This document shows positions 1-64,000 of a DNA stretch of 64,000 nucleotides, piece after piece (within the stretch, counting starts at the first letter, position 1; every line of letters starts with the position of its first letter). Source of the stretch: an uncultured Maribacter sp. (GTDB lineage: Bacteria; Bacteroidota; Bacteroidia; Flavobacteriales; Flavobacteriaceae); assembly GCF_947500985.1 (NCBI RefSeq), contig NZ_CANMTX010000001.1:186001-250000 (forward strand), given 5' to 3'. The notes under the pieces were generated by a model. It did not search any database, was not told where the DNA came from, and saw only the letters and a list, made by a program, of their open reading frames with translations. The position numbers were made by a program, and so were the translations under genes.

Positions 1-663
1 TTGTTGTCTTCTAGAAAAATTGATCTAATTCTGATGGATTTAAAAATGCCTAATCAAAACGGATTTGAAGTGTCTAAAGCCATACGAGATCATAAAAATT
101 CAAAAGTAAATTCAGTTCCAATTATTGCCTTTAGTGCAGATTTCACAGAGCAGGATAGCAAAGAATGTCAAGAAATAGGAATTAATGATTTTCTATTGAA
201 ACCATACACTTTAGACGATTTAATGTCAACCATTGTAAAGCATAAAAAACTAAACTCAGAGCATACAGATTTTGCATCAATACTTCAAAAGCCAATGATA
301 GAACTAAAAGAAACCACGGTTGTAAATTTAAATAATCTGTTGAAAGATTGTTTCGGAGAAATCGATATGCTAAATGAATTACTAAAGTTGTTCAAATTAA
401 ACGCAATTGAGTTCATTGGCAATGTAAAAGTTCATCTAAAGACCGAGAATTTAAAAGAAATAGCTTTATCTGCGCATAAACTAAAGGCTGGTTTTGCTAT
501 GATAAAAGCTGATGGTATGCGAAAGTTAATTGTGGAGATAGAAAATAGTTGTAAAACAAATCAACCTGAAAAAGTAAAAGAACTTTATGAAATTTTCTTG
601 AACGATTATCCATTATTAGAAGAGAATTTGAATATTGAACTTGATAAAATGAATAAAAAATAA
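1..663 (+). CDS. Hybrid sensor histidine kinase, C-terminal part (receiver + Hpt), truncated at window edge
   Basis: The reading frame is open from base 1, so only the C-terminal 220 residues are present. The first ~75 residues are most of a response-regulator receiver domain: phosphoacceptor Asp13 in LILMDLKMP and the conserved Lys67 in FLLKPY. The first beta strand with the acidic pair is missing, so the TTG at base 1 is not the real start. A histidine phosphotransfer (Hpt) domain follows, with His159 in SAHKLKAG. REC-Hpt tails are typical of hybrid kinases that run a multistep phosphorelay. The next gene, a lone receiver 1 bp downstream, is the natural phosphate acceptor for the Hpt histidine. 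The input and kinase domains lie outside the window, so the signal is unknown. Family call is secure. Confidence 0.88.
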   Translation: MLSSRKIDLILMDLKMPNQNGFEVSKAIRDHKNSKVNSVPIIAFSADFTEQDSKECQEIGINDFLLKPYTLDDLMSTIVKHKKLNSEHTDFASILQKPMIELKETTVVNLNNLLKDCFGEIDMLNELLKLFKLNAIEFIGNVKVHLKTENLKEIALSAHKLKAGFAMIKADGMRKLIVEIENSCKTNQPEKVKELYEIFLNDYPLLEENLNIELDKMNKK

Positions 664-664
664 T

Positions 665-1030
665 ATGGGAAAAAATGTACTATTAGCAGATGACGACCAA
701 CTATTAGCTTCTTTATTAAACTTTAGGCTGAAAAAAGGTGGTTATACAGTACATCATTCCGTAAACGGAAAAGAAGTTAAAGAGTATTTAGAAAATACAA
801 TGCCCGACATTATCGTGAGCGATATTATGATGCCTTATTTTTCTGGTATTGAGCTTATAGATTATGTGCGAAATGAACTTAAATCAAACACACCTATAAT
901 TATTATATCATCGGCAGGTAATGAACAAAACGTTCTAACCGCTTTTGAATTAGGCGCAAATGATTTTATTACGAAACCAGTAAGTCCAACAGAATTATTG
1001 GTAAGAATAGCACGAGAAATAGATAAGTAA
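665..1030 (+). CDS. Single-domain response regulator (CheY-like receiver)
   Basis: This 121-residue protein is one receiver domain with no output domain. The acidic cluster Asp9-Asp11 (LADDDQ), phosphoacceptor Asp53 (VSDIMMP), Ser83 region (IISSAG) and Lys104 (FITKPVSP) are all in place, so it should be phosphorylatable. It starts 1 bp after the hybrid kinase stop and is followed 12 bp later by the HEAT-repeat gene, so it is co-transcribed with the glycosyltransferase operon. Because it lacks a DNA-binding or catalytic domain, it probably acts by protein-protein contact, perhaps on the HEAT protein or the synthase downstream (inference). Such kinase-receiver pairs commonly control exopolysaccharide synthesis after translation. 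Confidence 0.9.
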   Translation: MGKNVLLADDDQLLASLLNFRLKKGGYTVHHSVNGKEVKEYLENTMPDIIVSDIMMPYFSGIELIDYVRNELKSNTPIIIISSAGNEQNVLTAFELGANDFITKPVSPTELLVRIAREIDK

Positions 1031-1042
1031 ATAAGATAAAAT

Positions 1043-3376
1043 TTGTTGATTCCCCCTAGTCAAATAAAAATATCGATAATAACCGCACCAGAATTTAATT
1101 TAGAATATCTCTGGTGGCTGACCATACTGTTTTTTGTATTGTCTGTAGTTTATTTTATTGGTGTATTTATAATCAGAAATAGAATTACATCTACCAACGG
1201 TCGAACTAAAGATAAGAAGGTCGAATTTTCCCCCATGATCAATGAATTTCTTTTCTATGAGGATTCAAATACTAAGGAGGAAAAAATGAATTATCTAAAT
1301 CTAAAAGTTCAGATTAGAGAATTAATAAAACATAATTTCGATAGAGAGGTTTTAACAGAAGTTTTGTTGGATCTACGAAAAGATTTATCGGGACAGTCAC
1401 AAACTGTTTTAATAGCCCTTTATACAGATTTAGGACTTCATCAAGACGCTTATGAAAAATTAGGGAGCAGAAAATGGCAAGTTGTTTCTAGAGGGATAGT
1501 AGAATTGACAACGATGGAAGTTGATGAGTCATACGGATTAATTATAAAATTCATAAACCATAGGCAAAGTACCATTCGTAAACAGGCAGAAATTGCAGTG
1601 GTAAACCTTAGAGAAGAGGGTATTAAATATTTTCTTGATAATACCAAGTTTAAGATTGCTGAATGGCAACAATTGAAGTTATTAGATGTACTTAGACATA
1701 AACCTAATTATACTCCGCCTCAATTCTCACTTTGGTTAACTTCTACCAATACCCATGTGGTATTGTTTTCTTTACGTTTGATCAAATATTATAGTCAGAA
1801 CGGTGCTGAACAATCTATCATAACGCTTTTAAAGCATAAGAACAGAGATATACAGGCAGAAGCTATTGAATGTATTATAGATTTTCATTTTGTGAATGCT
1901 TTAATCACATTAAAACTGGTGTATTCCAAGGCTAGTAATGATATTAAAATAGCAATTTTAGATGCCATTGGTGAACTGGGTACAAAGGCAGAAGCCTCTT
2001 TTTTAGAAAATCTGCAATTGACAGAACGTAATTTTAATATAAAAAGTAAAGTAATAGGAACACTCAACAAAATTGATCCTGAAAGAGTTTTGCCTACCAA
2101 AAATATTTCTTCAGCAGATTTTTATGATGTTGAATTGGAAGATGCAATGCAAGAAGAAGAACTTTCAATAATTGACAATCATGAAGATATAGTATTACAT
2201 GATGGCATTGAAGATGTTTCTACTGAGATAAATATTGAAGTTATAGGCACTGAAGAAATTACCAAAATACCTCGTTCTTTTGAAGAAGACATAACAGATA
2301 AAGAAACTGAAAGGGTAATGAATGAAGACAGCACTGAATTTGAGGCAGAATTACAGCAAAATGATGTAAAGAAGGTCTACTCTTTAGATGATATCGATTT
2401 AAGTTTTTTACCTCATATTAAAGAAGAAGTAGTGTTTGAGGAAAGATCAAAAGAAACTGAGACTGTAGTCGACAATGAACACGACCTAGAATTAGAAGAA
2501 GAGCTTACTTTTAATTTTCTGCCATTTGTGGTAGAAGAAGATGTTATTGAAGAAGTAACTACATCTTATAATGATGACGATTTTAAACCATTGTTTGAAT
2601 TAGACGATGAATTATTAGGAGAAGTACCAGAAGAAATTTCTGTTAACCCTCTAGATAATACTTCAAAGAAAATGGCTCATGTTTTTGATTGGTCTACTTT
2701 AAATTCAGAAAACGAAGAGCAGCATGAAGTGGTTATTAATACAGCTGATTCGGCTGAACCGGTTATCTCTTTTGAAAACGATAATGTTTCTTTCGCTGCA
2801 AATTTTATGCCTCAAGAAGATCTTGATGCCATGGTAATGTTAGAAAATATTTCTGAGCTTGGCGACTGTCGCGAATTGATACTTTTATATCAAATTATCG
2901 AGAAAAATAGTTCTGAAGTAGTTATCGAAAGAGCAAATGAATTAATTCAGAAATTCTCTTATCAATCTCCAAGACCAAATGAGTTGTTTTCAGATGACAA
3001 TGACCTTTCAGATAGTGTGTTTACAGATATTTACAATTTAGCCGATTATGAGACAAAACTTATGCTGATCGAGGAAATTAAATTGGTTGGTGACGAGAAA
3101 GAAATTCATCTGTTAGAGAACGTTATTCAATCTGAATCAAAAAAACTTGTCAAAAAAGCTAATGAGGCCTTAGAATATATAAAGTCGCAATTATTGATAG
3201 TTGATGATAAACCTAATAATACAACAGACAAAGAGTCCATTTTAAATGGTGATACAGAGTTAGAATCAAAAAATACTACAAAATATAAACGACCAGTTTC
3301 GAACGAAAATGGTTCTACTTTATTTGATCAGTTATGTTCCATGTCCAACTCCTTATATAAAAAGAAAGATGGATAG
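1043..3376 (+). CDS. Membrane-anchored HEAT-repeat protein
   Basis: This 777-residue protein has one N-terminal membrane helix (about residues 23-47, LWWLTILFFVLSVVYFIGVF). A helical-repeat region resembling HEAT/armadillo repeats covers residues ~85-345. A long acidic, low-complexity stretch (~360-590, rich in Glu and Asp) and a second short HEAT-like region (~610-710) follow. The N-terminus is probably outside and the repeats cytoplasmic. The start used is TTG at 1043; another TTG follows at once, and there is no nearby ATG before the membrane segment. It overlaps the glycosyltransferase start by 8 bp. HEAT scaffolds next to family-2 synthases suggest a docking or regulatory subunit that couples the upstream receiver to the synthase (inference). 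No catalytic motif seen. Confidence 0.75.
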   Translation: MLIPPSQIKISIITAPEFNLEYLWWLTILFFVLSVVYFIGVFIIRNRITSTNGRTKDKKVEFSPMINEFLFYEDSNTKEEKMNYLNLKVQIRELIKHNFDREVLTEVLLDLRKDLSGQSQTVLIALYTDLGLHQDAYEKLGSRKWQVVSRGIVELTTMEVDESYGLIIKFINHRQSTIRKQAEIAVVNLREEGIKYFLDNTKFKIAEWQQLKLLDVLRHKPNYTPPQFSLWLTSTNTHVVLFSLRLIKYYSQNGAEQSIITLLKHKNRDIQAEAIECIIDFHFVNALITLKLVYSKASNDIKIAILDAIGELGTKAEASFLENLQLTERNFNIKSKVIGTLNKIDPERVLPTKNISSADFYDVELEDAMQEEELSIIDNHEDIVLHDGIEDVSTEINIEVIGTEEITKIPRSFEEDITDKETERVMNEDSTEFEAELQQNDVKKVYSLDDIDLSFLPHIKEEVVFEERSKETETVVDNEHDLELEEELTFNFLPFVVEEDVIEEVTTSYNDDDFKPLFELDDELLGEVPEEISVNPLDNTSKKMAHVFDWSTLNSENEEQHEVVINTADSAEPVISFENDNVSFAANFMPQEDLDAMVMLENISELGDCRELILLYQIIEKNSSEVVIERANELIQKFSYQSPRPNELFSDDNDLSDSVFTDIYNLADYETKLMLIEEIKLVGDEKEIHLLENVIQSESKKLVKKANEALEYIKSQLLIVDDKPNNTTDKESILNGDTELESKNTTKYKRPVSNENGSTLFDQLCSMSNSLYKKKDG

Positions 3377-4799
3377 TGAACTATTTGGTGTGGTATTGGA
3401 ATACATCAATTTTGTATTCTTTGTTTTTACCTTAATTCTGTTTGTACTGTTTTCATTAATGGCGTATTTCTCTACAAAGAACTCTCTACATTATAGAAAT
3501 AAGAACAGTTTTACAGATATCACCAAAATAATGGCTTCACCTTTGGCGCCAACAATCACTATAATTGCACCCGCTTATAATGAAGGGTTAACCATTGTAG
3601 AAAATATTCGTTCGTTATTATCCCTTCAATATGTCAATTATGATGTAATGGTAGTGAACGATGGTAGTAAAGATGATACTTTACAAAAATTAATAGATTC
3701 TTACGACCTCGAAAAAATAACTGTTGAGATGGATCCCGACTGGAAATCCAAACCAGTTCGCGGTATCTATAAATCTAAAAATAGGGCATTTGAAAAGCTG
3801 ACCGTAGTTGATAAAATGAATGGTGGTAAGTCTGATGCTTTAAACGCGGGTGTTTCATTGTCTACCAGTAAATATGTAGGTTGTATAGATGTCGATTGCT
3901 TATTACAACCAGATGCTTTATTACACGTAGTCAAATCATTTTTTCAACGTTCTAAGAAAAGGGTAATTGCGGTTGGCGGGGTAATTCGTGTAGCAAACTC
4001 TTGTATTATACAAGGTGGTCAGCTTGAAGAAATTAGATTACCTACGAATTGGTTGGCCAGATTTCAACTTTTAGAATATACCCGTTCCTTCATTTTAGGT
4101 AGAATGGCTTGGGGTAGAATTGATAGTCTTCTTATTATTTCTGGTGCTTTTGGTTTTTTTGAACGTGAAATTGCACTTGCGGTAGGGGGGTATGATACCG
4201 ACACTGTTGGTGAAGACATGGAGATTGTTTTTAAAATGCGTCGTTATATGCATGATAGAAAAGAACCATATACCATAGAATATATACCTGATCCTTTGTG
4301 TTGGACCGAAGTACCTGAAGATCTTAACATTCTAGTAAACCAAAGGGACCGTTGGGCACGTGGTAATTTAGAGACCTTGTTTAAGCATAAAGACATGTTG
4401 TTTAATTCAAAATATGGCAGACTTGGTTTGTTAAGTTATCCGTATTGGTTTTTCTATGAATGGCTTTCTCCGTTATTAGAGTTTTTTGGCTTTTTTACCA
4501 TTTTACTGTTTGCCTATTTAGGAATTCTAAATTGGGAATTCTTTTTCATGATTACGTTGGCGATATTTCTGTTTTCTATCATGATTTCATTCTATGCCAT
4601 TCTTTGGGATGTGTATTCATATAATCAATACAGAAAAACAAAAGATATTTTAATACTCATGGGGCTGGCAATTCTTGAACCATTCATTTTTCACCCAATT
4701 GTAGTGTATGCTGCAGTTAGGGGTAACTATAAAAAATTATTCAAAATAAAATCTGGTTGGGGATCCCAAGTTAGAAAAGGTTTTGCAAAAGCATCTTAA
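3369..4799 (+). CDS. Processive-type family 2 glycosyltransferase, membrane-bound
   Basis: This is a 476-residue inner-membrane GT2 enzyme of the cellulose/PNAG/hyaluronan-synthase type. An N-terminal membrane helix (~10-33) is followed by the GT-A domain: APAYNEG and VVNDGSKDD (nucleotide-sugar binding), DVDCLLQPD (the DxD-type site), GEDMEIV (catalytic acidic pair region) and QRDRWARG, which is the Q-x-x-R-W acceptor/processivity motif. Two to three C-terminal membrane helices follow (~350-445). ATG at 3369 is chosen over an upstream in-frame GTG/ATG because it begins just before the first helix and gives the usual 8-bp operon overlap. It likely polymerises a beta-linked sugar chain from UDP-sugars; the sugar cannot be read from sequence. 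Neighbours (LTA-synthase-like enzyme, YaiO barrel) indicate an exported, modified glycan. Confidence 0.88.
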   Translation: MDSELFGVVLEYINFVFFVFTLILFVLFSLMAYFSTKNSLHYRNKNSFTDITKIMASPLAPTITIIAPAYNEGLTIVENIRSLLSLQYVNYDVMVVNDGSKDDTLQKLIDSYDLEKITVEMDPDWKSKPVRGIYKSKNRAFEKLTVVDKMNGGKSDALNAGVSLSTSKYVGCIDVDCLLQPDALLHVVKSFFQRSKKRVIAVGGVIRVANSCIIQGGQLEEIRLPTNWLARFQLLEYTRSFILGRMAWGRIDSLLIISGAFGFFEREIALAVGGYDTDTVGEDMEIVFKMRRYMHDRKEPYTIEYIPDPLCWTEVPEDLNILVNQRDRWARGNLETLFKHKDMLFNSKYGRLGLLSYPYWFFYEWLSPLLEFFGFFTILLFAYLGILNWEFFFMITLAIFLFSIMISFYAILWDVYSYNQYRKTKDILILMGLAILEPFIFHPIVVYAAVRGNYKKLFKIKSGWGSQVRKGFAKAS

Positions 4800-4805
4800 A
4801 AAGCA

Positions 4806-7187
4806 ATGAACACAAGTCAAATAGATAGATATTCCCTAAAGCAGTATACGCGGCTTATGATATCCTTTTTCGGATGTTTGTTCGTGTTGACGCTTTTTCA
4901 ATACGGCATGCTGTATTATAAAGGGGTTATTGATATTATATTTTCTGTAAGCTTTCTAAAGGCTATTGTTCATCAAATAGGCTTTACCGCTTTAATGGGT
5001 ATTGTGATGGTATTTCCTTTCAATTTTTGGGAAAACTTACGCTCCAAATACGGCTTTAACCTTGTCTTCGTTTTATTAAGTTTTGTACTCATATTCGAAG
5101 CGCTACTTACTGCCTATTACTGTACTACATTAGTGCCCTTAGGTTCAGATATTTTAGGATATAGTTATGCTGATATGAAAATAACGATAGCCAATTCTGG
5201 CGGATTTATGATTTCAATTTATCTGCTCATTGGCATATCTATATTAATTAGTCTGTTTTTAGTACTATATAGAGTTACTTCAAAAGTATATCATAGAATT
5301 AGCAAAATGTATCCGTTTACAATCGTATTGTTCAGTCTTTTTATGGCTTCTTTATTTACAGATGGTAAACCTATTAATCAGAATAAAGTACAATACCTGG
5401 CTGTTAATGTATACAACACAAGTACCGAAGACAATTCATATACATCTAAAGAAGAATATCCTCTGGTGCAAAGTGCCAATGTTGAAAATGTGTTGGGTGA
5501 GTATTTTGATCTTAAGGAAGAGAAACCCAATATTGTTTTTATAATGGTCGAAGGTCTTGGTCGTGATTTTGTAGGTGAGGGTGCTGAGTACGGCGGCTTT
5601 ACTCCGTATTTAGATTCCCTAACGACCAAATCATTATACTGGGAAAATTTCTTGAGTAATACTGGTAGGACATTCGGAGTTTTACCATCCTTATTAGGCT
5701 CGTTGCCTTTTGGCAAAAGCGGATTCATGGAGTTAGAGGAGTATCCAAACAAACTAACCATGTTCAGTGTGCTTAAAAATAATGGGTACCATACGTCATT
5801 TTATCAAGGTACCAATAGTTCTTTTGATAAGGTAGACCGATTTTTAACTAGTGAGAATGTTGATTTTGTATTGGATAAATCAGGATTCGGAAGTAAATAC
5901 CAAAAACAAGCTGAAGATGCTGCTGGTTCTTCTTGGGGATATCCTGATAAGGAATTATTCAAGAAAAGCCTAAGCCTAGAAAGAAGCGAAGACCAACCTA
6001 GATTAGAAGTGTACATGACTATTAGTACGCATGAACCCTTTATTCCTCCTAATCAAGATTTTTTTGAAAAACAGGTTAAAGATATATTGACTATAGGTGA
6101 TTTTGATTCTAGAGTAGAAAAAATAGTTAAAAAGAACGACAATGTTTTTGCAACATTATTGTATACAGATGATGCTATAAAATGGTTCATGGAGTCTTAT
6201 AAATCAAAGCCTAATTATGAGAATACCATTTTCATATTTACGGGTGACCATAGACTTATTCCTATACCACAACGTAATAATATTAGTCGTTTTCATGTAC
6301 CAATGATTATGTACAGCCCATTGTTGAAAACGACCCGTAAGATGAGTTCCGTTTCTTCGCATTTCGATATTACTCCGTCTATATTGGCTTTACTATCTAA
6401 TTCGTATGAATTAAAAATGCCTAAAAAAGTGGCGTGGATGGGTGGTGCACTTGATATGGAAACTGCATTTAGGTCAACAAAAAACATTCCGTTGATGCGT
6501 AATAAAAATGAACTAAAGGAATATATAAGCGGAGAAAAACTATATACCGATGGCGATATCATGGAGTTGGATGAAAATATGGATATCAGTTCTGCCTTTG
6601 GTGGCGGATCGATTGAATCTACTTTAGAACGGTTTAAATCTGTGAATCATTATGTGACTACGGAGAACAAGATAATACCTGATAGTTTAACCATTTTCTC
6701 AATACAAAAAGAAAAATTTACTCCGGCTGAAATCACTTGGATCAATAGTATTTATGACGGAAGTAATTTTGACCGTTCATTCTTTAAAGCAAGAGATTTG
6801 GCTTTTGACAAAAAATGGGACGATGCTCTTTTGTTATGTCGTTATATACTTTCAGAATCACCTAGTCATATAGATACTAAAATTCTTACGGGCAGATTGC
6901 ATATTTGGAAAGGAAACTATGAGGAGTCGGTTAAAATTTTAAAAGAGTGCATTGCTATGAATCCTAATTATATAGATTCTTATGCCGCGCTTTTTGATGT
7001 GTATTTCTGGTATGATAAACATACCGAAGGTCTAGCTTTAGTCAATTTGGTGCAGGAGAATAGTGCTAGTGCCAATGAAATTTCTAGTAAGATTTCCAGG
7101 GCTAAAAATTCTGCACGAAAAGCAGGAATCGATATTCACAAAAACACAAATAAAGAAGCTAAAAATACGTTAGCATCCATAGAGTAA
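4806..7187 (+). CDS. LTA synthase/sulfatase-family membrane enzyme with C-terminal TPR
   Basis: This 793-residue protein has about five N-terminal membrane helices (residues ~15-180) and an extracytoplasmic alkaline-phosphatase-fold domain (~240-560). Landmarks match the LtaS/OpgB family: the metal-binding Glu in IMVEGLGRD (~249), the nucleophile Thr in NTGRTFG (~286), THEPFIP and the TGDHR metal site (~480). The last ~120 residues are TPR-like (WDDALLLCRYIL, YEESVKILKECI), an uncommon addition. Family members transfer phosphoglycerol or phosphoethanolamine-type groups from lipids to glycans. It sits 6 bp after the GT2 gene and overlaps the barrel gene by one base, so it probably decorates the polymer made by the synthase (inference). 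Donor and acceptor are unknown. Confidence 0.82.
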   Translation: MNTSQIDRYSLKQYTRLMISFFGCLFVLTLFQYGMLYYKGVIDIIFSVSFLKAIVHQIGFTALMGIVMVFPFNFWENLRSKYGFNLVFVLLSFVLIFEALLTAYYCTTLVPLGSDILGYSYADMKITIANSGGFMISIYLLIGISILISLFLVLYRVTSKVYHRISKMYPFTIVLFSLFMASLFTDGKPINQNKVQYLAVNVYNTSTEDNSYTSKEEYPLVQSANVENVLGEYFDLKEEKPNIVFIMVEGLGRDFVGEGAEYGGFTPYLDSLTTKSLYWENFLSNTGRTFGVLPSLLGSLPFGKSGFMELEEYPNKLTMFSVLKNNGYHTSFYQGTNSSFDKVDRFLTSENVDFVLDKSGFGSKYQKQAEDAAGSSWGYPDKELFKKSLSLERSEDQPRLEVYMTISTHEPFIPPNQDFFEKQVKDILTIGDFDSRVEKIVKKNDNVFATLLYTDDAIKWFMESYKSKPNYENTIFIFTGDHRLIPIPQRNNISRFHVPMIMYSPLLKTTRKMSSVSSHFDITPSILALLSNSYELKMPKKVAWMGGALDMETAFRSTKNIPLMRNKNELKEYISGEKLYTDGDIMELDENMDISSAFGGGSIESTLERFKSVNHYVTTENKIIPDSLTIFSIQKEKFTPAEITWINSIYDGSNFDRSFFKARDLAFDKKWDDALLLCRYILSESPSHIDTKILTGRLHIWKGNYEESVKILKECIAMNPNYIDSYAALFDVYFWYDKHTEGLALVNLVQENSASANEISSKISRAKNSARKAGIDIHKNTNKEAKNTLASIE

Positions 7188-8500
7188 TGAAGAAATGTAA
7201 GTTACATATTATGCTATTAGTTTTACTAGCCTTTGTTTTAAAGGTTAAAGGGCAAGATATGGACAATACCGTGTCTTCTTTTGAAACTGCTTATGCTTTG
7301 GCATATGAGGGTAATACCAATACCGCTCATAATATGCTGTATAATTTGGTAAACGATCCAGGAACTGAAATTGAGACTTCTGTATTATGGGCCAGTACCT
7401 TGAGTTGGAGGGGTGATTATGATTTAGCAAGATCAGAATTCAATAGCATTTTATCAAAAAATAAAACAAATAGAGAAGCCTGGCTTTCTGCAGTCAAAAA
7501 TGAATTATATGCAAAGAATTACGCTACTGCATTAGGTCTTGCCAATAAAGCATTGGTTCATATAGAAAACGACCAAGAATTAAAAAGATTACAGACCGTA
7601 GCTATGGATGGAATAAATGGTACGGAATATAATCAAGATGGCTGGTTTAATATTGAAAGTACGGTAAACATTAAATTTACGGACCCTAAAAATTCATCTA
7701 CTGTCCCTAACGAAACCAATGCAGCGGAAATTGAGAATGTACATATAACCCCAGTAACTGAAGAGAAATTAAAGAATACGGTTATGGTCAATAGTTCCGT
7801 TACGTTCTATGATCAACGTTTTGATCCTATAACCACATCTAGTATTTCTTATAAAAGACAAACACCTTATGGTGCTATTATACCAAGAATTAACAATAGT
7901 AATAGAGTAGGTAAGAACGGTATTCAGCTTGATCTAGATTTGTATCCTAAAATTGCTAAAGGATTTTATGCCTATATTAATTATGGGTATTCTGAGTCGG
8001 ACCTATATCCAAATCATAAAGTGGGTGGAGATGTGTATTACAATCATAAAAGCGGAATTGAATTTTCTGCCGGTGGTAGATTTATCAACTTTGCGACTAA
8101 AGATGTCAAATCTATTACCAACTCTTTGGGTTATTACATGGGTAACTACTATTTTTCTTTACGCTCCTATATAACACCTGAGTCTGATAATCTGACTAAT
8201 GTATCTGGAAATTTATTGGTGCGTAAATATTTAAAGGATGCCAAGAACTATATGGGGGTAAATGCAGGGGTAGGATTTTCACCTGAGTTGAGACAGTTTA
8301 CATCAGGAGATCAATTGTTGGCAGAAACATTATTGTATATTGAATCACAACGATTGAGTTTTGAATACCAATTCACAAGTAAGAATAATTTAAGTGCTTA
8401 CAGGACAAATGTGGGCGTATTACGACAAGAGCAATCTTTTGATCCTGGTACCTATTTTTATTCTATATCTGCAGGTTTAACCTATGAGTTTAATTTTTAG
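7187..8500 (+). CDS. YaiO-family TPR and outer-membrane beta-barrel protein
   Basis: This 437-residue secreted protein has a signal peptide (residues 1-22, cut near VKGQD). A short TPR region (~30-140, with YEGNTNTAH, WASTLSWRGDYDLA) is followed by a ~270-residue beta-barrel that ends in an aromatic residue (TYEFNF), as outer-membrane proteins do. This arrangement is that of YaiO-family barrels. Analogous TPR-barrel proteins (PgaA, BcsC) export polysaccharides, so this could be the exit pore or a barrel-bound accessory for the glycan of this operon (inference). The ATG overlaps the stop of the preceding gene (TAATG). Its 3' end overlaps the convergent ILEI-GDPD gene by 11 bp, with no terminator between them. 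Confidence 0.82.
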   Translation: MKKCKLHIMLLVLLAFVLKVKGQDMDNTVSSFETAYALAYEGNTNTAHNMLYNLVNDPGTEIETSVLWASTLSWRGDYDLARSEFNSILSKNKTNREAWLSAVKNELYAKNYATALGLANKALVHIENDQELKRLQTVAMDGINGTEYNQDGWFNIESTVNIKFTDPKNSSTVPNETNAAEIENVHITPVTEEKLKNTVMVNSSVTFYDQRFDPITTSSISYKRQTPYGAIIPRINNSNRVGKNGIQLDLDLYPKIAKGFYAYINYGYSESDLYPNHKVGGDVYYNHKSGIEFSAGGRFINFATKDVKSITNSLGYYMGNYYFSLRSYITPESDNLTNVSGNLLVRKYLKDAKNYMGVNAGVGFSPELRQFTSGDQLLAETLLYIESQRLSFEYQFTSKNNLSAYRTNVGVLRQEQSFDPGTYFYSISAGLTYEFNF

Positions 8501-9782
8501 ACTGCATAGCAGATATCCATTTATCGGCATACATACCATATACCAATCCTAACTCATTATCGTAAACGTATTGCTCATCTTTACCCGTGTCGAAGTTTAC
8601 ATTAAAGACATATACCTTAATACCAACATCTCTTAATTGCAACATCAATTTTTTCTGACTTGAGATTATTCTTCTTGAAACTGCAACGTGACTAACATTA
8701 TTAACTTTTAGAAAGTTTACTTTATCACCTTTAATAGCTAACAATGGTTCTTGAGAAATCATAGTGTGTATACCATACTCAGAAGCCTTTTCTACAGCCA
8801 TTACGCTAAAGAGTTCCATTATTAGACGGTCTTTATCTATAAATGCATCAGCGAAGGCAATTGGATCATTCACCTTGTCAGTAATCAATGTTGCATCTGG
8901 GTGATTTTTAAACCAGGTATTTATTCCATCCATATCTAAGGTTGTATAATCACCATAAATTTTCTGTTTCATGAATTGAGCGTGGGTAGGAGGTAAGCTT
9001 CCCGTGTAATCTGTAAAACGTGCCCACATATTCCAATCATGTGCCGCTACTAATTTTCCGTCAGATGTTTCTATGATATCTAATTCAAAATTTCTGAATC
9101 CCTTTTTATAATTTTCATCTAAAGCGTGTTTTGAGTTGGTAGATTTTACTCCTTTAATCTCTCCACCTGCGTGGGCAATGTATCTGTCTATATTTGATTC
9201 AAATTCATAAATCTCTTTTGGAAAGTAAATAGTTGTATTGCCAATGGTTGATGTAATACTTAAGGTTTCTGTAATCGAATTATCATTTACCTGTTCAGTA
9301 ATAACACCATTTATATTATGCATAATGTATGCTTGTCTTCCTTTTAAAGCACTTAATTGTAGAAAACCTAAATCAGATAACTGCTTTTCGAAACCTGTTA
9401 ATTGTGCTGCTGCAGAATCATGTGCCAATATTGCAAAAATTGCATTAGACGCTTTCATTTGAGTAAGTACCGCTAATAATTCTTTTATATCTTCTTTACT
9501 ACCATAGGTATCAAAGGTCTTGAACTCAATTTTATTACCAGCTTGTAGATGAACAATCGTTAATCCGCGTTCGATTGATTCGGTTTGTGAGCCGAAGGTA
9601 AATGTACTTCGCTCATGTGTATTAAAACTATGGCTATTTAGTACTAACTCTATTGAGCTTAAATTTTTAATTGTGTAATCTTTAGTGTTTACATTCTCGG
9701 CTTTTGTAGAAGTCAGTGTAAAAAGAAAAAGTAATAGGTACACAATTTTGAAGTTATATAGCATAGGAGGGAATCTCTTCAT
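8490..9782 (-). CDS. Secreted fusion of ILEI/FAM3-like domain with GDPD-like phosphodiesterase domain
   Basis: This is a 430-residue exported protein with a signal peptide ending near TKAEN (residue ~29). Residues ~36-165 show the ILEI/FAM3 (PANDER) pattern: a beta-rich segment with RGLTIVHLQAG, then FDTYGSKEDIKELLAVL, IFAILAHDSAA and LGFLQLSALKGRQAYIM. In animals this fold is the FAM3 cytokine-like domain; in bacteria it appears in glycan-associated proteins. Residues ~200-427 resemble the TIM-barrel of glycerophosphodiester phosphodiesterases: AHAGG, NFELDIIETSDGKLVAAHD with its Glu/Asp and His. The usual first motif HRG is replaced by AHAGG, so activity is likely but not certain. The start could also be the ATG seven codons in. 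A link to the neighbouring phosphoglycerol-transferase-like operon is an inference from position. Confidence 0.72.
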   Translation of the reverse strand: MKRFPPMLYNFKIVYLLLFLFTLTSTKAENVNTKDYTIKNLSSIELVLNSHSFNTHERSTFTFGSQTESIERGLTIVHLQAGNKIEFKTFDTYGSKEDIKELLAVLTQMKASNAIFAILAHDSAAAQLTGFEKQLSDLGFLQLSALKGRQAYIMHNINGVITEQVNDNSITETLSITSTIGNTTIYFPKEIYEFESNIDRYIAHAGGEIKGVKSTNSKHALDENYKKGFRNFELDIIETSDGKLVAAHDWNMWARFTDYTGSLPPTHAQFMKQKIYGDYTTLDMDGINTWFKNHPDATLITDKVNDPIAFADAFIDKDRLIMELFSVMAVEKASEYGIHTMISQEPLLAIKGDKVNFLKVNNVSHVAVSRRIISSQKKLMLQLRDVGIKVYVFNVNFDTGKDEQYVYDNELGLVYGMYADKWISAMQSKN

Positions 9783-10091
9783 TATAATTTAATTAAAGCC
9801 TTTATCAAAAATATAGGTAATTGACATATCAATACCTCTATTATAAAACGTAACTACTTAAATGGTATTGTAATGCTAAAATCTTCTTTTTCTTGATGTT
9901 CAGTTTGCTAGAGCTAAGAAACTTACCTAGTTCTTTATGTTAGGTTTACGCTTCTCGCACTTATTCTAATTCTTAGATGATATTTATTGGCTAAAAATAA
10001 GCTCATTTTCATAGGCTTATCGACAAAATACCAATAAACGGGATGAAATACACCCTTGAAAAGCCTAGTAAAATATGGTATTGAGCGCTTT
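9783..10091. other. Gene-free AT-rich stretch
   Basis: This region lies upstream of the minus-strand ILEI-GDPD gene and holds its promoter side. I see no ORF with coding character, no RNA gene and no strong hairpin. The only visible structure begins at 10092, where the small-ORF region starts. Confidence 0.5.
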
Positions 10092-10250
10092 AATATGCTT
10101 TACAACACCTTTTCATGGGTTTTACAACATATTTAAATTGGTTCACCACATTTTGTTGTCACACCCTTATCATCGGTATATATTTACTTCAAGATATGAA
10201 TGTCCAAATCAAGATTAACTTTTAAACCTACAATATGCTTTACGACACCT
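10092..10250 (+). repeat. Duplicated small-ORF start region
   Basis: The 19 bases at 10092-10110 (AATATGCTTTACAACACCT, up to one base of offset) recur at 10232-10250 with a single change (A to G). At the second site the ATG opens a 32-codon ORF. At the first it opens only a 13-codon frame (10095-10136, ending TAA). This looks like a duplicated and decayed copy of the small gene that follows (inference). Confidence 0.5.
10153..10186 (+). promoter_or_regulatory. Putative Bacteroidota-type promoter for the small ORFs
   Basis: TTG at 10156-10158 and TATATTTA at 10179-10186 are 20 bp apart. This fits the Bacteroidetes -33 TTG / -7 TAnnTTTG pattern except for the last base. Transcription would start near 10193, about 40 bases before the ATG of the first small ORF. 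Confidence 0.4.
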
Positions 10251-10333
10251 ACGGTGAAGAATACCTTGTGTTTCTTCAAGATTTAAATGAGATTCTTAGT
10301 ATCAACGAATTAGCAGAGTTGGACTACATGTAA
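10235..10333 (+). CDS. Small ORF A, 32 residues, paralogous to small ORF B
   Basis: This is an ATG-to-TAA frame of 32 codons. The product is acidic and has no signal peptide or membrane helix. Its centre, YLVFLQDLNEIL followed by INEL, aligns with YQNFIQDLNSIL and INKL of the next small ORF 36 bp downstream. Two adjacent frames keeping the same core (Y-x-x-F-[IL]-QDLN-x-IL) argue that both are translated. It follows a plausible promoter and is closed by the terminator at 10491. I recognise no family; a toxin, antitoxin, sORF regulator or peptide signal are all possible. Confidence 0.5.
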   Translation: MLYDTYGEEYLVFLQDLNEILSINELAELDYM

Positions 10334-10368
10334 AAGTCAAATAAACCAAAACCAAAAAAAATACACCC

Positions 10369-10470
10369 ATGGCACACCAAAATCAAGATTTTTCATCTTA
10401 TCAAAACTTTATTCAGGATCTTAATAGTATCCTCGTAAATTTTAATATCAATAAATTAACCTATTCATAA
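10369..10470 (+). CDS. Small ORF B, 33 residues, paralogous to small ORF A
   Basis: This ATG-to-TAA frame of 33 codons begins after an A-rich leader (ACCAAAAAAAATACACCC), which suits the AT-rich, Shine-Dalgarno-poor initiation of Bacteroidota. The product shares the QDLN-x-IL core with small ORF A and has no membrane helix. It ends 20 bp before a strong terminator hairpin, so A and B probably form a bicistronic small transcript of about 330 nt. Function is unknown. Confidence 0.5.
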   Translation: MAHQNQDFSSYQNFIQDLNSILVNFNINKLTYS

Positions 10471-10490
10471 TGTTTCAAAACACTATGAAA

Positions 10491-10528
10491 AAAGAAAGCG
10501 CCCGTAAAAACGGGCGCTTTCTTTTTTT
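10491..10528. terminator. Bidirectional rho-independent terminator between small ORFs and rpoD
   Basis: The 14-bp stem AAAGAAAGCGCCCG (10491-10504) pairs with CGGGCGCTTTCTTT (10511-10524) around a 6-nt loop. A T-run follows on the plus strand, and the mirror A-run gives a T-run on the minus strand. It can end the small-ORF transcript from the left and rpoD from the right. Confidence 0.85.
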
Positions 10529-10547
10529 AAAACAATATTATAAAGGT

Positions 10548-11411
10548 CTAGCCTAAATATGTCTTTAACAATTTACTTCTAGAGGCATGACGCAATTTAC
10601 GAATTGCCTTTTCACGAATTTGTCTTACACGTTCTCTTGTTAAATCGAAGGTCTGTCCAATTTCCGCTAAAGTCATTGATTGTTGGTCACCAATACCATA
10701 ATAAAGTTTAACAACATCTGCCTCTCTTGGCGATAATGTATCTAAAGCTCTATTGATTTCAGTATTCAAAGACTGTTGTAATAAAATATTATCTGGTCTT
10801 GGAGATTCACCTGAACGCAAAACGTCATATAGGTTAGAATCTTCGCCTTCACGTAAAGGTGCATCCATAGATACGTGTCTGCCTGAATTCTTAAGTGATT
10901 GTTTCACTTCAGAAACCGTCATCTCTAATTCTTTTGCAATTTCTTCTGGAGAAGGTGGACGTTCATGTGCCTGCTCTAAATAAGAAAATGTCTTTTTAAT
11001 TTTATTTATTGAACCAATTTTGTTCAACGGTAAACGAACAACTCTAGATTGTTCAGCTAAAGCTTGTAATATAGATTGTCTGATCCACCAAACGGCATAG
11101 GATATAAACTTAAATCCTCTTGTTTCATCAAATCTTTTTGCTGCTTTAACTAAGCCTAAATTTCCTTCATTAATTAAATCTGGTAATTTAAGACCTTGAT
11201 TTTGATATTGTTTTGCTACTGAAACTACGAATCTTAAGTTTGCAGTGGTTAATTTTTCCAAAGCTGCTTGACTACCTTCGCGAATCTTCTGCGCTAGTTC
11301 TACCTCTTCATTCGCTGTAATCAAATCAATTTTACTGATATCTTGCAAATATTTATCCAGTGATTTCGACTCACGATTCGTTACCTGCTTGATAATCTTT
11401 AGTTGCCTCAT
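10548..11411 (-). CDS. rpoD: Primary RNA polymerase sigma factor (sigma-70/RpoD)
   Basis: This 287-residue protein is the housekeeping sigma factor in its short Bacteroidota form, which lacks most of region 1.1 and the non-conserved insertion. Region 1.2 ([15 protein letters not shown]), region 2 ([48 protein letters not shown]), region 3 and region 4 with the helix-turn-helix ([20 protein letters not shown]) are all complete. It recognises the TAnnTTTG-type promoters noted elsewhere in this window. The ATG at 11411 starts the standard MRQLKI N-terminus. It is monocistronic and shares its terminator with the small ORFs. Confidence 0.97.
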
Positions 11412-11555
11412 ATGTGTGTATGGAATTTAGAAGTTGTACAAGTTTACAACATACCGCTTTTTATCCGTATTTCCTAATCAATTTCACTATACTTCTACAG
11501 CATTTATTAGCTTTAACAAAGATTTAAGCTTTTAGGACATTGTTTCTGTAAAGCG

Positions 11556-11563
11556 TATTTTTG
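11556..11563 (+). promoter_or_regulatory. -7 promoter element upstream of DUF6155 gene
   Basis: TATTTTTG matches TAnnTTTG and lies 20 bp before the ATG at 11584. No convincing -33 TTG sits at the usual distance, so this is only half a promoter match. Confidence 0.35.
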
Positions 11564-11583
11564 AATATAGACACTGAATTTTT

Positions 11584-12093
11584 ATGAGCAAACGGGCTTT
11601 AAAAACATACCTCTCAAAACTTCCAAAAAAGGCTTTGGAAGAACAAATAGTAGAGCTTTACGAGAAATTTCCGACTGTAAAAACCTATTATGATTTTGCA
11701 TTTAACCCTAAAGAAGATAAATTGGTGCAAGATGCAAAAGCAAAAATATCGAACGAGTATTTTCCGCTTAAGCGAAGAAGACCTAAAGCAAGACGTTCTG
11801 TTGCTCAAAAATTTTTGAAGCATTTTATAAAGTTGGGAGTGAACCCACATTTAATTGCTGATGTTATGTGCTATAATCTAGAAATTGCACAAACCTTTTC
11901 GATGGAGAAAAATGTACCAGATTCTTTTTATAGAAGCATGCTAAATTCATTTAACGAGGTTATTCAATTTACTACAGTGCAGGGTGTTTTTCCTGAATTT
12001 AGAGAGCGTATTTTAAATATATATACCGAAACACAAAATCAGAAATGGCTTTTTGAGGAAGAGTTTTCAAAAGCATTAGACATCATAGATTAA
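11584..12093 (+). CDS. DUF6155 family protein
   Basis: This 169-residue soluble basic protein opens with SKRALKTYLSKLPKKALEEQI, ends with WLFEEEFSKALDIID, and carries a central basic patch (PLKRRRPKARRSVAQ). The layout matches the DUF6155 family found mainly in Bacteroidota. No catalytic motif, signal peptide or membrane helix is visible. It is followed after 3 bp by a hydroxyacid reductase, so the two are probably co-transcribed. The function of the family is not known to me. Confidence 0.7.
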   Translation: MSKRALKTYLSKLPKKALEEQIVELYEKFPTVKTYYDFAFNPKEDKLVQDAKAKISNEYFPLKRRRPKARRSVAQKFLKHFIKLGVNPHLIADVMCYNLEIAQTFSMEKNVPDSFYRSMLNSFNEVIQFTTVQGVFPEFRERILNIYTETQNQKWLFEEEFSKALDIID

Positions 12094-12096
12094 CAT

Positions 12097-13026
12097 ATGG
12101 CGATAGTAGTTATTAGACAAGATAATAAAATAGAACTTTGGAAGAATGCTTTACAAAAGGCAGATAGCTCTTTAAAGGTATACAGCTATTTAGAGGATCA
12201 CCCAAAAGATGAAATTACCATGGCTGTTATCTGGAAGCATCCTAAAGGTACCCTTACTAATTACCCCAATTTAAAATGTATTGCTTCAGCCGGTGCTGGG
12301 GTAGATTATATTTTTGAAGACGATAGCCGCCCTAAAAACATTCCTATTACCCGAATAGTTGATCCGTTTTTGGCGGGTGATATGTCTGAGCATGTGCTTG
12401 CTGTAATCTTTGAACATCTAAAGAATTTAAACGCTTATAAACTAGACCAAGTTGACAATGTATGGAAACCTAAAGAGTACTTAAGAATTAAAGATGTAAC
12501 CGTTGGGATCTTAGGTCTTGGTGAATTGGGTGCACTTACAGCTACTGATCTTACCAAATTCGGTTTTAAAGTGCAAGGGTGGAGTAGAAGTGAAAAGAAT
12601 ATTAAAGGTGTCAAGACCTTTTCTGGTGCTAATGAACAACAAGACTTCTTAAAAACTACTAATGTTTTAGTCTGCCTGTTGCCACTAACTCCCGCAACCG
12701 AAGGTATTCTAAACAAAGAGCTGTTGTCTCAACTGCCTAAAAATTCATACGTCATTAATGTTGCACGTGGCGGTCATTTAGTTGACGAAGATTTAATTGA
12801 GTTATTAGATGCACACCATTTATCTGGGGCTTGTTTAGATGTATATCATATAGAACCACTGCCGAAAATACACCCTTTTTGGAATCATAAAAAAGTACAC
12901 ATGACTCCGCATTACGCCAGTGTTTCCGATACAAACTCTGTAATTCCGCAGATTGTTGAAAACTACAAAAGGTTAAACTCTGGGGAGAAACTGCAAAATC
13001 TAGTAGATTCTGACAAGGGCTATTAA
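12097..13026 (+). CDS. D-isomer 2-hydroxyacid dehydrogenase, glyoxylate/hydroxypyruvate reductase A type
   Basis: This 309-residue cytoplasmic NAD(P)-dependent reductase has the Rossmann motif GILGLGELGALTA (~residues 137-149). The catalytic Arg is in NVARGGHLV, the catalytic Glu in YHIEPLP and the catalytic His in MTPHYASVS. Length and the substitution of the usual GxGxxG by GLGELG fit the GhrA branch, which reduces glyoxylate and hydroxypyruvate; the substrate here is inferred from the family. It starts 3 bp after the DUF6155 gene. A second, different hydroxyacid dehydrogenase is at 38655-39644. Confidence 0.88.
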   Translation: MAIVVIRQDNKIELWKNALQKADSSLKVYSYLEDHPKDEITMAVIWKHPKGTLTNYPNLKCIASAGAGVDYIFEDDSRPKNIPITRIVDPFLAGDMSEHVLAVIFEHLKNLNAYKLDQVDNVWKPKEYLRIKDVTVGILGLGELGALTATDLTKFGFKVQGWSRSEKNIKGVKTFSGANEQQDFLKTTNVLVCLLPLTPATEGILNKELLSQLPKNSYVINVARGGHLVDEDLIELLDAHHLSGACLDVYHIEPLPKIHPFWNHKKVHMTPHYASVSDTNSVIPQIVENYKRLNSGEKLQNLVDSDKGY

Positions 13027-13124
13027 TATTGTTTTTTCAAGTTTTTTATTTCCTAGACCCATAAAAATCTCATAATTTTATAAGGTTTTTGCATTATTAA
13101 CATAAATAAACGCCTACAATCCTT

Positions 13125-14636
13125 TTGAAGCTACAAAACGATACCACTGAGAAGACCCTGTACGATTATCAAGAGGAGGATCTACATTCTATTTTTAAAT
13201 ATTTAGATGAGAATGGCGATAATTCTAATTTGTTATACCAATTACCTACCGGTGGTGGTAAAACGGTGGTATTTTCTGAAATTGCCAAACGCTACATTGC
13301 TAGAACTAATAAAAAGGTAATTGTACTGACCCACCGTATAGAATTAAGTCAGCAGACATCTAGAATGTTGAACGGCTTCGGTGTTAAGAACAAAATTATA
13401 AATAGCGAAGTAAAAGAATGGCAAGACCAAGATGAGTTCATGTGTTTTGTAGCCATGGTTGAAACACTGAATAATCGTTTACAAGAAGAGAAGATTGAGA
13501 TTAATAATATCGGCTTGGTAATTATTGATGAGGCGCATTATAACTCGTTCCGTAAACTTTTTAAATTCTTTGAAAACTCAGTTATTCTTGGGGTTACGGC
13601 AACACCGTTAAGTTCTAATATTAAACTACCCATGAAAGACAACTATAAAAAGTTGATCGTGGGCGAGTCTATAGAATCATTGATTCAGAAAAAGTTCTTG
13701 GCAAAGGCAAATATGTATAATTATGATGTTAGCCTACAGACTTTAAAACTTGGTATTAGCGGTGATTATACGGTAAAATCTTCTGATGAATTGTATGGTA
13801 ACCACAGCATGCTTAACAAGCTTGTTTCTGCCTATAATGAAATTGGTAAAGGCACAAAGACCTTAATATTCAATAACGGTATTAACACTTCTAAGTATGT
13901 TTGTGAGACTTTTAAAAAGGTGGGTTACAACATTCGTCATTTAGATAATAAGAATAACGCTACTGAGCGAAAAGAAATTCTAAAATGGTTTAAAGAAACT
14001 CCCGATGCTATTTTGACATCGGTAAGTATTTTGACTACCGGTTTTGATGAACCAAGTGTAGAGACTATTATATTAAACCGTGCTACGAGATCTTTGACGC
14101 TCTATTTTCAAATGATTGGTCGTGGTTCTCGATACTTACCTCATAAAGAAGAATTCAACGTTATAGATATGGGGAACAATGTTGCCCGCTTCGGATTGTG
14201 GAATGCAGGTATCGATTGGCAAGAAATATTTCATTTTCCTGATTTCTACTTAGAGAATATCAAAAACGACGAAGAGATCGAAAGAGAATTCGTTTACGAA
14301 ATGCCCGCAGATCTACGTGCTGAATTTGCTAAATCTACAGACATAGATTTTGATATAAAAGCAGAATACAAAACGAGCTTTGCCAATGGAGAAAAATCTA
14401 AATTGGTTCTTGAAAGAAGTATTCAGCAGCATGCCAAAATATGTGTTGAAAATTCTGAAGATGTTTTTGATGCTCGTATTCTAGCCAAAAAATTAAAAGA
14501 GGAAATCAAATATCGTGTACGCCAATATTCGTATTGTATTATGAACAATACAAAGAATTACAAAGAATGGTTAGAAGAAGATTATGAACGAAAATTGCGT
14601 TCTAAAATCTCCAAGATGTTCGCTGCGAAAATGTAA
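13125..14636 (+). CDS. DEAD/DEAH-box superfamily 2 helicase
   Basis: This 503-residue SF2 helicase has Walker A QLPTGGGKT (~residues 41-49), motif Ia LTHRIELSQQ, Walker B IIDEAHYNS (~134) and motif III TATPL. The second domain carries LTTGFDEPSVE and QMIGRGSRY (motifs V and VI). It resembles the ResIII/UvrB-like helicases used in DNA or RNA processing; the substrate cannot be told. The start is TTG at 13125, because the fold needs the residues upstream of Walker A and no ATG occurs there. The gene that begins at 63561 is a clear paralog. Confidence 0.9.
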   Translation: MKLQNDTTEKTLYDYQEEDLHSIFKYLDENGDNSNLLYQLPTGGGKTVVFSEIAKRYIARTNKKVIVLTHRIELSQQTSRMLNGFGVKNKIINSEVKEWQDQDEFMCFVAMVETLNNRLQEEKIEINNIGLVIIDEAHYNSFRKLFKFFENSVILGVTATPLSSNIKLPMKDNYKKLIVGESIESLIQKKFLAKANMYNYDVSLQTLKLGISGDYTVKSSDELYGNHSMLNKLVSAYNEIGKGTKTLIFNNGINTSKYVCETFKKVGYNIRHLDNKNNATERKEILKWFKETPDAILTSVSILTTGFDEPSVETIILNRATRSLTLYFQMIGRGSRYLPHKEEFNVIDMGNNVARFGLWNAGIDWQEIFHFPDFYLENIKNDEEIEREFVYEMPADLRAEFAKSTDIDFDIKAEYKTSFANGEKSKLVLERSIQQHAKICVENSEDVFDARILAKKLKEEIKYRVRQYSYCIMNNTKNYKEWLEEDYERKLRSKISKMFAAKM

Positions 14637-14800
14637 ATTTCTTGGGAGTTAGATATTCAGAATTATAGCAGGTCTCATTATCAATTCTATATTCTAGGTT
14701 GGTCATTATTAGCGGATAGTCAAAAAGACTTCGTTCGTTATTTATATCCGCTTAAGTTGTTTAAATTCAAGTGCTACAACCACCAGAATTTATCCTTTTA
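14637..14800. other. Intergenic segment with a hairpin
   Basis: AGCGGATA at 14711-14718 and TATCCGCT at 14745-14752 form an 8-bp inverted repeat with a 26-nt loop. The loop holds ACTTCGTTCG, which resembles the AAGTTCGTTC part of the dispersed repeat at 22219. It may be a decayed copy (inference). Confidence 0.35.
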
Positions 14801-17014
14801 ATGAAAAATCGCTTATTCTCCCTCATTTTACTTCTTACCCTTGTCTTTTATGCAATTGCCGGCTATCACTTTTTAACTGGTTGGCACCCCATTGTAATGA
14901 TGCTTATAGCTATTCTTATAGGGGTGGTCATCAACTTAGTAGTTTATATAGTATTTAATTTTTTAGGGAAAGGAATCAGAAATATTCCACTGAAATCTAT
15001 TACTGCTATTCTAAGCGGTATCGTAGTTTTTATCATATTAAAATATTTTAGTTTCGGTTGGCCAACAATACTCTATAGCGGTATTGCTGCAGTTGGTATA
15101 TTACTATGTATTGCTATTTATAGATTTCAATTAAAAAGAACTTTCTCATCAAACGTATTTTTAATTATCATGCTTATCGGTAGCGGTTATATTTTATTCA
15201 TTTTGGCTGATACCGGCGCTGACCCTTATGATAAAGAAGTGCCTTTGGGTTTCTCTGAAAATGAAAACTTTTTACCTTCATCCTTACCATTAGAGAACCC
15301 TGCTGCTGTTGGTACCTATACTGTTAAAACATTTACTTATGGTAGCGGAACCGATGAGCAAAGAGCGGAGTTCTCTACAAGTGTCACCTATACAACAAAT
15401 TCCGTAGATGGTACCTGGCTAATTCCCGATTGGAAAGACAAAAAGAAAAAATGGCGTGAACGTTACTGGGGTTTTGGTGCCGAGAACTTTCCTTTAAACG
15501 GTAGAGTATATATGCCCGAGGGCGATGGTCCATTTCCCTTAACGCTTATTGTTCACGGCAACCATAGCATGATCGATTACTCAGATGATGGTTATGGCTA
15601 TCTGGGCGAGCTTTTGGCAAGTAGGGGAATCATAACTGTTTCTGTCGATGAGAATTTTTTAAACGGCCATTGGTCTGGCGATTTTATGGGTAAAGAAATG
15701 CCTGCTCGTGCTTGGCTGCTTCTAAAACATTTAGAGCAATGGAGAAACTGGAATGCTGAAGATGGGCATGAACTTGCAAGTAAAGTAGATATGGATAATA
15801 TTATGCTCATTGGGCATTCTCGTGGTGGTGAGGCGGTTTCTATCGCTGCTGCTTATAATCCGTTACCCTATTTTCCTGATCAGGCGAACCAGAAATTCGA
15901 TTTTAATTTTAATATTAAAAGTGTCATTGCACTAGCACCTACAGATTACAGGTATGACCGTAAGATAATCTTGAAAAACATTAATTTCCTTAGTATACAA
16001 GGTTCTTATGATTCAGATGAAGTTAGTTTTTGGGGCATGAGACCGTACCGCCGTTTGCAATATACAGATACTATTAATCGATTTAAATCGGGAGTGTATA
16101 TTCACCATGCAAATCACGGTCAGTTTAATTCTACTTGGGGTAATTCAGATTTTGGCGCTCCAGCAAAGTGGTTGTTGAACCTAAATCCGTTATTGAAAGA
16201 AGAGCAACAACAAGAAGCTGCCAAGGTTTTTATCAGTGCATTTGCCGAAGCTACTTTAAAGGACAACCAAGAAAATAGATCTATCTTCAAAAACGTTTCC
16301 GTAGCTAAACAATGGTTGCCTGTAGAACATTATTTAACTTCTTTTGAGTCATCTAATTTTCATACTATTGCCGATTTTGAGGAAGATTTAGATATTACTA
16401 CAGCAAAAAATAATACTCATATTAGTACTAGCGACTTAGCTTTATGGAAAGAGCAATACTTACCAACTCGTGATAAAGGTAGCCAAGAGAACAATGCTGT
16501 TATCTTAGGATGGGATTATGAAAATTCGATTAGTTCTTCGGATAAGGCAGTATATGAAATGATGCTTTCTGCGGATGATTCCATTCCGTTTTCTGCCAAT
16601 TCAAGTTTACAATTCACCCTAGGTTCAGGAAATCATAAATGGCTAGATATCAATTTAACAGATGATCAAAAGGAAGCTAAAAAAGATAAGGAAGAACGGG
16701 AAGTGCCACAATTAGATTTCACTATTCAACTAACCGATGCCGCGGGACAAATAAGTGCTTTAAGAATAAGTGAGATAAAAGGAATCACGAAACCATTAAA
16801 AACTAGGTTTACCAAATTCGCATTTTTAGATAAGCAAATGATCGGTGCAGGTTGGGAAGTACAATTACAGACCTACCATTTTCCTATAGAAACCTTCACC
16901 ACTATAAACCCCGAGTTTAATATAGATGCTATAAGTTCCATAAAATTCATTTTTGACCAAACCAATTATGGGGTAGTGGTGCTTGATGAAATTGGGGTTG
17001 CGGGAGATGATTAG
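14801..17014 (+). CDS. Polytopic membrane protein with extracytoplasmic alpha/beta-hydrolase domain
   Basis: From the ATG at 14801 this is a 737-residue protein. The ATG is preferred to a GTG at 14771 because it gives a short basic N-terminus before the first helix. Five membrane helices fill residues ~4-140. An alpha/beta-hydrolase domain follows: FPLTLIVHGNHSM, then the nucleophile elbow GHSRGGEAVSI (Ser near residue 338), a plausible Asp region (APTDYRYD), and His in HHANHGQFN. The C-terminal ~200 residues are beta-rich and end in a jelly-roll-like segment. It is likely an esterase or lipase facing the periplasm. Neither the substrate nor any partner is indicated by the neighbours. Confidence 0.75.
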   Translation: MKNRLFSLILLLTLVFYAIAGYHFLTGWHPIVMMLIAILIGVVINLVVYIVFNFLGKGIRNIPLKSITAILSGIVVFIILKYFSFGWPTILYSGIAAVGILLCIAIYRFQLKRTFSSNVFLIIMLIGSGYILFILADTGADPYDKEVPLGFSENENFLPSSLPLENPAAVGTYTVKTFTYGSGTDEQRAEFSTSVTYTTNSVDGTWLIPDWKDKKKKWRERYWGFGAENFPLNGRVYMPEGDGPFPLTLIVHGNHSMIDYSDDGYGYLGELLASRGIITVSVDENFLNGHWSGDFMGKEMPARAWLLLKHLEQWRNWNAEDGHELASKVDMDNIMLIGHSRGGEAVSIAAAYNPLPYFPDQANQKFDFNFNIKSVIALAPTDYRYDRKIILKNINFLSIQGSYDSDEVSFWGMRPYRRLQYTDTINRFKSGVYIHHANHGQFNSTWGNSDFGAPAKWLLNLNPLLKEEQQQEAAKVFISAFAEATLKDNQENRSIFKNVSVAKQWLPVEHYLTSFESSNFHTIADFEEDLDITTAKNNTHISTSDLALWKEQYLPTRDKGSQENNAVILGWDYENSISSSDKAVYEMMLSADDSIPFSANSSLQFTLGSGNHKWLDINLTDDQKEAKKDKEEREVPQLDFTIQLTDAAGQISALRISEIKGITKPLKTRFTKFAFLDKQMIGAGWEVQLQTYHFPIETFTTINPEFNIDAISSIKFIFDQTNYGVVVLDEIGVAGDD

Positions 17015-17094
17015 TTGTTGGCGGTTGGTTTTTCGTCAAAGAAAGAAAAGTGGGGCTATCTGTTTGTTTGGAACACCAAATGATTCTTCTAACT

Positions 17095-17215
17095 AGCAAG
17101 GGTCTTCGACTGCGCTCAGACTGACGGGGTAACTAAAAACTGAAACTGCCTACTGAAACTGCCTACTTAAAACTGAAACTGCCAACTGAAACTGCCAACT
17201 GAAAACTTGCCAACT
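17095..17215. repeat. Intergenic repeat: flavobacterial TTCGACTGCGCTCAG element plus 13-bp tandem units
   Basis: CTTCGACTGCGCTCAG (near 17104-17119) is the reverse complement of the motif at 30914-30930. It is followed at 17139-17215 by about five imperfect copies of the 13-bp unit ACTGAAACTGCCT/A. GGCTATCTGTTT just upstream (~17055) also recurs in the 30.7-kb element. The region is non-coding and fills the gap between the esterase and glycosyltransferase genes. Confidence 0.7.
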
Positions 17216-17284
17216 CACTACTATTTCCCGTACTTTGTCCATCATATTTATAACACAATACAGAACACCAATAACTAATCAACC

Positions 17285-18523
17285 TTGACCAACACAAAAC
17301 AACTTCTCGTAATCGCACTAGTTTGGCCAGAACCAGCTTCTACGGCTGCGGGAATGCGAATGATGCAATTATTAGAAGTATTTAAAAAAAAAGGCTATTC
17401 CATTACCATTGCATCTGCTACTTCAAAATCAGAGTATTCTGCAGCTGTTGAACTTTTAGGTTACCACTCTCAAGATATTAAAATGAACGATAGTTCTTTT
17501 GATGTTTTTGTGAAAGAATTGAAACCTAATGTGGTGTTATTTGACCGATTTTTGACCGAAGAACAGTTTGGGTGGCGTGTAGCTGAGAACTGCCCAGATG
17601 CGCTTAGAATATTAGACACTGAAGATTTGCATTCGCTACGTCATGTGCGTGAACAATGTTTAAAAAAAGATATTCCATTTACTACAGATGCTTGGTTGGC
17701 AAATGATAAAACCAAACGAGAAATTGCCAGTATTTATCGGTGCGACTTGTCTCTAATTATTTCTAGTTACGAATTAGAATTACTGACCAAGGTAATTAAA
17801 ATAGACAATAGTCTATTGTTGTTACTTCCTTTCATGGTCGATGAAATTACCACAGAAACCAAATGGAACTCTTTTAATGGGCGAAAAGATTTTATCTTCA
17901 TTGGTGGCGGAAAACATGCGCCTAATATAGATGCCATTAAATGCTTGAAATCTATTATTTGGCCACTAATTAATACACAATTACCAGAAGCCAGATTACA
18001 TGTTTACGGTGCTTACCTGCCACAACAAATTTTAGAAATGCATAACCCTGCAGGTGCATTTCTAGTACACGGTAGGGCAGAAGATGTAAATGAAGTAATG
18101 CAATCGGCCAAAGTATGTTTAGCTCCGCTACGTTTTGGTGCAGGCATTAAAGGAAAATTACTTTCAGCAATGCAGAATGGTACACCAAGTATTACCACAA
18201 CTATTGGTGCAGAAGGCATGCACGGCATTTTAGATTGGAACGGTAGTATAGAAGATGATTCTTCTGAGTTTGCCAGTGCGGCAGTACGTTTGTTTACAAC
18301 AGAACTTGAATGGCAAAATGCTCAAGTTCAGGGTAAAACTTTAGTAAATACCTTGTATAACAAACACAGTTTAGAGCACATATTTATTGATAAAATTAAT
18401 CAGCTTCAAAAAGGGCTAATAACACATAGAATTCAAAACTTTACTGGAGCTTTATTGCAACACCAAACTATGACTGCTACCAAATTCATGAGCAAGTGGA
18501 TTGAGGAGAAGAATAGAGGATAG
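17285..18523 (+). CDS. GT-B fold glycosyltransferase (family 1/4 type)
   Basis: This 412-residue cytoplasmic glycosyltransferase has a GT-B fold. The N-terminal Rossmann half begins IALVWPEPASTAAGMRM, with the Gly-rich loop that binds acceptor. The C-terminal half has FIFIGGGKHAPN, VHGRAEDVNEVM and APLRFGAGIKGKLLSAMQNGTP, the last being the nucleotide-sugar-binding region with the E-x7-E helix partly changed. It starts at TTG 17285, since the first ATG lies inside the N-terminal Rossmann loop. The gene stands alone, so its glycan is unknown. Its last ~17 codons have a degenerate copy at 19620-19670. Confidence 0.82.
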   Translation: MTNTKQLLVIALVWPEPASTAAGMRMMQLLEVFKKKGYSITIASATSKSEYSAAVELLGYHSQDIKMNDSSFDVFVKELKPNVVLFDRFLTEEQFGWRVAENCPDALRILDTEDLHSLRHVREQCLKKDIPFTTDAWLANDKTKREIASIYRCDLSLIISSYELELLTKVIKIDNSLLLLLPFMVDEITTETKWNSFNGRKDFIFIGGGKHAPNIDAIKCLKSIIWPLINTQLPEARLHVYGAYLPQQILEMHNPAGAFLVHGRAEDVNEVMQSAKVCLAPLRFGAGIKGKLLSAMQNGTPSITTTIGAEGMHGILDWNGSIEDDSSEFASAAVRLFTTELEWQNAQVQGKTLVNTLYNKHSLEHIFIDKINQLQKGLITHRIQNFTGALLQHQTMTATKFMSKWIEEKNRG

Positions 18524-18573
18524 TTGCTTAGTTTCTTTTTTAAACTAGTAAAATATGTTAACTAGCAGATTTA

Positions 18574-18581
18574 TATCTTTG
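18574..18581 (+). promoter_or_regulatory. -7 promoter element of the beta-hydroxyacid dehydrogenase gene
   Basis: TATCTTTG is a perfect TAnnTTTG match 20 bp before the ATG at 18602, which implies a very short leader. The -33 side shows no TTG at the ideal distance. Confidence 0.6.
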
Positions 18582-18601
18582 CACTAAATAATGAAACAAA
18601 T

Positions 18602-19483
18602 ATGAAAAACCCTACTATCGGATTTATAGGACTCGGCCTAATGGGCGCCAACATGGTTGAGAACCTACAGAAAAGAGGTTTCCAACTAAATGTAATGGAC
18701 CTTAACAAAGATGCAGTAGCAACTGTTATCGCTCGCGGTAATGCTAAAGAAGCTGCCTCTCCAAAAGAATTAGCTGAAAATAGCGACATTATCATGTTCT
18801 GTTTAACGACTTCTGCTGTTGTAGAAAAAATCGTTTACGGTGAAAATGGTATCCTTGAAGGTATTAAAGAAGGTACTGTTTTGATCGATTTTGGAACATC
18901 AATTCCTGCATCTACGCAGAAAATTGGTAAAGACCTTGCTGCAAAGGGCGCTGGTATGATTGATGCTCCACTTGGTCGTACACCGGCTCATGCAAAAGAC
19001 GGATTGCTAAACATTATGGCTGCCGGAGATAAAGATACCTTTGAGAAGGTAAAACCTATATTAGATGTTCAAGGAGAACATGTATTTCATTTAGGACCTC
19101 TAGGTGCTGGTCATACGACTAAGTTAATCAATAACTTTATGGGTATGACTAGCGTTGTAGCTATGTCACAAGCTTTTGCAGCGGCTAAACTTGCTGGTGT
19201 AGATGGACAACAACTTTTTGATATTATGTCTTCTGGACCATCGAATTCACCGTTCATGAAGTTTTGTAAAAACTACGCAGTAGACAATGTAAGTGATTTA
19301 GGTTTTTCTATTGCAAACGCTAATAAAGATTTAGGTTATTTTGTACAAATGATGGATGATCTTGGTACAGAATCTAAGGTTGCTTCTGCTACATCTGCTA
19401 GCCTACAGGCTGCTTTTGATGAAGGTATGGCAAGTGCAAATGTTCCTGAAATCTTCGATTATTTCGTGAAGTTGAAGAAATAA
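18602..19483 (+). CDS. NAD(P)-dependent beta-hydroxyacid dehydrogenase (3-hydroxyisobutyrate dehydrogenase family)
   Basis: This 293-residue cytoplasmic enzyme has the N-terminal dinucleotide motif IGFIGLGLMGANM (residues 6-18) and the substrate-binding region DAPLGRTPAHAKDG. The catalytic Lys is in GHTTKLINNF (~173), followed by the all-helical C-terminal domain. DAPLGRTPAHA differs from the usual DAPVSGG of 3-hydroxyisobutyrate dehydrogenases and is closer to the glyoxylate/succinic-semialdehyde reductase-like branch, so the substrate is uncertain. The gene has its own promoter and a two-hairpin 3' end. Confidence 0.85.
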   Translation: MKNPTIGFIGLGLMGANMVENLQKRGFQLNVMDLNKDAVATVIARGNAKEAASPKELAENSDIIMFCLTTSAVVEKIVYGENGILEGIKEGTVLIDFGTSIPASTQKIGKDLAAKGAGMIDAPLGRTPAHAKDGLLNIMAAGDKDTFEKVKPILDVQGEHVFHLGPLGAGHTTKLINNFMGMTSVVAMSQAFAAAKLAGVDGQQLFDIMSSGPSNSPFMKFCKNYAVDNVSDLGFSIANANKDLGYFVQMMDDLGTESKVASATSASLQAAFDEGMASANVPEIFDYFVKLKK

Positions 19484-19501
19484 TTAATTTGAGATATTTT
19501 A

Positions 19502-19525
19502 GTTGTGTGAAACAGTTCGCACAAC
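19502..19525 (+). other. Hairpin directly after the dehydrogenase gene
   Basis: GTTGTGTGA and TCGCACAAC form a 9-bp stem with one G-U pair around a 6-nt loop. It has no T-run of its own and lies 18 bp after the stop. It is probably part of the 3' end structure together with the next hairpin. Confidence 0.45.
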
Positions 19526-19532
19526 GATCGAG

Positions 19533-19598
19533 CTAAGCTTGGTGCGGAAGTAAGGAAACTTTTAGTTTTCCTTCACGCACGAAGCTTAGTTTTTTTTG
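19533..19598 (+). terminator. Long imperfect terminator hairpin
   Basis: CTAAGCTT with GGTGCGGAAGTAAGGAAAC on the left arm pairs imperfectly with GTTTTCCTTCACGCAC and GAAGCTTAG on the right arm, followed by eight T residues. It is the likely terminator of the beta-hydroxyacid dehydrogenase gene. Confidence 0.65.
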
Positions 19599-19619
19599 TT
19601 TAAAACTAAATTTATAGTC

Positions 19620-19670
19620 CAAACTGCTACTAAGCTAATAGATAAATGGATAGAGGAGAATAGGGAATAG
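19620..19670 (+). pseudogene. Remnant of a glycosyltransferase 3' end
   Basis: Read in frame, these 17 codons give QTATKLIDKWIEENRE and stop. The true 3' end of the glycosyltransferase at 18523 reads MTATKFMSKWIEEKNRG and stop. The two stretches also agree at DNA level and in the bases after the stop (AGTTG, then a TTAG/GTAG and TTTCTTT run). No upstream coding remains. This fits a duplicated copy that was almost wholly lost (inference). Confidence 0.5.
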
Positions 19671-19888
19671 TTGGTAGGTTTCTTTATCGTTAAATATAAG
19701 AGACGTAGGGCAGGTGATAAGCACTTTCGTTTCGGTTTATTACTTAGCTTAATATAAATATTTTGCTTTTGTCTTTTCTACTATAAATGCCAAATTTTAT
19801 ATTAACGTACTTTGTTAATATTCACAGACCTTTCGGTTTAACACAAACGCCCTATGTTTTTTATACCTTGTTGTAAGCCGTTTTTATT

Positions 19889-20470
19889 TTATCGGAATTG
19901 TTTTGGTTTCGTATTTCTACTAGCATTTTCTGCTATTTCAATTATTCTTTTTTGTTTAGTTTCTGGTCTTTTGGCAAGCACAATCCAGCTTAATAGAATT
20001 TTCTTTGCTGATTTACTTAAACTCTCGTAATATTCTAAAGCTCCCTCTCTTTTGTCAAATTCTTTTTTTAAATTTTCAGGAAAAATTAGTGCTTCTACAT
20101 CATCTAGTATAAACCAAGAACCATTTTCCTTTGCCGTTTCAATAGCTTTATAGCCAGCTTCTCGAATAAGTTTTTTTGAAGTTAAATATTCTACTTTATC
20201 TTTATTTACCTTAGACCAAATACTGTTAGGTTTTCTTTTGCTAAAATATTGGATGTACCTTTCTGAGTCAATTGTTTTTTTAGTACTATCTATCCATCCA
20301 AAACAGAGTGCTTCATCAACTGATTCACTCCAACTAATAGAAGGTGTTTTTGTTGATTTTTTATAAAAAACAAGCCAAACAGACTGTTTCAACTTATGAT
20401 TTACTTCTAACCAGTTTCTCCAATCTGTTTGACTTTTAGGATAATATGTTTCTATTTCCTCTTTATTCAT
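19889..20470 (-). CDS. YdeI/OmpD-associated family protein
   Basis: This 193-residue soluble protein has the N-terminal pattern W-R-x-WL-x-x-NH followed by SVWLVFYKK, then DEALCFGWIDSTKK, YFSKRKPNSIWSKVN and a Lys-rich C-terminus. These are hallmarks of the YdeI-like family, whose members are linked in some species to bacteriocin or peptide resistance, though the activity is unclear. It overlaps the start of the upstream hydrolase gene by 8 bp, so the two are translated as a unit. No signal peptide. Confidence 0.8.
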   Translation of the reverse strand: MNKEEIETYYPKSQTDWRNWLEVNHKLKQSVWLVFYKKSTKTPSISWSESVDEALCFGWIDSTKKTIDSERYIQYFSKRKPNSIWSKVNKDKVEYLTSKKLIREAGYKAIETAKENGSWFILDDVEALIFPENLKKEFDKREGALEYYESLSKSAKKILLSWIVLAKRPETKQKRIIEIAENASRNTKPKQFR

Positions 20471-21425
20471 TATGTTGTTCTAACCATTTTAATATGGCTT
20501 GATTAGTTTCTTCAGGTTTTTCTTGTTGGATACAATGACCACAATCTAAACTAACTACTTCTACATTAGGAACAAAATCTGTTAAATTTTCAGATTTAGG
20601 AATCATATCTTGGTCTCCATATATCATAAGTGCAGCGTGTTTAATGATTGGATTCACGTCTGCCAATAAATGCCAATTTTGGTCAAGGTTTCTATACCAA
20701 TTTATACCTCCTGTAAATCCTGATGTTTCGAAAGCAGAAACATAAACAGCCAATTCACTTTCACTCATTATAGGGTCTCCAAGTGATTTCTCTGCTTTTG
20801 CAAGATTAATCATCATCATACCTGGTTCAGGCATTGTAAGTGGTGCATTTTTTCGGAACAAATTACCAAGAAATTGAGATTTGTTTTCATCCAAAATAGC
20901 ATCTGCGACTCCTACTTGTCTATTAAAGTGAACAAAATAATTATCTGGTCCAAATATTTCTTCCATAAACTCTATCCAAGGTTTTTCTCCTCTTTGCATA
21001 TATGGTAAAGCCAAATTTATTATTTTATTTACTTTCTCAGGATGTAATAAAGCTAGACTCCAAACAATATTTGCTCCCCAATCGTGACCAATAAAGGTAG
21101 CTTTTTCATATCCGTAGTGGTCAAGTAGAGCAACTAAATCTCCAGTTAAATGTTCCATGCCATAAGCTGTTATTTCAGTTGGGCAAGATGATTTACCATA
21201 ACCTCTTTGATTTGGAACAATAACGTGATAACCGGCTTTAACAAGTTCGGGAATTTGAAAACGCCAAGAAAACGCATTTTCTGGAAATCCGTGACAAAGT
21301 ATAATAGGTTTACCCTTATTCTCTTTACCTGCTTCAAATACTTCAAGTTCAATACCATTGACTGAAATCATAGTAGATTTTGGAAATTCGATTGAATTAA
21401 TACTTTTGTTCATTTGTGTTGTCAT
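20463..21425 (-). CDS. Alpha/beta hydrolase, epoxide hydrolase-like
   Basis: This 320-residue cytoplasmic protein has the oxyanion motif CHGFPENAFSWR, the nucleophile elbow GHDWGANIVW with Asp (~residue 117), and a C-terminal His in LDCGHCIQQEKPEE. An Asp nucleophile followed by Trp is diagnostic of epoxide hydrolases and haloalkane dehalogenases; HGFP favours epoxide hydrolase. A cap domain occupies roughly residues 140-230. It lies between a WYL regulator (upstream, same strand) and a YdeI-like gene (overlapping). It is probably controlled by that regulator (inference from position). The natural substrate is unknown. Confidence 0.85.
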   Translation of the reverse strand: MTTQMNKSINSIEFPKSTMISVNGIELEVFEAGKENKGKPIILCHGFPENAFSWRFQIPELVKAGYHVIVPNQRGYGKSSCPTEITAYGMEHLTGDLVALLDHYGYEKATFIGHDWGANIVWSLALLHPEKVNKIINLALPYMQRGEKPWIEFMEEIFGPDNYFVHFNRQVGVADAILDENKSQFLGNLFRKNAPLTMPEPGMMMINLAKAEKSLGDPIMSESELAVYVSAFETSGFTGGINWYRNLDQNWHLLADVNPIIKHAALMIYGDQDMIPKSENLTDFVPNVEVVSLDCGHCIQQEKPEETNQAILKWLEQHNE

Positions 21426-21499
21426 TTTTTGTTTTAAAATAATTATACTACAAAAGTAAATTGGGTTGATGACAGCCTTATGGCAAGGGTCAAAAAGAG

Positions 21500-22189
21500 T
21501 TATTGATATTTGTCAAAATATTCCTGTAAAGTCATATTATGAGGTTCGAAATTTTCTGTTAGAATTTCTATTTTTTGAATTCTGTCGGGTCTAAAAAACC
21601 TAAACTCGTTACGTAAACGACAAAATGCAACTAAATACCAATTTTCAGAATTTAATATAGCAAATGGTTCTATTATTCTAATTGATGCAGAATTTTCCTT
21701 ATTGATATATTCTATTTTAACAAGGTTGTAATTAGTTAATGCATTTTGTAAATCTGATAAATTATTACTATTCCTTTCTCGATTTATGTTTTTGTCATAA
21801 CGTGTACGTTCAAGAAGTATATTAGCTTTATCTTTTGTTGTATATTTTAGAATTGATTTTATTTTATCTATTGCTTCCGAATAGTCCTTTACAAATGATG
21901 CATCCTTACTATTTAACACTAATTGTTCTGCAAGTATTAAAGCATTTGCTTGTTTTTCGGTAAACATTACAGGTGGAATTTTATATCCGTCCATTAATGT
22001 ATAGCCTTTTCCTTCCTCCGTTAATACAGGAACACCAGATTGTTCCAATGCCTTTATGTCTCTGTAAATAGTTCTTTTGCTAATATTAAATTTATTAGCT
22101 AATTCCGAAGCAGTTACAATTCGTTTGGTCTGTAATTGAATTAAGATTGCTGTTAATCTTGATAGTCTATTTGTTTCGGAATAATCCAT
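21500..22189 (-). CDS. YafY-like HTH/WYL-domain transcriptional regulator
   Basis: This 229-residue protein has an N-terminal winged helix-turn-helix (residues ~5-60: RIVTASELANKFNISKRTIY), a linker, and a C-terminal WYL domain (~135-215: VKIEYINKEN, EPFAILNSENWYLVAFCRLR). WYL domains bind small ligands or nucleic acid, and this short form is the YafY type. It is the first gene of the three-gene minus-strand block and is separated by 74 bp from the hydrolase, so a promoter may lie in that gap. Likely a local regulator of the hydrolase and YdeI genes. Confidence 0.85.
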   Translation of the reverse strand: MDYSETNRLSRLTAILIQLQTKRIVTASELANKFNISKRTIYRDIKALEQSGVPVLTEEGKGYTLMDGYKIPPVMFTEKQANALILAEQLVLNSKDASFVKDYSEAIDKIKSILKYTTKDKANILLERTRYDKNINRERNSNNLSDLQNALTNYNLVKIEYINKENSASIRIIEPFAILNSENWYLVAFCRLRNEFRFFRPDRIQKIEILTENFEPHNMTLQEYFDKYQ

Positions 22190-22218
22190 TATTCAATGTA
22201 GTTATTGTTTTTTTAAAT

Positions 22219-22340
22219 GGCTTACAACGGTGAGCTAAAGGGAGTTTCAATTCCTTTTAGCGGATGATAACGAAGTTCGTTCTTTCAGAAATTGAAAGCA
22301 AGTACTTACAATAGGAGTTGTAATCATTTTATTAACGAAA
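22219..22340. repeat. Dispersed nested-palindrome repeat, copy 1
   Basis: The outer arms TTACAAC (22222-22228) and GTTGTAA (22317-22323) and inner arms TTTCAATT and AATTGAAA (near 22245 and 22291) give a long nested hairpin. The unit ends in ATTAACG (near 22331-22337). Related sequence occurs at 23785, 27449, 32344 and 35330. On the minus strand it begins about 25 bp after the stop of the gene to its right. Confidence 0.6.
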
Positions 22341-22365
22341 ATGTTAATAAAATGGTTTTAAAATA

Positions 22366-23547
22366 TTAGAAGCTACCTTTCACTAAATCCATCAAATCTT
22401 GGCCATGCAAATTTTTAGCAATGACCACTTCGTTACTATCTAGAATAAAGTTCGCAGGAATTGTACGAACACGTATTTTCTTTAAGAAAGGAGCATCGTC
22501 TCCTTTTAAATCTGAAGATTGTAACCAACGATCTGTTCCATCGCGCGCTGCAGCGGCTTTCCAAGCTGCTTCATCACTTTCTAAGGCATATGCAACAATT
22601 TGTAAACCTTGGTCATGATATTCATTATAAAGCGGCACTAGAACCTTACGGTTCTCTAATCTGCAAGGGGCACACCAAGATGCCCATAAATCAATTATAG
22701 TAAGTTTTTCACCTAATACATCTTTGATATATACGGTATCTTTTGACAACAAAGGAAGTTGAATGTTCGGGAATTTATCGCCTATTAATACTGGTAAATT
22801 TGTCGGTTCACTTTTTTTGCACAGTTGTTTTACCCACGGGTGATCGGCTTCTTTTTCTTTCTACTTCGTACATTGATTCACTAAAAATTCAGGTACACGT
22901 TCGTAATCGTTTTCTGGACTTACCCATCTTAACGCTACCAATGCCGGCAGAAGATTGGAAGTGCTATCTGCAAACTCCATTAAAGATGACTTGTATTGTA
23001 AAAGGGCATGTTCTTTTGCCATTAATTCATCGCCGTCTTCTACATTCCAATGCTGATTGGCAAGAAAGGTTTGGTATGCTTCCGCTTTAATATCTCTTAC
23101 CGCTAATAAAGCGCTATTCAAATCTGAAGGATTTTCTATCGTAAAAGTTTTTTGAAATTCATCAAACTGCGCTGAGATTTGAAGTGATTCACCAGATTGC
23201 CAAACAATAGGCATATAGTTTGTTTGAATTGGGTCATCGGTTTGCAAATAATTGCCCGCTTTCCCTGAAGGTTGTACAGCTAATTCTAACAATACCGGTT
23301 CTTTAGTAGTTTGAATATTTTGGAATTCAAAACTACCATCAGCATTTACAATGGCGGAGTCTATGACTTTCCCTAAGTAGGAAGCTGCTACATGCTGTAA
23401 GTCTTCAGGTTGAATTAAGTAGATTTTTGTATTTTCTTTTTCTAATCCTTCTAACGAACCAGATATAGTTGCAGGAGAATTGCACGCTGTTAAACTTAGG
23501 ACCAATGCCATAAGACCTATGATAAATTTTATTGATGTAGTTTTCAT
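22366..23547 (-). pseudogene. TlpA-like thiol-disulfide lipoprotein interrupted by an in-frame amber codon
   Basis: One reading frame runs from the ATG at 23547 to the stop at 22366 (about 393 codons), except for a TAG at 22861-22863. The upstream part has a lipoprotein signal (LVLSLTAC, Cys22), a DUF4369-like beta domain and a helical segment ending NQCTK. After the TAG the frame continues without shift (KEKEADHPWVKQLC) into a thioredoxin fold with WASWCAPCRLE, a CxxC active site, and TIPANF with cis-Pro. Such proteins reduce or resolve periplasmic disulfides. A single base change explains the break, and no frameshift is needed. It could be a recent pseudogene, a base-call error or, less likely, readthrough. 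A TTG at 22752 might allow separate translation of the thioredoxin part, but without a signal peptide. Confidence 0.8.
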
Positions 23548-23881
23548 TTTATATTGGAATGGATACTTAATAATCTAAGCTGTAAATTTTAATTAGTCTT
23601 CGTCATTAATGGTGTCCGTAATTTTGTTAATATTCAAACTATTTGCCATAGCATTGAAAATTTCATAATAAGCGCTATGATTGTTTTATACGGAGTTACA
23701 AATGCTAAAATCTTTTTTGTTAATTGTAGAATGGTCATATATAACGCCTGGTTCTATTTTGATATCAAATTACCTTTAAATAAGAGGCTAACAAATTTCG
23801 CTTTTTCTAAAATTGAAAGCAAGCACACGCACTCACAAAATGACTTGTACCCAAGTTATAAACTACAAATTAGATAATAGT
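23548..23881. other. Gene-poor intergenic region with a partial dispersed repeat
   Basis: It contains half a copy of the dispersed repeat (see 23785-23865) and the inverted pair CATAGC/GCTATG around 23648-23671. Weak short frames exist on both strands but none has credible coding features. Confidence 0.4.
23785..23865. repeat. Dispersed repeat, partial copy 4
   Basis: TTCGCTTTTTCTAAAATTG followed by AAAGCAAGCAC parallels TTCGTTCTTTCAGAAATTG and AAAGCAAGTAC of copy 1. The left palindrome arm is missing and the ATTAACG end is degraded. Confidence 0.45.
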
Positions 23882-26065
23882 TTAGTGTTTTAAAGTAAAA
23901 TGACCTGAGTAGTTTCTACCGTCATTTCTTGTCACAACAAACCAATAGTCAGATGCCGGCATGATTTGCCCATTATAAGTGCCGTCCCAAGAAGAAGTGG
24001 CATTGAGTTGTTTTAGAAACTTACCATACCTATCGAAAATTTTAACGCTTAAGGCAGGTTCTGTATCTGCATAATCTATAACCCATTCATCATTGACCCC
24101 ATCACTATTGGGAGTAAAAAATTTTGGAAAATATAAGATATATACAAGTTCTTGTGTTATGCCACAACCATTTTTATCTCGTACAAACACAGTATATTCG
24201 CCAGGTAGCAAGTCGGTAAAAATTGCACTGTCTTGATAACTGTTATTATCTAAGGAGTATTCGTAATCACCTAAACTAGCATCAGATACATACACTTCTA
24301 TACTATTGTTGTTATCTGTCCAGTCTTGTATATCAAATCCTGAAATAGTGGCAACATTCGACAATACCACTTGGAAGTTTTTAGTTGTACTGCACGTATA
24401 AGTGTCATGGTCTTCTGAAACGCTTACCCAAAAAGAACCAATATTGGCATTAGTTACGGTAATGGTCTGAGTGGTTTCTCCTGTTGACCATAGGTAGCTA
24501 TCAAATCCGAAGCTGGCATCAATGGTAACGCTTTCATCTTCTTCACATAGACCTACAAAATCATCTATTTCTATAATAGGAGTTTGGGTGAGACTCAACC
24601 TTAATTCAGCTACTTGAGAACATTTATCACCAGAAACAATACGAACATAAACTACAGGATACTCTGCATTCCATACATACGAAGAGGTTTGTACTATTTC
24701 TTCTTCTACAGTGGCATTTTCTGCACCTAAACGAGTAGTGAAATAACTATAAGTACAATCTGTACAATGAGACAGTTCTGGTTCATAAACGGTTACATCA
24801 ACTAATTCTTCACCATCATTATCGGTATCGCAAACATCGATAATACTATTGTTCACTTCTAAAGTTGGGGTTACAATATGGACTGTTACGGCTATCCTTT
24901 CTTCGCTTTCGCAGCCATTAACCGTTTCTTGGGCACCAAAGTAAGTTGTTCCATCCGCTAAATTGGTAGCCTTATTTAAGGTATTACCATTCGTTAAAGC
25001 ATCATACCACACAGCAGTGCTACTTACTTCGATATCTTGAAGAGTAGGATTTTGGGTGGTGCAAAAACTTTGTTCGCTTTCCCCAACTAACACGGCTGGT
25101 TTTTCTAGTACTTCTATATAAAACTCATTAGAGGCTATTCTACAGGTAACAGAATTAATATTATCACCATTGGCGACACTTACCCTGTATAAATAATCGC
25201 CGGCTATACTGGTATCGGTGAACTGGTATGTTGTGTTCGTTTCTCCATTAATATCTACCCAGCTGTTGCCATAATCGTCAGAAAATTGCCATTGAAACCG
25301 TGGATCTGAGTATCCTGCAGAAATAGTCGTTTGAAGGGTGTAGTCTACAATTTCATCTTGACAGGTAATAATACTAGTGCCCGTTTCATTCTCTATTGAA
25401 TTTGTAATGGTGGGTCCGCAAGGTTTAAAAGTTATATCATCTAAAACAATATCATTACCTGGGTGTGCACTGGGTGCTGTATTTAATATGGTGATCACCA
25501 CTTCGGTATCACTTTCTAAGGTGAAAAAGAAACCATATTGCACCCATGTACCCGAAGATGTCTGTTGAATATCTCCTGTATTATAAGAACCTAAAATTGT
25601 GCCTGATGTATCATTTACTCTAAATGTTACATCTGGGTGGTACTCATCTGTACCCACACTTGGGTTCATCACATTCATGAGCCATGCAGAAAACTCATAA
25701 GTAGTATTACCACATAGTCCTGTAACCGATTTTCTATAGAAGACCCCTTCTTCTGAAAGTACGGCGCTATTAATGACCATCATATACCCATTAGTATCGC
25801 CGGTATGATCGCCGGTAACGTGCCAAGCATTTCCTTTTAAACCACTGGTACTATTAGCAATGGTATATTCGCCCTCGTCTAATTCTCCTGAACTGCTATA
25901 AGTAAATGCCGTAATAGCTGTTCCTAGGGTAGCACCAACATTTGTTCCCGAACCAAAATTAATTTCGGCAACGGGATCTCCTAAATTTCCTTCACATAAT
26001 TGAGTATACGCTTGTGTCGTAAAAAATATACATAAGAATAATAAAAAATGGTGATTGGTGACCAA
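23882..26065 (-). CDS. Secreted multidomain protein with T9SS type B (gliding motility-associated) C-terminal domain
   Basis: This 727-residue surface or secreted protein has a signal peptide (ends near TQAYTQ). Residues ~30-215 form a beta-sandwich with two conserved Cys, resembling carbohydrate-binding or adhesin modules. Ig-like/PKD-like repeats follow (~220-640, several Cys pairs). The last ~85 residues are the type B sorting domain: FPKFFTPNSDGVNDEW, KIFDRYGKFL, WDGTYNGQIMPASDYWF and ending FTLKH. This tail directs export by the type IX secretion system. The start is TTG at 26065, the only start that includes the signal peptide. A role in adhesion or substrate binding is inferred. It stands alone. 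Confidence 0.88.
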   Translation of the reverse strand: MVTNHHFLLFLCIFFTTQAYTQLCEGNLGDPVAEINFGSGTNVGATLGTAITAFTYSSSGELDEGEYTIANSTSGLKGNAWHVTGDHTGDTNGYMMVINSAVLSEEGVFYRKSVTGLCGNTTYEFSAWLMNVMNPSVGTDEYHPDVTFRVNDTSGTILGSYNTGDIQQTSSGTWVQYGFFFTLESDTEVVITILNTAPSAHPGNDIVLDDITFKPCGPTITNSIENETGTSIITCQDEIVDYTLQTTISAGYSDPRFQWQFSDDYGNSWVDINGETNTTYQFTDTSIAGDYLYRVSVANGDNINSVTCRIASNEFYIEVLEKPAVLVGESEQSFCTTQNPTLQDIEVSSTAVWYDALTNGNTLNKATNLADGTTYFGAQETVNGCESEERIAVTVHIVTPTLEVNNSIIDVCDTDNDGEELVDVTVYEPELSHCTDCTYSYFTTRLGAENATVEEEIVQTSSYVWNAEYPVVYVRIVSGDKCSQVAELRLSLTQTPIIEIDDFVGLCEEDESVTIDASFGFDSYLWSTGETTQTITVTNANIGSFWVSVSEDHDTYTCSTTKNFQVVLSNVATISGFDIQDWTDNNNSIEVYVSDASLGDYEYSLDNNSYQDSAIFTDLLPGEYTVFVRDKNGCGITQELVYILYFPKFFTPNSDGVNDEWVIDYADTEPALSVKIFDRYGKFLKQLNATSSWDGTYNGQIMPASDYWFVVTRNDGRNYSGHFTLKH

Positions 26066-26429
26066 CGTATTTTTTTACTAAATCTATTTAAGTGAATGTA
26101 GCTAATCAAATAAAATCAGTGAATGTATCTTATAAATAAGTGAATGGCATATAAGGTTGTATATGTATGGTTATCTCTGGATAAAAATTTGAAATTTGAT
26201 GCTATGATTCTGGAATAACTACCATAGATTTAATTTTCTGAAAATACAAAATCTTGGTTTTCTGGTAGCTTATCTTGACAATAGTAAAGCAAAATATGAT
26301 TTACTACTATTCTTGCTATTAAGGTCAAAGTAATAGCCGTTGTCCTTTTTTATTTATTAATTTGAGCTTCAATAACTTTTAAGATATAATCCGCTCATTT
26401 AAAATTATCTTCGCACAAACCTGTATCCT
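26066..26429. other. Intergenic region between divergent genes with a -7-like element
   Basis: It holds the promoters of the T9SS protein (minus) and the DUF5694 lipoprotein (plus). AGTGAATG occurs three times between 26089 and 26146. TATCTTCG at 26406-26413 resembles the -7 element with one mismatch, 17 bp before the ATG at 26430. No gene seen. Confidence 0.4.
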
Positions 26430-27203
26430 ATGACCCGTATCATTTTATTATGCTTTTTTACCATCTTTCTTGGATGTCAACCTAAACCTGCCACAACCAC
26501 TAAACCACATAATGAAGTTTTAGTGCTTGGTACAATTCATAGTGGTCACCTTACAGACAGTGTTTATAATGTAGCCTACCTAGATAAGTTGATTAAAACT
26601 ATTAAACCAGATTACATTTTGGCAGAGATACCACCCAATAGAATGCAAGCGGCAATGGATGGTTTTAAAAAAGATGATAGTATATCTGAGCCACGAGTAC
26701 TTCGCTTTCCGGAGTATGTAGATGTGGTATTTCCCTTGACCAAGGAGATGGACTTTGAGATTATAGCTACGGCAGGCTGGACAAGGATGATGGCCGATGA
26801 ACGCAACAAGAAATTAGGAGCCATTAGAGATAACCCTGATCGTGCTGATGATTGGAAAGCCTACACCTTGGCAAACCAAAAAACAGATTCACTTTACAAA
26901 GCAACTAATAAAGTAAATGACCCCTATTTTATACATACGCAGGCTTATGATGATATTCAAGATATAGGCTTACAGATGTATAATAAATTGTTCAACGATG
27001 AACTTGGACTTGGCGGATGGGAAAACATCAACATTGCCCATTACTGGAATATTGAGAAAGCATTGCAGAAACACAGGTATGAAGGCAAGCGTTTTTTAAT
27101 CATCTACGGTGCCGGGCACAAAGGTTGGTTTTTGCGAGAATTACGAAAAAGAGATGATATCGATCTATTGGAAATGAAACCGTTTTTAGACCAAGTAGAG
27201 TAG
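26430..27203 (+). CDS. DUF5694 (TraB/GumN-like) lipoprotein
   Basis: This 257-residue lipoprotein has signal peptidase II site FLGCQ (Cys ~16). The EVLVLGTIHSGH motif, LAEIPPNRM and the near-terminal IIYGAGHKGWFLREL with His are the pattern of the DUF5694 family, a relative of the TraB/GumN/Tiki fold. Tiki members are metal-dependent proteases that use such GxH and Glu motifs; whether this one is catalytic is not established. It probably faces the periplasm. It is monocistronic with its own upstream region. Confidence 0.72.
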   Translation: MTRIILLCFFTIFLGCQPKPATTTKPHNEVLVLGTIHSGHLTDSVYNVAYLDKLIKTIKPDYILAEIPPNRMQAAMDGFKKDDSISEPRVLRFPEYVDVVFPLTKEMDFEIIATAGWTRMMADERNKKLGAIRDNPDRADDWKAYTLANQKTDSLYKATNKVNDPYFIHTQAYDDIQDIGLQMYNKLFNDELGLGGWENINIAHYWNIEKALQKHRYEGKRFLIIYGAGHKGWFLRELRKRDDIDLLEMKPFLDQVE

Positions 27204-27229
27204 GTGATAGCAAGGTTTATATCAATGAA

Positions 27230-27397
27230 CTAATTTATAATAGCTTGTCTATTGTTTTTTTGAAGATAAGTAGTTGAATTTAAAATTTCGGTATTTTCAA
27301 ACGATTTAATATTTATAGCATACAGTTTTATTTTACCACTATTGCTTTGCGCAACCGCGGTAAATACAGAAAAAAATAAGAGAAGCGTTAATTTCAT
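27230..27397 (-). CDS. Small secreted protein, 55 residues
   Basis: This complete frame (ATG at 27397, TAG at 27230) encodes 55 residues. It begins with a clean signal peptide (MKLTLLLFFSVFTAVAQS, cleavage after AQ, a form common in Bacteroidota). About 37 mature residues follow with no Cys and no known motif (KIKLYAINIKSFENTEIL). It faces the DUF5694 gene tail to tail, 26 bp away. It may be a truncated remnant of a longer exported protein. Function unknown. Confidence 0.5.
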   Translation of the reverse strand: MKLTLLLFFSVFTAVAQSNSGKIKLYAINIKSFENTEILNSTTYLQKNNRQAIIN

Positions 27398-27729
27398 TTA
27401 ACGTTTGTTATATTAATATCAAGGTATCGCTACAAGATCTTTTAACCTTTTTTAGGAGATGATTACTAAGTTCGTTTTTAAAATGAATTAACACAATTTT
27501 CTACAACTTTTTTTGTAGGAAATTATTAACGAAAGAGATTATAGCTTGCGTCGTAAATTCTACGATTGTATAAAGAATTGCTAAGCATAAAACAATTTTG
27601 TTTTTCATAATATAATTTGACATGAAATTATCTGATGATTAAGACCATAATCGTCATATCAATACATTAACCAATCCTTTAAATAGTTTTAATTATTATG
27701 TAATTTCGAAGGGTCTAAAGACAAGAATT
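27398..27729. other. Intergenic region upstream of a PLP enzyme
   Basis: It holds a copy of the dispersed repeat and a tiny frame with a signal-like start (27501-27608, minus, 35 codons) that I do not accept as a gene. The promoter of the plus-strand PLP enzyme should lie in the last 100 bases, but no clear motif stands out. Confidence 0.4.
27449..27535. repeat. Dispersed repeat, copy 5
   Basis: TTTAGGAGATGATTACTAAG followed by TTCGTTTTT parallels TTTAGCGGATGATAACGAAG followed by TTCGTTCTTTC of copy 1, and it ends in ATTATTAACGAAA like the other copies. A local hairpin CTACAA/TTGTAG lies inside. Confidence 0.45.
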
Positions 27730-29574
27730 ATGGAGGTTAGTAGAATGAAGAGTTATATTAAAGCGGTATTAGATCATATGCCAAGTGATTGGTTGAACCT
27801 AACTACGCATCGATTAGATATTTATGATGAAGAATTGGCTAAAGTCCAGTTTTTAGATCAGTTTGAAATTTTAGCAAAGGAGAATAATTCTGACGCATCT
27901 GCACTTAGTAATTTGCCTACTGCTTACGACTATATACGTTTAGGTCACCCATTGTCTTGTATTTTAGAATGGGCAATTGGTAATTTAAACGATATAGCAC
28001 CAGATCAGGTGATTAGTTTTTTATCAAAAACGACTCCTATTTTATCCATTCTTAGAACAAATTTATTAAAGAATAGAAATACACTTATTGCTTACACGGG
28101 AGAACTACCCAGTTCTTTTGATGCCAGTGTATTACGTGATATTTACGGCTATACTTTTGAATTAAAGAAAGTTGATAATATTGCAGATATAGTGGCCTTC
28201 GACGGTAGTACAGTTTTCGTATCGCATGATGATGAGATTTCTGCTTCGGACCTGAATTCCAATATTGATTTTTACATAGATATATATGCCAATTCAGGTA
28301 GTGTTTTACTGGTTAACGGAGAAGAGAACAATACCTATATTTCAGATATTCAGCATGTAAGAAGAAGAGAAACTGTTGCTATGACTCCGGCTAATTGTTT
28401 TAATGCGCTAAAGTCTTTAGTTAATCAATCTTCTACGCTTATTCATAAAACAAATGTAGCTGAGAATAAGACAAAGGTATTAGATGCCATAAGAGATGTT
28501 TCTGGAAGTAGTACAGCACCATTAGTTGCTTCTAGCGGACTATCTATTCAATATGCTATTATGATGGGATTGGTACACCATGCATTGGAAGACCACAAGG
28601 GGAAGGCGATTAAAATTGTTGTTCCTCCAAATTGTTATGGTGGCACTAACGACCAAGCGCGACGTGTTGCCGCTTGTAGCAGTGCTATTGAAATAGTCGA
28701 TTTACCTGTAGATGGAGATAATGATATGGTTCAAAGTATTGATAAGGTTCTTAATCAATTAGCCAAAGAAGATGCCATCCCTTTTATTATTGCAGAAATA
28801 CCAACTAACCCGAGAGTTGAAGTACCGGATGTTCATAAATTAAGAGATGTTTTAAGTGCTAAACGAAAAACGGCAAGTGGGAGTGAGGCTATAGATCCTG
28901 TTTTTATTTTAGATCAAACGTTTTGCCCCAATGTTCACTTTCTAGGTGATGACGATATTCTTTCATCTGTAAGAACAATTTCATTTGCTAGTGGCTCAAA
29001 ATTCCCAAGTGGCGGTAAATGCACTGCTGGCTATTGTATTGCTAATAAAATAGCGGAACCTTTAATGGATAAAATCGGCTTGCATTTAAGTCTTTGTAAT
29101 AACGAAGCTACCGATTTGCAAATGGAAATATTGGCAAAGCAAATGCCTTCGATGATACAAAGAATTCACGATGCTTATGTGAATACGCTTGATTTTGTAA
29201 ACTTTATAAAGAAGACATTACCTGCCGCTAAAATCAATTTTGTATCTGAAGAATTAGCAAACGAAGGGTTTACGCCATCTGTTTTTTCATTAGACTTGCC
29301 CACAAAAGGCGATAGTCCTCAAGAAAGAGAAACGTATAAACGAGAAATGAACCATAGGCTAATCAACCTAATGATTACCGAAATACCAAATGAGAGCAAA
29401 TACTGTGTTAGCTACGGACAGTTAAATGGTTGTTACTGGACAATACCGGCAACTTCTACCCAAGGAACTACCAAAGAAGATGATAAGGATTATATAGCCC
29501 GTGTATCTCTTTCTCCGAATATGGATGTGGAGCTCCACAAAAAAGTATTCCTGAAGTTTGTTGAAAGTATGTAA
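27730..29574 (+). CDS. PLP-dependent Cys/Met metabolism enzyme (cystathionine gamma-synthase/lyase-like) with long N-terminal extension
   Basis: In this 614-residue protein the C-terminal ~370 residues have the fold-type I pattern of the Cys/Met metabolism family: ASSGLSIQYAIMMG, PPNCYGGTND, IAEIPTNPRVEVPD, the DQTF Asp that binds the PLP ring nitrogen, and the Schiff-base Lys in FASGSKFPSGGKC (~residue 425). The first ~250 residues are an extra region; the enzymes themselves are usually 380-420 residues. It converges with a cystathionine beta-synthase-like gene across a shared terminator, so the pair may interconvert homocysteine, cystathionine and cysteine (inference). An internal ATG six codons in is an alternative start. 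Confidence 0.75.
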   Translation: MEVSRMKSYIKAVLDHMPSDWLNLTTHRLDIYDEELAKVQFLDQFEILAKENNSDASALSNLPTAYDYIRLGHPLSCILEWAIGNLNDIAPDQVISFLSKTTPILSILRTNLLKNRNTLIAYTGELPSSFDASVLRDIYGYTFELKKVDNIADIVAFDGSTVFVSHDDEISASDLNSNIDFYIDIYANSGSVLLVNGEENNTYISDIQHVRRRETVAMTPANCFNALKSLVNQSSTLIHKTNVAENKTKVLDAIRDVSGSSTAPLVASSGLSIQYAIMMGLVHHALEDHKGKAIKIVVPPNCYGGTNDQARRVAACSSAIEIVDLPVDGDNDMVQSIDKVLNQLAKEDAIPFIIAEIPTNPRVEVPDVHKLRDVLSAKRKTASGSEAIDPVFILDQTFCPNVHFLGDDDILSSVRTISFASGSKFPSGGKCTAGYCIANKIAEPLMDKIGLHLSLCNNEATDLQMEILAKQMPSMIQRIHDAYVNTLDFVNFIKKTLPAAKINFVSEELANEGFTPSVFSLDLPTKGDSPQERETYKREMNHRLINLMITEIPNESKYCVSYGQLNGCYWTIPATSTQGTTKEDDKDYIARVSLSPNMDVELHKKVFLKFVESM

Positions 29575-29583
29575 GAACTGTTT

Positions 29584-29612
29584 GAAAAAGGCTATTCTAT
29601 ATAGCCTTTTTC
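29584..29612. terminator. Bidirectional terminator between two PLP enzyme genes
   Basis: GAAAAAGGCTAT (29584-29595) pairs with ATAGCCTTTTTC (29601-29612), a 12-bp perfect stem with a 5-nt loop, A-rich on one side and T-rich on the other. It overlaps the last codons of the minus-strand gene, so both convergent transcripts can end here. Confidence 0.75.
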
Positions 29613-30572
29613 ACGCATCCAATCATCATTGAACATTTTACCAATATAACGACTACCGTGGTCATGAAATAATACGACGACTACATCGTCTTTTGTAAAA
29701 TGTTCTTTTAATTGCAATACGCCTTTTATAGCAGATCCGGCAGAGTTGCCCAAAAACATGCCTTCTTCTTTAGCTAAACGTTGCGTGTATACTGCACCGT
29801 CTTTATCGGTTACTTTGGTAAAACCATCAATAATGCTGAAGTTAACATTTTTTGGTAAAATATCTTCACCGATACCCTCGGTTACATAAGGGTAAATTTC
29901 CTTTTCATCAAAAATTCCTGTTTCATGGTACTTTTTAAAAACACTACCATAGGTATCAATTCCCCAAATTTTAATATCCGGATTTTGTTCTTTTAAGTAC
30001 TTACCTACGCCAGAGATTGTACCTCCAGTTCCTACACCAACTACAAAGTGCGTGATTTTACCATCGGTCTGTTTCCAGATTTCTGGTCCCGTGCTTTCGT
30101 AATGTGCTTTTGCATTACTAGGGTTATCATACTGATTTACGTACCAGCTATTCGGAATCTCAGTAGCCAATCGTTTAGAAACTGAATAATAAGACCTTGG
30201 ATCTTCTGGTTCTACAGCGGTCGGACAAACAACAACTTCTGCACCTACAGCACGTAAAATATCGCATTTTTCTTTTGACTGCTTATCCGCTAGAACAAAA
30301 ATACATTTGTACCCTTTTATAATTGCTGCTAATGCCAGCCCCATACCGGTATTACCTGAAGTTCCTTCAATAATGGTTCCGCCAGGTTGTAGTCTTCCAT
30401 CAGCTTCTGCATCTTCGATCATCTTCAACGCCATACGGTCTTTAACCGAGTTACCAGGATTAAAAGTCTCGTATTTAGCTAATACTAAACAAGGTAACTC
30501 TGCTGTAAGTTTATTCATTTTTACAAGAGGCGTGTTACCAATAGTACCAAGTATATTTTCTGCGTATTTCAT
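29592..30572 (-). CDS. Cysteine synthase/cystathionine beta-synthase-like PLP enzyme
   Basis: This 326-residue cytoplasmic fold-type II PLP enzyme has the Schiff-base Lys in FNPGNSVKDRMAL, the substrate loop EGTSGNTGMGLA, the phosphate-binding GVGTGGTISGVGKY and a Ser near the PLP nitrogen (GNSAGSAIKG). It lacks the N-terminal heme region and C-terminal CBS domains of eukaryotic cystathionine beta-synthase. Residues such as YETFNPGNSVKDR and GIGEDILP are closer to cystathionine beta-synthase than to CysK. It probably makes cystathionine from serine and homocysteine or cysteine from an activated serine. Convergent with the gamma-lyase-like gene. Confidence 0.85.
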   Translation of the reverse strand: MKYAENILGTIGNTPLVKMNKLTAELPCLVLAKYETFNPGNSVKDRMALKMIEDAEADGRLQPGGTIIEGTSGNTGMGLALAAIIKGYKCIFVLADKQSKEKCDILRAVGAEVVVCPTAVEPEDPRSYYSVSKRLATEIPNSWYVNQYDNPSNAKAHYESTGPEIWKQTDGKITHFVVGVGTGGTISGVGKYLKEQNPDIKIWGIDTYGSVFKKYHETGIFDEKEIYPYVTEGIGEDILPKNVNFSIIDGFTKVTDKDGAVYTQRLAKEEGMFLGNSAGSAIKGVLQLKEHFTKDDVVVVLFHDHGSRYIGKMFNDDWMREKGYIE

Positions 30573-31234
30573 AGCTGCTTTTAAAGTCTTTCAAAAGTAT
30601 AAAACTAGATTGGTTCTAGCAATATTGTTGCAGATACATCAATAATTGATTTTCGTCATAGCGAGCGCAGCGCGGCTATCTGTTTATTGCGAACAAGCTC
30701 ACTTCGGCTACGCTCAGTAACCTTGACTTTTTTATTCAACATTTTGTCAGTTCGAGTGAATTTCGAGGGACGAGAAATTTGCTTGCCCGCCAAATAGGAG
30801 GGTATCGAGAACTATTTCGTGTACCAAAGATCTCGATACAACTTTTTGGTTTCCGTAACGCTTCAACCAAAAACCCACTCGAATTGACATTCTTATAAAC
30901 GCAATGTCATCCTGAGCGCAGTCGAAGGGACTGGAACGCAAAAAGGTTCTCTAACTCTGATGGATTTTCGCCTGCGCCAGGACTGAAAGTAGAACTTAAA
31001 ACATAATTAATTGAACTAAAATGACAGATAGCCGCATCTCGAAAAGGTTTCGCTCAAAGAGGATATAAAAGATTAATAGTGGTAATTAACGGGAATCTCT
31101 GATTTGTTGTTATGCATGCTTTGTCTCGTAGGATTTGAAGTAAATTCAGTAAATAAAAATGAATAGAAAATTAGCAAGGATTTTAATATGTGGGCTAAAA
31201 AAAATATATAGACTGATGTAGAGCATTTTTATTT
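30573..31234. other. 662-bp intergenic region dominated by a repeat element
   Basis: There are no genes. The left part is the promoter side of the cysteine synthase gene, the middle is the palindromic repeat (30661-31035), and the right ~200 bases are AT-rich sequence downstream of the unknown minus-strand gene. Confidence 0.6.
30661..31035. mobile_element. Palindromic, MITE/REP-like intergenic element
   Basis: Perfect 12-bp inverted ends GCGGCTATCTGT (30672-30683) and ACAGATAGCCGC (31024-31035) enclose ~340 bp. Inside, GTCAGTTCGAGTG (30746-30758) pairs with CACTCGAATTGAC (30876-30888, one mismatch) and TATCGAGA with TCTCGATA (around 30812 and 30831). TCCTGAGCGCAGTCGAAGG (30910-30928) is a motif often seen between flavobacterial genes and recurs at 17104. 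GC content is clearly higher than its surroundings. No ORF for a transposase. Confidence 0.6.
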
Positions 31235-32299
31235 TTATTTATTTTCTACTCTATTTTTCTTGCCTTCCTCTATACTCAATTGAATACTTTCTAATAATTT
31301 TTCTCTCTTACTTTGTCTTTCAGCTAATGTCAATTTCTCAGTTTTTTTTATTTTAAGTATTTCTTCTTCATTAATTTCTATTATTGTCGTATCTGACTTA
31401 AAGTTCTCAATGAAAGGATTTAATTCTTTAAATACTCCTAATTCAGCATTTTTAATTCCATTTTCATTTGCCAAAGCAATAAGATTTATAAATGCTTCAG
31501 CTTTTTTACAATTATTTTCAAATTTTTCACGACTGATTTTACCAGTAATATAATCTCTTATGAAACCCCCAATTCCTTTTAAAAGATTTTCGGTACTTAT
31601 TATTACTTGTTTTATTCCAAGTAATTCTGAATACCAGGAACCAGTACTTACTTGATTGATTAATAAAGGTTTACTTTCGCTATCTATCTTATGTAGATAA
31701 CAGATAAAATTATAGAGTCCTTGGATTTTTTCAAAAATCAAAATAAAGTCTTCTATAAGCGGTACATCCTGGTCAGTACCAATTGTCAACGGAATATAAT
31801 CAGTTGGTGAATCTTTTTTAGACTTGCTTAATTCAGCAATTATGTATTCTGCTTTTTCCTTAGCATTTTGTATAGCTAGATGTATTGAAGAGCTATTCTC
31901 GATTATTTCAAAAATTTGTTGAGCTTGCTTTTCAGAATATGCATCGGTGTGATTTTCGGGAAATTCTTTGAGTAATTTTATAAGTGAATTATCATCATTG
32001 TAAGAGTTGTCAAATAGGTTTAATTCCGTTATGAAAGAATTAACTAATTCATAAACTTTGTTTGGTCTTTTTGACCTAATAACTTTAAGTATTTCTTGAT
32101 TTTTCGAATTTATTTTACTTTTCAAGGTCGCCATTCCTCGATATTGCGAATTCTGGTCATTCGCAACATTAACAATGTCTTGAGGATTAATTATGTAGCT
32201 ATTCCTCAATTCAACTATTGAAGATATCAAACCTAATATTTCTTTATGTTTTTCAAATATTTTTAAAAGCTGTTTTGAATAAAAATAAAAATGGTTCAT
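31235..32299 (-). CDS. Unrecognised 354-residue helical protein
   Basis: I do not recognise this protein. It has 354 residues, no signal peptide and no membrane helix. It is mostly alpha-helical and rich in Lys, Glu, Ile and Asn, with a charged C-terminal coiled-coil-like tail (KLTLAERQSKREKLLESIQ). A central strand-like stretch (LLINQVSTGSWYSELLGI) resembles the beta-hairpin segments found in some bacterial accessory and defence proteins, but that is only a visual similarity. It is flanked by the palindromic element on one side and dispersed repeat copy 2 on the other, and its AT content is high, so it is probably accessory, recently acquired DNA. Confidence 0.6.
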   Translation of the reverse strand: MNHFYFYSKQLLKIFEKHKEILGLISSIVELRNSYIINPQDIVNVANDQNSQYRGMATLKSKINSKNQEILKVIRSKRPNKVYELVNSFITELNLFDNSYNDDNSLIKLLKEFPENHTDAYSEKQAQQIFEIIENSSSIHLAIQNAKEKAEYIIAELSKSKKDSPTDYIPLTIGTDQDVPLIEDFILIFEKIQGLYNFICYLHKIDSESKPLLINQVSTGSWYSELLGIKQVIISTENLLKGIGGFIRDYITGKISREKFENNCKKAEAFINLIALANENGIKNAELGVFKELNPFIENFKSDTTIIEINEEEILKIKKTEKLTLAERQSKREKLLESIQLSIEEGKKNRVENK

Positions 32300-32343
32300 A
32301 TATTTCTTTAGGTTTGTTAAAATTCTTTAAAACGTCAAATAAG

Positions 32344-32440
32344 TAGAGTTTCAATTCCATTTAGCTTATGGTAGCGAATTTCGATATTTCAAAAATTGAA
32401 AGCAATTACTTACAATATGAGTTATTACCAAGTTATTAAC
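32344..32440. repeat. Dispersed repeat, copy 2
   Basis: TAGAGTTTCAATTCCATTTA, then AAAATTGAAAGCAATTACTT and ACAATATGAGTT, ending GTTATTAACGAA, aligns with copy 1 at 22240-22340 over about 95 bases. The inner TTTCAATT/AATTGAAA palindrome is intact; the outer TTACAAC arm is eroded. On the minus strand it starts 16 bp after the thiD stop. Confidence 0.6.
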
Positions 32441-32455
32441 GAACCAGTTAATTAA

Positions 32456-33265
32456 CTACAACCCAAAATGATTAATAGGTCCGTTACCTTGACCTAAGGT
32501 TTTGTATTGACCTGCTGCTATGGCTTTATTAACATAACTGCAGCCTTTTTTAATGGCTATCTCCATAGGTTCACCCAAACTTAAGAATGCAGCAATGCTT
32601 GATGATAAACTACAACCGGTGCCGTGGGTGTTATTGGTAGCTATCCTAGGGTTAGTGATGGTTATTGTTTTACCTGTAGGGTACTCATAAAATACATCTG
32701 TCATTTCGTTGTTGTCAATTATATGTCCGCCTTTTAGAATTACAGAGGTTTTATAGTGTTCTGCTATTTTCTTTGCCATGGCTTCCATGTTATCGCCATT
32801 GATTTTTTCATCAATCAACAGTTCTGCTTCTGGAATATTCGGAGTGATTAAACTTACGTGCGGCAGATAGTTTTTTAGACATTCTATAGCATCGTCAGTA
32901 ATTAATTTATGACCAGATGTAGTGACCATCACTGGGTCTAAAACAATGTTCCTTAGTTCATATTCTGCTAGTTTTTCTTGTACTAGTTTAATCACTTCGC
33001 ACGAATGCAACATCCCAATTTTAATGGCTCCGAATTGAATATCACTAAGTACGGACTCTAATTGCTTTCCTATATGAGAAATAGGTATGGCGTGTATATC
33101 TGTGACTCCCGTTGTATTCTGTGCCGTGGTTGCTGTAATTACTGTAGCAGCATATGCTCCGCAGGCACTAATACTTTTAATATCTGCTTGAATACCTGCA
33201 CAACCACCAGAATCGCTTCCGGCTATGGACAATACACTATTGTATGGCGTCTTTATATCTTCCAT
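32456..33265 (-). CDS. thiD: Hydroxymethylpyrimidine/phosphomethylpyrimidine kinase
   Basis: This 269-residue ribokinase-family enzyme phosphorylates hydroxymethylpyrimidine and its monophosphate to HMP-PP for thiamine synthesis. Diagnostic segments are the N-terminal IAGSDSGGCAGIQADIK, the DPVMVTTSGHKL substrate/ATP region, LITPNIPEAELL, and the anion-hole/catalytic motif NTHGTGCSLSSSIAA with Asp replaced by the Gly-Thr-Gly-Cys form normal for ThiD. It is the last gene of the thiM-thiE-tenA-thiD operon and its start overlaps tenA by 13 bp. Length is typical (about 265-270). Confidence 0.95.
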   Translation of the reverse strand: MEDIKTPYNSVLSIAGSDSGGCAGIQADIKSISACGAYAATVITATTAQNTTGVTDIHAIPISHIGKQLESVLSDIQFGAIKIGMLHSCEVIKLVQEKLAEYELRNIVLDPVMVTTSGHKLITDDAIECLKNYLPHVSLITPNIPEAELLIDEKINGDNMEAMAKKIAEHYKTSVILKGGHIIDNNEMTDVFYEYPTGKTITITNPRIATNNTHGTGCSLSSSIAAFLSLGEPMEIAIKKGCSYVNKAIAAGQYKTLGQGNGPINHFGL

Positions 33266-33906
33266 GCTTCTTTATTATAGGCGCTGTCCCAAAACATCCA
33301 TTCTAATTTCGATGCTTTTTCAAAAGCTGCTTCCATTTTATGTAAGACATCATCAGAAGCTTGTGCTGCGTATTTGTTTGTTATGGCTATTGCATTATTT
33401 ACCGAGGTTGCAAATGCTTCGCCACCATACGTATCTATCCAATCTTGATAGGGGTTATCGGCTTTGTTCGTCTGATTCGCTTGTATGTAATCTCCAATTT
33501 CTTTGTAAATGGTAAAACAAGGCAGAACAGCTGCCAATGCTTCTTCTAAAGAATGATTTGCCACTATGCGACTAATATAACTGGTGTATAATTCGCAAGT
33601 AGGAGAGGGCTCGTGAGCCAACTGATTATCTTTTAGAAAAATTTGATGCAAGGCATTTTCTACATTGATAATTCCTGTGGCCGAATCTAGAAAAAACTGG
33701 GTATCATCTACATCCTCACATTTTACGCCAACAGTTGCTAATACCTTTTTATATTCCGCCAAATACATGGCATCTTGATTAATATAAAATTGAAAAATGT
33801 CTGTTGGTAGCGTTCCGTTCATCAGTTCTTTAATGAAGGATTGCTCTTTTATGGCTTCCAGAATATAATCTGTTTGTTCTCTTGCTAGTTTGTACCAGTC
33901 TTGCAT
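33253..33906 (-). CDS. tenA: Thiaminase II / aminopyrimidine aminohydrolase
   Basis: This 217-residue all-helical protein of the TenA family recovers hydroxymethylpyrimidine from degraded thiamine by hydrolysing aminopyrimidine. The nucleophile Cys is in AVLPCFTIYKEIG (~residue 135), and the family Tyr/Glu pocket residues (QDAMYLAEY, SAYNKEAW-like C-terminus) are visible. It overlaps thiE by 22 bp upstream and thiD by 13 bp downstream, indicating translational coupling. Presence of tenA with thiM marks the operon as a salvage route. Confidence 0.93.
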   Translation of the reverse strand: MQDWYKLAREQTDYILEAIKEQSFIKELMNGTLPTDIFQFYINQDAMYLAEYKKVLATVGVKCEDVDDTQFFLDSATGIINVENALHQIFLKDNQLAHEPSPTCELYTSYISRIVANHSLEEALAAVLPCFTIYKEIGDYIQANQTNKADNPYQDWIDTYGGEAFATSVNNAIAITNKYAAQASDDVLHKMEAAFEKASKLEWMFWDSAYNKEAWKI

Positions 33907-34526
33907 ATAATATCTTTAAGTTCTTTTGTTGCCGCTTCTGGGTTTGCTGCTTTTGAAATGGCAGAAACCACTGCTATTCCGTCCGCGCCATTTTCAATTA
34001 TTTCTTTAGTGTTGTTTTTGTGAATTCCGCCAATACAAACAATAGGCTTAGAATACAGTGCGCGAATTTCTTTAAGTCCTAATAAACCCAAAGGTCGTGC
34101 TAAATCAGTTGCCTTTGTATTTGTCGAAAAAATAGGGGAGATGCCAATATAATCTGCCGCCTGAGCATCCTGATGTTCGGCTTGTTTTTTGTTACTAACC
34201 GATAGTCCAATAATCTTACTATTACCCAATAATCTACGAGCAACATCATAAGGCATATCGGTTTGACCAATATGTACACCATCTGCATCTATTGCAAGTG
34301 CAATATCTAATCGGTCATTAATTATCAATGGAATTCCATGGGTGCTACATAATTCTTTACACCGTAATGCACGTTTGTAAAACACCAAGGTATCACAAGT
34401 TTTCTCCCGTAATTGAATGATGGTTGCACCGCCTTTTAAAGCCCCTTCTAGAATTGTAAAAAAGTTGTTGTCATCTCTAATACTATCATCAGTAACATAC
34501 ATTAAAGCGTAATCTACTTTAGGCAT
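33885..34526 (-). CDS. thiE: Thiamine phosphate synthase
   Basis: This 213-residue TIM-barrel enzyme joins HMP-PP and thiazole phosphate to form thiamine phosphate. Signature segments are GGATIIQLREKT, LIINDRLDIALAIDADGVHIGQTD, the SVSNKKQAEH loop, DYIGISPIFSTNTK, and the phosphate-binding CIGGIHKNN and GIAVVSAI. It is complete and of normal length. It overlaps thiM by 8 bp and tenA by 22 bp in a four-gene operon. Confidence 0.95.
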   Translation of the reverse strand: MPKVDYALMYVTDDSIRDDNNFFTILEGALKGGATIIQLREKTCDTLVFYKRALRCKELCSTHGIPLIINDRLDIALAIDADGVHIGQTDMPYDVARRLLGNSKIIGLSVSNKKQAEHQDAQAADYIGISPIFSTNTKATDLARPLGLLGLKEIRALYSKPIVCIGGIHKNNTKEIIENGADGIAVVSAISKAANPEAATKELKDIICKTGTN

Positions 34527-35310
34527 TTGTTTTCAATTTTGCTGCTAAAACATCTGGAGTAATATCATATAAACTATCATAAAAATTCATTTGAAAACTC
34601 CCTGGTCCTGCACTTTTTTCATTAGCCATATCTCCTGCAACACCCATAATTGCCATTGCCGCTGTAGCTGCCAAATGAGCATTTTCTTCCACACCTAAAC
34701 ATGCACCCACCATGGCAGTTGCCGTGCAGCCCATACCGGTAATTTTAGCCATAAGCGGACTCCCGTTTTCAATCTTACTAACGGTATCGCCAGTAATGAT
34801 ATAATCGGTTTCGCCACTAATGACAACCGTATTATTGAATTTCTTTGATAATAAGATAGCACCTTCAATAGCATCTTGCGTATCCATAGTACTATCTACA
34901 CCCTTGGTTGAATTGGTTAACTTTGCCAAAGCCATAATCTCTGATGCATTACCACGAATAACATTAGGCGTAGCAGCGTTGAGAATCATTTGGGCAACTT
35001 CTGTTCTATATGCAGATGCACCAACGCCAACTGGATCAAATACAAACGGAGTCTTTGTTACCTTTGCTTGCTCTGCAGCCATAAGCATACTTTCTACCCA
35101 TTTCTCGCTCAATGTGCCCATATTGATAACCAGAGACGAAGAAATAGTTACAATATCTGCAACTTCTTCTATAGCATGAGCCATAACAGGAGATGCCCCT
35201 ACAGCTAACAATGCATTGGCGGTGTTATTCATTACCACATAATTGGTAATGTTATGTACTAACGGGCCTTTAGTTTTTACTTGTTCTAATACGAATGCAA
35301 TACTGCTCAT
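34519..35310 (-). CDS. thiM: Hydroxyethylthiazole kinase
   Basis: This 263-residue ribokinase-like enzyme phosphorylates salvaged hydroxyethylthiazole. Recognisable parts are the N-terminal GPLVHNITNYVVMNNTAN, the FDPVGVGAS substrate/ATP segment, RGNASEIMAL, and the catalytic KITGMGCTATAMVGA with Cys. It is the first gene of the operon. I looked for the conserved THI-box segments (CTGAGA and ACCTGA-type) on the minus strand in the ~150 bases before the ATG and did not find them. That space is occupied by a dispersed-repeat copy, so a TPP riboswitch appears to be absent. Confidence 0.95.
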   Translation of the reverse strand: MSSIAFVLEQVKTKGPLVHNITNYVVMNNTANALLAVGASPVMAHAIEEVADIVTISSSLVINMGTLSEKWVESMLMAAEQAKVTKTPFVFDPVGVGASAYRTEVAQMILNAATPNVIRGNASEIMALAKLTNSTKGVDSTMDTQDAIEGAILLSKKFNNTVVISGETDYIITGDTVSKIENGSPLMAKITGMGCTATAMVGACLGVEENAHLAATAAMAIMGVAGDMANEKSAGPGSFQMNFYDSLYDITPDVLAAKLKTNA

Positions 35311-35329
35311 TATAATACTAGGTTTTAGA

Positions 35330-35430
35330 GTTTCTGTTTACTTACAAACGGAATCAACTAAGTTCGCTATTTTCATAAAAAAAGTAAAACAATATGGTGT
35401 TACTATTGTGATAAGTTATTAACGGAGAAT
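35330..35430. repeat. Dispersed repeat, divergent copy 3
   Basis: GAGTTTC, ACTAAGTTCG, ACAATATGGTGTTAC and AAGTTATTAACGGA appear in the same order as in copies 1 and 2, with more drift between. On the minus strand it starts about 34 bp after the alginate lyase stop and runs into the thiM leader. Together with copy 2 it brackets the thiamine operon. Confidence 0.4.
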
Positions 35431-35463
35431 ATTTGAGATGTTTATTTTTATTTTAATACAGAA

Positions 35464-36570
35464 TTAGTCATTTTTAGTAAAATACCCTTCATTTGATACA
35501 GCTGCATCGCTAACGCTTATACTGGCTGTTTTAAACCACACTTCGGCATAATTACCATCTGCATATTGCTTTTGAACATCGCCGCCATGGGTTTCTGCAC
35601 CTGAGCACCAATTCATATTAGTTTCTGGAGATTTACCATTTGTTTGGTTGTAAGTACCCAATTTAAAAAAACATCCTTCACCAGTATATGCCTCTTTGCG
35701 CTCAACACCATCTTGACCTATTGGGAAGAATAATTTCTTCGTTTGCTCTGGAATTTCAGCCTTTGTAGTGTATTCTGATTCTAACAGATTCTTAGTAAAT
35801 GTTTTAGTTTCATGTCCGTCACTCATAAACTTCAAACTCATGATGCCGTCTTTTACTACAACCTCATAACTGAATTCTTTGCCTAAAGCAATGCCATGTT
35901 CTGGCTCTGCAGGATAGGTATCTGCTGTTTCGCCAACCACAGAAAAGTCATTTCCCCAAACAGCATTAGAGTAGTCCCATCTGCCAGCATTATCATCACC
36001 AGCGGTATTAATTTCATAATGCCAAAAAACAGAACCTTTAGTGTGACCCGGAAATTTTTTGTAAAAGATTTTCAAGGGTTCATTTTCAAAGGCATCTGCA
36101 CTATGAATTTGACCAACTACCACAGCATGTGTTGCTGCAACACGTGCATCGCCCGTGGCAGAAACATTCATCACTTTTAACGTAGCGGTCAGTTTATCAT
36201 CTGCCGTTTCTGGATAAAACTTTTTAATCTGCGCTAGTTCTGTTCTTGTATTATTAGATGTACCGTGGGTATCACCACCATTAGGTGCTTTTAAAACCAC
36301 CCAATTCTCACCACCTTCGTTAACAGTGTAAAAGAAGTCTTTGTTTTCAAAATTATTGGCAATTCCTGCATTTGAACCATCACCCAATATCAACTTCCAA
36401 TTATCAAAAAACGGAATGACATCGCTGGCATAAACCGTTTTATCCATTTGTTCTTCGCTAGAACCGTTCTCCGTTGCTGAATCTGTTTTTTTATTGTCGT
36501 CCTTACAGCTATTAAATGACAGACCTAGAACTAATAAAGAAGCTACTAATGTGATTGTATTTTTATTCAT
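35464..36570 (-). CDS. Polysaccharide lyase family 7 alginate lyase, lipoprotein
   Basis: This 368-residue protein has a lipoprotein signal (GLSFNSCK, Cys ~22) and a short acidic linker, followed by a beta-jelly-roll PL7 domain. The three family motifs are visible: RTELAQ (~residue 110), VVVGQIH (~153, catalytic Gln and His) and FKLGTYNQ (~305, catalytic Tyr). In PL7, QIH rather than QVH is associated with guluronate-containing alginate. It is anchored to the cell surface or periplasm and would degrade brown-algal alginate, supporting a marine algal niche. No SusC/SusD pair or uptake gene adjoins it; the next gene is the thiamine operon. Confidence 0.9.
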   Translation of the reverse strand: MNKNTITLVASLLVLGLSFNSCKDDNKKTDSATENGSSEEQMDKTVYASDVIPFFDNWKLILGDGSNAGIANNFENKDFFYTVNEGGENWVVLKAPNGGDTHGTSNNTRTELAQIKKFYPETADDKLTATLKVMNVSATGDARVAATHAVVVGQIHSADAFENEPLKIFYKKFPGHTKGSVFWHYEINTAGDDNAGRWDYSNAVWGNDFSVVGETADTYPAEPEHGIALGKEFSYEVVVKDGIMSLKFMSDGHETKTFTKNLLESEYTTKAEIPEQTKKLFFPIGQDGVERKEAYTGEGCFFKLGTYNQTNGKSPETNMNWCSGAETHGGDVQKQYADGNYAEVWFKTASISVSDAAVSNEGYFTKND

Positions 36571-36687
36571 TTTTCTTATTATAAAGGGCGATAAGTTATG
36601 AATAGTTTTGTCGTCTTAACAGTTTTACCTTGAAAATTCCATCAAGGATATGGGAGATTTTGTATTTAATCGGAAAGTAAGATATGT

Positions 36688-37644
36688 TTAGTTTGCATTG
36701 CCCCAAACCATTGCAATTTTTCCTCTTGTACGCATTTGCTCAATAAAAGAGATGGCTTTAGGTATTCGGGTATACGGATATGTGTTTTCTAAATGCACTT
36801 TAATTTTACCATCCTTTACTAATGATGCTAAAGTATTCAGGTCATCTGTATTGGCTTGTTCCGTAAATTGGGTCAAAGGATATTTGCTAATTGCATTTTT
36901 CATTAAAACCGAGAACATATGCCCCAAGGTTGTAAAACCGACCATTACACCTCTTTTTCCCATTCTTTTATAATCTGAATGCGTGAGATTACCGTGGGTG
37001 TCTAATACAAGGTCATACCTAATATTATGATTTTGGATGCTAGTTTTGTCATAAGCAATGACTTTTTCTGCTCCTAAAGGTTTTACAAAGTCTATATTTT
37101 TACTTGAACAAACTCCAGTGACATTGGCACCGTAAGCTTTTGCTATTTGTACTGCAAAATGACCCACACCACCAGATGCTCCATTGATTAATACTGATTC
37201 TCCAGCCTTTATTTTTCCATATGTAACTAACGCTTGATAAGCTGTGAGTCCCGCAACAGGAACACTTGCCATAATAGGGAAATCTACATTTTCAGGCATT
37301 TTGGCACATAGCTTTGTTTGTACACAAGCATACTCCGCAAATGCACCGCCGCCCAATATCTCTCCAAATACGCGATTGCCAACTTTAAAATCTTTTACTC
37401 CCTTGCCAATCTCTTCAACGATACCTGCAAAATCCGATCCCAATATTGCTTCCTTGGGTTTGAAAAATCCGAAAGAAAAACGAGCAAAAAAAGGTTTGCC
37501 ACGAAGGATATGCCAGTCAGCAGGATTAGCGGAGTTCGCCATTACTTTCACCAAAATATGATTGTCTTTTACAGTAGGTATCTCAACTTCTTCTAGTTGA
37601 AGTACTTCTGGACCACCATATTTTCTTTTAGTAAAGGCTTTCAT
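36688..37644 (-). CDS. Medium-chain NAD(P)-dependent quinone oxidoreductase-like alcohol dehydrogenase
   Basis: This 318-residue enzyme of the zinc-independent quinone-oxidoreductase branch has an N-terminal GroES-like domain (GPEVLQLEEVEIP, GSDFAGIVEEIGKGV) and the nucleotide-binding INGASGGVGHFAVQIAKAYGA (~residue 150). The structural and catalytic zinc Cys clusters are missing. It likely reduces alkenals or quinones. It follows the nitrilase gene by 30 bp on the same strand, so co-expression is likely. Confidence 0.85.
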   Translation of the reverse strand: MKAFTKRKYGGPEVLQLEEVEIPTVKDNHILVKVMANSANPADWHILRGKPFFARFSFGFFKPKEAILGSDFAGIVEEIGKGVKDFKVGNRVFGEILGGGAFAEYACVQTKLCAKMPENVDFPIMASVPVAGLTAYQALVTYGKIKAGESVLINGASGGVGHFAVQIAKAYGANVTGVCSSKNIDFVKPLGAEKVIAYDKTSIQNHNIRYDLVLDTHGNLTHSDYKRMGKRGVMVGFTTLGHMFSVLMKNAISKYPLTQFTEQANTDDLNTLASLVKDGKIKVHLENTYPYTRIPKAISFIEQMRTRGKIAMVWGNAN

Positions 37645-37674
37645 TTTATGCAGTAATCAATATAATTATGAGGT

Positions 37675-38598
37675 CTATTTTTCAATTTTCATATCTGGCT
37701 GATTGACGGCATTGAATACAAAAATATCGTTACGAGAATAATGCCCAATGACATCAAAATCTAACTTTGCATGTACTATTTCATCTAAATCTATTTCTGC
37801 AATTAAAGCTCCTGCTTCATCAAATAATGGTCCTGCAATAACTTTACCCAATGGAGAAACAATAACACTGCCGCCACGACAAAGATTTTCTGGTTCATTT
37901 TCTACCAAATGCTGATATTTTTCTGGATACATAGATTTGGTATAATACTGATTGCAACCCAATACAAAGCATCTGCCTTCTAAAGCAATATGTTTCATGG
38001 TGGATGTCCATTCATCTCTTGAGTCCGCTGTTGGTGCGATATAGATTTCTACACCTTGTTTGTACATCGACATTCTCGCTAGTGGCATATAATTTTCCCA
38101 ACAAATGAGTCCGCCCAGTTTACCTATTTTGGTATCAAAACTCACCAAGGATTTCCCATCATCTTCACTCCAAATTATACGTTCGCTACCTGTGGGTTTT
38201 ATTTTTCGGTGAACGCCTAAAAATCCGTCAGTAGGGGAGATGTACAGCATAGAACAATATAGGCTTCCATTGTTGGACTGTTTTTCGGTGATACCAATAA
38301 CCAAATAAACTTTCTCTGTTTTAGCAATTTTCACTAGTCTTTGCAGCTCTTGACCTTCTAGGTCTAGACTATTTTTATGATATTCTGAATAGAGTTTTCT
38401 GCCTTCATCTGTTCTACTGCCAACTACTGCGCCAAAGGAAAACCCTCTTGGATAACCAGGAATAAAGGATTCTGGAAATACAATTAATTCGCAACCTTGC
38501 TTGGCATGGGTTTTTACAAGGTTTTCTATTTTATCGATGGTTTTTTCTATGTCAAAAAAAACGGGACTATCTTGAATAAGGCAGACTTTTACTTTCAT
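37675..38598 (-). CDS. Nitrilase-branch carbon-nitrogen hydrolase
   Basis: This 307-residue cytoplasmic enzyme has the catalytic triad visible: Glu in IVFPESFIPGYPRG (~43), Lys in HRKIKPTGSERIIW (~130) and the nucleophile Cys in GGLICWENYMPLAR (~162). The CWEN context and the PRG segment place it with true nitrilases and cyanide-degrading relatives, not amidases. It would hydrolyse nitriles to carboxylic acids and ammonia. It is preceded by a D-lactate dehydrogenase-like gene and followed by an oxidoreductase on the same strand. The substrate is unknown. Confidence 0.88.
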   Translation of the reverse strand: MKVKVCLIQDSPVFFDIEKTIDKIENLVKTHAKQGCELIVFPESFIPGYPRGFSFGAVVGSRTDEGRKLYSEYHKNSLDLEGQELQRLVKIAKTEKVYLVIGITEKQSNNGSLYCSMLYISPTDGFLGVHRKIKPTGSERIIWSEDDGKSLVSFDTKIGKLGGLICWENYMPLARMSMYKQGVEIYIAPTADSRDEWTSTMKHIALEGRCFVLGCNQYYTKSMYPEKYQHLVENEPENLCRGGSVIVSPLGKVIAGPLFDEAGALIAEIDLDEIVHAKLDFDVIGHYSRNDIFVFNAVNQPDMKIEK

Positions 38599-38654
38599 GT
38601 ATAGGTTATATATTCATAGTAAGTTAATAATTATAGATAACGTTAGAAGTTTAA

Positions 38655-39644
38655 TTATATCACTTCATTCTTCAGCTCTAATTTATTTACAAATGATTTA
38701 ATATTCTCTAAGGTAATAGTAGTTATTTGATCCATAGCTTCCTTTGTAAAATATGCTTGATGAGAGGTAATAAGTACATTAGGGAAACTTAACAGTCTTA
38801 ACAACATATCATCCTCAATAATAACCTCAGAATGGTCTTCGAAGAAAAGATTTTCTTCCTGCTCATAAACATCAATACCTAAATACCCAATTTTCTTATT
38901 CTTGAGTCCCTCAATGGCGTCTTCGGTTTTTATCAAGGCACCACGGCTGGTATTAATAATCATTACTCCGTCTTTCATTGATGCTATAGAGGCTTTGTTA
39001 ACAATATGTTTGGTATGCTTGTTCAGCGGGCAATGAAGTGATAAAATATCCGACTGTTCAAGTACCTTTTCTAATGACATATATTCTACATCTAGCGCTA
39101 CTAAATTCTCGTTTTCAGCTATATCATAAGCTATTAGTTTACAACCGAATCCTTTCATAATTTTACAGAATGTTTCCCCAATTTTTCCTGTACCAATAAC
39201 GCCAATAGTTTTGTTATTTAAATTGAAACCCATAAGGTTTTTAAGCGAAAAATTACCTTCTCGTACACGGTTGTAAGCCTTATGTGTTTTACGATTGAGC
39301 GTTAGAATTAACGCTAAGGCATGTTCGGCAACCGCTTCTGGAGAATATGCAGGAACTCTAACCACTTTTATATTCTTTTTTTTTGCAGCATCTAAGTCTA
39401 CATTATTATAACCGGCACAACGTAACGCAATTAGTTGAATTCCATTTTTGGATAGTATTTTTATAGTATTATCATCTACAATATCATTTACAAAAACGCA
39501 GACCGCATCACAATCAGCAGCTAATTTGGCAGTATTAGGATTTAAGGCTGTTTCATAAAAAGAAAAAGAATAGTTATACTCCTTATTGTATTTTTCAAAA
39601 TATTCTTGATCGTAAGTTTTGGTACTAAAAACAGCTATTCTCAT
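38655..39644 (-). CDS. D-lactate dehydrogenase-like 2-hydroxyacid dehydrogenase
   Basis: This 329-residue NAD-dependent dehydrogenase has the Rossmann motif GVIGTGKIGETF (~residue 148), the catalytic Arg in MIINTSRGALI, the Glu in DVYEQEENLFFED and the His in ITSHQAYFTKEA. The sequence DHS..I..D..L and overall length fit fermentative D-lactate dehydrogenases (LdhA type), which reduce pyruvate to D-lactate. The gene opens a possible minus-strand operon with the nitrilase and quinone oxidoreductase (56-bp gap). Confidence 0.9.
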   Translation of the reverse strand: MRIAVFSTKTYDQEYFEKYNKEYNYSFSFYETALNPNTAKLAADCDAVCVFVNDIVDDNTIKILSKNGIQLIALRCAGYNNVDLDAAKKKNIKVVRVPAYSPEAVAEHALALILTLNRKTHKAYNRVREGNFSLKNLMGFNLNNKTIGVIGTGKIGETFCKIMKGFGCKLIAYDIAENENLVALDVEYMSLEKVLEQSDILSLHCPLNKHTKHIVNKASIASMKDGVMIINTSRGALIKTEDAIEGLKNKKIGYLGIDVYEQEENLFFEDHSEVIIEDDMLLRLLSFPNVLITSHQAYFTKEAMDQITTITLENIKSFVNKLELKNEVI

Positions 39645-39734
39645 TATTGGTTATTTAAGGATGAAATATAATTTGAAGATAAATATAACCTTGTAAAGAA
39701 CATATTCAATTTTAAATAATGTGTTAAATATAAT

Positions 39735-39771
39735 AACCACAAAATGCCTTTTTTAAAGGCATTTTGTGGTT
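39735..39771. terminator. Strong hairpin after the catalase-ankyrin operon
   Basis: AACCACAAAATGCCTTT (39735-39751) pairs perfectly with AAAGGCATTTTGTGGTT (39755-39771), a 17-bp stem with a 3-nt loop. It lies 20 bp after the ankyrin gene stop on the minus strand. No long T-run follows, but position and strength favour a terminator. Confidence 0.65.
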
Positions 39772-39790
39772 TAATAAGACGATATGTAAT

Positions 39791-40303
39791 TTATTTTAAA
39801 AGTGCAATTACCTCGGTATTACCTTGCATCTGTGCGTGTTTTAATGCTGTGTTACCTCTATTATCTATTATAGATGCATCTGCTTTGTTTTTAAGCAGGT
39901 AATCAGCTATTTCAGTATGACCAAAAGTACTTGCATAAATAAGTGCTGTAGCATCATTGTAGTTTTGTAGGTTTACTTCTGACCCATGATCAATAAGCAT
40001 TTTAGCGATTTCAAAATTTCCTTTAAAACAAACCCCCATTAAAGCTGTATTACCCGATGCATCTTGTGCATTTACGTTACTCCCTTTTTCTAATAAGTAT
40101 GCGACAACCTCTTTTTGATTATTATAAGCTGAAAGAATTAAAGGGGTAAATCCTTTATTGTCAACCGCGTTTATAGCATCTTTATTTAAGTCATATATTT
40201 TTTCAAGAGAATCGATATCTCCACTACGTGATACTTCAAAAATATCTTGAGCGCTACTTGTAATTGTACTGATCATAATTAATAGTATTAGTATATTTTT
40301 CAT
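39791..40303 (-). CDS. Secreted ankyrin-repeat protein of the catalase locus
   Basis: This 170-residue protein has a signal peptide (MKNILILLIMISTITSSAQD). About four ankyrin repeats follow (DNKGFTPLILSAYNNQKEVVAYLLEKG, QDASGNTALMGVC, NYNDATALIYASTFG, DNRGNTALKHAQMQG). It follows the catalase gene by 63 bp on the same strand and ends before a strong hairpin. In Pseudomonas the periplasmic AnkB protein is encoded beside katB and supports catalase activity; the same pairing and export signals here suggest the same role (established for that case, inferred here). Confidence 0.88.
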   Translation of the reverse strand: MKNILILLIMISTITSSAQDIFEVSRSGDIDSLEKIYDLNKDAINAVDNKGFTPLILSAYNNQKEVVAYLLEKGSNVNAQDASGNTALMGVCFKGNFEIAKMLIDHGSEVNLQNYNDATALIYASTFGHTEIADYLLKNKADASIIDNRGNTALKHAQMQGNTEVIALLK

Positions 40304-40366
40304 AATTTTTAAATATTAAAGAAGGGATGCTACTAAGCATCCCCTTAGTTAATTGTTACTTATATT

Positions 40367-41887
40367 CTAGTGCATAAAATCTTTTTGAGAAAAGCCTAGT
40401 TCTTTTGCTATTCTCATACCAAAATCGCTATCTGCTTGATAGAAATAACCTATCATTTTCATTTGAATGTTTCTATCTGTAACCTGACCTAAATCACCCT
40501 TCAAATTTTTAATTAAATTGTCCTGCTCATGTTTTGATAATGATCTGTAGAAATCACCTGCTTGTGCAAAATCATTAGTCTTTGTGATTTTCTTTTGAGT
40601 AATGGTCACATTTGATAAGGTAGTTTCTGACTGTTTATATTTAGGGTTTTCTTTTAATGTAGCCTTAGAACTTGGCTGATAATTAACATCGGGATTTTCA
40701 AATCGTTTATTACCGGCACTGTTCCAACTATCAGAATTATAATTCTTTGGATCTTCTAATGGTTTGTTTATCTCCAATTGCAAGAAATTAGGACCTAAAC
40801 GATGTCTTTGTGTATCAAAATAAGAGAATAATCTACCTTGTAATAACTTGTCTTCTGATGGTTCTACACCCGGAATCAATGCACCAGGAGAAAAGGCTAT
40901 ACTTTCTACTTGTTCAAAATAATTTATAGGGTTCTGATTTAAAGTCATAGTACCAATCTTTATTTTCTCAATCTTATCCTCTGGCCAATCTTTGGTAGCA
41001 TCTAAAGGCCAAAAATCAAAAGAATGTAAATCTTCTGGTTTAATCAATTGAACATAAAGGTCCCATTGCGGAAAATTCTTATCATCAATATCTTTTCTTA
41101 AGCTTACCGTAGCATGTTGCCAATCTTTACCTTGTTGCGCTGCAGCTTCTTCTACGTTAAAGTTTTTTTCACCCTGTTTAGATACCCAAGCATATTTTAC
41201 ATAGGTTACTTTTCCTTCACTATTGATCCATTTATAACCATGAACACTACTACCGTTCATAAATTGATATCCTTTAGGAATACCTAAATCAGTATATAAC
41301 CTAGTAAGCATATGTGTAGCTTCGGGTACATGTGAAAAGAAATCGAAAAATCTGTTAGGATCTTGCTTGTTGGTTTCTGGAGATGGTTTTAAGGAATGTA
41401 CCATGTCAGGAAATTTGATAGCATCTCTAATAAAGAAAATTGGTAAATTGTTACCTACAATATCATAGTTTCCTTGTTCGGTGTAGAATTTAACAGCAAA
41501 ACCACGTGGGTCTCTTGCTGTTTCTGGAGATCCTTTGCCATGTATAACTGTAGAAAAACGTGCTGCTAATTCTGTCTTTTTACCTACATTGGAAAAAGGA
41601 ACTGCTTTAGTGAAAGCTGACATATTTTTTGTCGCTTCAAAATATCCTGAAGCTCCCGCACCTCTTGGATGAACTACTCTTTCTGGAATTCTTTCCCTAT
41701 CAAAAGCAGCTAATTTTTCAACTAAATAGATGTCTTCTAATAAAACCGGACCGTATTCGCCTACAGTTTTTGAGTTTTGATTATCACCAACAGGTACACC
41801 ACCATTAGTGGTAATAGTTTCGTTGGTTTGGGAAAAACCCATTATACCAATTGAAAGCACGATAAGTGATGCTAATTTCTTTTTCAT
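40367..41887 (-). CDS. Exported monofunctional heme catalase
   Basis: From ATG 41887 this is 506 residues. An upstream in-frame start at 41920 would bury the signal peptide, so it is rejected. The N-terminus MKKKLASLIVLSIGIMGFSQ is a signal peptide, so the enzyme is periplasmic. Catalase landmarks are complete: active-site His in RVVHPRGAGASGYFE, Asn in GNNLPIFFIRDA, and the proximal heme Tyr in RLFSYFDTQRHRLGPN. It decomposes hydrogen peroxide. It is divergent from oxyR across 108 bp and is followed by the ankyrin gene, so it should be peroxide-induced. The size fits small-subunit catalases. Confidence 0.95.
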   Translation of the reverse strand: MKKKLASLIVLSIGIMGFSQTNETITTNGGVPVGDNQNSKTVGEYGPVLLEDIYLVEKLAAFDRERIPERVVHPRGAGASGYFEATKNMSAFTKAVPFSNVGKKTELAARFSTVIHGKGSPETARDPRGFAVKFYTEQGNYDIVGNNLPIFFIRDAIKFPDMVHSLKPSPETNKQDPNRFFDFFSHVPEATHMLTRLYTDLGIPKGYQFMNGSSVHGYKWINSEGKVTYVKYAWVSKQGEKNFNVEEAAAQQGKDWQHATVSLRKDIDDKNFPQWDLYVQLIKPEDLHSFDFWPLDATKDWPEDKIEKIKIGTMTLNQNPINYFEQVESIAFSPGALIPGVEPSEDKLLQGRLFSYFDTQRHRLGPNFLQLEINKPLEDPKNYNSDSWNSAGNKRFENPDVNYQPSSKATLKENPKYKQSETTLSNVTITQKKITKTNDFAQAGDFYRSLSKHEQDNLIKNLKGDLGQVTDRNIQMKMIGYFYQADSDFGMRIAKELGFSQKDFMH

Positions 41888-41995
41888 TTTATATAGATTT
41901 AATTTATAAGGTTGCTGCAAAATTCAATTACATACCCGTATCAATCAAATTAATACTCTATATACTTGTATTGGTAAAATTAATATGTACCATAA
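41888..41995. promoter_or_regulatory. Divergent catalase-oxyR control region
   Basis: This 108-bp gap holds both promoters. TATCAATCAAATTAATA (near 41939-41955) is repeated directly as TATTGGTAAAATTAATA (near 41968-41984), and ATAC/GTAT form a dyad between them. OxyR binds extended dyads with ATAG/CTAT half-sites, so this is the likely operator area. The exact site is not resolved. Confidence 0.55.
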
Positions 41996-42919
41996 ATGAC
42001 CATACAACAATTAGAATATGTAATTGCCTTAGATACTTATAGACACTTTGTTACGGCTGCAGAAAAGTGTTTTGTAACACAACCTACAATTACCATTCAA
42101 GTAAAAAAATTAGAGGATGAAATAGGATTTTTAATATTTGACAAAAGTAAATCGCCTTTTAAACCATCTGATTTAGGGGAAGTTTTTATTTTAAAAGCCA
42201 AAGTAATTCTACATGAAGTAAAGGAATTGAAAAATATGGTAAATGTAGAACTTGACAATCTAGAAGGGGAATACAGAATGGCCGTTATACCTACAATTTC
42301 ATCTTATTTGATTCCTTTGATTTCAGGCAGTTTCTCCAAGAAATACCCCAATACCATTTTGAAAATTCAGGAAATGGAGAGCGATCAAATTATTATGGCA
42401 TTGCAAAAAAAGGAAATAGACTTAGGTATTCTGGTGACACCATTAAATGAACCTTTTATTCGAGAAATAAAATTATATAACGAACCATTCATTTTCTACG
42501 GGCAAGAAGATAGTTTTGAAAAGGAGAAGAATTCTATAAGTGCTGCCGAGATAGAAAAACTTGATAATATTTGGCTTTTAGAAAATGGACATTGCTTTAG
42601 AAAACAAGTACTGAATATTTGCGGGAATACCGATAATAATAAGAATATTCAATTTCAAAGTGGATCTATTGAAGCCCTTAAAAGAATGGTAGATAATTAT
42701 GGTGGATACACTCTGGTGCCAGAAATGGCCATAAACAATACTGACAAAGGCAGTATACTTCATTTTAACGAACCTAAGCCTATACGCGAAGTTAGTTTGG
42801 TAACCCACCACACATTTTCTAAAGATGTTTTAATTGATGCCTTACGTTTAGAAATATTAGATAAAACTCCAAAAGAATTTGAGAAAAATGAGCGATTTAT
42901 TAAAATTAATTGGAGGTAG
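41996..42919 (+). CDS. oxyR: Hydrogen peroxide-sensing LysR regulator OxyR
   Basis: This 307-residue LysR-type regulator has an N-terminal winged helix (HFVTAAEKCFVTQPTITIQVKKLE) and a periplasmic-binding-like sensor domain. The redox centre is diagnostic: GHCFRKQVLNIC places two Cys nine positions apart, as Cys199 and Cys208 do in E. coli OxyR (GHCLRDQAMGFC). Peroxide would form the disulfide and switch DNA binding. It is divergent from the catalase-ankyrin operon, its expected target, and probably autoregulates from the shared intergenic region. Confidence 0.93.
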   Translation: MTIQQLEYVIALDTYRHFVTAAEKCFVTQPTITIQVKKLEDEIGFLIFDKSKSPFKPSDLGEVFILKAKVILHEVKELKNMVNVELDNLEGEYRMAVIPTISSYLIPLISGSFSKKYPNTILKIQEMESDQIIMALQKKEIDLGILVTPLNEPFIREIKLYNEPFIFYGQEDSFEKEKNSISAAEIEKLDNIWLLENGHCFRKQVLNICGNTDNNKNIQFQSGSIEALKRMVDNYGGYTLVPEMAINNTDKGSILHFNEPKPIREVSLVTHHTFSKDVLIDALRLEILDKTPKEFEKNERFIKINWR

Positions 42920-43098
42920 TTCTTTATTGTTATTTAACCTGGTTCCTTTGAAGCATTTGGTTTTTTAAGATGAGACAAAGATGGTCTATAAGTTTGTTAA
43001 TCCATAACGTAACAATTGATATACAGCAAAATATAAATCCTATCTGACTACATAGGGTTGTGGTATGCATTTTAAGTATTCGTGTGAATAACTCATTA

Positions 43099-43125
43099 AC
43101 ACTAAAGACACCATATCTTTAGTGT
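43099..43125. other. Perfect 10-bp inverted repeat downstream of oxyR
   Basis: ACACTAAAGA (43099-43108) and TCTTTAGTGT (43116-43125) are a perfect dyad with a 7-nt loop in the 264-bp gap between the convergent oxyR and DUF2911 genes. There is no T-run. It may be a weak terminator. Confidence 0.45.
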
Positions 43126-43183
43126 GGTCAGGACCTTGAAACGATATGTTAGGTATTTCTTTCAAACTAAAGAATGAATATCT

Positions 43184-43756
43184 TTAATAGCTTATAGGTA
43201 TTTCAACCCTATCCATGTCCCAAGCGATATACATTAATGCAATACCATTCTCCGAATCTTCAAACTGTATGGTAAATTCTTCTACTGGTTTATTTTTATG
43301 TAATACATGTGCATCTACTCTTAAAATATCATTATTCTCATCATAACTATAATGACCCCATTGGTCAACATCTTTATTAAAAATTATTGTCCAAATATCT
43401 TTTGTGGGTATTGCGTACATAGTATACGTACCTTTTCTAAGTAATTTTCCATCTATTTTCACATCTTTATAGACCTTGATTTCTGTGGCTTCATTGGCAC
43501 CTAACCGCCATATTTCATTGTATTTGACCATACCGTCAAAAACCACACGACCGTTTTTTTGAGGTCTACTATAATCTATCCTAAGAATGGGAGAATCTGG
43601 AAGGTTTCTTTCTGGAGCAAATTTTATGTCGTGGGCAAAATGATCTGGTAAATACACTCTATCTAACGGACTTTTATCTAATCCTCTAAAATCTTGCGAA
43701 AAACAGATGGAAGTGAAGAGACTAAAACATGCACAAATTAAGGTGATTTTTTTCAT
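43184..43756 (-). CDS. DUF2911 family exported protein
   Basis: This 190-residue protein has a signal peptide (MKKITLICACFSLFTSICFSQ). The family pattern follows: LRIDYSRPQKNGR, EIWRLGANEATEIKVYKDV, KGTYTMYAIPTKDIWTIIFNK and DQWG. DUF2911 proteins are common in Bacteroidota, are beta-rich and of unknown biochemical role, and occur as periplasmic or surface proteins. It is monocistronic and has no visible partner. Confidence 0.85.
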   Translation of the reverse strand: MKKITLICACFSLFTSICFSQDFRGLDKSPLDRVYLPDHFAHDIKFAPERNLPDSPILRIDYSRPQKNGRVVFDGMVKYNEIWRLGANEATEIKVYKDVKIDGKLLRKGTYTMYAIPTKDIWTIIFNKDVDQWGHYSYDENNDILRVDAHVLHKNKPVEEFTIQFEDSENGIALMYIAWDMDRVEIPISY

Positions 43757-43844
43757 GTGAATTATATTTATGTAGTTAGTTAGCTTTTAAATTTAATAAT
43801 TATTAATACTTTAAGTGCACAATAACTCATGTTAATAGAAAGAT

Positions 43845-44606
43845 TTATAGCATCATTCCACCAGTTGCTTCTATACGCTGACCATTGATCCAACCGCCAT
43901 CTTCGGTACATAAAAAAGCTACAATACCTCCAATATCTTCTGGCTCACCAACTCGCCCAAGTGCCGTGTTACTGCTAATTTTTTTACGTCTTTCCTCATC
44001 GTCCTTATTTGCACCACCACCAAAGTCTGTTCCTACAGCACCAGGAGCTACTACATTTGCACGTATTTTTTTATCATTTAACTCCTTTGCCAAAAATCGT
44101 GTAAATACATCAATACCACCTTTCATACTTGCATAAGCAGAGGATCCAGGTATAGTTACTCTTACCAAGCCAGATGAAATATTAATGATTCCGCTACCAT
44201 CATTCAATTGTTCAACAGCATGCTGAGTTAAAAAATAAACACCTTTTAAATGAATATTCATCATCTCATCAAAATCTGCTTCGGTAGTTTCTAAAAATGG
44301 TTTGTAAATTCCCGTTCCGGCATTATTTATCAAATAATCAAATTTAGCAGCGCGGTAATTTTCATTCAAATACATGGTGATCCTCTTGAAGAAACTTGAA
44401 AAACTAGAAGTATCACTTGTATCTAATTGAAATGCTACAGCTTTTTGACCTAATTTTTCAATTTGCTTGACAACTTCTTCAGCGGCATCTTTTTTTGAGT
44501 GGTAGGTCAAAATAACATCCAATCCCTTTTCGGCAATCTTTAACGCTATATTCTTTCCTATTCCGCGGCTACCACCGGTTACCAATGCTATTTTCGTTCT
44601 TGACAT
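43845..44606 (-). CDS. Short-chain dehydrogenase/reductase
   Basis: This 253-residue classical SDR has the cofactor motif TGGSRGIGKNIAL (residues ~9-21), NNAG (~94), the catalytic Ser in INISSGLV, and Tyr and Lys in SAYASMKGG. It has the usual Rossmann fold of NAD(P)H-dependent oxidoreductases acting on alcohols or ketones. Specific residues do not allow a substrate call. Single gene with its own leader. Confidence 0.9.
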   Translation of the reverse strand: MSRTKIALVTGGSRGIGKNIALKIAEKGLDVILTYHSKKDAAEEVVKQIEKLGQKAVAFQLDTSDTSSFSSFFKRITMYLNENYRAAKFDYLINNAGTGIYKPFLETTEADFDEMMNIHLKGVYFLTQHAVEQLNDGSGIINISSGLVRVTIPGSSAYASMKGGIDVFTRFLAKELNDKKIRANVVAPGAVGTDFGGGANKDDEERRKKISSNTALGRVGEPEDIGGIVAFLCTEDGGWINGQRIEATGGMML

Positions 44607-44718
44607 AATTCTAGTTCTTTAATTTTTTTTGTGTTGTTTTTGCTACTAACTAAAGTATTAAAATCAATTCTTTTATAAAGTATAAGTAAAGTTATTTATA
44701 TATTAAAAGATGATGCTT

Positions 44719-45447
44719 TTATGTTGTAGAATCACGTTTAAACAGCTCTATTAGGTCAAATAATAATGCGCAGAAGACTACCCAAATGAATCCGGCAATG
44801 AAGCCGCCTGCTATATCCGAAGGAAAATGGACTCCCAAATAAACCCTACTTATTCCAATGCTTATAATAATTGTTATTAACGTGATGATCAATACATATT
44901 TTATTACTTTCTGAATATTGAACTTGGTGACCAGAAAAATTAGAAATCCGTAGAATGCCATCGCGCTCATTGCATGACCGCTAGGATAACTCAACGTCTC
45001 TACAGAAACCAAATGTTCAATTCCGGGTCGTGCACGGTCAATAAATCTTTTTAATACCATATTAGAAATGGTAGCCAAAGCTAATATCAATGTTGCCTGT
45101 ACCACGTATTTCCACCGTTTAAAGACTAGAAGCGAGATTAAGAGAAAAACCACTAGTACTATTAAATATCCGTACACATCACCAACATTGGTCATAAATT
45201 TAAAGTACGAGGTTAAACCGGGTGTACGATAAGAAATTACATAATCTGTAATTGCAGTGTCATAAGTGGCAAGTGTTTCTGTCTTTAAGGTTTCTGTCAA
45301 TTCTACAAATAAATTAATTCCGCCAACAACGATGACCAAAGCAATAATTACAGTAATTACGTAGGGTAATGTTGTGTTGTATTGGTTTAATTTATTCGCT
45401 AAAAATTCACGAAGCGATTTTATAAAAGTAAAAAGGGTTTGTTTCAT
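44719..45447 (-). CDS. PAP2-family membrane phosphatase
   Basis: From ATG 45447 this is 242 residues. An upstream start at 45495 is less likely because it adds a non-hydrophobic leader. Six membrane helices carry the three PAP2 motifs: KRFIDRARPG, the catalytic PSGH in YPSGHAMSA, and SRVYLGVHFPSDIAGG. These enzymes remove phosphate from lipid phosphates such as phosphatidate or undecaprenyl diphosphate. An undecaprenyl-pyrophosphatase or lipid-remodelling role is likely; the substrate is not decided by sequence. Confidence 0.88.
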   Translation of the reverse strand: MKQTLFTFIKSLREFLANKLNQYNTTLPYVITVIIALVIVVGGINLFVELTETLKTETLATYDTAITDYVISYRTPGLTSYFKFMTNVGDVYGYLIVLVVFLLISLLVFKRWKYVVQATLILALATISNMVLKRFIDRARPGIEHLVSVETLSYPSGHAMSAMAFYGFLIFLVTKFNIQKVIKYVLIITLITIIISIGISRVYLGVHFPSDIAGGFIAGFIWVVFCALLFDLIELFKRDSTT

Positions 45448-45631
45448 GAAATGTTCTATTGTTTGTGCCGTAAACATAGTAGTAATTGGACACATCTACT
45501 GTTTCAAAGAAATCGATAACTAACTCGATTGAGTTAATTACTATATGATAGGTTCTTTAACATCATCTTCAAATTTGGACAGGTATACTTTGAACCCTTA
45601 TCTTTATACGATAATAGAATTGTTAGAAATT

Positions 45632-46474
45632 ATGAAATTACCCAACTGGAAAACGGCTATAGAATTTGATGATATTACGTATAAAAAATGTGACGGCGTA
45701 GCGCGTATTGCATTTAACCGTCCTAATGTGCGAAATGCTTTTAGACCACATACTACAAGTGAGTTAATCAAAGCTTTTTACGATGCTCAAGAAGACACTT
45801 CTATTGGAGTAGTTTTGCTTTCTGCGGAAGGACCTTCTACAAAAGATGGAATATGGTCTTTTTGTTCTGGTGGTGATCAAAAGGCTAGGGGAGAAAAGGG
45901 GTATGTTGGTCAAGATGGTCAACACCGTTTGAATATACTTGAAGTGCAACGTATGATTCGTTTTATGCCGAAAGTAGTCATCTGCGTAGTACCGGGATGG
46001 GCTGTTGGTGGCGGACATAGTCTGCATGTGGTCTGCGATATGACTTTAGCTAGTAAAGAACATGCTATTTTTAAACAAACCGATGCTGATGTAACCAGCT
46101 TTGACGGTGGATATGGATCTGCTTATTTAGCAAAAATGGTGGGGCAGAAAAAAGCACGTGAAATATTCTTTTTAGGCAGAAACTATTCTGCACAGGATGC
46201 TTTTGATATGGGTATGGTAAATGCCGTAATACCTCATGATGAGTTAGAGGACACTGCTTTTCAATGGGCACAAGAAGTTTTAGAGAAATCTCCTATATCA
46301 ATAAAAATGCTAAAGTTCTCTATGAACCTAACTGATGACGGAATGGTAGGTCAGCAAGTATTTGCAGGTGAAGCAACCAGACTAGCATACATGACAGAAG
46401 AAGCTAAAGAAGGTAGAAATGCATTTCTAGAAAAGCGTAAACCTAATTTTGGAAAGGATAATTGGCTACCGTAG
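45632..46474 (+). CDS. menB: 1,4-dihydroxy-2-naphthoyl-CoA synthase
   Basis: From ATG 45632 this is 280 residues, matching MenB length; the frame is open 29 codons further upstream but that part is not conserved-looking. It is a crotonase-fold enzyme with the MenB-specific segments SFCSGGDQKARG, GWAVGGGHSLHVVCDMT, TDADVTSFDGGYGSAYLA and the C-terminal EGRNAFLEKRKPNF. It closes the naphthalene ring in menaquinone synthesis, the respiratory quinone of Bacteroidota. No other men gene adjoins it. Confidence 0.95.
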   Translation: MKLPNWKTAIEFDDITYKKCDGVARIAFNRPNVRNAFRPHTTSELIKAFYDAQEDTSIGVVLLSAEGPSTKDGIWSFCSGGDQKARGEKGYVGQDGQHRLNILEVQRMIRFMPKVVICVVPGWAVGGGHSLHVVCDMTLASKEHAIFKQTDADVTSFDGGYGSAYLAKMVGQKKAREIFFLGRNYSAQDAFDMGMVNAVIPHDELEDTAFQWAQEVLEKSPISIKMLKFSMNLTDDGMVGQQVFAGEATRLAYMTEEAKEGRNAFLEKRKPNFGKDNWLP

Positions 46475-46484
46475 GTTCGTTATT

Positions 46485-46536
46485 CGTTGATGGTTGTCCG
46501 TTGATGGTTGTCCGTTGATGGTTGTCCGTTGATGGT
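46485..46536. repeat. Tandem 14-bp repeat (about 3.7 copies)
   Basis: The unit CGTTGATGGTTGTC is repeated exactly from 46485, directly after menB. It is non-coding low-complexity sequence. Confidence 0.85.
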
Positions 46537-46542
46537 GACCTT

Positions 46543-46582
46543 AAAAAAGTTCATTTTTTATTTAGAAAAAATGAACTTTTTT
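46543..46582. terminator. Terminator hairpin after menB
   Basis: AAAAAAGTTCATTTTTT (46543-46559) pairs perfectly with AAAAAATGAACTTTTTT (46566-46582), a 17-bp stem flanked by A and T runs. It can act on both strands. Confidence 0.75.
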
Positions 46583-46589
46583 AGTCTTT

Positions 46590-46630
<41 letters not shown>

Positions 46631-46641
46631 ACCCTAAACTA

Positions 46642-46675
46642 AAAAGAGTCCGATCAGTGAAGATCAGACTCTTTT
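46642..46675. terminator. Second hairpin in the menB-serine hydrolase gap
   Basis: AAAAGAGTCCGATC (46642-46655) pairs with GATCAGACTCTTTT (46662-46675) with one C-A mismatch, T-rich at the end. Together with the repeats and the previous hairpin it fills most of this 369-bp gap. Confidence 0.6.
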
Positions 46676-46843
46676 ACGAGAACACTATATGAAAATGAAA
46701 AATTTTAATTCGTTTTTAATAACACTGTAAATGTATATATCATTTAGAGTTCTTTGAAACTATTGTTGCCACACAAGAGAATATTGTTGTGAATTGCTTA
46801 AAAAATGTGGTATTGCATTTAAAAGGTTAAAGTTTTGCCCTTT

Positions 46844-48178
46844 TTATCGAATAGAAGCTATTATTTCTTTCAACAATGTGTTGAATTGCTCGTCGGTCTG
46901 TTCTTTTAGTCCGGTTCTGACTACCACAAGATCTTTAGACGGTATAATAAAAATGCGTTGTCCTTGAAATCCGTTTACCGAATATAAGTCACGAGGAATG
47001 TCTTCATATTTTCCTTCGGCATTCAACCAAAAGTGTGCACCGTAGGTTCCATTAGAATTGATTGTAGGTTTGGCTACATAGTCTGACCAAGATTCTGAAA
47101 AGATGCGATTTCCATTCCAATCTCCCTTATTCAAGTATAACAATCCGAATTTAGCCCAATCTCTGGTAGTTGCCCATCCGTATGAAGACAAAATATAGTT
47201 ACCAGATAAATCGGTCTCTAAGAGCATAGAGTTCATTCCAATTTTATCAATCAGTTCTTTATAGGGAAAATCTAAATATTCTTGATGTGTAGCAAACTGC
47301 TCTCTTAGAATACCAGAAAGTAAGTTAGTAGTGCCAGAAGAATAGTTCCACACTTCTGTTGGTTCGGCGACCACTTTTTTATACCGCTGCGCCAAAGTCA
47401 TATCACTATCTAAAAAAAGCATCTTTGTTACATCAGATATTTTAAAATAGTTCTCGTCCCATTCCAATCCGCTTTGCATACGTAATAGGTGATTAAGGGT
47501 AATATCGGGCTTGTGGTTCTTCATGCTCATTTCCTTTGCAAATGGCTTAAATTCCATATCGATTTCATCTTGATACTCCAAAATACCATAAAGGGTAGCC
47601 AATATACTTTTGGTCATTGACCATCCAAGAATTTTTGTGTCTTTAGAAAATCCGCGAATGTAACGCTCTCCAATAATTTGATTTTTATGAACAATTAAAA
47701 GAGATCTTGTTTTTTGTTCTGGATCCTTAAAAGCATTTTCAAAGGCTACTTCTAATTTATCATAGGCTACATTTTCTAATATAGTATCGATTACACCGTT
47801 ATTTCCATAGGGGAAAGACAGTGAATCTTGCACTTGAAATCTATTGGGGACAATGTCGAAATTATGTTTAGAAAACTCTTTGTTAGTTAGTACAGCTCCT
47901 AGTCCTTCTTTATACACCGCTGTTCTTGGCATTAGCCCGTATACCTTGGCAGTGGCAGATTTATCGTCTGCCGAAACTTCACAATCTGCCAATTTAATTA
48001 AAGGCATATTATTATCGTTTAGAGTAATGTAATCAACACCTCTGTCAGCAATAAAAACACTAGAAGCCATGTTTTTAGAAGCATAGCCAGAAATTAGATT
48101 TAGTTTTGGGTAGTTGAAATATGCAGCGGCAATAATACCAACTAAGACAATGCCTAAAAGTAGTTTTGTTTTCTTCAT
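46844..48178 (-). CDS. Serine hydrolase of the beta-lactamase class C / penicillin-binding family
   Basis: This 444-residue protein has an N-terminal membrane anchor or signal (LLLGIVLVGIIAAAYF) and the beta-lactamase-like fold. The S-x-x-K nucleophile motif is WSMTKSILATLYG (~residue 185), the Y-x-N-equivalent is YSSGTTNLLSG, and the C-terminal beta-strand region reads VNGFQGQRIFIIPSKD. The usual HxG/KTG motif is not clear, as in many esterase or peptidase members. It likely acts in the periplasm on D-amino-acid peptides or esters; substrate unknown. Single gene. Confidence 0.85.
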   Translation of the reverse strand: MKKTKLLLGIVLVGIIAAAYFNYPKLNLISGYASKNMASSVFIADRGVDYITLNDNNMPLIKLADCEVSADDKSATAKVYGLMPRTAVYKEGLGAVLTNKEFSKHNFDIVPNRFQVQDSLSFPYGNNGVIDTILENVAYDKLEVAFENAFKDPEQKTRSLLIVHKNQIIGERYIRGFSKDTKILGWSMTKSILATLYGILEYQDEIDMEFKPFAKEMSMKNHKPDITLNHLLRMQSGLEWDENYFKISDVTKMLFLDSDMTLAQRYKKVVAEPTEVWNYSSGTTNLLSGILREQFATHQEYLDFPYKELIDKIGMNSMLLETDLSGNYILSSYGWATTRDWAKFGLLYLNKGDWNGNRIFSESWSDYVAKPTINSNGTYGAHFWLNAEGKYEDIPRDLYSVNGFQGQRIFIIPSKDLVVVRTGLKEQTDEQFNTLLKEIIASIR

Positions 48179-48250
48179 TCTTATTGTGTTATTATAAAAT
48201 TAAAATGTGTTGAAATTCTATGTTGATATATACCGCTTATATTACCCGAA

Positions 48251-48655
48251 TTACTTCAATTTCTCCCATGTTTTATCTGATGTAAGCTTAAAACTGCCAA
48301 CATAATTAAAGTTACATTCTTGAGGTAAAATCAATGATAGAAATATGCTTTCATCTTTTGCTTTATATAAATGGTATTCTTTACCTACAATGGGCTCAAA
48401 ACTGAATTTAGCACTGTATACAAGATTGTTGTATTCAAAATTATCCATCAGTTTCTTATACGATGCTTGTAGTGCTTCATATTCTGCCTTAAACTGATTA
48501 TTAGCACTTACAATATGCGTATTCTTCCAAGAGGTTACGTCTGGCGGAGTAATTTTTGGTGCTGATACTCCGGTTGCAAAAGGGGATAGTTTTCCGTGAT
48601 ACTCTTGGGTATCTTCATTGAAAACTACATTATCTGGTTTTTTGTCTTTTTTCAT
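48251..48655 (-). CDS. DUF2452 family protein
   Basis: This 134-residue soluble protein has the family N-terminus KPDNVVFNEDTQEYHGKLSP, followed by ATGVSAPKITPPDVTSWKN, a helical middle (FKAEYEALQASYKKLMD) and the C-terminal FEPIVGKEYHLYKAKDESIF. The family is conserved in Bacteroidota and has no assigned activity. No signal peptide or membrane helix. It stands alone between a serine hydrolase and a divergent lipoprotein gene. Confidence 0.8.
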   Translation of the reverse strand: MKKDKKPDNVVFNEDTQEYHGKLSPFATGVSAPKITPPDVTSWKNTHIVSANNQFKAEYEALQASYKKLMDNFEYNNLVYSAKFSFEPIVGKEYHLYKAKDESIFLSLILPQECNFNYVGSFKLTSDKTWEKLK

Positions 48656-48762
48656 AGCAGTACAAATTTAAAGAAAAGCCTGCATTTATCGCTTGCAAGA
48701 TTATAGGGGTATAGGTATCTTCCATTCTTTAATTCCAAATTTAATAACGCTATCTAATTCTA

Positions 48763-50274
48763 ATGGATTTTAAATCTTGCTTTTACTGCATTTTATTGTG
48801 TTTGTTTTTTTCGTGTAATACAGAAAAGCCTTCTAGAGAAGTTGTTCTTTACAATAGCTATTGCGCTAACTGCCATGTGGCTCCAGATATTCAATCTTTG
48901 CCTAAAAATATTTGGCAAGATTATGTTTTACCAGAAATGGGAGCTAGAATGGGTATTATTACTCCAGAAAAACATCCCTACTACAAATTACCATTTCATG
49001 AACAGATTGCTGTAATAAAAACAGGTGTATATCCTTCAAAACCATTGATACCATTAGAGAACTGGGATTTATTACAAAAGTATATTATTCAGCTTGCACC
49101 AGATAGTTTAAATAATGACAATGCCATTACAGAAAGTACACCGCTATCTCAATTTAACCCCTTACCAATTAGTCTTGATAGTATAGGAGGCAGCTTAATT
49201 ACGTATATAAAAATAGAAGACGATTCAAAAAATATAATTACAGGTACTCGTAACGGACAGTTAAACGAGTTTAACCTTAATACAAAAACCTCTAAATTAT
49301 TAGGAGATTTTAATTCTGCCATTATTGATGCTAGAATACTGAAGGATAGTATTTATGTAACAAATATGGGGAAGATGGACCCTAATGAAATTCCTAGAGG
49401 GCAATCTGTATTAAGGCATGGTAACGCTACCGCTGTTCTTCAAGATTCATTACACAGACCTGTACATACCATCTATTCTGATTTGAACAATGACGGAAAT
49501 GAAGAAATTGTCATTAGTGAGTTTGGAGACCTAAAAGGCAAACTGACCTTACTACAAAAAGATAGTTTCGGTTTTTATAAAGAAAGAACGCTTTTAGATT
49601 TACCAGGTGCATTAAGGGTAATACCTAAGGATATGAATAAAGATGGCAAAGATGATTTAGTGGTCATGTTGTCGCAAGGTGATGAGGCTATTTACATTTT
49701 ATATCAAGAAGATAACTTAGAATTTACAACAGAGAAAGTAATACGTTTTAGTCCGGTTTACGGTTCAAGTTGGTTTGAATTAGTAGATTATAATGGTGAC
49801 GGATATGATGATATCATTACCGTAAACGGTGATAATGCCGATAAGTCCTTTGTAAACAAACCTTACCACGGTATGCGTATTCATATAAACGACGGCGAAA
49901 ATAATTTTACAGAAACCTATTTTCATCCTTTAAATGGCGCAACACGATTAATAGCAAACGATTTTGATCAAGATGGTGATTTAGATTTTGCTCTTTTAGC
50001 TACTTTTCCTGATTATAAGAACCATCCTGAATATAATTTCGTGTATTTAGAGAATATAAACAGTGAACAATACGAATTTAAGCAGCAGTACTTTAACGAT
50101 ATAAAAATGGGGAGGTGGTTCTTAATGGATGCTGCCGATATTGATGCTGATGGTGATGAAGATATCGTTTTAAGTTCACTTACTTTTTCTTTTACGCCTG
50201 TACCAGAATATTTAGAAAAAGCTTGGAAAGAAAGTAAGACGGATCTTTTAATTTTAGAAAATAAGCTACATTAG
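48763..50274 (+). CDS. Lipoprotein with cytochrome c-like N-terminus and FG-GAP/VCBS repeats
   Basis: This 503-residue lipoprotein has signal site LFFSCN (Cys ~18). A short N-terminal domain has one heme c attachment site in SYCANCHVAP (CxxCH) with a downstream Met (PEMGARMG) as possible axial ligand. Residues ~150-490 hold several FG-GAP/VCBS-type Asp-rich loops (DLNNDGNEEIV, DMNKDGKDDLV, DYNGDGYDDII, DFDQDGDLDFA, DIDADGDEDIV), which bind calcium in a beta-propeller. It is the first gene of a run with 3D-domain, amidase and M14 peptidase genes. Role is unknown; redox sensing or envelope binding are possible. Confidence 0.8.
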   Translation: MDFKSCFYCILLCLFFSCNTEKPSREVVLYNSYCANCHVAPDIQSLPKNIWQDYVLPEMGARMGIITPEKHPYYKLPFHEQIAVIKTGVYPSKPLIPLENWDLLQKYIIQLAPDSLNNDNAITESTPLSQFNPLPISLDSIGGSLITYIKIEDDSKNIITGTRNGQLNEFNLNTKTSKLLGDFNSAIIDARILKDSIYVTNMGKMDPNEIPRGQSVLRHGNATAVLQDSLHRPVHTIYSDLNNDGNEEIVISEFGDLKGKLTLLQKDSFGFYKERTLLDLPGALRVIPKDMNKDGKDDLVVMLSQGDEAIYILYQEDNLEFTTEKVIRFSPVYGSSWFELVDYNGDGYDDIITVNGDNADKSFVNKPYHGMRIHINDGENNFTETYFHPLNGATRLIANDFDQDGDLDFALLATFPDYKNHPEYNFVYLENINSEQYEFKQQYFNDIKMGRWFLMDAADIDADGDEDIVLSSLTFSFTPVPEYLEKAWKESKTDLLILENKLH

Positions 50275-50279
50275 TAGGT

Positions 50280-50705
50280 ATGATAAAAAGATCATCTATT
50301 ATAATAATCTTGATAATAGCTTTAAGCTGTTCAGAGAAACCTATGGATGATAAGTATAATTGGGTTCCTATTAATGTTACCGCAACTGCATATAACTCCC
50401 TGCCATATCAAACGTCTTATGAACACCCTGCTATTACTGCATGGGGAGATTCTATTAAACCTGGTCAAAAATGGATTGCTGTTTCTAGAGATTTATTAAA
50501 GAAAGGATTAAGCTATAATACCATGGTGAAGATAGATACCTTTGATGGTATATTTTTGGTAAAAGATAAAATGCATTCTCGTTGGCGCAACCGTATTGAT
50601 ATTTACATGGGAGAAGATGTAAAGAAAGCCAAGGAATGGGGTAGACGTAAAATTACCATATCATACGCTGTTCCTAAGGATAGCTTAGAAATTATTGAAG
50701 AATGA
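50280..50705 (+). CDS. 3D-domain (Asp-x-Asp barrel) lipoprotein
   Basis: This 141-residue lipoprotein has signal site IALSCS (Cys ~17). The domain matches the 3D/double-psi barrel of MltA-like and Rpf-type lytic proteins: VNVTATAYNS-like start (INVTATAYNSLP), ITAWGDSIKPGQKWIAVSRDLL, and the acidic pair in RIDIYMGED. These domains cut or bind peptidoglycan. It starts 5 bp after the previous gene and overlaps the amidase start by 4 bp (ATGA), so the three are an operon. Catalysis is not proven by sequence. Confidence 0.8.
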   Translation: MIKRSSIIIILIIALSCSEKPMDDKYNWVPINVTATAYNSLPYQTSYEHPAITAWGDSIKPGQKWIAVSRDLLKKGLSYNTMVKIDTFDGIFLVKDKMHSRWRNRIDIYMGEDVKKAKEWGRRKITISYAVPKDSLEIIEE

Positions 50706-51364
50706 AACATCATATTATTTACCTTTTATTCATTTGTATTTTAACTGCTTGTTCTTCCTCCAAAACTATTGTGGAGCATCCCATTACGTTTAATGAGGAG
50801 CGTAAAATATTGACCTTAGAATATCTACAAAATAGATATGGTTTGGAGCAAGATTCTCCGGAAATTGAACCTAAAATGATTGTTTTACATTGGACGGTCA
50901 TTCCCACTTTCGAAAAATCATTTGAAGCCTTTGACCCGGTAACCTTACCTAATTGGAGACCAGATATTAAAAATGTAAGCGGCTTAAATGTATCTTCTCA
51001 ATTTATGGTAGATAGAGATGGTACTATATATCAGTTGCTACCAGAAACTACCATGGCGCGCCATGTCATTGGTCTCAACCATTGTGCCATTGGAGTGGAG
51101 AATGTTGGTGGTACTGAAGAGCTACCTTTGACAAAAGCACAGTTGAATTCTAATATTTGGCTGGTAAAGTATTTGAAAGATAAGTATGATATCGATTATT
51201 TAATCGGGCATTATGAATACACCCTTTTTGAAAATCACCCACTTTGGTTAGAAATAGATGAAGGTTATAGAACTGTGAAAACCGATCCGGGAACCGAGTT
51301 CATGGGTAAGGTCAGGAATGCGGTTAAGAAATTAAATTTTAAAGAGTTACCAAAAACAAAATAG
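50702..51364 (+). CDS. N-acetylmuramoyl-L-alanine amidase (amidase_2), lipoprotein
   Basis: This 220-residue lipoprotein has signal site ILTACSS (Cys ~17). The zinc amidase motifs are His in IVLHWTVIP, the region HVIGLNHCAIGVENVGG with His and Glu, and LIGHYEYTLFENHPLW with the second zinc His. It hydrolyses the bond between muramic acid and L-alanine in peptidoglycan. It overlaps the 3D-domain gene by 4 bp and precedes an M14 carboxypeptidase by 22 bp, which points to a peptidoglycan-recycling or remodelling operon. Confidence 0.9.
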   Translation: MKHHIIYLLFICILTACSSSKTIVEHPITFNEERKILTLEYLQNRYGLEQDSPEIEPKMIVLHWTVIPTFEKSFEAFDPVTLPNWRPDIKNVSGLNVSSQFMVDRDGTIYQLLPETTMARHVIGLNHCAIGVENVGGTEELPLTKAQLNSNIWLVKYLKDKYDIDYLIGHYEYTLFENHPLWLEIDEGYRTVKTDPGTEFMGKVRNAVKKLNFKELPKTK

Positions 51365-51386
51365 CAATATAATAGAAGAACTATAA

Positions 51387-52850
51387 ATGAAAAAATTATT
51401 ACTCTCCATACTAAGCTTATGCACATTATCTGCAATTGGGCAATCAGATAATATTACCACTCAGTTGTACGACACTTATGAGAATTACAAAGAAGGTTCT
51501 ATTGGTAAACGACGTATTAAAAGAACAGATATTCAACCGCTTATTGATAACCTTTCTGCTAATAGCAAGTTTAAAGTACATACGGTCGGTAAATCTATTG
51601 GTGGCAAAGATTTAAGCTTGATAAGCATTGGCAAAGGTGAAACCGATGTTTTTCTTTGGTCTCAAATGCATGGCGATGAACCAACGGCTACACAAGCCAT
51701 TTTTGATATTCTTAATTTCTTTGATAGTCCTGATTTTAAAAAAGAAAAAGAAGCTATTCTTGCCAATTTAACGGTACATTTTTTACCAATGCTGAATCCT
51801 GATGGAGCCGAACTTTACCAACGTAGAAATTTGTTAGGGATAGATATTAATAGGGATGCGCTGCGTTTACAGTCCCCAGAATCTCAAACCTTGAAAAGAG
51901 TTAGAGATAGTCTTGATGCTGATTTCGGATTCAATCTTCATGATCAAAGCACGTATTATAATGCTGAACGCACAGAAAAGCCAGCTACAATTTCATATTT
52001 AGCTCCTGCTTATAATTATGAGAAAGATATTAATGAAACTCGTGGTAATGCCATGAAGATTATTGTTTTTATGAATGATATTCTTCAAAAATATGCTCCC
52101 GGGCAAGTAGGTAGATATAATGATGATTTTGAGCCAAGAGCTTTTGGAGATAATATTCAAAAATGGGGGACGAGTACTATTCTAATTGAATCTGGCGGAT
52201 TTCACGAGGATGTTGAAAAGCAAGAAATCAGAAAACTGAATTACACCTCTATTTTATCTGCCATTTATACTATCGCTCAAAAGTCTTATGAAGCTATTGA
52301 TTTTGATGAATACGAGAAAATACCGGAGAACGATAGAAAGCTTTTCGATTTAAAAATTGTTGGCGCTAGCTATGAACTTATGGGTAATACCTATAAAATA
52401 GATATCGGTATGAATCAGATTGAGGTAGATTACCCCGATCACAACTCCTTCTGGTATAGTAGTAGAATTTTAGACCAAGGAGATCTTTCAACATATTATG
52501 GCTATGAAACGTTAGATGCTACTGGTTATACAATCAAACAAGCAAAAGTGTACCCGAAGACTTTAAATAACTTTAGTGATGTACAAGGATTAAATTATAC
52601 TGATGTATTAAAACAAGGATATGGTTATTTACGTTTATCATCATTCCCTGCTAAAAATATTAACTCACCTTATCCTGTTCATTTAATTGGAGAAAAATAT
52701 ACAGTTCCAGAATTGAATTTAATGCCGGGAATTAACCCGACTTTCTTTTTAGAAAAAGACGGAGTTATAGCATATGCGGTAATTAACGGATTCTTAGTAG
52801 ACCTTAATAAACCTCACATTCAAGTACCAAACGCAATGATCTTTAGGTAA
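51387..52850 (+). CDS. M14-family zinc carboxypeptidase, secreted
   Basis: This 487-residue exported protein has a signal peptide (MKKLLLSILSLCTLSAIGQ). The M14 fold is complete: zinc ligands His and Glu in SQMHGDEPTATQ (HxxE), the Arg/Asn pocket in LLGIDINRDAL, the third zinc His in FNLHDQSTYYN and the catalytic Glu in ILIESGGFHED. A ~170-residue beta-rich tail follows. Members trim amino acids from peptides, including peptidoglycan stem peptides. Placed after the amidase, it probably degrades released muropeptide stems (inference). A strong hairpin ends the operon. Confidence 0.9.
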   Translation: MKKLLLSILSLCTLSAIGQSDNITTQLYDTYENYKEGSIGKRRIKRTDIQPLIDNLSANSKFKVHTVGKSIGGKDLSLISIGKGETDVFLWSQMHGDEPTATQAIFDILNFFDSPDFKKEKEAILANLTVHFLPMLNPDGAELYQRRNLLGIDINRDALRLQSPESQTLKRVRDSLDADFGFNLHDQSTYYNAERTEKPATISYLAPAYNYEKDINETRGNAMKIIVFMNDILQKYAPGQVGRYNDDFEPRAFGDNIQKWGTSTILIESGGFHEDVEKQEIRKLNYTSILSAIYTIAQKSYEAIDFDEYEKIPENDRKLFDLKIVGASYELMGNTYKIDIGMNQIEVDYPDHNSFWYSSRILDQGDLSTYYGYETLDATGYTIKQAKVYPKTLNNFSDVQGLNYTDVLKQGYGYLRLSSFPAKNINSPYPVHLIGEKYTVPELNLMPGINPTFFLEKDGVIAYAVINGFLVDLNKPHIQVPNAMIFR

Positions 52851-52872
52851 CGAATTTAATTTTTAAGCATAA

Positions 52873-52903
52873 AAAAAGGGAAGCTAATGCTTCCCTTTTT
52901 ATT
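52873..52903 (+). terminator. Rho-independent terminator after the M14 peptidase gene
   Basis: AAAAAGGGAAGC (52873-52884) pairs with GCTTCCCTTTTT (52889-52900) around TAAT, followed by more T residues. It can also serve the convergent OmpA gene. Confidence 0.85.
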
Positions 52904-52921
52904 TTTATAATACCATAGTTC

Positions 52922-53752
52922 TTACATATTATCGTCTGCATCTAAAAGTGCAAAGAATTTATCTAAGTTAGGTAAGATTATGATTTTTGTTCTTCTGTTC
53001 ATTGCCATGTGATCTTTAGAATCATTTTCTACTAAAGGCAAGTAGCTACTTCTACCAGAAGCGATTAATTGAGAAGGATCAACATCGTATTCTTTCTGTA
53101 ATTTACGTACAATTGAAGTCGCACGTTTTACACTTAAATCCCAGTTATCAGAAACCATCGGAGTGTTGATTGTTCTAGAATCTGTATGACCTTCAACCAT
53201 AACTTCCATACTTGGCTCTGACTTGATTACGTCAGCCAATTTTTGTAAAATCTTGTTTGCTTTGCTGCTCACATTATAACTAGCTGTGTTGAATAATAAC
53301 TCATCAGAGATATTGATCATTACTACAGTCTTATCAATACTAACATCGATATCTTCGCCTTCTTCAGAAATTGATTGCTTCAATTTGTAAGAAACAGCCA
53401 AGTTCATTGAATCTTGTAATGTTTGTGCACCAGCTAATTTTGCAGGATCAACATTTTTCAATGTATTTCTCATCTTAGCTTTTGTATTGTTACTCATAAC
53501 AGCAACATCATCAACGCTAGTGAACTGGCTATCGTTCATATCTTTCAATGAGTTGATTTTTGAATTGTACTCTTCTACACGAGCTTCAATTTTTGTCATT
53601 TGAGCTTGTAGCTCTTCTTTCTCAACTTGTGTCTTTTGTAATGTACTTTGAGTTTGAGATAAGTTATCTTCTAAAGCAACATATTTCTTTTTAGAAACAC
53701 AAGACGATAAAAGTGCTACCGATACTATAGTAACTAAGGATAATCTTTTCAT
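52922..53752 (-). CDS. OmpA-family peptidoglycan-associated lipoprotein
   Basis: From ATG 53752 this is 276 residues; the further upstream frame is not a signal peptide, so it is rejected. Lipoprotein signal VALLSSCVSKKKY (Cys ~17). A coiled-coil region (residues ~20-75, LEDNLSQTQSTLQKTQVEKEELQ) precedes the OmpA domain (~150-265) with FNTASYNVS, MVEGHTDSRT, LSVKRATSIVRKL and the Asp/Arg pair (NRRTKIIILPNL) that binds diaminopimelate. It ties the outer membrane to peptidoglycan. The neighbouring VWA lipoprotein gene lies upstream on the same strand. Confidence 0.92.
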   Translation of the reverse strand: MKRLSLVTIVSVALLSSCVSKKKYVALEDNLSQTQSTLQKTQVEKEELQAQMTKIEARVEEYNSKINSLKDMNDSQFTSVDDVAVMSNNTKAKMRNTLKNVDPAKLAGAQTLQDSMNLAVSYKLKQSISEEGEDIDVSIDKTVVMINISDELLFNTASYNVSSKANKILQKLADVIKSEPSMEVMVEGHTDSRTINTPMVSDNWDLSVKRATSIVRKLQKEYDVDPSQLIASGRSSYLPLVENDSKDHMAMNRRTKIIILPNLDKFFALLDADDNM

Positions 53753-53904
53753 TTTGTTCTTTTTAATTAATATTAGTCTAATCGGTTTTATATACGGCAC
53801 AAATCGATAAACGGATGTTTAAATACAGAAGCTATGTTTATCTGATTGGTAATATATAGCTCAACAAAATGATTATCAATAGGTTGTTTATTTCATATTA
53901 GAGC

Positions 53905-53932
53905 AAAAAAAAGAAGCATTTTCATGCTTCTT
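53905..53932 (-). terminator. Terminator of the VWA lipoprotein gene
   Basis: AAGAAGCAT (53911-53919) pairs with ATGCTTCTT (53924-53932). On the minus strand the stem is followed by a run of T residues (AAAAAAAA on the plus strand at about 53905-53912). Confidence 0.7.
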
Positions 53933-53955
53933 CTTATATTTCGTCTGAGAATTAC

Positions 53956-55047
53956 TTATTCGCAACCTCCTGTAAATCCGTTTGCGCTAAACTTGGTTTG
54001 TACTGCTCCTTGTCTAGAACCGGTATTAATTTCAATAGCTAAATTATTTTCACCACTACCATCTCTTTTAGGGCTACAGTACTCAAATAAGTAAAAGCTA
54101 TTTGCTCTTTCAGAAACCTTTTCAGAAATGTCTCTAAATGTGTTTTCCAATTCATCTTTGTTAGTAGCAAAAACACTTGCTGTTTTACCTACAGCGGTCA
54201 AAACTTCAGTATCAATTTCTGCTCCAAGACCAATACTAAAGAATGATATGTTAGCATTCGCTTCATCTACTTTTTTCAACGCTGCTTCTTCTGTATAACG
54301 AGAAGCTTGATCCGTACCATCTGTAAATATAACTACTGATGCTGCACCAATTTTACCACCCTCAGTAGATACTTCAATTAAATCAGATGCAATATCTGTT
54401 GACTTTATAACTGCACCGTACAAATCTGTAGAAGGGTCATTACTGATATCATCTGTAATTCCGTCAACTGCTTCTGTAAGTTCAACTCTTGAAGATGTCA
54501 ATTCATTTAATAAGTGCAACTCATCTTCACCGTCAAACCAATAGATTGCCATTTTTACAGATTCGGTGGCTGTTTCTGGCATTATAGCCTCAATGAAACT
54601 AGTGGAAGCCAATTTTAATTCATCTAAGCTACTGCTCAAAACACTATTGCTTAAATCTAAAATAAGTAAGGTGTTATTTGAGAAAATTTGCGAGTTTGGT
54701 GATATACGTGCCGATGATTCTGAAGTAGATATCGTATTAAAACAATCGTCATTTCTACCTTGCTCATAAATTGTAAATTGATCTGCCGTTAAGCCAGGAA
54801 CCGGATTTCCGCCAGTATCGGATACTCTAAAAAATACAGATACTTTACCAGGTAGGGTAGTGTATTGATCTTGTATAGATAGCACAAGTTCACCTTCTTC
54901 TAGTCCTAAACAATCATCTACTACGGTGCCTTCTCCTAGTCCGTCTCCTGTATTTAAGTTCAAACTAACATCATCATCTGCATTACCACAAGAAACAAAT
55001 AGTGCTATCATAAACAATACACTAAAGGACTTCAAGAAATTTTTCAT
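53956..55047 (-). CDS. Von Willebrand factor A-domain lipoprotein
   Basis: This 363-residue lipoprotein has signal site FVSCGN (Cys ~20). A beta-sandwich-like N-terminal segment (~55-125) is followed by a VWA domain (~125-320) with the metal-ion site DLSNS (DxSxS) and the later FTDGTDQ Asp. It should bind a divalent cation and a protein partner at the surface. The C-terminus (residues ~330-363) has a Cys pair. Single gene with its own terminator. Adhesion or envelope interaction is plausible but not specified by sequence. Confidence 0.85.
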   Translation of the reverse strand: MKNFLKSFSVLFMIALFVSCGNADDDVSLNLNTGDGLGEGTVVDDCLGLEEGELVLSIQDQYTTLPGKVSVFFRVSDTGGNPVPGLTADQFTIYEQGRNDDCFNTISTSESSARISPNSQIFSNNTLLILDLSNSVLSSSLDELKLASTSFIEAIMPETATESVKMAIYWFDGEDELHLLNELTSSRVELTEAVDGITDDISNDPSTDLYGAVIKSTDIASDLIEVSTEGGKIGAASVVIFTDGTDQASRYTEEAALKKVDEANANISFFSIGLGAEIDTEVLTAVGKTASVFATNKDELENTFRDISEKVSERANSFYLFEYCSPKRDGSGENNLAIEINTGSRQGAVQTKFSANGFTGGCE

Positions 55048-55265
55048 ATTAATTAATTATAGGTTCAACTAGCAGAACGGACAAAGTTTATTTAAATTAT
55101 GATGAATGAAAAAATAAATGTTAAAGATTGTTAAAGCCGAAGAAATTAGGTATTTGAAATTATGTAAACACCTTTATTTCTTTGTCTTTAAGACGAATAG
55201 GCTTTAGGAATATATGCATTAATTTTAGTATTTTAGTATTTTAGAAGGTGTAAAATCTATGGTTA

Positions 55266-56273
55266 ATGACTCACGAATTCAAGAAAATTATTAAGGAGTA
55301 CTGCATTGCTAAATTGGCAAATTTGAAGTGTGTGCTTGCAACTGTCGTAGATTTAGACGGATCGTCATATCGCAAGCCTGGAGTTCGTATGCTTATTCGT
55401 GAAGATGATGTAATGATAGGTGCAGTTAGTGGTGGTTGTGTAGAGAAAGAAGTTTTGTTTCAAGCACAATCAGTATTTGAGAATGGAATTACAAAACTAA
55501 TGACCTATGATGGTAGATTCAGATTAGGTTGTGAAGGTTTACTTTATATCTTATTGGAATCCTTTTCACCAAGCGAAGCGCTTATAAATGATTTCAACTC
55601 AGTCATTGAAAATCGAAAACCTTTTGAGCTTCATACATCATATCAAAAAGAATATGGCATTTTAGATGGATACGGTAGCTTCATAGCGCTAAATTCTAAG
55701 TCCTATACTTTTAATAAATATACCATAGCGCAATCACAAGCTTTAGTATTTAGCCAAACAATGCAACCTTGTCAACGACTTTTATTAATTGGTAGTGAGC
55801 ATGATACTGTTCAGTTAGCACATTTTGGATTGGGTATGGGATGGGAAGTGAACGTTGCCGTAACACCAAAAGAGAATAAAACTATTGCTGATTTTCATGG
55901 TATTGATAGATTATTGGACTTTAAACCAGAAGAATTTCCTGTTGAAACAATAGATAGGAATACCGCTATTCTTTTAATGACACATAGTTATGTAAAAGAC
56001 TTGAAATATTTAATGAGATTAAAAAATAGTAAACCTACATATTTAGGAATTTTAGGACCAATTAAAAGAAGGGAGAAATTGCTATCTGAATTATTGGAAC
56101 ATGATATGGATATTGATTTAGACTTTATTGAAAACATTCATGGTCCTGCAGGATTAAATATTGGAGCTGAAACGCCGCAAGAAATAGCAATATCTATTCT
56201 TGCAGAAATATTGACCGTAATTAGAAAAACACAACCTGTAATGTTGAAAGACAAATTGAAATCTGTTCATTGA
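55266..56273 (+). CDS. XdhC/CoxI-family molybdoenzyme accessory protein
   Basis: This 335-residue cytoplasmic protein has the XdhC N-terminal domain (VLATVVDLDGSSYRKPGVRM, IGAVSGGCVEKEV) and a C-terminal Rossmann domain (RLLLIGSEHDTVQLAHFG, YLGILGPIKRREKL). XdhC proteins bind molybdenum cofactor and help insert the sulfurated form into xanthine dehydrogenase-family enzymes. It overlaps a MocA-like gene by 4 bp. No xanthine dehydrogenase subunit is visible beside it, so its client enzyme lies elsewhere or this is a stand-alone type (inference). Confidence 0.88.
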   Translation: MTHEFKKIIKEYCIAKLANLKCVLATVVDLDGSSYRKPGVRMLIREDDVMIGAVSGGCVEKEVLFQAQSVFENGITKLMTYDGRFRLGCEGLLYILLESFSPSEALINDFNSVIENRKPFELHTSYQKEYGILDGYGSFIALNSKSYTFNKYTIAQSQALVFSQTMQPCQRLLLIGSEHDTVQLAHFGLGMGWEVNVAVTPKENKTIADFHGIDRLLDFKPEEFPVETIDRNTAILLMTHSYVKDLKYLMRLKNSKPTYLGILGPIKRREKLLSELLEHDMDIDLDFIENIHGPAGLNIGAETPQEIAISILAEILTVIRKTQPVMLKDKLKSVH

Positions 56274-56896
56274 AGAAAGATGTACATATAGCGGTTCTTA
56301 TTATGGCAGCTGGTGCTTCTAGCAGAATGGACGGAATCAAGCAGTTAATGCCATGGAAAGATTCTAATTTCTTAATGGAAACCATAAAAACTGTTCAACA
56401 GACCAATTCAACATCAATTCATGTCGTACTAGGTTCAAACGCTGAATTTATTAGTGCTGAGTGTAGTTTAAAAGAAAAAGATATAGATGTCATCGTTAAT
56501 TCAAATTGGGAAAACGGATTGGGTGATAGTATTGCCCACGGGGTTAAAGTGTTACTTAAGCAAACACCTGGCTTGGACGGTGTTTTAATTTGCCTTGCAG
56601 ACCAGCCATTATTAAGTTTTGAATACTTGAATTCATTAATTGAAGAGTTCATAAAGCATCCATCAAAAATCATTGCAACAAACTATGATAAAAAAGTAGG
56701 TGTACCCGCATTGTTTCCTAAATTGCTGTTTGAAAAGTTGTGTACATTAAAAGGAGATTTCGGTGCTAAAGAAATTTTAAACGATAAAAGCAATGTAATT
56801 ATTTCATTAGATGCAGCAAATCAAATTATTGATATAGACACAAACCTAGAGTATCAGAATCTATTAAACCGAACCAATAACACACTTAATACGTAA
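56270..56896 (+). CDS. Molybdenum cofactor nucleotidyltransferase (MocA-like)
   Basis: This 208-residue GT-A-fold nucleotidyltransferase has the N-terminal LIMAAGASSRMDGIKQLMPW, the signature MocA/MobA loop that binds CTP or GTP, then CLADQPLLSFEY with the metal-binding Asp and the C-terminal region PALFPKLLFEKL. MocA makes the cytosine-dinucleotide form of molybdenum cofactor used by xanthine dehydrogenase-family enzymes. The start is TTG at 56270, which overlaps the XdhC stop (TTGA), so the two are translationally coupled. Fits cofactor maturation. Confidence 0.85.
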   Translation: MKKDVHIAVLIMAAGASSRMDGIKQLMPWKDSNFLMETIKTVQQTNSTSIHVVLGSNAEFISAECSLKEKDIDVIVNSNWENGLGDSIAHGVKVLLKQTPGLDGVLICLADQPLLSFEYLNSLIEEFIKHPSKIIATNYDKKVGVPALFPKLLFEKLCTLKGDFGAKEILNDKSNVIISLDAANQIIDIDTNLEYQNLLNRTNNTLNT

Positions 56897-56897
56897 C

Positions 56898-57989
56898 ATG
56901 ATCAAATTAAAATATATAGTTCTTATAGTGCTAACGTCCTTACTATCTTCGCCATTACTAGCCCAAGAAATGGGTTTTGAAGAATATAATCCTACATCTA
57001 CTTTGGTAGTGCCCGGTGGTGAAATCACCAAAGCAAAATTTCCTTTTATAGACGTTCATAGCCATCAACGAGATATGTCAGTTGAGGCTTTAAACGGATT
57101 AATTTCTCATATGGATGCTATGAACGAAGCCATAATGGTGAACTTGAGTGGAAGGTCTGGAGAAAGTCTCAAAGAGAAAATTGATAATATTAATAAAAGT
57201 TACCCTAATAGGTTTGTAGTTTTTGCCAATGTAGATTTTGAAGGAGCAAAAGACATGGAATGGGGAAAACAGGCTGCAGCCCAATTAGAGCAAGATATTA
57301 AGAACGGAGCTAAAGGGTTAAAGATTTTTAAAAGCTTAGGATTGCGTAATAAAGATGTAGATGGTAATCGTTTGGCAATAGATGATCCTCGTTTAGATCC
57401 TATATGGGCTAAATGTGCTGAAATGGGAGTACCGGTATTAATTCATGCTGCGGATCCAAAGTCTTTCTGGGATGATATGGATGCTGATAACGAACGTTGG
57501 TTAGAATTAAAAACGCACCCTAGAAGAAAACGTACAGCTACAGACCCTGCGCCTTTCGAGCAAATTATTCAAGAACAACATAACGTGTTTAAAAAACATC
57601 CGAATACCAAATTCATAAATGCTCACATGGGTTGGCATGCTAATAACCTGGATAAATTAGGGGAACTATTAGATGAAATGCCAAATATGAATGTGGGTAT
57701 ATCTGCAGTAATTGCAGAACTTGGTAGACAACCTCAGAATGCCAGAGCATTCTTTATTAAATATCAAGACAGAGTATTATTTGGAAAGGATAGCTGGAAA
57801 CCAGAAGAGTTTCCTACTTATTTCAGGGTATTGGAAAGCAACGATGAATATTTTCCTTACTACAAAAAATATCATGCCTTTTGGTCAATGTACGGCTTGA
57901 ACCTACCTGACGATGTGTTAAGAAAATTATACTATAAAAATGCCCTGAACCTTATTCCTGGTTTAGATACATCATTATTTGAAAAGTAG
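56898..57989 (+). CDS. Exported amidohydrolase-2 family metal-dependent hydrolase
   Basis: This 363-residue protein has a signal peptide (MIKLKYIVLIVLTSLLSSPLLAQ). The TIM-barrel carries the metal-site residues His in FIDVHSHQRD, GLKIFKSLGL (Lys), His in VLIHAADP, His in FINAHMGWHANN and Asp in LFGKDSW. It belongs to the amidohydrolase 2 group, which includes decarboxylases and lactonases. Its position 1 bp after the MocA-like gene suggests co-transcription, but no shared pathway is evident. Substrate unknown; a periplasmic location is unusual for this family. Confidence 0.82.
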   Translation: MIKLKYIVLIVLTSLLSSPLLAQEMGFEEYNPTSTLVVPGGEITKAKFPFIDVHSHQRDMSVEALNGLISHMDAMNEAIMVNLSGRSGESLKEKIDNINKSYPNRFVVFANVDFEGAKDMEWGKQAAAQLEQDIKNGAKGLKIFKSLGLRNKDVDGNRLAIDDPRLDPIWAKCAEMGVPVLIHAADPKSFWDDMDADNERWLELKTHPRRKRTATDPAPFEQIIQEQHNVFKKHPNTKFINAHMGWHANNLDKLGELLDEMPNMNVGISAVIAELGRQPQNARAFFIKYQDRVLFGKDSWKPEEFPTYFRVLESNDEYFPYYKKYHAFWSMYGLNLPDDVLRKLYYKNALNLIPGLDTSLFEK

Positions 57990-57990
57990 A

Positions 57991-58173
57991 TTATACTTTT
58001 TTAAGTACTACCGTTTCTGCTTTAACGGGGATATCTTTAACATCTTGAAAAATACCACATGATACTTGCTTTTTAGCTAGTGCTGGGGTATTTTTTCTTT
58101 TTGTCAAAGCTTCTATTTCCGGATTTAAAAACTGCATATCAGAATATTTTTTTAATAAAACGTACATATACAC
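57991..58173 (-). CDS. Possible small hypothetical protein, 60 residues
   Basis: This is a complete minus-strand frame that ends 1 bp after the amidohydrolase stop. The product is basic, with no signal peptide, membrane helix or known motif (KKQVSCGIFQDVKDIPVKAE). The ATG at 58137, twelve codons in, is an alternative start. Codon use is ordinary for the window. It may be real or spurious. Confidence 0.35.
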   Translation of the reverse strand: MYMYVLLKKYSDMQFLNPEIEALTKRKNTPALAKKQVSCGIFQDVKDIPVKAETVVLKKV

Positions 58174-58282
58174 CTCATGTTGTATGAGTTAGGATTATTT
58201 TACTCTAATTTAAAAAAGAATTTAAATTGAAGTGTGACAAACCACATAAATCTTATACTAATGGGTAAATAGGTTTTTATAA

Positions 58283-58768
58283 ATGCAAAAAGAAACGGTC
58301 TTTACTGATTTAATACGAGAGCATCAGGCGCTGTTATATAAGGTTACTTCAATTTACACCGATAATAAAGAGGACCAAGAAGACCTGTTTCAAGAAATAG
58401 TCTATCAACTTTGGAAATATTTTGACTCGTTTCGCAACGATTCAAAAATAACAACTTGGATGTATCGTGTAGCAATGAATACTTCAATCACATTTATTAA
58501 GAAAAAAAAGAGAAGACCTGATTCTGTTCCCATTGCAGATGCTTTTTTAAAGCAATCAGATACTAATGATGATGCGTACGACGAGCGATTACGATTACTA
58601 TATCAACATTTAAAACATCTAAACACCTTAGAAAAAGGTCTTATTTTTCTTTTACTTGAAGGCAAAAGCTATAAAGAAATAGCACAAATTACAGGGCTGA
58701 ACGATAGCAATGTAGGTACGAAGATATCTCGAATAAAGAAGAAATTAAAAACTAACATGGCAAAGTAA
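58283..58768 (+). CDS. ECF-type RNA polymerase sigma factor
   Basis: This 161-residue sigma factor has region 2 (LIREHQALLYKVTSIYTDNKEDQEDLFQEIVYQLWKYF-type, with DLFQEIV and KITTWMYRVAMN) and region 4 with helix-turn-helix (KSYKEIAQITGLNDSNVGTKI). Regions 1 and 3 are missing, so it is extracytoplasmic-function type. It directs polymerase to a specific promoter set, usually for envelope or stress genes. It starts 109 bp after the small minus-strand frame and is followed 6 bp later by a membrane protein that could act as its anti-sigma factor. Confidence 0.92.
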   Translation: MQKETVFTDLIREHQALLYKVTSIYTDNKEDQEDLFQEIVYQLWKYFDSFRNDSKITTWMYRVAMNTSITFIKKKKRRPDSVPIADAFLKQSDTNDDAYDERLRLLYQHLKHLNTLEKGLIFLLLEGKSYKEIAQITGLNDSNVGTKISRIKKKLKTNMAK

Positions 58769-58774
58769 TATATC

Positions 58775-59374
58775 ATGGAATTAGAAGAACTACAGTCTGC
58801 ATGGACACAAATGAGTGATGAACTAAATCATCAAAAAAAATTAACAAACCAAATAATATTAGATATGACAAAGCAGAAATATCAAAATAAATTTACAACC
58901 ATTACCAAATATGAAACTATAGGTGCCGTAGTCTGTTTTGCTATAGCACTCTTTGTGCTGATAAACTTTGGCAAATTAGATACTTGGTATTTGCAAATTT
59001 GCGGAGTGCTCACCCTCTCATTTCTAATTGTGTTACCTGTAATGGTACTTACAACTTTAAAAAAGATAAAAAACATAGATATTTTAAAAGGGTCTTATAA
59101 AGAAAATTTAAAGTTTTACTTGAAGACAAAGAATAGACTTTTAAGGTTACAACAAATTGGTATAGGCGTTGGATTTGTAGGCCTCTTATTTATAGTACCT
59201 GTAACTTCTAAAATTATTTCGAATAAGAACGTATTCTTAACTAACTTAAAAACTGAGCAATACGTAGTATTTACTATAACATTAATAGTAATGGTGTTTT
59301 TTTGTAGATGGGCATATAAAGGCTACGTTAAAGTAACCCAATCTGCCCAAGAGTTGATACAAGAATTAGAGTAA
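58775..59374 (+). CDS. Polytopic membrane protein, possible partner of the ECF sigma factor
   Basis: This 199-residue protein has a ~45-residue cytoplasmic N-terminus (MELEELQSAWTQMSDEL) and about four membrane helices (residues ~50-68, 74-92, 122-141, 162-180). No zinc anti-sigma HxxxCxxC motif is present, so it is not a canonical ZAS anti-sigma, but tight coupling (6 bp) with the ECF sigma gene suggests it modulates it (inference). The soluble N-terminus ELEELQSAWTQM could be the binding part. Function uncertain. Confidence 0.55.
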   Translation: MELEELQSAWTQMSDELNHQKKLTNQIILDMTKQKYQNKFTTITKYETIGAVVCFAIALFVLINFGKLDTWYLQICGVLTLSFLIVLPVMVLTTLKKIKNIDILKGSYKENLKFYLKTKNRLLRLQQIGIGVGFVGLLFIVPVTSKIISNKNVFLTNLKTEQYVVFTITLIVMVFFCRWAYKGYVKVTQSAQELIQELE

Positions 59375-59379
59375 ATTCT

Positions 59380-60009
59380 CTATTCAGTAAGTTTTTTTTG
59401 CACGTAATTTAAAATCAACATCCAATTCATTTTTAGTAGGAGGGAAGCTGTTGGTACATTATCATCTGCAATTGCAGAAATAATAGAATCATGCTGATTG
59501 TCAGATTTGTTGTAGAAAGAATCATCATTAGTAAAGGCACGTTCATAAAAGAAGATGCGTGTCTTTAAATCATGTAGAATTTTAAGCGCCAATTTGTTTT
59601 TATAACCTTGGGTCAATAATCTATGAAATTCTAAATCAGCCTGAATTCTATCGATAGCATTTGTTGCATTTTCAAAAACCTCTTGTTGATTTTTTAAATT
59701 AACGATATCTTCTTGACTAAACTCCGTATTTTCAATAGCCATCACTTCTAAGTTCGCTACTAGTTCATATAAGTCTTCCGCTTCTTCAACATCAAGTTCA
59801 GAGATTATGAACCCTCTATTGGGTATAGCCTTAATAATATGTGCCTGTTGCAATTGTGTTAACGCCTCTCGTATTGGAGTTACGCTAACATTCAAATGTC
59901 GTGCAAGTGCAGCTAAGTTGATGGTTTTACCAGTTTTCAAATTACCCGTAATCATCTCTAACAACAGGTAATCGCGCACTTGATCTCTTAAATTTATTTT
60001 AACCAGCAT
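59380..60009 (-). CDS. GntR/FCD-family transcriptional regulator
   Basis: This 209-residue protein has an N-terminal GntR winged helix (LAALARHLNVSVTPIREALTQLQ) and a C-terminal FCD ligand-binding domain (~75-200, ELVANLEVMAIE, FHRLLTQGYKNKLALKIL, HDSIISAIADDN). FCD regulators respond to small carboxylates. A 12-bp palindrome (60026-60037) sits 17 bp before its ATG, which fits autoregulation. Its gene ends 5 bp from the convergent membrane protein gene. No metabolic gene adjoins it; the nearest upstream genes are the small-ORF array. Ligand and targets unknown. Confidence 0.85.
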   Translation of the reverse strand: MLVKINLRDQVRDYLLLEMITGNLKTGKTINLAALARHLNVSVTPIREALTQLQQAHIIKAIPNRGFIISELDVEEAEDLYELVANLEVMAIENTEFSQEDIVNLKNQQEVFENATNAIDRIQADLEFHRLLTQGYKNKLALKILHDLKTRIFFYERAFTNDDSFYNKSDNQHDSIISAIADDNVPTASLLLKMNWMLILNYVQKKLTE

Positions 60010-60025
60010 ACATCAAATATAATAT

Positions 60026-60037
60026 ATCGTATACGAT
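60026..60037. promoter_or_regulatory. Palindromic operator candidate for the GntR regulator
   Basis: ATCGTATACGAT is a perfect 12-bp palindrome centred 22 bp upstream of the GntR start codon. FadR-subfamily (FCD) operators typically contain GT(A/n)(n)(T/n)AC half-sites such as T-n-GTATAC-n-A, and this site fits that pattern. Autoregulation is an inference. Confidence 0.5.
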
Positions 60038-60092
60038 TATAACCGTATTACAGAGAATTTAGTGCCTGAATTACCTAAAAAAATATGCACGT

Positions 60093-60128
60093 AAAAAAAG
60101 ATATGAGTGATGAATTCATATCTCTTTT
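60093..60128 (-). terminator. Terminator of the 37-codon small-gene array
   Basis: On the minus strand AAAAGAGATATGA pairs with TCATATCTTTTTT around a 9-nt loop with one mismatch, followed by a T-run. It lies 5 bp after the stop of the last small ORF (60133), so the array looks like one transcript ending here. Confidence 0.75.
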
Positions 60129-60132
60129 ACTA

Positions 60133-60246
60133 TTAGTATGCTAAATGTCTTTCAATAAATAATAGTTTTCTCTGCTTGTCTTTTATAGCATTTAATAAAT
60201 TATACTTAATAGAAGTTATAGGTAATACTCTTTGAAAATTTTTCAT
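60133..60246 (-). CDS. Array small ORF 5 (diverged), 37 residues
   Basis: ATG at 60246 to TAA at 60133, 37 codons. It is the last member of the array, 60 bp after ORF 4. It has the same length and pitch as the other four and a homologous leader. The sequence is strongly diverged but aligns without gaps: M-[KR]-x-F-x-R-x-x-P at residues 1-9, Lys22, Arg26 and Arg33 are shared. The product is basic (net about +6), has no signal peptide, and ends in RHLAY. Probably a diverged paralog; function unknown. Confidence 0.6.
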   Translation of the reverse strand: MKNFQRVLPITSIKYNLLNAIKDKQRKLLFIERHLAY

Positions 60247-60306
60247 GTTATTCGTTTTTAGATTCGGTGATTAGCCTAGTGATTGATGAATGTTTGTTGT
60301 AACTAT

Positions 60307-60420
60307 TTAATGGGTATGATTTCTTGATGATGCCCATTGTACTCTTTTACTATTTTTAAAACTTGAAAAAAATGAATTTCTTCTTGTTTCTGTTGGGGTA
60401 TTTCTAATAAAAGTTCTCAT
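60307..60420 (-). CDS. Array small ORF 4, 37 residues
   Basis: ATG at 60420, TAA at 60307. The product opens MRTFIRNTPTETRRNS and ends SSRNHTH, with a central FFSSFKNSKRVQW. Compared with ORF 3 I count six synonymous codon changes and one replacement (Ser20 to Thr in ORF 3). Strongly basic (about +7), no membrane segment. Same family as ORFs 1-3. Confidence 0.65.
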   Translation of the reverse strand: MRTFIRNTPTETRRNSFFSSFKNSKRVQWASSRNHTH

Positions 60421-60481
60421 GATGTTTGTTTTTAAGTTCGGTGATTAGCCGAGTGATTGATGAATGTTTATTGTAACTATT

Positions 60482-60595
60482 TTAATGAGTATGATTTCTT
60501 GATGATGCCCATTGTACTCTTTTACTATTTTTAAAAGTTGAAAAGAATGAATTTCTTCTTGTTTCCGTTGGTGTGTTTCTGATAAAAGTTCTCAT
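60482..60595 (-). CDS. Array small ORF 3, 37 residues
   Basis: ATG at 60595, TAA at 60482. It differs from ORF 4 by Thr20 in place of Ser20 and otherwise only by synonymous codons. It retains Trp29 and the His35-Thr-His37 terminus. Confidence 0.65.
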   Translation of the reverse strand: MRTFIRNTPTETRRNSFFSTFKNSKRVQWASSRNHTH

Positions 60596-60655
60596 GATGT
60601 TTGTTTTTAAGTTCGGTGATTAGCCGAGTGATTGATGAATGTTTGTTGTAACTAT

Positions 60656-60769
60656 TTAATGGGTGTGATTTCTTGATGATGCCCATTGTACTCTTTTACT
60701 GTTCTTAAAACTTGAAAAGAATGAATTTCTTCTTGTTTCCGTCGGTGTATTTCTGATAAAAGTTCTCAT
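60656..60769 (-). CDS. Array small ORF 2, 37 residues
   Basis: ATG at 60769, TAA at 60656. The protein is identical to ORF 4 although several codons differ (for example AAG/AAA, AAC/AAT, CAC/CAT, ACG/ACA). This is the pattern expected when the peptide itself is under selection. Confidence 0.65.
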   Translation of the reverse strand: MRTFIRNTPTETRRNSFFSSFKNSKRVQWASSRNHTH

Positions 60770-60830
60770 GATGTTTGTTTTTAGTTTCGGTGATTAGCCG
60801 AGTGAATGATGAATATTTATTATAACTATT

Positions 60831-60944
60831 TTAATGAGTATGATTTCTTGATGATGCCCATTGTACTCTTTTACTGTTCTTAAAACTTGAAAAGAATGAA
60901 TTCTTTCTTGTTTCTGTCGGTGTGTTTCTGATAAAAGTTCTCAT
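60831..60944 (-). CDS. Array small ORF 1, 37 residues
   Basis: ATG at 60944, TAA at 60831; the first unit in transcription order. Residue 14 is Lys where ORFs 2-4 have Arg. The frame is open 28 codons further upstream (to 61028), but that extension lies outside the repeat and is absent from the other copies, so the internal ATG is the start. The product is 37 residues with Arg2, Arg6, Arg13, Lys22, Lys25, Arg26, Arg33 and Trp29. Confidence 0.65.
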   Translation of the reverse strand: MRTFIRNTPTETRKNSFFSSFKNSKRVQWASSRNHTH

Positions 60945-61453
60945 GATGTTTGATTTTATATTGATGATTAATAATTTTCTTATACTTACAAGACGAGGGT
61001 ATTTGAAATTTGTTACAGTACTATGCATAAAAAGGTACTATTTTTAACAAAAAACTATTTAATTATTTTATTTACATACTGATTTACAGTAAGTTAAATT
61101 AATTCGAAGATTTTGTAATTTTAACATTATTTTCGAAATCCATTAATATAATTTCATTTTAAGGGTAGGAGAAAGGGCTAAAAACAAATATAAAAGCATA
61201 TATAATATGATATGAATTAAAAATTATCATAAAGTCTCTTAAAAGTTTGCTAGTTTGAAGCCAACTAATGCTAAATAATTGAAATACAAATCATATCTTT
61301 GCAGAACTTTAAAGGGATGCAGATGATTCTTGCAATGACCTTACAACAAATAGGATAATTAGGTTTACTCAAAAAACTTACCGTTTGTTTTACACGTCAC
61401 CACGTATTTCAATTCCTTTATTGCAAAATCTATTATTATCATTAAAATTACGA
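60945..61453. other. Intergenic region between the small-gene array and the cold-shock protein gene
   Basis: About 500 bp of very AT-rich sequence. The left part is the leader of the array (minus strand), with no clear -33/-7 pair. The right part is the long leader of the cold-shock gene (see 61294). No gene or RNA family recognised. Confidence 0.5.
61294..61301 (+). promoter_or_regulatory. -7 promoter element upstream of the cold-shock-domain gene
   Basis: TATCTTTG is a perfect TAnnTTTG match. Transcription from here would give a leader of about 145 nt before the ATG at 61454, long for this window and reminiscent of cold-shock mRNAs (inference). No -33 TTG at ideal spacing. Confidence 0.5.
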
Positions 61454-61912
61454 ATGGCAAAATCGCAACAAACATTTAATAAAACTGAAAAAGAAAAAAA
61501 GCGCTTAAAAAAGCGTGAAGAAAAGAAGAAAAAAATGCTTGCTCGTAAAGCAGCTGCAAAAGAAAGTGGTACTTCTGGTATTCCACTTGCTTATGTAGAT
61601 TTCAACGGAAACTTGGTAGATACTCCGCCAGATCCAGCAATGAAAGTCGAAATTGAGGCAGAAGATATCGTTTTAGGTATTCCTAAAAAAGAAGAAGGTG
61701 ATGTTGAAGAATTCGATCCAGTAAGAAACGGTAAAGTTTCTTTCTTCGATACAACAAAAGGATTTGGTTTCATTATAGACGCTGAGAACAACGAAAAATA
61801 CTTTGTTCACGTTAGTGGTCTTATCGATGAAATTATGGAAAACGATAAAGTTTCTTACGAGTTAGAAAAAGGCATGAAAGGTATGAACGCCGTTCGTGTA
61901 AAGAAAATTTAG
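61454..61912 (+). CDS. Cold-shock-domain nucleic acid-binding protein with basic N-terminal region
   Basis: From ATG 61454 this is 152 residues; the upstream in-frame extension is not protein-like. Residues ~1-35 are highly charged (KEKKRLKKREEKKKKML). A linker of ~45 residues precedes a cold-shock domain (~90-150) with GKVSFFDTTKGFGFI (RNP1) and KYFVHVSGL (RNP2-like). It likely binds single-stranded RNA or DNA as an RNA chaperone. The basic tail is longer than in minimal Csp proteins. A DMT transporter follows 15 bp downstream. Confidence 0.9.
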   Translation: MAKSQQTFNKTEKEKKRLKKREEKKKKMLARKAAAKESGTSGIPLAYVDFNGNLVDTPPDPAMKVEIEAEDIVLGIPKKEEGDVEEFDPVRNGKVSFFDTTKGFGFIIDAENNEKYFVHVSGLIDEIMENDKVSYELEKGMKGMNAVRVKKI

Positions 61913-61927
61913 TTTTAAAGATTTTTA

Positions 61928-62875
61928 ATGGCGAAAATGCAACGTAACACCGTTCTGGTAGTATTGTCATTTTTCGCCATTTATTTCATTTGGGGTTCTA
62001 CCTATTTATGGAATAAAATTGCAGTAACGGAATTGCCAGCCTTTATGTTGGCAGGTATCCGTTTTGTAATAGCTGGTAGTCTTATTTTTATTATTTCTAA
62101 AATATTAGGCTTCTCTCTTAAAATTACCAAAGAACAATTTAAGAACACTATTCTTGCAGGCTTTCTATTTCTGACTTTTGGAAATGGGGTTGTTGTTTGG
62201 GCTCTTAAATTTGTAGATAGCAGCTTTGCGGCTCTCGAAGTATCAGCGCAACCTTTAGTGGTTTTAATAATGATGCGCTTATTTCAAGGAAAAAAAATAC
62301 AACCAATGTCAATAGTGGGTGTAGTTCTCGGAGTTATGGGTATTTTTCTTTTAGTCGGACAGAAAGACATTATTGCACAAGACCGAGCGATATTGGGCAT
62401 GGTATTAATTTTTTTCTGCATGCTTAGCTGGTCTTATGGTAGTTTATTTGTTGGCAGAGCCGATTTACCAAAAAACTTCTTTGTAAACACGGGTTATCAA
62501 ATGTTCACTAGCGGTATATCGTTATTAATTATTAGTGCCATATTTAGCGAGCAATGGTCGTCTCCAAACACTTGGAGTACTCCCGTTCTTTGGTCTATGT
62601 CGTTGTTGATTATTTTCGGTAGCATTGTAACCTTTACCGCCTTCAATTATTTACTACGTATTGTATCTCCAGAAAAAGTAGCGACTTCTACTTATGTAAA
62701 CCCAATAATTGCTATGATTCTCGGCTGGTATTTTTTAAACGAAGATATTACCGCACAATCAGCAATAGCATCTGTTGTATTATTAACGGGTGTATATTTC
62801 ATTAATAGCAAAAAGAGCTTAACAATATTCTCAAGATTTTCAGGAAAACGTATTCCTAAAAATCCGGTAGAGTAA
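61928..62875 (+). CDS. DMT-superfamily (EamA) transporter
   Basis: This 315-residue inner-membrane protein has about ten membrane helices in two EamA repeats (residues ~10-145 and ~155-300). Typical segments are FIWGSTYLWNKIAVTELP near the N-terminus and the second repeat ending SAIASVVLLTGVYFI. Members export metabolites or amino acids; the substrate is not predictable. It starts 15 bp after the cold-shock gene and overlaps the convergent pseudouridine synthase gene by 20 bp. Confidence 0.88.
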   Translation: MAKMQRNTVLVVLSFFAIYFIWGSTYLWNKIAVTELPAFMLAGIRFVIAGSLIFIISKILGFSLKITKEQFKNTILAGFLFLTFGNGVVVWALKFVDSSFAALEVSAQPLVVLIMMRLFQGKKIQPMSIVGVVLGVMGIFLLVGQKDIIAQDRAILGMVLIFFCMLSWSYGSLFVGRADLPKNFFVNTGYQMFTSGISLLIISAIFSEQWSSPNTWSTPVLWSMSLLIIFGSIVTFTAFNYLLRIVSPEKVATSTYVNPIIAMILGWYFLNEDITAQSAIASVVLLTGVYFINSKKSLTIFSRFSGKRIPKNPVE

Positions 62876-63440
62876 TTTTAATAGTAGCTACTTCTCTTGG
62901 TGTCATATTCTCTAATTGAATATCACCAATTCGTACACGAACCAACCGAACTGTTGGAAAACCTACGTATGCAGTCATTTTACGAACTTGACGAAATTTT
63001 CCTTCTTTAATGATAATGCTTACCCATGAAGTTGGTCTGTGCCTACCAATTCGTAATGCTTGATCTGCATCGGGTAGTGATGGCAAATCCTCTAAAACCT
63101 TTATTTCACAAGGCTTGGTCTTGTATTTCTTTCCGAATATTCCGATAGTTACTCCTTCCGCTATTTTTTGAATTGCATCAGGAGTGATTAAGCCATCCAA
63201 TTGGGCCAAGTATTCCTTTTCTATCCCTGAGCTGTTTATGGTGTCGCTCAACTTCCCATCCGTGGTCATTAATAGTAATCCTTCTGATTTTTCATCTAAC
63301 CGTCCAATTGGCATTATCCCATCCGGAAAATGATAAAGCTCACTTAAAAATCGTTTTTTGCGTAGTTGTCGATCTTCTCCTGATGACATCTGACTCAACA
63401 TTGCGAAGGGTTTATAGATTTTAAAATGACTGTGTTGCAT
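62856..63440 (-). CDS. RsuA-family pseudouridine synthase, RluE-like
   Basis: This 194-residue enzyme has the catalytic Asp in IGRLDEKSEGLLLMTTDG, the family motifs KEYLAQLDG and RKMTAYVGFPTVRLVRVRIG, and a short C-terminus. It lacks the N-terminal S4 RNA-binding domain, as does RluE, which modifies U2457 of 23S rRNA in E. coli. Target assignment is by size and family only. Its 3' end overlaps the DMT transporter gene by 20 bp in convergent orientation. Confidence 0.9.
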   Translation of the reverse strand: MQHSHFKIYKPFAMLSQMSSGEDRQLRKKRFLSELYHFPDGIMPIGRLDEKSEGLLLMTTDGKLSDTINSSGIEKEYLAQLDGLITPDAIQKIAEGVTIGIFGKKYKTKPCEIKVLEDLPSLPDADQALRIGRHRPTSWVSIIIKEGKFRQVRKMTAYVGFPTVRLVRVRIGDIQLENMTPREVATIKITLPDF

Positions 63441-63560
63441 TAATTTAACCGCTTACTATTTATTTTGATGACATATGGTCGCAAAAGATACCCTTTTTAA
63501 CGCATGAATTAGTAATCTACTATAGAGAATGTTACCTTTGTAAGCTCCAGAGAAGATTTT

Positions 63561-64000
63561 ATGCAAGAGACAGTTTTTGAATTACAAGATAGAAAGACCG
63601 ATAAGGAACTTTATAGCTATCAACAAGGAGCAATTCAACAAATTTTTGACAAGTTCGATTCAGAAAAAGATGATTACCATCTTCTATACCAATTACCGAC
63701 CGGTGGTGGTAAAACAGTGATTTTTTCTGAAATGGTACGTCAGTATTTAAAAAACCACAACAAGAAAGTTTTGGTAATGACGCACCGTATTGAACTTTGT
63801 AATCAGACTTCATCAATGCTTACTAGCTTTGGCGTCGTTAATAAAGTAGTCAATAGTAAAGCAAATCTTGATGACCACGAACGTTACAGCTGTTATGTAG
63901 CCATGGTTGAGACCTTAAACAATAGGTTGAATGATGATCAATTAGACATTTCCGACGTTGGTCTTGTTATTATTGATGAAGCTCACTATAATTCTTTTAC
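63561..64000 (+). CDS. DEAD/DEAH-box helicase, N-terminal part (continues beyond window)
   Basis: ATG at 63561 opens a frame that runs to the window edge (146 codons seen). It contains YQLPTGGGKTVIFSEM (Walker A), MTHRIELCNQTSS (motif Ia), VAMVETLNNRL and LVIIDEAHYNSF (Walker B). These match the gene at 13125-14636 nearly block for block, so the two are paralogs about 50 kb apart. A short frame on the opposite strand (63559-63816) is an antisense shadow. The remaining domain is outside the window. Confidence 0.88.
   Translation, partial: MQETVFELQDRKTDKELYSYQQGAIQQIFDKFDSEKDDYHLLYQLPTGGGKTVIFSEMVRQYLKNHNKKVLVMTHRIELCNQTSSMLTSFGVVNKVVNSKANLDDHERYSCYVAMVETLNNRLNDDQLDISDVGLVIIDEAHYNSF

What the first reader, a model, noticed from the sequence alone, without database searches (positions are those of the whole stretch)
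60133..60944. Tandem array of five 37-codon small genes in one transcript
Seen: five consecutive minus-strand ORFs of identical length at a constant 174-175 bp pitch, closed by one terminator. Four encode nearly the same basic peptide, and most codon differences between them are synonymous (ORF 4 versus ORF 3: six synonymous, one replacement). This suggests the peptides are made and selected. I recognise no family. Possible roles include peptide signals, small RNA-binding proteins, antimicrobials or dosage-driven regulators; none is shown by the sequence.
Basis: partly seen in the sequence, partly recalled or inferred. Interest (0 to 1): 0.85.

Follow-up and report, generated by a model that had tools for sequence, protein, structure and literature searches.

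The report
Tandem stress-controlled 37-residue protein genes
Marine bacteria of the genus Maribacter and their kin carry rows of near-identical tiny genes for a positively charged 37-residue protein that the catalogues searched do not name, behind a promoter that appears to be switched by two stress regulators, so it looks like an overlooked stress-response protein made in bulk.

Summary
Four near-identical 37-codon minus-strand ORFs and a fifth, diverged 37-codon ORF lie at 174-175 bp pitch, in Maribacter. They encode a protein: differences are mostly synonymous, and the frame is kept, mostly in tandem arrays, in the genus (36/36 genomes at E<=1, 35 strongly) and in 39 of 237 sampled genera of the family, with core TPTESRRxxFFSNFKxSKRVxWAExRNY. 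Pfam, NCBIfam, PHROGs, PDB, phage and plasmid searches found no relative.

The new result is the control region. 66 of 75 loci follow an ECF-sigma-type promoter, TGTAAC-N16-CGTC, always with that spacing. The same element precedes a conserved ECF sigma operon (sigma, anti-sigma-like, DUF4252) in 56 of 59 loci. Abutting the -35 box is a 23-bp dyad, AGTACY-N11-RGTACT. It, or a variant with one changed half-site base, also precedes DUF4870-PadR-PspC genes and resembles the published site of a PadR autoregulator.

Best explanation: the arrays are multi-copy effectors of an envelope-stress response, repressed by PadR and driven by the ECF sigma. Regulation is inferred from sequence; the peptide's action is open, probably nucleic-acid or protein binding rather than membrane insertion.

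The parts
60831..60944 (-). array ORF 1, 37 aa, MRTFIRNTPTETRKNSFFSSFKNSKRVQWASSRNHTH
60656..60769 (-). array ORF 2, 37 aa, MRTFIRNTPTETRRNSFFSSFKNSKRVQWASSRNHTH
60482..60595 (-). array ORF 3, 37 aa, one replacement (S20T)
60307..60420 (-). array ORF 4, 37 aa, same peptide as ORF 2 with 8 synonymous differences
60133..60246 (-). array ORF 5, diverged 37-aa unit; 7 open Maribacter versions including this one compared, pN/pS 0.37
60992..61017 (-). predicted ECF sigma promoter TGTAAC-N16-CGTC
   Evidence: only match in the window, mean 0.05 in shuffles
61017..61039 (.). predicted PadR operator, dyad AGTACC-N11-AGTACT abutting the -35 box
60945..60991 (-). stretch from the -10 box to the first ATG (47 nt), ending in the A-rich TAAAATCAAACATC
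60093..60123 (-). terminator-like AT-rich hairpin with T run
   Evidence: not reported by the stricter scan

Best explanation
The array is a multi-copy operon for a translated, strongly basic, soluble 37-aa protein of a family confined, as far as sampled, to part of the Flavobacteriaceae. Its promoter is read by an autoregulated ECF sigma factor (operon sigma, anti-sigma-like, DUF4252). It is gated by a PadR-type repressor that is encoded with DUF4870 and PspC membrane proteins and binds the dyad that abuts the -35 box. Envelope stress would release PadR and activate the sigma factor, so one ~0.9-kb mRNA with five ORFs gives a burst of the peptide, which then acts stoichiometrically by binding a nucleic acid or an acidic protein partner. 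Shown here by sequence: selection on the frame, array architecture, shared promoter element, shared dyad. Inferred: that this sigma and this PadR act at these sites, that PadR represses, that the signal is envelope stress, and the peptide's target.
For: Coding: pN/pS 0.07-0.08 for pairs at least 90% identical; 204 members in 77 of 80 loci, 175 exactly 37 aa, all 204 on the match strand. ECF promoter: TGTAAC-N16-CGTC in 66 of 75 loci with at least 450 nt upstream, gap 16 in all 66 although 14-18 was allowed, against 2 of 7500 dinucleotide shuffles and 5 of 480 non-overlapping neighbour windows, one of them with gap 16. Cognate sigma: same element, gap 16, upstream of the ECF gene in 29 of 30 Maribacter loci (loci were held for 30 of 35 matching genomes) and 27 of 29 readable loci of other genera. 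Own genome: six TGTAACA-N-CGTCT sites, all with one spacing though 13-17 was allowed, including array and sigma operon, against 2 for the reversed control pattern. Dyad: 65 of 75 loci, all gap 11, all abutting GTAAC, against 2 of 480 clean control windows, both gap 15. PadR: dyad upstream of DUF4870-PadR-PspC genes, exact in 18 of 28 readable loci, and with one changed half-site base in the other 10. cdPadR1 binds TACT(N11-12)AGTA in its own promoter (PMC5050560, passages). Single strong PadR and sigma matches in 30 of 30 array genomes chosen for each search. PspC, PadR and DUF4870 above Pfam cutoffs. Joint ECF/PadR control has a precedent in Listeria sigC-lstR (PMC6624303, passages). Of 67 multi-copy loci 65 have the ECF element exactly and 2 with one mismatch; 7 of 8 single-copy loci lack it, the eighth being cut by a contig end.
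Against: No expression, ribosome or proteome data. The loci are related, some from one genome, and were gathered by a peptide pattern, so the counts are not independent events. pN/pS rises to about 0.5 for the most diverged pairs, where pS is 0.73 and saturated. At looser stringency (GTAAC-N16-CGTC) the own genome has 17 sites against 12 for the control. The loose dyad has 29 places in the own genome against 13 for the control; I looked at four chosen by resemblance, and three lie inside coding frames. 1 of 30 and 2 of 29 sigma loci lack the exact element. In 10 of 28 PadR loci one half-site is changed, and two loci could not be read. HAAS scored below its Pfam cutoff (23.8 vs 27 bits). The AlphaFold model is weak (mean pLDDT 67.9, pTM 0.29). 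Solo copies without this promoter exist, so the peptide is also used outside this circuit. A housekeeping-type (TAnnTTTG) promoter was not searched for systematically.
Confidence: 0.62

Rival explanations
1. A structural or housekeeping small protein (for instance ribosome- or nucleoid-associated) made constitutively in bulk; the arrays only raise gene dosage.
For: Basic, pI 12, GRAVY -1.3; strong matches in 35 of 36 Maribacter genomes; A-rich start contexts before the ORFs (by eye).
Against: The conserved promoter is of ECF type and abutted by a dyad; the family was found in only 60 of 397 genomes of its own taxonomic family, unlike a core ribosomal protein.
Confidence: 0.15
2. A small regulator that feeds back on the circuit, for example by binding PadR, the anti-sigma factor or the sigma factor.
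For: Promoter elements shared with both regulators' operons; some solo copies lie beside LytS-like kinase and 2TM genes or ABC transporter genes (labels by eye).
Confidence: 0.12
3. Antimicrobial or toxin peptides (bacteriocin, or type I toxin like the tandem ldr genes).
For: Small, basic, tandem, nearly identical copies.
Against: Hydrophilic, with helical moment at residues 9-22 below shuffled sequence (0.12 vs 0.29; residues 25-34 0.36 vs 0.40); strict conservation across genera; no confirmed match in viral contigs, plasmids or phages; the only NCBIfam signal was leader_Chryseo in 1 of 25 members at E = 0.047. I saw no export or immunity gene among the 25 largest neighbour clusters, but most were not annotated and ORFs under 70 aa were not considered.
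Confidence: 0.06
4. The unit is a repeated regulatory RNA, and the ORFs are incidental.
For: Spacers are conserved within some arrays and carry short inverted repeats (by eye).
Against: Variation in the four window copies is concentrated at third positions and synonymous; spacers look unlike between genera while the 37-aa frame stays (by eye); the one Rfam match up to E 1 is E 0.92 and lies in the neighbouring gene.
Confidence: 0.02

Closest known systems
Listeria monocytogenes sigC-lstR-lmo0421 (PMC6624303, passages)
   Same: An ECF-type sigma factor and a PadR-type repressor jointly and inversely control one promoter region
   Different: There the target is an FtsW/RodA-like gene in the sigma operon itself; here the target is a separate tandem array of 37-aa genes, and the sigma and padR genes lie in two other places
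HAAS-PadR / PspC envelope-stress systems (PMC11237479, start of abstract and passages)
   Same: PadR regulator encoded with a PspC membrane protein that has a weak HAAS match
   Different: DUF4870 does not occur in the text (find); Bacteroidetes occurs once, in another context; the passages seen name no tandem small-peptide target
C. difficile cdPadR1 operator (PMC5050560, abstract and passages)
   Same: Autoregulatory inverted repeat TACT(N11-12)AGTA with a GTACTAT half-site
   Different: Other phylum; here the dyad also abuts the -35 box of an ECF-type promoter at a second target
sigma / hypothetical / DUF4252 loci of Porphyromonas gingivalis (PG0214-0216, PG0985-0987; PMC10101095 and PMC10434189, passages)
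   Same: Same gene order; listed as up-regulated in strain FLL361 (PMC10101095) and in an iron-response table (PMC10434189)
   Different: Orthology was not tested; no small-gene array is described in the passages seen
Tandem ldr/ibs type I toxins and phenol-soluble modulins (recalled, no call)
   Same: Tandem near-identical genes for very small peptides
   Different: Those peptides are hydrophobic or amphipathic (recalled); this one is hydrophilic, pI 12, without amphipathic helix

Membership tests
Targets of an ECF sigma factor (ECF regulon) | -35/-10 element shared with the sigma factor's own promoter at fixed spacing | tested here: met
   66 of 75 array loci and 56 of 59 sigma loci, gap 16 in all that match
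Targets of an ECF sigma factor (ECF regulon) | transcript lost when the sigma factor is deleted | not testable with these tools
   needs a mutant
PadR-controlled genes | operator dyad shared with the padR operon promoter | tested here: met
   exact in 18 of 28 padR loci, one changed half-site base in 10 of 28; 65 of 75 array loci
PadR-controlled genes | binding of PadR to the dyad | not testable with these tools
   needs EMSA or footprint
HAAS-PadR-PspC system | PadR beside a PspC and HAAS domain protein | tested here: inconclusive
   PadR and PspC above cutoff; HAAS 23.8 bits, cutoff 27
Any named protein family (for the 37-aa peptide) | curated family match | tested here: not met
   25 members against Pfam, NCBIfam and PHROGs: nothing below E 0.03; PDB profile search none up to E 5; PADLOC not searched
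Bacteriocin / leader peptide | double-glycine leader | tested here: not met
   no double glycine in the aligned members (by eye)
Bacteriocin / leader peptide | export or immunity genes nearby | tested here: inconclusive
   none recognised by eye among the 25 largest neighbour clusters, most of them not annotated
Type I toxin | hydrophobic membrane-spanning peptide | tested here: not met
   GRAVY -1.34 for the window peptide, net charge +4 to +8 over 168 distinct members of 34-38 aa
Type I toxin | antisense RNA antitoxin | not tested
   no transcript data

The most novel reading that the evidence does not exclude
An uncatalogued small-protein family forms the main output of an envelope-stress circuit in marine Flavobacteriaceae: tandem gene copies deliver a peptide burst only when a membrane-linked PadR repressor lets go and an ECF sigma factor is on, an AND gate built into one 50-bp promoter.
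Probability: 0.5. Interest if true: 0.8.

Novelty: new variant of a known kind. Interest (0 to 1): 0.7.

Why it matters
Proteins under 50 residues are often missed by annotation. Here is one that is conserved across tens of genera, amplified in tandem, and tied by its promoter to two regulators, so its function becomes directly testable. If right, it gives Bacteroidota an envelope-stress output with a defined sigma factor, repressor and operator. The promoter/dyad pair also offers a search key for the rest of the regulon.

Tried and rejected
Neighbouring ECF sigma in the window (58283-58768) as the driver: not the first choice, since its upstream region lacks the TGTAACA-N13-17-CGTC pattern, whereas the sigma gene at G000:C1:658993-659499 has it.

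GntR gene next door (59380-60009) as regulator: a neighbour cluster in 27 of 77 loci; arrays in Eudoraea and Robiginitalea mostly have other neighbours and keep the dyad.

Conserved neighbours as a clue to function: the neighbourhood differs by genus (cold-shock-domain protein in Maribacter; an EF-G-like protein in Eudoraea, by eye), so neighbours say little.

Amphipathic membrane helix: helical moment lower than shuffled. A fold search was not run because the model is low-confidence. Fifth ORF by profile: not found at E<=10 in its own genome; placed in the array by position, length and spacer only.

The first neighbour control for the dyad gave 52 of 549, 50 of them with gap 11: it was inflated because the near-palindrome also lies upstream of the divergent neighbour; 69 overlapping windows were excluded and it fell to 2 of 480. 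The ECF control was 5 of 549 before and 5 of 480 after. Dropped before counts: 3 of 80 loci without a whole member and 2 of 77 with under 450 nt upstream; one of 30 sigma loci and two of 30 PadR loci where my regular expression did not find the gene (the two also).

Literature: 'Maribacter' + 'small proteins' + 'tandem' 0 papers; SKRVRW, SKRVQW, PTESRR 0 papers; the listings show no paper on these arrays by title or abstract start. [quoted passage not shown] psychrophilum; the passages seen mention no such array.

Full report
What is there. Minus-strand ORFs of 37 codons lie at 60831-60944, 60656-60769, 60482-60595, 60307-60420 and 60133-60246, with 175, 174 and 175 bp between the four repeat copies. 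The first four encode one peptide with one replacement each in copies 1 and 3; variable sites by codon position are 0, 2 and 11. The fifth encodes another peptide, but the 60 bp before it is a copy of the array's own spacer. Seven open Maribacter versions of it, this one included, were compared: pN/pS 0.37.

Where it is. The window is G000:C1:186001-250000 of a 4.25-Mb genome. Its genus is Maribacter: genomes that the search tool calls 'same genus' have contigs of the same length and match as named Maribacter records (for example G031:C2, 1103697 bases, and M. spongiicola NZ_SOAY01000011.1). With the single peptide, 36 of 36 genus genomes match at E<=1; the weakest, 0.77, is a 68%-complete genome, and the other 35 reach 1.6e-5 or better, three of them (G003, G016, G030) only through more divergent copies. 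With a 25-member profile, 60 of 397 genomes of the family and 39 of 237 genera match at E<=0.01, this genome included. Draws of 296 genomes from the order and 296 from the phylum gave 5 and 3 matching genomes, this one included, all of the same family; the first look scores at most 25 candidates a genome, so remote kin may be missed. Named genera include Maribacter, Saonia, Eudoraea, Robiginitalea, Ulvibacterium, Muriicola, Poritiphilus, Pricia, Cerina and Lentiprolixibacter (80 loci kept of 85 confirmed). No match was confirmed in viral contigs, plasmids or phages.

It is a protein. In 77 of the 80 loci there are 204 members, 175 of exactly 37 aa, all on the match strand; 67 loci have 2-5. 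For pairs at least 90% identical pN/pS is 0.07-0.08, rising with distance to about 0.5 where pS is saturated at 0.73. Over 147 distinct 37-aa members the best kept residues after M1 are R26, T10, R33, W29, K25, F18, S19, S24 and V27. Spacers look unlike between genera, but an A-rich stretch before the ATG recurs (by eye). No Pfam, NCBIfam or PHROGs family matched below E 0.03 among 25 members, and no PDB chain up to E 5. In 37 of 58 Maribacter main-locus copies a nearest relative lies in the same array, 58 of 160 over all loci, so copies are partly homogenised in Maribacter and partly kept as positional types elsewhere.

The promoter. Reading the upstream regions side by side showed one conserved block. 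TGTAAC-N16-CGTC occurs within 450 nt of 66 of 75 loci, gap 16 in all 66 though 14-18 was allowed; shuffles gave 2 of 7500; clean neighbour windows gave 5 of 480, one of them with gap 16. Of the 9 without it, 2 have it with one mismatch at the right spacing and 7 are single copies in other settings. By copy number: 65 of 67 multi-copy loci exact, 1 of 8 single-copy loci, that one (L095) being cut by a contig end. The loci are related and not independent. This is the shape of an ECF promoter (established knowledge; PMC9723704, passages, also links a CGT box to ECF factors in a flavobacterium).

The sigma factor. In the own genome TGTAACA-N13-17-CGTCT has six sites, all with the same spacing, against 2 for the reversed pattern. 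One is the array; one precedes genes for an ECF sigma, an anti-sigma-like protein without Pfam match and a DUF4252 protein. Others precede a DUF4870 protein, a small secreted protein and an NAD(P)-binding protein (the last two by eye); the sixth has no clear ORF. The sigma gene is found in 35 of 36 Maribacter genomes and in 30 of 30 array genomes of other genera that I chose, with the element in 29 of 30 and 27 of 29 readable loci, always gap 16. So the arrays share the promoter by which this sigma factor appears to control itself. The looser pattern GTAAC-N16-CGTC is near background, 17 against 12.

The dyad. Directly upstream, sharing the T of TGTAAC, lies AGTACY-N11-RGTACT: 65 of 75 loci, gap 11 in all though 7-15 was allowed, all 65 abutting GTAAC. 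Clean neighbour windows gave 2 of 480, both gap 15. The loose dyad has 29 places in the own genome against 13 for the control. I looked at four others, chosen by resemblance: three lie inside coding frames, and one, AGTACTATGTGTTACATAGTACC, lies upstream of DUF4870, PadR and PspC genes. Of 28 readable PadR loci 18 have it exactly and the other 10 carry a version with one changed base in one half-site, just upstream of the DUF4870 gene (16-17 of 19 positions of the query, next best 12-14). C. difficile cdPadR1 binds TACT(N11-12)AGTA in its own promoter (PMC5050560, passages). So PadR is the likely ligand of the dyad, and its place against the -35 box suggests repression.

How it most likely works. 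PadR with PspC and a weak HAAS match is the layout proposed for membrane-stress signalling (PMC11237479, passages). In Listeria an ECF-type factor and a PadR repressor control one promoter inversely (PMC6624303, passages). By this reading the array fires when PadR is released and the sigma factor is free, giving several peptide copies per mRNA. The peptide is hydrophilic (GRAVY -1.34, pI 12), not amphipathic as a helix, and AlphaFold draws two short helices at low confidence (residues 9-22 and 25-34, mean pLDDT 67.9). A soluble nucleic-acid- or protein-binding effector fits better than a pore or bacteriocin. This last step is inference.

Limits. There is no expression evidence, and the stimulus of the sigma-DUF4252 operon is known here only by analogy with Porphyromonas loci of the same gene order (passages).

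Noticed in passing
L035-L043, L045, L046: Several Maribacter genomes carry an array at another place with two further peptide types: MKASITRTATE(S/T)RTGQYFSSFSNSKRTQWAQYRN-like and a type with SPTESRRFTFF and a variable C-terminus.
   Followed up: partly
L112, L143, L161, L163: Single copies without the ECF/PadR elements sit beside ABC transporter genes or before LytS-like kinase and 2TM-protein genes (labels by eye), another membrane-signalling setting.
   Followed up: partly
L174, G000:C4:584802-584828: An ECF-type promoter match with no clear downstream ORF; possibly a small RNA or small ORF.
   Followed up: no
L175 and L238: DUF4870 membrane proteins lie behind both an ECF-type element and the PadR dyad, a second link between the two regulons.
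   Followed up: partly
G003:C12 and G003:C2 (L043, L044): One Maribacter genome has copies with stops inside the match and many copies of the second type.
   Followed up: no
L017, L021, L024, L097, L108: Contigs end inside the arrays or carry a run of N beside a copy, so copy numbers from draft assemblies may be too low.
   Followed up: no
window 58283-59374: ECF-type sigma gene followed by a 199-aa protein without Pfam match, near many Maribacter arrays (clusters 3 and 6); its upstream lacks the array's promoter element.
   Followed up: partly
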